Assembly (NCBI GenBank): GCA_946479055.1
Contig: CAMLEX010000050.1
Coordinates: 1-12,864, forward strand
Direction of reading: 5' to 3'
DNA: 12,864 nucleotides
DNA from: an uncultured Bacteroidota bacterium
GTDB taxonomy: Bacteria > Bacteroidota > Bacteroidia > Chitinophagales > Chitinophagaceae
Of the stretch, positions 1 to 12,864 are shown in pieces; the first letter of the stretch is position 1, and each line of letters opens with the position of its first letter. The notes under the pieces were generated by a model. That model had not been told where the DNA came from. It made no database searches and saw only the letters and a program-made list of their open reading frames with translations. The translations under genes and the position numbers were made by a program.

Positions 1-1
1 T

Positions 2-2197
2 CTGAATGTTTTTGCAGCACATAATCATGTTTATTTTGGGAGAGAAAAAGATGGTGTATTGCAAAGCCCGTTTAGTGGTAACCTGGCCGAGGTTTGCCCT
101 ACCGGAGTATTTACTGATAAAACGCTTAAAGAACATTATACCCGTAAATGGGATTTGACATCAGCTCCCTCTGTTTGTCAGCATTGCAGTCTTGGATGTA
201 ATATTATCGCCGGAGAACGTTATGGAGAATTGCGCTGCATTACCAACCGGTACAACAGCGACGTGAACGGTTATTTCCTTTGCGACCGCGGAAGGTTTGG
301 CTATGAGTTTGTGAACAGTGAAAATAGAATTACTCAACCTATCATCCGTAATCGTACAGGCGAAGCTGTGAATGAAACTATTTTGATGAATCATCTTGAA
401 ACTATTCTTTCAAATCATACCGTAATTGGAATTGGTTCACCAAGAGCTTCTGTTGAAACTAATTTTTCTTTGATGCAATTAGTCGGGAAAGAAAATTTTT
501 ACCAGGGAGTGAATGCAGATCAGGCTTTTTTAGAAAAATTAATTGTTGATATTTTAAGTACAGGTACCGTGCATAGTTCTTCTCTCAAAGAAATAGAACA
601 GGCCGATGCAGTACTGATACTGGGAGAAGATGTCTGGAACACAGCACCTGTTATGGCGCTGGCTGTTCGGCAATCAGTGATGAAAACCGCTGCTGCAGAT
701 GCATTGCAGCGAACACCAATGCCCATCTGGAATGATGCTGCTGTAAGAGAATTGGTTCAGGAGGATAAAGGTTTCCTGGCAAATAGTACTGTTGTTGATT
801 CCCCATTGGATGAAATAGCTGCTTATAAACATCGTGCTGCTCCTGATGATATAGCCCGGTTGGGTTTTGCGATTGCTTACTATCTCAATCCTGCGTTGCC
901 TCCTGTTGATAATGCGGATGAAGTTTTGATATCGAAAGCGAAAATGATTGCTGAAGCTTTACAAAAAGCCAAACACCCTGTAATTGTCAGTGGCATTTCG
1001 TGTTGCAATGAAGCGATCATCCGGGCATGTTTTGATGTTGCTGCTGCATTGACTACTACAGAAAGAAAAGCAGGACTTTGTTATGTTGTACCGGAATGTA
1101 ACAGCATGGGATTGGCCATGATGCAGGCACCTTCATTTGACCAGGCTGTTGCAAGAGTACAAAGAGAAGAAAACATTACTGCTATCATCGTGGAGAACGA
1201 TATTTATCGTTATACAACTCCGGATAAAGCCAATGCATTCTTTAGTCGTTGTAAAAATATCGTGGTATTAGATTCTCTGCACAATGGCACTACAGAGAAA
1301 GCTCATGTGCTTATTCCCATTTCAACGTTTGCCGAAGCAGATGGAACAATGGTTAACAATGAAGGTCGTGCCCAACGTTTTTACCAGGTGTTTGTGCCAT
1401 CAAATAATTATATCAAAGAAAGCTGGAAATGGTTATGGCAGATGAAAGCTTTACAAACACAAGCCAGTAATGGGCAGCAACATCATTCCGATGAATTGCT
1501 GGCTAAGCTGGAAAAAACATTGTCACAATTTGAAGGAATTGCACAAGTTGCACCGCCGCATGATTTCCGTGTACATGGGCAGCTCATTCCAAGAGAACCT
1601 CATCGCTTTAGTGGCCGCACTGCAATATTGGCGGGCATTCATGTAAGTGAACCTAAGCCTTTACAGGATGATGATTCACCACTTACATTTACTATGGAAG
1701 GTTATAAAGGCATACCACCGGGTCCTGTCGTACCATTCTTCTGGGCGCCAGGCTGGAATTCTGTGCAATCGGTAACCAAGTACCAGGAAGAAGTGGGCGG
1801 GCCTTTACGTGGAGGGAATTCTGGGGTGAGATTATTCAAAGAAGAAACAGGAACGGCACCTTCATTTTTTAAAGATATACCTGAAGCATTTAAGTCAAGA
1901 AAGGAGAAATGGCTTTTGCTGCCAGCGTTTCATGTCTTTGGTTCCGGCGAATTGAGTGTGTATACAAAAGCTGTTGAGGAGCCTTCACCGGAGCCTTATA
2001 TCGCATTGTCAAAAGCGGATATGGATCAACTGGGGGTAGCAGAAGGTTCTGCTGTTGCGATAGAGATTGATGAAAGAAAATATTCATTGCCGGTAAAAAT
2101 GAAAAAAGAATTGTGTAATGGAATTGCTCTTGTATCCGCGGGGCTGCGGGGAATGGAAGCAATGAATTGGGGAAGCTGGGTAAAAATAAAAAAGTGA
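2..2197 (+). CDS. nuoG: NADH-quinone oxidoreductase subunit G (5'-truncated by window edge)
   Basis: This is the large iron-sulfur subunit of complex I, in the peripheral arm facing the cytoplasm, passing electrons from NADH along Fe-S clusters. The frame is open to the left edge, so the gene starts upstream. A TTG at 59 is internal, because the 19 codons before it continue the family sequence (FGREKDGV before LQSPFSGN). About 730 residues remain; E. coli NuoG has 908, so the N-terminal [2Fe-2S] and His-Cys3 motifs lie outside. Counting from the TTG, EVCPTG (C13) is a [4Fe-4S] ligand. C40-x2-C43-x3-C47-x27-C75 is the N7 cluster motif, with spacing as I know it from E. coli. A molybdopterin-oxidoreductase-like domain follows and the C-terminus is a small beta-rich domain. 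The TGA stop lies in GTGAGTTTTGAAAGGTGAGTG, which resembles the word arrays elsewhere. Identity is firm. Confidence 0.97.
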   Translation: MNVFAAHNHVYFGREKDGVLQSPFSGNLAEVCPTGVFTDKTLKEHYTRKWDLTSAPSVCQHCSLGCNIIAGERYGELRCITNRYNSDVNGYFLCDRGRFGYEFVNSENRITQPIIRNRTGEAVNETILMNHLETILSNHTVIGIGSPRASVETNFSLMQLVGKENFYQGVNADQAFLEKLIVDILSTGTVHSSSLKEIEQADAVLILGEDVWNTAPVMALAVRQSVMKTAAADALQRTPMPIWNDAAVRELVQEDKGFLANSTVVDSPLDEIAAYKHRAAPDDIARLGFAIAYYLNPALPPVDNADEVLISKAKMIAEALQKAKHPVIVSGISCCNEAIIRACFDVAAALTTTERKAGLCYVVPECNSMGLAMMQAPSFDQAVARVQREENITAIIVENDIYRYTTPDKANAFFSRCKNIVVLDSLHNGTTEKAHVLIPISTFAEADGTMVNNEGRAQRFYQVFVPSNNYIKESWKWLWQMKALQTQASNGQQHHSDELLAKLEKTLSQFEGIAQVAPPHDFRVHGQLIPREPHRFSGRTAILAGIHVSEPKPLQDDDSPLTFTMEGYKGIPPGPVVPFFWAPGWNSVQSVTKYQEEVGGPLRGGNSGVRLFKEETGTAPSFFKDIPEAFKSRKEKWLLLPAFHVFGSGELSVYTKAVEEPSPEPYIALSKADMDQLGVAEGSAVAIEIDERKYSLPVKMKKELCNGIALVSAGLRGMEAMNWGSWVKIKK

Positions 2198-2206
2198 GTT
2201 TTGAAA

Positions 2207-2250
2207 GGTGAGTGTTGGATGGGGTTACTCACTACTGACAACTCAACACT
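2207..2250. repeat. Inverted GTGAGT/ACTCAC words in nuoG-nuoH spacer
   Basis: The 71-bp spacer holds GTGAGT (2208-2213) and its complement ACTCAC (2227-2232), extendable by G-U pairs to 8 pairs around an 11-nt loop. An alternative 7-bp pairing is AGTGTTG (2211-2217) with CAACACT (2244-2250). The words match the GTGAGTG array family found after nuoL and, inverted, before nuoN. No T-run follows, so it is not an intrinsic terminator. It could be an mRNA processing or stability hairpin, or simply a pair of array fragments. Confidence 0.5.
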
Positions 2251-2268
2251 AACGGCAAAAAAAATATT

Positions 2269-3228
2269 ATGACTGTCATGCAACATATATGGATTGTGCT
2301 CGGTGTATTGTTTGTGTTGTTAAATATAGCAGCCGGGCTTATTTGGGTGGAGCGAAGACTATTGGCTTTATGGCAGGACAGGCTGGGTCCTAACCGTGCA
2401 GGACCTTTGGGAATTCTTATTGTATTGGCCGATACGCTGAAATTATTTTTTAAAGAGGATTGGATCCCACCTTTTGCTGATAAATGGGTTTTTATTTTGG
2501 CTCCGGCCATTGTAGTAGCCAGTGTGTTGATGAGTTTTGTTATTATACCCTTTGCTCCCAATATTGTTGTAGCTGATTTGAATATTGGTTTATTATTCTT
2601 CCTTGCCATGTCTTCATTGGGTGTTTATAGTATTGTGTTGGGTGGTTGGGCATCCAACAATAAATATTCACTGCTCGGAGCATTGCGGGGTGCATCGCAA
2701 ATGATCGCTTACGAAGTGTTCATGGGTTTATCATTGATGGGAGTAGTGATGCTTACCGGTTCGTTTAATCTGAGTGATATTGTACTGGCTCAAAAAAATA
2801 TGTGGTTCATCGTCACACAACCGCTTGGCTTTATCATTTTTTTTATTGCAGGAATTGCAGAAACGCATCGTTTGCCTTTTGATATCCCTGAAGCGGAAAG
2901 TGAGTTGATTGCCGGTTATCATGCGGAATATTCGGGAATGAAATTCGGGATGTTTTTTATTGGCGAATACCTGGGCATTACTTTGATCTCGGCGATGACG
3001 GTGACGATGTTTTTCGGTGGATGGCTGGGACCATCTTTTTTACCGCCATGGGCCTGGTTTTTCCTGAAAACATTTGTGTTTATCGGGTTATTCATATTGC
3101 TAAGGGCATCACTTCCCCGGCCGCGTTATGATCAACTGATGGAGTATGGTTGGAAATGGTTATTGCCGTTAGTTCTATTGAATTTGTTGGTAACGGGGGC
3201 AATAGCATTGTGGATTAAAGGAATGTAA
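2269..3228 (+). CDS. nuoH: NADH-quinone oxidoreductase subunit H
   Basis: NuoH is the membrane subunit that docks the peripheral arm and forms much of the quinone-binding cavity (the mitochondrial ND1 counterpart). The protein has 319 residues, the usual length, with about eight hydrophobic segments. Family motifs are clear: VERR (27-30), GPNRAGP (40-46), LFFKEDWIP (59-67), VADLNIG (101-107), [12 protein letters not shown] (129-140), the acidic loop [11 protein letters not shown] (203-213) running into [11 protein letters not shown] (217-227), and [10 protein letters not shown] (282-291). The acidic loop carries the glutamates implicated in coupling quinone chemistry to proton movement. The wording is close to E. 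coli NuoH. The ATG follows AAAAAAAATATT with no Shine-Dalgarno. A second ATG nine bases on is possible but gives a shorter N-terminus. It belongs to the nuo operon. Confidence 0.98.
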
Positions 3229-3232
3229 AAAA

Positions 3233-3248
3233 ATGTGGAAATGAGGAA
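3233..3248. repeat. Short ATGTGAAA-type 8-nt word array after nuoH
   Basis: Two consecutive 8-nt units, ATGTGGAA and ATGAGGAA, begin four bases after the nuoH stop codon. They belong to the same degenerate family (consensus about ATRTGRAA) that follows nuoI, nuoJ, nuoK and nuoM. The rest of the 120-bp spacer is AT-rich, with TCTCCT (3301-3306) complementary to AGGAGA (3331-3336). Confidence 0.5.
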
Positions 3249-3337
3249 AGAATATAAAGTTTAAAATAAAAATTGGTTCATTCATGATTTAAAAAATAAT
3301 TCTCCTGGAGTTGTTGCAAAACTTCTCGTTAGGAGAT

Positions 3338-3342
3338 GGGAG
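3338..3342 (+). promoter_or_regulatory. Shine-Dalgarno-like GGGAG before nuoI
   Basis: GGGAG ends six bases before the nuoI ATG. Most genes in this window have no such sequence, as expected for Bacteroidota, so this may be incidental. Its upstream neighbour AGGAGA (3331-3336) could pair with TCTCCT (3301-3306). Confidence 0.35.
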
Positions 3343-3348
3343 TAAATT

Positions 3349-3864
3349 ATGATAAGTCATATCAGAACAATGTGGTTGGTTTTTTTACACTTGTTTCGTA
3401 AAAAAGCAACCATTGAATACCCGGAGGAAAAAGTTAAACTGCATCCCCGTTATAAAGGACGCATCGTATTAACAAAAGATCCGGATGGAGGTGAACGCTG
3501 TGTGGGTTGTTATTTATGTGCAGTTGCTTGTCCCGTGGATTGCATTGCATTGCAGGCCACCGAAGATGAGAACGGCCGACGATACCCTGAATTTTTCCGG
3601 ATCAATTTTTCCCGATGCATTTTTTGCGGCTATTGTGAAGAAGCTTGTCCTACTTATGCCATTCAACTGATCCCTGATTTTGAAATGGCCGAATACAACC
3701 GGCAAAACCTCGTCTTTGAAAAAGAAGACTTGTTGATTGACAGCCAGGGAAAATATCCAGGGTATAATTTTTACAAAGTAGCCGGAATGGATGCAGGCGT
3801 GAAAGGAACAGGTGAGGGAGTTAATGAAGAGCCGCCGGTGGATATAAAGAGTTTGTTGCCTTAG
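3349..3864 (+). CDS. nuoI: NADH-quinone oxidoreductase subunit I, two [4Fe-4S] ferredoxin-like
   Basis: NuoI carries clusters N6a and N6b and hands electrons from NuoG towards N2 and quinone at the membrane surface. The 171-residue protein has both classical motifs: C51-x2-C54-x2-C57-x3-C61-P and C90-x2-C93-x2-C96-x3-C100-P. An N-terminal amphipathic helix (about 1-20) would lie on the membrane. The central block ([17 protein letters not shown], then EEACP and EKEDLLI) and the C-terminal end DIKSLLP closely resemble E. coli NuoI (180 residues), rather than the shorter-tailed forms of many other bacteria. That comparison is from memory. The start ATG has a GGGAG six bases upstream. The TAG stop is followed within five bases by an ATGTGAAA word array. 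Fully intact. Confidence 0.98.
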
Positions 3865-3869
3865 AAAAA

Positions 3870-3890
3870 ATGTGAAAATGATATGCAAAC
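3870..3890. repeat. ATGTGAAA word fragment after nuoI
   Basis: One exact ATGTGAAA unit (3870-3877), then a degenerate ATGATATGCAAAC. It begins six bases after the nuoI stop, the same placement as the arrays after nuoH and nuoK. Confidence 0.45.
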
Positions 3891-3925
3891 AGCTCGTAGC
3901 TCATGGCTAATAGCGCAAAGCTTGA
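3891..3925. repeat. AGCTNAT-type 7-nt word array (nuoI-nuoJ spacer)
   Basis: Five consecutive 7-nt units can be read without gaps: AGCTCGT, AGCTCAT, GGCTAAT, AGCGCAA, AGCTTGA. This family differs from those in the other nuo spacers. No ORF or RNA gene is visible in it. Confidence 0.55.
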
Positions 3926-3932
3926 ATTTATA

Positions 3933-3963
3933 AACTTTTCAACCTGTTAATTGTCAACTTTAT
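3933..3963. repeat. AACTTTTC-type word array overlapping the nuoJ start
   Basis: The units AACTTTTC, AACCTGTT, AATTGTC and AACTTTAT give a near-8-nt period with consensus about AAYYTKTY. The array supplies the in-frame TAA just before nuoJ (3948-3950), the TTG start (3951) and the first codons. Confidence 0.5.
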
Positions 3964-4532
3964 TCTACATATCATCCATCATTGCGATCATCGCCACTAT
4001 CATGGTGATTACCCGCTATACACCTATTCATGCTTTACTATACCTGGTTGTTTCTTTTCTTGCAGTAGCAATGATTTTTTTGTCATTGGGAGCACCATTT
4101 GTTTCGGTACTGGAAGTGATTGTATATGCCGGAGCTATTATTGTATTATTCATTTTTGTTGTGATGATGCTAAACCTCGGTACTGAAACCGCTATGCAGG
4201 AAAAACAATGGCTGCAGCCAAAAGTGTGGATAGGCCCATCGGTGTTAGCATTGGTGTTGTTAGTAGAGATGGTCATATTGCTGGCAAAAGGAAATGATAC
4301 TACCATTCTGATTTCAGTAGTGGATCCCCGGAAGGTTGCTCTTTCGCTTTATCGCGAATATATTATTGCTTTAGAACTGGCTGGTTTCCTGTTGATGGCA
4401 GGCATTGTAGGAGCCGCACATATAGGTCAGCATAAGAAAAGAACATTGCATCGGTTTTTGGAAGAGAAGGAAGAGCCGGAAGTTATTAGCCAGGAGTTGG
4501 GAATGAAAGAAAGGGAAAATGTGAGAATATGA
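3951..4532 (+). CDS. nuoJ: NADH-quinone oxidoreductase subunit J
   Basis: NuoJ is a membrane subunit of the proximal arm (ND6 counterpart) whose third helix takes part in the conformational coupling of quinone reduction to pumping. The 193-residue protein has five hydrophobic segments and the family motif EVIVYAGAIIVLFIFVVMM (55-73). The start must be TTG. An in-frame TAA lies immediately upstream, and from the TTG the protein aligns without gaps to my recollection of the E. coli N-terminus (FYI...IAI.AT..VIT...P.HALLYL). The first ATG is only at residue 18 and would remove most of helix 1. The last nine codons (MKERENVRI) and the TGA stop lie inside an ATGTGAAA-type word array, so this tail is probably not conserved in relatives. 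Confidence 0.96.
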   Translation: MSTLFYISSIIAIIATIMVITRYTPIHALLYLVVSFLAVAMIFLSLGAPFVSVLEVIVYAGAIIVLFIFVVMMLNLGTETAMQEKQWLQPKVWIGPSVLALVLLVEMVILLAKGNDTTILISVVDPRKVALSLYREYIIALELAGFLLMAGIVGAAHIGQHKKRTLHRFLEEKEEPEVISQELGMKERENVRI

Positions 4533-4534
4533 AA
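4503..4534. repeat. ATGTGAAA-type 8-nt word array forming the nuoJ 3' end
   Basis: Four contiguous 8-nt units, ATGAAAGA, AAGGGAAA, ATGTGAGA and ATATGAAA, overlap the last codons of nuoJ. The TGA stop (4530-4532) is within the last unit. Confidence 0.6.
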
Positions 4535-4613
4535 ATCCACGCCGTTGGCGGGACAAGTTGTGCAAATGAAAAACACCCATGTGTAATTATAATTTAAAAC
4601 AGGGAAGGGAGAT
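4533..4613. other. nuoJ-nuoK spacer with purine-rich ribosome-binding-like tract
   Basis: This 81-bp spacer has no ORF. It contains CGCCGTTGGC (4540-4549), a small GCC/GGC palindrome that recurs exactly at 12404-12413. It ends with GGGAAGGGAG (4602-4611), two bases before the nuoK ATG, the strongest Shine-Dalgarno-like tract in the window although the spacing is short. Confidence 0.4.
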
Positions 4614-4922
4614 ATGAATTCTTTTAACGCAGATATTGCATTGATCGTTGCCGCAATACTTTTTGTATTGGGACTCATTGGCGTGCTGACACGAAAGAAT
4701 ATCATTTTTATTTTAATCTCAATAGAAGTGATGCTGAATGCAGCAGGACTGGCATTTGTAGCGGCGGGAGCAAAATGGCAACAGCCTGATGGGCAAGTTA
4801 TGTTTTTGTTCATATTAGCGATGGCTGCGGCAGAGGTTTCGATTGGACTGGCATTGGTGCTGCAGGCTTATCATCAGCACAAAACATTGGATGTGGAGCA
4901 ACTGAAGGAATTGAAAGACTAA
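4614..4922 (+). CDS. nuoK: NADH-quinone oxidoreductase subunit K
   Basis: NuoK is a three-helix membrane subunit (ND4L counterpart) between NuoJ and NuoN, and part of the proton pathway. At 102 residues it has the normal length (E. coli 100). The two buried glutamates essential for coupling are present: E38 in ISIEVMLNAAGLAF and E74 in AMAAAEVSIGLAL, equivalent to E36 and E72 of E. coli. The motif KWQQPDGQVMFLFI joins helices 2 and 3. The ATG is preceded by a purine-rich GGGAAGGGAG. The TAA stop is followed three bases later by the clearest ATGTGAAA word array of the window. Its operon position between nuoJ and nuoL is canonical. Confidence 0.98.
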   Translation: MNSFNADIALIVAAILFVLGLIGVLTRKNIIFILISIEVMLNAAGLAFVAAGAKWQQPDGQVMFLFILAMAAAEVSIGLALVLQAYHQHKTLDVEQLKELKD

Positions 4923-4925
4923 AGA

Positions 4926-4957
4926 ATGTGAAAATATGGAAATATGAAAATGTGAAA
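4926..4957. repeat. ATGTGAAA-type 8-nt word array after nuoK
   Basis: Four units in perfect 8-nt register: ATGTGAAA, ATATGGAA, ATATGAAA, ATGTGAAA. This is the cleanest member of the family and defines the consensus ATRTGRAA. Confidence 0.7.
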
Positions 4958-4960
4958 ATA

Positions 4961-5006
4961 GAAGTTCGGAAGTTGTAAGTCGCTTGACTATTCCCTATGG
5001 ACGATT
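4961..5006. repeat. Two further degenerate word tracts in nuoK-nuoL spacer
   Basis: GAAGTTCG, GAAGTTGT and AAGTCGCT (4961-4984) have an 8-nt period. GACTATT, CCCTATG and GACGATT (4986-5006) have a 7-nt period. They differ from the arrays on either side, making this spacer a mosaic. The period reading is weaker here than for the flanking arrays. Confidence 0.4.
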
Positions 5007-5010
5007 CACA

Positions 5011-5052
5011 AGTTGAACATTGAGCATTGAAAATTGAACATTGAAAATTCCT
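5011..5052. repeat. CATTGAA-type 7-nt word array before nuoL
   Basis: Six units in 7-nt register: AGTTGAA, CATTGAG, CATTGAA, AATTGAA, CATTGAA, AATTCCT. Downstream, AATGTTGAACATT (5071-5083) is a near-perfect palindrome made of the same words. No protein or RNA gene is seen between nuoK and nuoL (186 bp). Confidence 0.65.
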
Positions 5053-5108
5053 GCTTGATGAAAGGTAGGGAATGTTGAACATTTTTAATTGAGTCTAACA
5101 ATTCATTC

Positions 5109-6998
5109 ATGAACAACCTGCTTGCATTTATCCCCGCATTGCCCCTGGCCGGTTTCCTGGTGCTGTCACTGGCGGGAAGAGGTTTGCACAGAAATGCAAT
5201 TGCATGGATTGGTGCCGGTACCGTTGGCGCTGCTGCTATTATTACTATGATAGCAGGTGTTCAGTTTTTACAAACTCCCCCTGTTGATGGTGCATATACA
5301 CAGACACTCTGGCAATGGATGAGCACTGAAAATTTATCCATCGCTATCAGCTTGCGGTTAGATGCATTGTCACTGGTGTTTGTATTCATTATCACATTTG
5401 TTGGAGCTCTTATTCATATTTATTCGACAGCTTTTATGCGGCACGACCGGGATTATTCCCGCTTTTTTGCCTGCATGAATCTGTTTGTATTTGCTATGCT
5501 GTTGCTGGTAATGGCTGACAACCTTGTGCTGATGTATCTCGGTTGGGAAGGGGTGGGGCTCTGCAGCTATTTACTCATCGGTTTCTGGTATGAAACACCT
5601 GCTAATTGCCGAGCCGCGAATAAAGCTTTCTATATTACCCGTATCGGTGATACGGCTATGGCTATCGGATTGTTCCTTTTATTTAAAGAATTAGGAACCC
5701 TGAATATTCCTGATATTCTTCAGCAATCTCCACAGCATTTTACAAACAGTTCATCAAACATTACACTTATCGCATTATTACTGCTTGCAGGTGGCATGGG
5801 TAAATCAGCACAACTACCATTGCAAACCTGGTTACCGGATGCCATGGCCGGGCCTTCACCGGTGAGTGCATTGATACATGCAGCCACCATGGTGACGGCC
5901 GGTGTGTATCTCATTGCACGGATGCATACAGTATTTCAACTTTCGCCGTTTGCGATGGATGTTACAGCTATTGTTGGCGCATTGACTTTACTCATTGCCG
6001 GCTGCAGTGCGATGGTGCAAACAGATATCAAACGAATATTGGCTTATTCAACGATCAGCCAGATCGGCTATATGTTCCTTGCATTAGGAATAGGCGCCTG
6101 GAGTGCCGGCATCTTTCATTTTTTCACCCATGCTTTTTTCAAAGCGTTATTATTTCTTGCCGCAGGAGCAATTATAGAATCCCTCCATCACGAACATGAT
6201 ATTTTCAAAATGGGAGGACTTAAAAACAGAATGCCCGTTGTGTTCCGTTGCTTCCTTGCTGGTGCAGCCGCATTGGCGGCATTGCCGTTGATCAGTGCAG
6301 GCTTTTTTAGTAAAGATCAAATTTTGTGGTATGCCTGGAGTGCTGATAATGGGAATGCTATGCTCTGGATAATTGCTTTGACGGGTGCTTTCATCACTGC
6401 TCTTTATACTACCCGGTTAATGCTAGTTGTTTTTTGGGGTGAAATGAAAACCCCGATCAGTGCATATCCGGGGAGGTTAATGACTGTTCCATTGATCATA
6501 CTTGCCATCTTATCCGTTGTTGCAGGATTTATAGAATGGCCTCACAATCTAATCCACATGACCCTGTTCTCAGATCTTGTACAAAAGGTTTTACCTGCAA
6601 CCATTCTTAAGGAAGGCATTCCTCCAGAAATCATCTTTCAATTGATTGCTGCTGTTCTCACACTCCTGGCGGTGTATACGGGGTATGTATTGTATTACCG
6701 CAACAGAACATTGATTGAAAAATGGAAGTTATCACCTGCTATGATGACGATACGAAACTTTTTCTTTAAAGGTTGGGGTTTTGACCAATTATATGAAACC
6801 GTGTTTGTTAAACCATTTGTATTTATAACACGCATTAATAAGGCTGATGTATTTGATAAATTATATAATGGTATAGCAAAAGCAAATCAAACATTGAATC
6901 GTTTATTATCGGTTTCGCAAAACGGTTCTTTGCGCTGGTATATTGCCGGTGTGTTGATAGGGATCTTGTTTATTTTGACTTTGCAATTGTTATTGTGA
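5109..6998 (+). CDS. nuoL: NADH-quinone oxidoreductase subunit L, antiporter-like
   Basis: NuoL is the most distal of the three Mrp-antiporter-like proton pumps of the membrane arm (ND5 counterpart). Its 629 residues are close to the usual length (E. coli 613). The pump residues are present: E147 in YLGWEGVGLCSYLLIGFWY, and K232 in GGMGKSAQLPLQTWLPDAMAGPSPVSALIHAATMV, corresponding to E144 and K229 of E. coli. HAATMVTAGVYLIAR (257-271) is the signature around the broken helix. The C-terminal part (about 540-629) contains the segment leading to the long amphipathic helix that runs along the membrane arm, and a final transmembrane anchor. There is no Shine-Dalgarno before the ATG. The TGA stop is formed by the first GTGAGTG unit of a word array. 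No frameshift or missing residue was noticed. Confidence 0.98.
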   Translation: MNNLLAFIPALPLAGFLVLSLAGRGLHRNAIAWIGAGTVGAAAIITMIAGVQFLQTPPVDGAYTQTLWQWMSTENLSIAISLRLDALSLVFVFIITFVGALIHIYSTAFMRHDRDYSRFFACMNLFVFAMLLLVMADNLVLMYLGWEGVGLCSYLLIGFWYETPANCRAANKAFYITRIGDTAMAIGLFLLFKELGTLNIPDILQQSPQHFTNSSSNITLIALLLLAGGMGKSAQLPLQTWLPDAMAGPSPVSALIHAATMVTAGVYLIARMHTVFQLSPFAMDVTAIVGALTLLIAGCSAMVQTDIKRILAYSTISQIGYMFLALGIGAWSAGIFHFFTHAFFKALLFLAAGAIIESLHHEHDIFKMGGLKNRMPVVFRCFLAGAAALAALPLISAGFFSKDQILWYAWSADNGNAMLWIIALTGAFITALYTTRLMLVVFWGEMKTPISAYPGRLMTVPLIILAILSVVAGFIEWPHNLIHMTLFSDLVQKVLPATILKEGIPPEIIFQLIAAVLTLLAVYTGYVLYYRNRTLIEKWKLSPAMMTIRNFFFKGWGFDQLYETVFVKPFVFITRINKADVFDKLYNGIAKANQTLNRLLSVSQNGSLRWYIAGVLIGILFILTLQLLL

Positions 6999-7028
6999 GT
7001 GGTGAGTGGTGAGTGGTGAGTAGTGAAT
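6995..7028. repeat. GTGAGTG 7-nt word array at the nuoL 3' end
   Basis: GTGAGTG three times, then GTGAGTA and GTGAAT, in perfect 7-nt register. The nuoL TGA stop (6996-6998) is inside the first unit. The last 20 bases (7009-7028) are the exact reverse complement of 8716-8735 in front of nuoN. Confidence 0.75.
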
Positions 7029-7047
7029 ATCTCATAAAAAGGATCAT

Positions 7048-7106
7048 CCCCTCCCTGGAGGGGCGAAATGCGGACAATATAAAATTTAAACGACCGGGGT
7101 GGGTTG
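7048..7106. repeat. GC-rich palindrome plus GGGGTGGGTTG motif in nuoL-nuoM spacer
   Basis: CCCCTCC (7048-7054) and GGAGGGG (7057-7063) form a compact palindrome. After an AT-rich stretch, CCGGGGTGGGTTG follows at 7094-7106. The pair looks like an intergenic element of the palindrome-plus-G-rich-tail type, here split by about 30 bases. No T-run follows, so it does not look like a terminator. It is noncoding as far as I can see. Confidence 0.4.
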
Positions 7107-7125
7107 TTGAATAACGAACTGAAAG

Positions 7126-7176
7126 TACAAGTGTGCGACGCAACAGACGATGATCAGGGATACAAAAGCTGGGGGC
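7126..7176. other. GC-richer noncoding block before nuoM
   Basis: Within the 205-bp nuoL-nuoM spacer, a block containing GTGTGCGACGCAACAGACGA and then GATCAGGGATACAAAAGC stands out as compositionally different from the surrounding A/T-rich words. There is no ORF. It may be another dispersed intergenic repeat, but only one copy occurs here so I cannot show that. Confidence 0.3.
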
Positions 7177-7203
7177 ATAAAAAAAATTAATTGATTCTAT
7201 TTT

Positions 7204-8676
7204 ATGATACTCGCATGGATGATATGCATATTATTAATTGGCGGACTACTGTGCTGGCTGATATCACGGTGGAACAGCCAATTGGCAAAATGGATTGCCT
7301 TGATTGCAGTAATCATTGACTTTGTCATCATCTGCAATTTATGGATACAACAGCAGGCATCAGTAACCGCTGAAAGTTGGTTTATCAATTACCAGGTGAG
7401 CTGGATTCCTTCCTTCGGTATCAGTTTTCATTTGGCATTGGATGGATTAAGTACTGTAATGCTGTTGCTCACTTTTTTCCTCGGCATACTGTCAGTGCTT
7501 TGTTCGTGGAATGAGATCAAAGAAAGAATTGGTTTTTATTTTTTCAACCTGCTCTGGACACTGGCCGGCATCAGTGGTGTATTTGTGGCTATGGATCTTT
7601 TCCTGTTTTATTTTTTCTGGGAAGTGATGCTGGTGCCCATGTATTTTTTGATTGCGCTCTGGGGCGATAGCAACCGTCGTTATGCCTCGTATAAATTTTT
7701 CATTTTTACGCAGGCAGGAGGTCTGCTGATGCTGCTGGCTATTCTTGCCCTGTATATTATCCACGGACAGCAAACAGGCAATTATTCGTATGATTATTTT
7801 GATTTATTAAATACAACACTGGAACCTTCTGCTGCCAAATGGATCATGATGGGATTTTTAATTGCCTTTGCAGTGAAGTTGCCGGTGGTGCCGCTGCATA
7901 ATTGGTTGCCCGATGCGCATAGTGAAGCGCCGACAGCAGGCAGCCTGATATTAGCGGGTTTATTATTGAAGACCGGGGCTTATGGGATCATCCGTTTTGT
8001 ATTGACATTATTTCCGCAGGCATCGGCAGAGATTGCATGGTGGGCTATGTTGTTTGGTGTAATAGGAATTGTGTATGGAGCCCTGCTTGCTTTTGCACAA
8101 ACGGATCTCAAACGGCTGATTGCTTATACTTCAGTAAGCCACATGGGTTTTGTGTTACTCGGCATTTTTGCTTTTCGTGAAATGGCCATGCAGGGTGTGG
8201 TGATGCAAATGCTTACGCACGGTATCAGTACGGGAGCTTTATTCGTTATGGCCGGAATGCTGAAAGAACGATTACATACAAGAGATATCAATCAAATGGG
8301 TGGATTATGGACATCCATGCCCGCTATGGGAGGTGTGGCGATTTTGTTTACGATGGCTTCACTGGGACTGCCTGTGCTTGGTAATTTCGTTGCGGAGTTT
8401 TTGATTTTGCTAAGTGCATTTTCAGTAAATAGTACACTTACTGTTATTGCCAGCCTGGGATTGGTATTTTCTGCTTTGTATTCGCTGCGTATGATGCAGA
8501 AAGTTTTTCTTGGACAACCAACTGCTAGCCGGCCCCTGAAAGATTTTAGTGGAAGAGAATTGATTATTATGGCTGCGCTAAGTATTAGCATCGTCGCATT
8601 GGGATTGTATCCGCAACCCGTGATGGAGACTGTAAAAGGGTTTATTCAGCAGATCGTTGCAAATGTGCAAATGTGA
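7204..8676 (+). CDS. nuoM: NADH-quinone oxidoreductase subunit M, antiporter-like
   Basis: NuoM is the middle antiporter-like proton pump of the membrane arm (ND4 counterpart). Its 490 residues are slightly shorter than E. coli NuoM (509). Key residues are in place: E140 in FFWEVMLVPMYFLIALWG, K225 in AFAVKLPVVPLHNWLPDAHSEAP and K256 in AGLLLKTGAYGIIRF. These are the counterparts of the essential Glu and Lys residues of the family. The start ATG follows TGATTCTATTTT with no Shine-Dalgarno. The last four codons (NVQM) and the TGA stop lie in an ATGTGAAA-type word array, so the extreme C-terminus is probably lineage-specific. The gene is bracketed by a 20-nt perfect inverted repeat (7009-7028 and 8716-8735). 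Confidence 0.98.
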   Translation: MILAWMICILLIGGLLCWLISRWNSQLAKWIALIAVIIDFVIICNLWIQQQASVTAESWFINYQVSWIPSFGISFHLALDGLSTVMLLLTFFLGILSVLCSWNEIKERIGFYFFNLLWTLAGISGVFVAMDLFLFYFFWEVMLVPMYFLIALWGDSNRRYASYKFFIFTQAGGLLMLLAILALYIIHGQQTGNYSYDYFDLLNTTLEPSAAKWIMMGFLIAFAVKLPVVPLHNWLPDAHSEAPTAGSLILAGLLLKTGAYGIIRFVLTLFPQASAEIAWWAMLFGVIGIVYGALLAFAQTDLKRLIAYTSVSHMGFVLLGIFAFREMAMQGVVMQMLTHGISTGALFVMAGMLKERLHTRDINQMGGLWTSMPAMGGVAILFTMASLGLPVLGNFVAEFLILLSAFSVNSTLTVIASLGLVFSALYSLRMMQKVFLGQPTASRPLKDFSGRELIIMAALSISIVALGLYPQPVMETVKGFIQQIVANVQM

Positions 8677-8694
8677 AAATATGCAAATGTTTAA
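8663..8694. repeat. ATGTGAAA-type 8-nt word array at the nuoM 3' end
   Basis: Four units in 8-nt register: ATGTGCAA, ATGTGAAA, ATATGCAA, ATGTTTAA. The nuoM TGA stop (8674-8676) is in the second unit. This is the same family as after nuoK. Confidence 0.65.
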
Positions 8695-8715
8695 TGACTA
8701 ATTGACTTTTATGAC

Positions 8716-8743
8716 ATTCACTACTCACCACTCACTATTCACC
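8716..8743. repeat. AYTCACY 7-nt word array abutting the nuoN start
   Basis: Units ATTCACT, ACTCACC, ACTCACT and ATTCACC in perfect 7-nt register end two bases before the nuoN ATG. They therefore occupy the position where a Shine-Dalgarno would be. The array is the reverse complement of the GTGAGTG family at the nuoL end, with 20 bases (8716-8735) exactly complementary to 7009-7028. Confidence 0.75.
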
Positions 8744-8745
8744 AT

Positions 8746-10179
8746 ATGACTAACGAACAACTTCTTGCATTTCTTCCTTTCATGTTGCTGGCAGCAGCAT
8801 CAATAGTTGTGATATTGCTGATTGCATTTCGTTTAAGTCATACAGTGATACAAGTGACCGGATTCCTGATGATGTGTATGGTGATATTGGCCATGTGGTA
8901 TGTGAGAGGGGTTTTGCCGGTATCGATAATGCCCTTGTTTGTAGTGGATGGATTTGGTGCTTTATTCACGGGGCTGATTATTTTTTCAGTACTGACGATA
9001 GGATTATTTTCCTTTATTTATTTTGAAGAAAAAGAAGAAAATCCAAAAGAATATTATATCCTTTTATTCCTGGGAACATTGGGTTCAGCTTTGCTTACTA
9101 TCAGCCGGCATTTTATTTCTTTCTTCCTCGGGTTGGAATTACTGAGTGTCAGTTTGTATGCCCTGATCGCTTACCTGCGCAACCGTAATAATGCCGTGGA
9201 AGCAGGAATGAAATACCTGGTGCTTGCAGCCCTGACATCGGCTTTTTTATTATTTGGTATGGCATTGATCTATATGGACACCGGCAGCATGGAGTTTGCA
9301 GCCATTGCCCAAAAAATAAATGTTTCATCCCCATTATTTCTTACAGGGGTGGGCATCATGCTTGTGGCCATTGGTTTTAAACTGGCTTTGGTGCCTTTTC
9401 ACCTTTGGGCGGCGGATGTATACCAGGGTGCGCCTGCACCGGTTACTACGTTTATCGCTACTGTTTCTAAAATAGGTGTGTTCGCGGTATTGTTACGATT
9501 TGCTCAAACCATTAACTTACAACAATATCCTCTTGCTATCACGATCTTTTCTGCTATTGCTATTATTTCCATGCTGGTTGGAAACTTACTGGCTTTGCAG
9601 CAGCAAAACATCAAACGCATCCTTGCATATTCTTCCATTGCGCATTTTGGTTATTTGCTTGTTGCATTTTTACCAGGCAATAAGGCGGGAGTGGAGGCAT
9701 CTGTATTTTATTTACTTTCTTATTCTGTTACCTTGCTGGCGGCCTTTGGTGTTATCACGGTATTGTCATCCCGTCAAAGAGATGCGGAAGAATTAGAAAT
9801 TTACCAGGGATTGTTTTGGAGAAATCCAGTAATGGCATTGGTATTAACGATCGCATTATTATCATTGGCCGGTATTCCATTAACTGCCGGTTTTATTGGT
9901 AAATTCTATGTGCTTACTTCGGGTGTAGAACAAAATTTATGGCTCCCGGTAATCATGCTGGTGATCACCAGTGTGATTGGCTTGTATTATTACCTGCGTA
10001 TCATCAGTACCTTATTTACCGCATCACCGGCAGCTATGGTAAAAGAAAAAACATTGCATCCCTTTTTTTATACAGCAATGAATGCGGCATTAATAGTGTT
10101 GTCGCTGATCCTGTTCGGGTTGGGAATTTTTCCGGGAATAGCGATTGAAATGATGAGAGTGTTTCTCGAAATCGGTTGA
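8746..10179 (+). CDS. nuoN: NADH-quinone oxidoreductase subunit N, antiporter-like
   Basis: NuoN is the proximal antiporter-like proton pump, next to NuoK (ND2 counterpart), and the last nuo gene. Its 477 residues match the family (E. coli 485). The key residues are E131 in FFLGLELLSVSLYALIAYL, K212 in GFKLALVPFHLWAADVYQGAP and K242 in ATVSKIGVFAVLLRF. These correspond to E133, K217 and K247 of E. coli as I recall the numbering. About 14 hydrophobic segments fill the protein. The start ATG has no Shine-Dalgarno and is immediately preceded by the AYTCACY array. The operon ends here, since the next gene is convergent with only 13 bases between the two stop codons and no strong terminator seen. 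Confidence 0.98.
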   Translation: MTNEQLLAFLPFMLLAAASIVVILLIAFRLSHTVIQVTGFLMMCMVILAMWYVRGVLPVSIMPLFVVDGFGALFTGLIIFSVLTIGLFSFIYFEEKEENPKEYYILLFLGTLGSALLTISRHFISFFLGLELLSVSLYALIAYLRNRNNAVEAGMKYLVLAALTSAFLLFGMALIYMDTGSMEFAAIAQKINVSSPLFLTGVGIMLVAIGFKLALVPFHLWAADVYQGAPAPVTTFIATVSKIGVFAVLLRFAQTINLQQYPLAITIFSAIAIISMLVGNLLALQQQNIKRILAYSSIAHFGYLLVAFLPGNKAGVEASVFYLLSYSVTLLAAFGVITVLSSRQRDAEELEIYQGLFWRNPVMALVLTIALLSLAGIPLTAGFIGKFYVLTSGVEQNLWLPVIMLVITSVIGLYYYLRIISTLFTASPAAMVKEKTLHPFFYTAMNAALIVLSLILFGLGIFPGIAIEMMRVFLEIG

Positions 10180-10192
10180 TTTTTAAAACAAG

Positions 10193-10702
10193 TTAAAGGC
10201 TCTTTAAAATCTTTTTTCCTCGTGCCCGGAATGCCGCTGATTCATAATCCCAGCGATCTTCAATAATCGTTTTTAGTTCAGACCTTATTTCAGGATATTT
10301 TTTAGATAAATTTTCTAAAATTGTCAAAGCGAATGCTTTAACCGCTACAAATTCAGTAGGACAACTGATATAGCCGAAACAGATATCCATTACCTGGCCC
10401 TGGAATTTTTCAGGAATTTGTATATCCTGCATCAGGCGAACGGTATTTCTTTTAACCGAATTATGGATACCGGGCTTATCCAGGTTTTTCAGCAATTTGG
10501 AAAAATGTTTTTTGATAAACTCCGGATGAGCCATAACCGTATAACTCAATGGCCACGCAGCCCGTTGCACAACCCGGTATTCATCCTTTAAAAAAAGATC
10601 AAACAACTGATCAAATCGCTGTTGTGAATTCCCGATCCATTGTACAATCGCATTACAGTTTGCTTTGGAGTGTTCTTTTAATATCTGTTCACGTAACTTC
10701 AT
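10193..10702 (-). CDS. Small helical HEAT-like repeat protein of unknown function
   Basis: The predicted protein has 169 residues, no signal peptide and no membrane segment, so it should be cytosolic. I do not recognise a named family. The sequence reads as successive amphipathic helices with the look of HEAT/armadillo repeats, for instance RFDQLFDLFLKDEYRVVQRAAWPLS (about 29-53), HFSKLLKNL (66-74), VKRNTVRLMQDI (83-94), VAVKAFALTILENL (about 119-132) and IRSELKTIIED (about 138-148). Such alpha-solenoids usually bind other proteins. It is convergent with nuoN and divergent from the DUF62 lipoprotein gene, with a 45-bp region between the two starts. There is nothing to tie it to complex I other than position. 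That it is a real gene is likely from length and coherent composition. Its function is unknown. Confidence 0.8.
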   Translation of the reverse strand: MKLREQILKEHSKANCNAIVQWIGNSQQRFDQLFDLFLKDEYRVVQRAAWPLSYTVMAHPEFIKKHFSKLLKNLDKPGIHNSVKRNTVRLMQDIQIPEKFQGQVMDICFGYISCPTEFVAVKAFALTILENLSKKYPEIRSELKTIIEDRWDYESAAFRARGKKILKSL

Positions 10703-10747
10703 TGAGAATGCAAATAAATAACTTTACCGGATATAAAAAATGGCTCA

Positions 10748-11653
10748 ATGAAAAAGGAATTGGTGTTAATCATTTGTATGTTATTGTTATTGGCATGCAA
10801 TCCGGGGAAAGATCAATCGGGTGCTGTGGTCATACAAACAGATTTTGGTGTTAAAGATGGAGCCGTAGCCGCTATGAAAGGCGTAGCGCTTGGAGTTGAC
10901 GAAGATTTGGTATTGGTCGACCTGACACACGAAATACCAGCGTATAATATTTGGGAAGCCGCTTATCGATTAAACCAGGTTATTCCTTTCTGGCCGGCCA
11001 ATACGGTCTTTGTTTCTGTAGTAGATCCCGGTGTGGGAACTGAACGGAAATCCATTGTTGTAAAAACAAGAAAAGGACATTATATCGTAACGCCCGACAA
11101 TGGTACAACAACGCTGGTGGCTGAATCGGAAGGAATAGACGCCGTACGCAGCATAGATGAAAAAATAAATCGCCGCGAAGGTTCTGATAGTTCCTATACG
11201 TTTCATGGACGGGATGTTTATATGTACACGGCTGCAAGGCTGGCGTCAGGAAAAATAAAATTTGAAGAAGTCGGACCGGCGCTGAATGAACCACTGAAAA
11301 CTATATCATACCAGCGGGCCATATTTGAAAACGGATTGATAAAAGGAAATATCCCGGTGCTGGATCCGCAATATGGAAATGTATGGACGAATATTCCTGA
11401 TACAATGATTAAACGGGCAGGAATTAAAACCGGCGATTCACTTAGCGTCAGCATTTCGTTTAAAGACTCATTGGTTTGTTCCGGAAAAATTTTGTTTGCA
11501 AATACATTTGGCGCTGTTGCTGAAGGAAAACCGTTGGGCTATGTAAATAGCCTGATGAATTTTTCATTAGCGATCAATATGGGAAATTTTGCAGAGGCAT
11601 TTAAAGTAGGTTCCGGTGCAGACTGGACCATCAGCATACAAACTGGCCGGTGA
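10748..11653 (+). CDS. SAM hydroxide adenosyltransferase (DUF62) family lipoprotein
   Basis: The 301-residue protein belongs to the family that includes SAM hydroxide adenosyltransferases, fluorinase and chlorinase. Members split S-adenosylmethionine by attack of water/hydroxide or a halide on C5', giving adenosine or a halo-adenosine plus methionine. Visible motifs are TDFG (31-34) with D37, DLTHEIP (58-64), VVDPGVGTER (91-100), PDNG (116-119), SYTFHGRDVY (149-158) and DPQYGNVWTNI. The Asp-Arg-His triad known from the archaeal hydrolases maps to D93, R100 and H153, with the same Asp-to-Arg spacing of seven. Unusually, the N-terminus (MKKELVLIICMLLLLAC) is a lipoprotein signal with lipobox LLAC and C17, so it should be exported and lipid-anchored, where SAM is not expected. 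It could act on another nucleoside or halide, or on leaked SAM. Family assignment is firm; substrate and location are inference. Confidence 0.92.
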   Translation: MKKELVLIICMLLLLACNPGKDQSGAVVIQTDFGVKDGAVAAMKGVALGVDEDLVLVDLTHEIPAYNIWEAAYRLNQVIPFWPANTVFVSVVDPGVGTERKSIVVKTRKGHYIVTPDNGTTTLVAESEGIDAVRSIDEKINRREGSDSSYTFHGRDVYMYTAARLASGKIKFEEVGPALNEPLKTISYQRAIFENGLIKGNIPVLDPQYGNVWTNIPDTMIKRAGIKTGDSLSVSISFKDSLVCSGKILFANTFGAVAEGKPLGYVNSLMNFSLAINMGNFAEAFKVGSGADWTISIQTGR

Positions 11654-11692
11654 GGCCAATGATGAAAGCATCATTAATGCCGACCGACCAGT
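11642..11692. other. Long imperfect hairpin overlapping the DUF62 gene stop
   Basis: ACTGGCCGGT (11642-11651) pairs with ACCGACCAGT (11683-11692), 9 of 10. Inside, AATGATG (11658-11664) pairs perfectly with CATCATT (11669-11675) around an AAAG loop, and a GGC/GCC pair lies in the middle. The TGA stop (11651-11653) is inside the left arm. No T-run follows on either strand, so a classical intrinsic terminator is unlikely. It ends exactly where the first copy of the modular repeat starts. Confidence 0.6.
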
Positions 11693-11841
11693 AAATCTTA
11701 ATCCTCAGTAAAGTTAAAACTTAAAACCTTTTCCTATAATTTATATTATGTTAAATGGCGCACAGTCGTGTATTAATACAAAAACGGCTTGGCTTCTATC
11801 GTGAGAACTAATACAGTCGTTTACCGATGGGAATTGCGTAC
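11693..11841 (+). repeat. Modular repeat, copy 1 (direct)
   Basis: First copy of an unrecognised repeat of about 150 bp. Modules are a degenerate AAATCTTAATCC (11693 on), TATAATTTA, TTATGTTAAATGGCGCAC (11746-11763), a 42-nt variable middle, AACTAATACAGTCGTTTA (11806-11823), a 10-nt variable gap and TTGCGTAC (11834-11841). The 18-nt modules are identical to copy 2, and the distances between them (60 and 28) are also the same. The middle contains the perfect palindrome TGTATTAATACA (11769-11780). The whole 11654-11865 interval has no supported gene; an ORF starts 25 bases after the repeat. Confidence 0.75.
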
Positions 11842-11865
11842 TTAAAGACGTAGATTCGTTTTTGA

Positions 11866-12318
11866 ATGGGAACATTTAAGGATGAATACGGCAACAAAAC
11901 TACTTATACCAGAGATCAAGTTGATGCAATTTCAGCTGCTACGGTAATTTCAAAGTGTAAGGAACAAATTAAAACGCATGGCTTTGCCAGACTTAGTGAT
12001 GTAATAAAATTGGAACTTGGAGTACCGAAACCACTTGATTTTTACAAACGTATAGCTTATAAACTTCATGCTACAGGAAAGTATATTTACGTCCCTATTA
12101 AATCAGATATTGGAAATGATTTTGAAATATTCCCAATCCCAAAAAAATCATGGAAAGAAAGATATTGGTGGGCTACCACAGCTATAAATATTACAATCGG
12201 TCTGGTACTTGGCTTTGTCTTTAGAATAGTAACCGAGCCAAAGCATACCCAACAAGTAAACCAAAAAGAATCTGTCCAATTATCGCCCACCATTCCTGAT
12301 ACACTGCGTGAAAAGTAG
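11866..12318 (+). CDS. Hypothetical protein with C-terminal membrane anchor
   Basis: A 150-residue protein that I do not recognise. Residues 1-98 look soluble and mixed alpha/beta: a helical stretch about 15-50, then KYIYVPIKSDIGNDFEIF (72-89). A single hydrophobic segment (about 101-122) follows a basic, aromatic KKSWKERYWW, and a polar tail rich in Gln and Ser ends the chain. A cytoplasmic domain anchored by one C-terminal helix is the simplest reading. The start is constrained by an in-frame TGA directly before the ATG (11863-11865). Base composition looks more A/T-rich than the nuo genes. It lies 25 bases downstream of repeat copy 1, in accessory DNA. Its last 98 bases overlap a - strand ORF; I favour this strand because the polar tail (VNQKESVQLS) explains the hydrophobic reading opposite. 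Confidence 0.65.
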   Translation: MGTFKDEYGNKTTYTRDQVDAISAATVISKCKEQIKTHGFARLSDVIKLELGVPKPLDFYKRIAYKLHATGKYIYVPIKSDIGNDFEIFPIPKKSWKERYWWATTAINITIGLVLGFVFRIVTEPKHTQQVNQKESVQLSPTIPDTLREK

Positions 12319-12589
12319 ATTTTTCAATCGCCTTCGGATTTTTCTTGAATGAGAACGATTGACCTCCATATTCAAATGGTATGGGATTGGGATGTATTTT
12401 ACTCGCCGTTGGCTCGTATTTTAATACATCTCCCCTTCGTTTTTGTTTTAATACACTCCGCTTACTTCGGGTACGTTTAACAACTAAACATAAAACGTAC
12501 CCTACACAAAAGCACCCCAAGTAACATAATATATAGTTATACGCAAAGGACATATTTAATAGCATCTTGTGGGGATAAGATTTTTTCAT
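12221..12589 (-). CDS. Doubtful hypothetical ORF, chimeric with repeat copy 3
   Basis: A 122-codon ORF with a hydrophobic N-terminal third (about 10-37), a basic middle (KRTRSKRSVLKQKRR), a more ordinary stretch IHPNPIPFEYGGQSFSFKKNP, and a hydrophobic end (WWAIIGQILFGLLVGYALA). Its first 40 or so codons lie wholly in the inverted repeat copy 3, and its start is in the arm of the big palindrome. Its last 33 codons are antisense to the 150-residue ORF. That leaves about 50 codons (12319-12468) that might be independently coding. It may be a pseudogene, a gene whose 5' end was replaced by a repeat, or no gene. No other + strand ORF is seen in 12319-12609. Confidence 0.3.
   Translation of the reverse strand: MKKSYPHKMLLNMSFAYNYILCYLGCFCVGYVLCLVVKRTRSKRSVLKQKRRGDVLKYEPTASKIHPNPIPFEYGGQSFSFKKNPKAIEKSTFHAVYQEWWAIIGQILFGLLVGYALARLLF
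12391..12456. repeat. TTTTAATACA direct and inverted words
   Basis: TTTTAATACA occurs at 12419-12428 and 12446-12455, each followed by a CTCC..CTT motif. GATGTATT (12391-12398) is complementary to AATACATC (12423-12430). On the - strand, 12438-12456 reads GTGTATTAAAACAAAAACG, which differs at one base of 19 from 11768-11786 in the middle of repeat copy 1, so this block is probably linked to the modular repeat. Confidence 0.5.
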
Positions 12590-12590
12590 C
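12469..12590 (-). repeat. Modular repeat, copy 3 (inverted)
   Basis: Read on the - strand from 12590, this has the same module order as copy 2: the ATCTTATCCCC arm, TATAAC (12536-12541), TTATGTTA (12522-12529), AGTTGTTAAACGTACCC in place of AGTCGTTTA...TTGCGTACC. It is shorter in the right half. Its distal end adds a private inverted repeat, GGGTACGTTT (12469-12478) with AAACGTACCC (12493-12502), 10 perfect pairs with a 14-nt loop. Confidence 0.6.
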
Positions 12591-12637
12591 AGGTATGCAC
12601 CTTTGACAGATGAAAAAATCTTATCCCCACAGGATGC
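12562..12637. repeat. 29-bp near-perfect palindrome with 18-nt loop
   Basis: Arms 12562-12590 and 12609-12637 are complementary over 29 positions with one exception (T12567 opposite G12632, a G-U pair in RNA). The loop 12591-12608 begins AGGTATGCACCT, which can form its own 4-bp stem. The arms are the inner ends of repeat copies 3 and 2, which meet head to head. Each arm also contains an ATG reading outwards as MKKSYPH followed by K or R and M. Could form a cruciform or a very stable RNA hairpin. Confidence 0.85.
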
Positions 12638-12767
12638 AGAGAGAAAAAGGAAGTTTCCATATAACTTACTTTTATGTTAAATGGCGCACGGGGGCTGGTT
12701 TTAAAAGAAAAGCCCACGCTGCCGGCGTGATAACTAATACAGTCGTTTATTGATTTGATTTGCGTAC
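12609..12767 (+). repeat. Modular repeat, copy 2 (direct)
   Basis: Second direct copy. The modules are the palindrome arm (12609-12636), TATAACTTA, TTATGTTAAATGGCGCAC (12672-12689), a 42-nt variable middle, AACTAATACAGTCGTTTA (12732-12749), a 10-nt gap and TTGCGTAC (12760-12767). Two 18-nt blocks are identical to copy 1, at the same distances. The middle differs completely from copy 1 and has its own stems (GGGCT/AGCCC and CACGC/GCGTG). A 47-codon ORF (12610-12753) spans the copy but is probably not a gene. Confidence 0.75.
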
Positions 12768-12772
12768 CCCTA

Positions 12773-12864
12773 CTATTGAGGTTGTTTAGTAGTTTCTGGT
12801 GTCTTTTTGGACTTGAATAGCGTACGATTGTGGTTATAGGCTTTAGTTCCCGTTATTGTAAGAA
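12773..12864 (-). CDS. C-terminal tail of a gene cut by the right edge (possible)
   Basis: On the - strand a frame open from the window edge to TAG (12773-12775) encodes 29 residues, including TKAYNHNRTLFKSKKTPETT and ending KQPQ. The polar, Lys/Thr/Pro-rich character is typical of a disordered protein C-terminus. Twenty-nine codons are too few to prove coding. The stop lies six bases from the outer end of repeat copy 2, so on this strand the repeat would directly follow the gene. No function can be proposed. Confidence 0.35.
   Translation of the reverse strand, partial: LTITGTKAYNHNRTLFKSKKTPETTKQPQ

Follow-up and report, generated by a model that had tools for sequence, protein, structure and literature searches.

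Near the right-hand end of a contig from an uncultured Chitinophagaceae bacterium (CAMLEX010000050.1), a short accessory gene is flanked by repeated modules, and the question raised by the locus is what these modules are and what might move them. The window, as the term is used here, is the whole stretch of DNA analysed, 12,864 nucleotides in length. An initial annotation had offered two ideas, a folded DNA or RNA element or recombination sites delimiting a cassette. The second of these fits, the sites being a chromosomal dif and dif-like Xer sites (Table 1), and we put at roughly 0.7 the probability that these are integron-like single-gene cassettes, arrayed in tandem at dif and presumably dependent on XerC and XerD, a reading drawn from sequence comparison. 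The window would then hold two or more small mobile gene cassettes in tandem at the dif site of its host, each consisting of a conserved head, a short cargo gene and a hairpin att site at the 3' end. The att site would consist of a long inverted repeat with a dif-like site on either side, the two in opposite orientation and each with a 7-nt centre; in single-stranded form it would fold to a dif-like duplex, which host XerC and XerD could recombine with dif. This arrangement would match an integron's: dif would stand for attI, the hairpin for attC and XerCD for the integrase.

Table 1. Features of the dif region in the window (positions are those of the window)
Feature	Position	Strand	Description
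SAM hydroxide adenosyltransferase gene	10748..11653	+	Pfam PF01887 4.2e-53, PF20257 7.6e-20
Chromosomal dif	11729..11756	+	left (XerC) arm TTTTCCTATAA, 6-nt centre TTTATA, right (XerD) arm TTATGTTAAAT
Head of cassette 1	11746..11841	+	XerD arm + GGCGCAC, 42-nt variable core, AACTAATACAGTCGTTTA, TTGCGTAC
Cassette 1 (926 bp)	11746..12671	+	XerD arm of dif to 7-nt centre of next plus site; putative boundaries, from site positions
Cargo ORF, 150 aa	11866..12318	+	orphan in protein search
Whole folded att site	12523..12678	+	XerD arms outermost, centres, XerC arms, inner stem, 18-nt loop
Inverted dif-like site (attP2-like)	12523..12541	-	TATAA CTATATA TTATGTT, 7-nt centre
Inner inverted repeat, left arm	12562..12590	+	contains GATTTTTT
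Inner inverted repeat, right arm	12609..12637	+	contains AAAAAATC
Dif-like site (attP1-like)	12654..12682	+	arms TTTCCATATAA (12654-12664) and TTATGTTAAAT (XerD arm, 12672-12682), 7-nt centre CTTACTT (12665-12671)
Head of second cassette, cut by window end	12672..12767	+	96-nt repeat of head 1

The dif site and the modules that follow it

The site at 11729-11756 is taken as the chromosomal dif because of its layout, its near-single-copy occurrence in the family and the average change in sign of GC skew across it in relatives. Its XerD arm, followed by GGCGCAC, makes up the first of the 18-nt blocks described in the initial annotation; V. cholerae dif1 also ends in TTATGTTAAAT, the standard XerD arm (PMC3089051). 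The 22-nt core CCTATAATNNNNATTATGTTAA, at no more than one mismatch, is present in 134 of 195 Chitinophagaceae genomes; 132 of these have a single copy and two (G177 and G188) have two copies, and reversed-pattern controls were near zero. A search of six related genomes with the core gave letters identical to the window's in G006, no mismatch in G005, one mismatch each in G001, G002 and G003, and only a poor match in G004. Over the relatives' loci the GC skew averages +0.058 for the last kb before dif and -0.062 for the first kb beyond it, and in 84 of the 104 loci that were long enough the skew is higher on the left than on the right. In the window itself it falls from +0.098 over the 6 kb before dif to +0.029 in the 1.1 kb after it, never becoming negative.

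The SAM hydroxide adenosyltransferase gene forms the left chromosomal flank, its stop lying about 75 bp before the window's dif, and the same gene directly precedes dif at loci L132 and L133, where the last aligned codon is 22 bp from dif (84 bp in the window). On the right-hand side a comparison was made over 120 dif loci from 119 genomes (G177 contributing two), most of which start 2 kb before dif and end 12 kb past it. In 54 of the 120 a TPR-protein gene is found no more than 4 kb to the right of dif, and in L160, L197, L217, L218 and L235-L238, where no hairpin was counted, it is only 88-202 bp away. The empty sites to which the initial annotation had looked for support do have their counterpart, in short intervals between dif and the next gene in relatives without a detected hairpin.

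The direct repeat that begins within dif and recurs at an offset of 926 bp is 96 nt long with 72% identity. Its two 18-nt blocks are, as had been described, exact in both direct copies and 60 nt apart start to start, the 42-nt cores are of equal length, and TTGCGTAC begins 28 nt past the start of the second block, AACTAATACAGTCGTTTA. At up to three mismatches the second block was found twice, against 0.01 expected per window, and none of 200 shuffles gave two. A 13-nt part of the first block, taken alone with three mismatches allowed, was found four times vs. 5.5 expected, which is not significant; the first-block signal counts because there are two exact copies at the same spacing. The suggestion that fixed length is a general feature did not hold, since the 60-nt spacing and free core are true of these two copies only and heads at related loci differ in length; the proposed search with the exact blocks at 60-nt spacing gave no match in about 85,000 genomes. 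It is the architecture of the site that recurs across genomes, and not the letters of the blocks. Viral contigs gave one match to the block pattern, inside a phage coding gene (L001) and judged to be chance, and a plasmid search gave two short matches only.

Related heads nonetheless follow dif in other cassette-bearing loci, and follow many of the plus sites as well. Their consensus, drawn up by eye, is TTATGTTAA-R-YAGGCRCAC ... AAAGAAAA.GCC.ACGCTTCT, and the window's two sets of blocks are two members of this head type. CGCTTCT, a motif chosen after the heads had been viewed, is present in 10 of 119 loci in the 110 nt that follow dif, as against 0-2 of 98-119 in 13 other search intervals; GCRCA within the first 26 nt discriminates less well (8 of 119 vs. 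1-6). The free core had also been read as a sign of a folded element, but the heads fold no better than shuffled DNA (z 0.0 and -1.3). Rfam gave no match at the gathering score, and at permissive settings 14 matches to microRNA and ribozyme models, on the long hairpin and all below that score. The part that folds is the pair formed by the second and third copies with their inverted repeat, instead of the head.

Inverted dif-like sites facing across a long stem

The first of the three copies contains the chromosomal dif, the second is another dif-like site, its centre being 7 nt long, and the third is an inverted one. The claim that all three share ordered modules stands for the two plus-strand copies only: the minus-strand copy (12469-12590) lacks the ordered 18-nt blocks, and it shares with the others a dif-like site, TATAA-7 nt-TTATGTT, together with the inverted repeat, which is 29 nt long and 97% complementary. 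A position-weight scan of dif missed the sites with 7-nt centres, and a looser pattern and a hairpin detector were used instead; the looser pattern marks three sites in the window, dif at 11735 (+) and the two 7-nt sites at 12541 (-) and 12660 (+). Since the third and second copies face each other across the 29-nt inverted repeat, one strand can fold into a dif-like duplex. When 12 such minus/plus pairs were folded as single-stranded DNA, the XerD arms paired outermost in 10; beneath these outer arms come the centres, mostly unpaired, then the XerC arms and the long inner stem. The outer arms were out-competed in the minimum-energy fold of the window's pair and of one of those of L136.

The relatives have the same order of sites as the window. 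The hairpin detector, set to demand inverted arms and a stem no shorter than 9 nt, returned 23 matches (about 20 places) over the 120 loci. None of these lay more than 1.2 kb from dif, even though most loci extend to 12 kb, and reversed sequence gave no match, a control that is unfair for the 10 of the 23 matches in which dif serves as one arm. Stems of at least 18 nt were found in 10 of the 120 loci (L133, L135, L136, L137, L146, L157, L176, L190, L193 and L212), a fraction not to be read as an unbiased frequency because about half of the first 30 dif sites (seen with 1.5-kb flanks) had been left out as negative by eye and six of the 120 had been picked first as likely positives. Seven loci with 9-11-nt stems (L150, L151, L177, L184, L199, L231 and L248) were kept out of the hairpin count. 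Taken singly, the dif-like sites of the fetched loci numbered 23 in the first kb after dif vs. 8 in reversed sequence; the neighbouring bins gave 10 vs. 8 and 8 vs. 6 and the further ones were at or below the control, so that clear enrichment is confined to the first kb.

With the exact hairpin pattern, 10 of 394 genomes of the family gave a match, each at one place, and controls gave none. In eight of the ten the hairpin lies within about 1.3 kb of dif; the assemblies of the other two, G086 and G127, have no credible dif. A class-wide draw of 395 genomes had the pattern in G002 and G092 only, both Chitinophagaceae. Overall, hairpins were seen in 16 genomes, counting the window, and in one tailed-phage record; they are not common among dif loci or family genomes.

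The 17 hairpins (phage record L254 included) have perfect inner stems of 15-31 nt, the left arms of which have a median identity of 53% between loci. GATTTT is found in 15 of the 17, being absent from L176 and L261. Because the stems had been selected for being perfect repeats, their pairing does not count as independent evidence, whereas the empty reversed control does. In L135, L136, L137, L146 and L256 dif itself forms the plus arm of a hairpin. It might be supposed that these are duplex dif modules like those of Acinetobacter, in which cargo lies between opposed Xer sites, with the inner repeat incidental or serving some role in replication or transcription. Cassette 1 does sit between dif (+) and an inverted site, and the Acinetobacter modules likewise hold small genes, toxin-antitoxin and unknown ones among them, between opposed Xer sites and in arrays (PMC12907356). 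We consider this rather unlikely, however, as the facing dif-like sites are separated by a long stem whose sequence is unrelated, the distance being 118-150 nt in 16 of the 17 hairpins, and centres of 7 and 6 nt would make poor partners for a full duplex exchange. The Acinetobacter modules have 6-nt centres in the published tables and lie on plasmids or a chromosomal island, not beside the primary dif, and the word hairpin is absent from the main text of that paper (PMC12907356).

Cargo, recombinases and the direction of insertion

The units run in the order dif, head, one ORF, hairpin site, next head. Between the window's sites there is one short ORF on the cassette strand, and in other loci the ORFs to the right of dif differ. 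Two kinds of support foreseen in the initial annotation, copies in other genomes and differing genes between sites in relatives, were found. Arrays are also seen. The window has its two heads in tandem, L259 has sites at +58, -658 and +786, L261 has two like-starting heads 842 bp apart, and L258 has dif followed by a minus site and a plus site with a different head. Many heads and sites are degenerate.

A protein search with the window's ORF, limited to relatives sharing short exact words, returned only the ORF itself. Its single-sequence model (mean pLDDT 67.6; helices at 24-69, strands at 73-90, helix at 96-122) predicts a winged-helix-like N-terminal part and a C-terminal transmembrane helix, and its best Foldseek matches in the PDB are mostly winged-helix proteins, none of them significant (best E 0.019). 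For a wider view, 34 cargo ORFs were taken from the window, its relatives and one phage record for their closeness to sites or heads, including ORFs from units without a proven hairpin. A hydropathy threshold for a membrane helix is reached by 13 of the 34, and a loose RN...H motif is present in 5. Five cargo families recur between genomes at 21-66 bits in this limited set (L146/L148, L239/L258, L133/L136, L148/L213/L261 and L136/L259), while the links of the window's ORF to other cargo, at 8 bits or less, are not significant. Pfam, applied to 10 of the 34 proteins, gave one match above cut-off, to Fic (2e-7), and sub-cut-off matches to HEPN and Abi_2 in another. PADLOC, applied to six, gave Fic-related matches for one (2e-10), weak AbiD and Csx1-like matches for two, and nothing for the window's ORF and the two others; NCBIfam gave none above cut-off for six. 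These matches no more than hint at a possible role for the cargo in defence. If the cassettes are of the kind proposed, dif would be a gene-capture hotspot in a large environmental family and a place to seek new defence genes.

Two other explanations have to be weighed against the cargo. The elements might be satellites or remnants of single-stranded DNA phages, of the CTXphi/RS1 or Microviridae kind, that have lost capsid and Rep, the hairpin being attP and origin. Its anatomy resembles that of the CTXphi attP (PMC3089051), Bacteroidetes Microviridae prophages lie at dif-like sites, some with an extra site near one end (PMC3091885), and a cargo protein of L259 has a weak, sub-cut-off match to a phage replisome organiser domain (2e-4). 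By eye, on the other hand, no Rep or capsid lookalike is seen among the ORFs listed beside the sites, the one Pfam match above cut-off is the Fic protein already mentioned, the cargo is varied, and the phage that has several cassettes is a tailed one; we hold a phage remnant to be unlikely. Chance similarity, or decayed and immobile duplications of the dif region, would account for the degenerate heads and sites and for a window ORF without relatives, but hardly for control scans that came back empty or for cargo families that recur between genomes, and we give it very little credence.

Returning to the cassette reading, the mobilising enzyme, which the initial annotation could not recognise, is likely the host's own XerC/XerD. 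XerD was above cut-off in 15 of 16 relatives (15 with hairpins and G096 with a minus site). The integron integrase model TIGR02249, with a cut-off of 265 bits, was reached by none of the same 16, the best score being 119.7 bits. Weaker matches to it, in all 16 relatives and in 14 of 14 control genomes, are expected from the wider tyrosine recombinase family. Integron integrases are themselves Xer-related recombinases that act on folded single strands. Xer-like recombinases of varied length that the integrase searches brought up, many near 400 aa and several near contig ends, were considered as a dedicated mobiliser and set aside, as none of the 17 places fetched had a dif-like pair or a long cassette-like stem nearby. 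In G006 an ORF resembling a tyrosine recombinase by eye adjoins dif, at a place with no detected hairpin.

The direction of insertion can be approached through the centres. In 11 loci (the window, L133, L135, L136, L157, L176, L190, L193, L212, L257 and L258) the host-type 6-nt centre lies on the left and the 7-nt plus centre on the right. Given the chemistry of tyrosine recombinases, such a product would be expected from an XerD exchange of the bottom strand in the folded site, at a place analogous to that of integron cassette insertion. With a left XerC arm and centre of the chromosomal type and a right centre of 7 nt, insertion probably exchanged DNA at the XerD side, leaving a usable dif on the left, so that a new cassette would enter beside dif and older ones would be pushed to the right.

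The comparison of centre letters with the host's own dif covered those 11 of the 17 hairpin loci that have a dif on the left of the hairpin, with the other six excluded; related hosts are not independent of one another. The XerD-proximal letters of the minus site match in 39 of 44 cases vs. 34.2 when shuffled (P 0.014), and the XerC-proximal letters of the plus site in 24 of 44 vs. 19.1 (P 0.0025); the remaining two centre ends do not track the host (10 of 44, P 1.0, and 18 of 44, P 0.14). Since the XerC side of the plus site tracks the host too, such matching cannot settle which recombinase acts, and as far as the letters go it supports adaptation to the host's dif more than one polarity. The hairpins in which dif is the plus arm, at the five loci named above, fit the polarity of CTXphi, and both polarities may be in use.

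The likeness to integrons lies in one gene and one folded att site per cassette, a fixed chromosomal point of entry and ordered arrays. The R-box pair of attC has the consensus GTTRRRY / RYYYAAC; the end of the XerD arm (GTTAAAT/GTTAAGY) fits the first of these, and RYYYAAC was not seen opposite it by eye. Integrons differ in that the sites here are dif-like, each unit has its own head, and the integrase is above cut-off in none of the 16 genomes. As to the origin of integron-type systems, an integrase-free cassette system using folded sites and dif would be a natural intermediate or parallel.

CTXphi-type phages are a close parallel for the site itself, as they have an inverted pair of dif-like sites that forms a dif-mimicking hairpin (PMC3089051, PMC5357621). 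As in CTXphi, no recombinase of the element's own is seen and an inverted dif-like pair folds to the mimic; centres of at least 7 nt are also found in most of the CTXphi variants listed, and insertion leaves one functional dif and two defective sites. In CTXphi, however, XerC does the exchange (PMC3089051, PMC5357621), opposite to the window's layout, and its functional dif adjoins attP1, whereas in the window, as in ten other loci, it is the left-hand centre that is of the host type. The cassettes are also about 1 kb with one cargo gene rather than a phage genome with rolling-circle replication, have a long inner stem with the recurring GATTTT, form tandem arrays of differing cargo and belong to Bacteroidota. 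Microviridae proviruses of Bacteroidetes share the phylum, dif-like att sites, the lack of an integrase and sometimes an extra site, but are phage genomes of about 6 kb with capsid genes, in contrast to the single small genes here (PMC3091885). The cassettes would work in a way similar to a CTXphi-type phage or an integron, but by the features tested they are neither, and they appear to be Xer-exploiting mobile elements with an integron-like layout. Such cassettes were not found in the portion of the open literature covered on dif in Chitinophagaceae or Bacteroidota, XerC, gene cassettes and IMEX, which instead describes Microviridae proviruses, gokushoviruses, Acinetobacter modules, CTXphi, Legionella and integrons (including PMC3025954 and PMC9765430).

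Cassettes on phage records

Among viral contigs the hairpin pattern was found in one 55-kb IMG/VR record, G781, which has genes for a terminase, portal, major head protein, integrase and tape-measure protein; patterns at three other spacings gave none. The same hairpin letters occur at three places in G781, one cut by the start of the record and one permuted, and the record has no dif within 2 mismatches. The permuted copy lies between portal and terminase, with its junctions inside the inner stem. The 7-nt site with AGGC is found in four viral records in all, G781 among them; by eye, L299 (with portal and head-morphogenesis genes) and L301 (with one PHROG family of unknown function) have permuted units with the same kind of junction, and L300 has a plus site with a head only.

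The permuted copies in G781, L299 and L301 are not explained by XerCD acting at the outer arms. As their junctions lie near a GATTTT-like motif, they invite the thought of a MITE or hairpin-ended transposon that happens to prefer dif and owes its movement to an unrecognised transposase working on the inner hairpin. We regard this as quite improbable, because the XerD arm of dif is where the dif-linked copies begin, with dif-like arms retained at their other end, and because, apart from the two assemblies without a credible dif, the exact-pattern hairpins of the family genomes all lie close to dif. If the cassettes are what we propose, tailed phages would be linked to them as carriers. It is about an even call whether the wider picture also holds, namely an integrase-free cassette system, built on dif, XerCD and a hairpin, that spreads genes which may act against phages and does so on tailed phages too; the cargo would often be membrane-anchored and winged-helix-like, or HEPN/Fic-like, and the inner GATTTT junction would be another route of insertion. 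Dif-like sites with 6-nt centres and AGGC occur in 18 viral contigs, among them L313, with terminase and portal genes, and L308, with a DNA polymerase beta-clamp domain.

Inverted copies in cassettes and hairpins in a tailed-phage record

Within cassette 1 of the window, a 19-nt inverted repeat (95%) joins the head core to the tail, so that the cassette's tail looks like an inverted remnant of a head. The 55-kb tailed-phage record IMGVR_UViG_3300015171_000006 carries identical hairpin letters at three places, two in locus L295 and one in locus L254; one of the three is truncated by the start of the record, and one is circularly permuted, both of its ends lying within the inner stem and adjoining TGATTTTTT. 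In the viral record L301, at least 30 nt lie on both sides of the cassette as an inverted duplicate, an arrangement suggestive of template switching or of insertion linked to a hairpin.

Coordinates of repeats, hairpins, sites and ORF
Feature	Sequence	Positions
Inverted repeat	window	11768-11786 / 12438-12456
Hairpin place	L295	1-1300
Hairpin place	L295	11640-13120
Hairpin place	L254	7758-8667
Cassette with duplicated flanks	L301	280-1960
dif-like sites	L117	1349, 1503, 1581, 2316, 2408
397-aa ORF	L082	1550-2743

Dif-like sites and neighboring ORFs

The short viral contigs L302, L303, L305, L311, L313, L314 and L319 each have a 6-nt dif-like site with AGGC and a 381-aa ORF, which in L313 is a terminase; dif may serve as an attachment site for tailed phages of other Bacteroidota. 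The dif loci L117 (genome G011) and L145 hold five or six dif-like sites each, in mixed orientations and with no long inner stem detected, and are similar to the Acinetobacter dif modules. In locus L082 of genome G006, an ORF that starts about 30 bp past dif looks, by eye, tyrosine recombinase-like.
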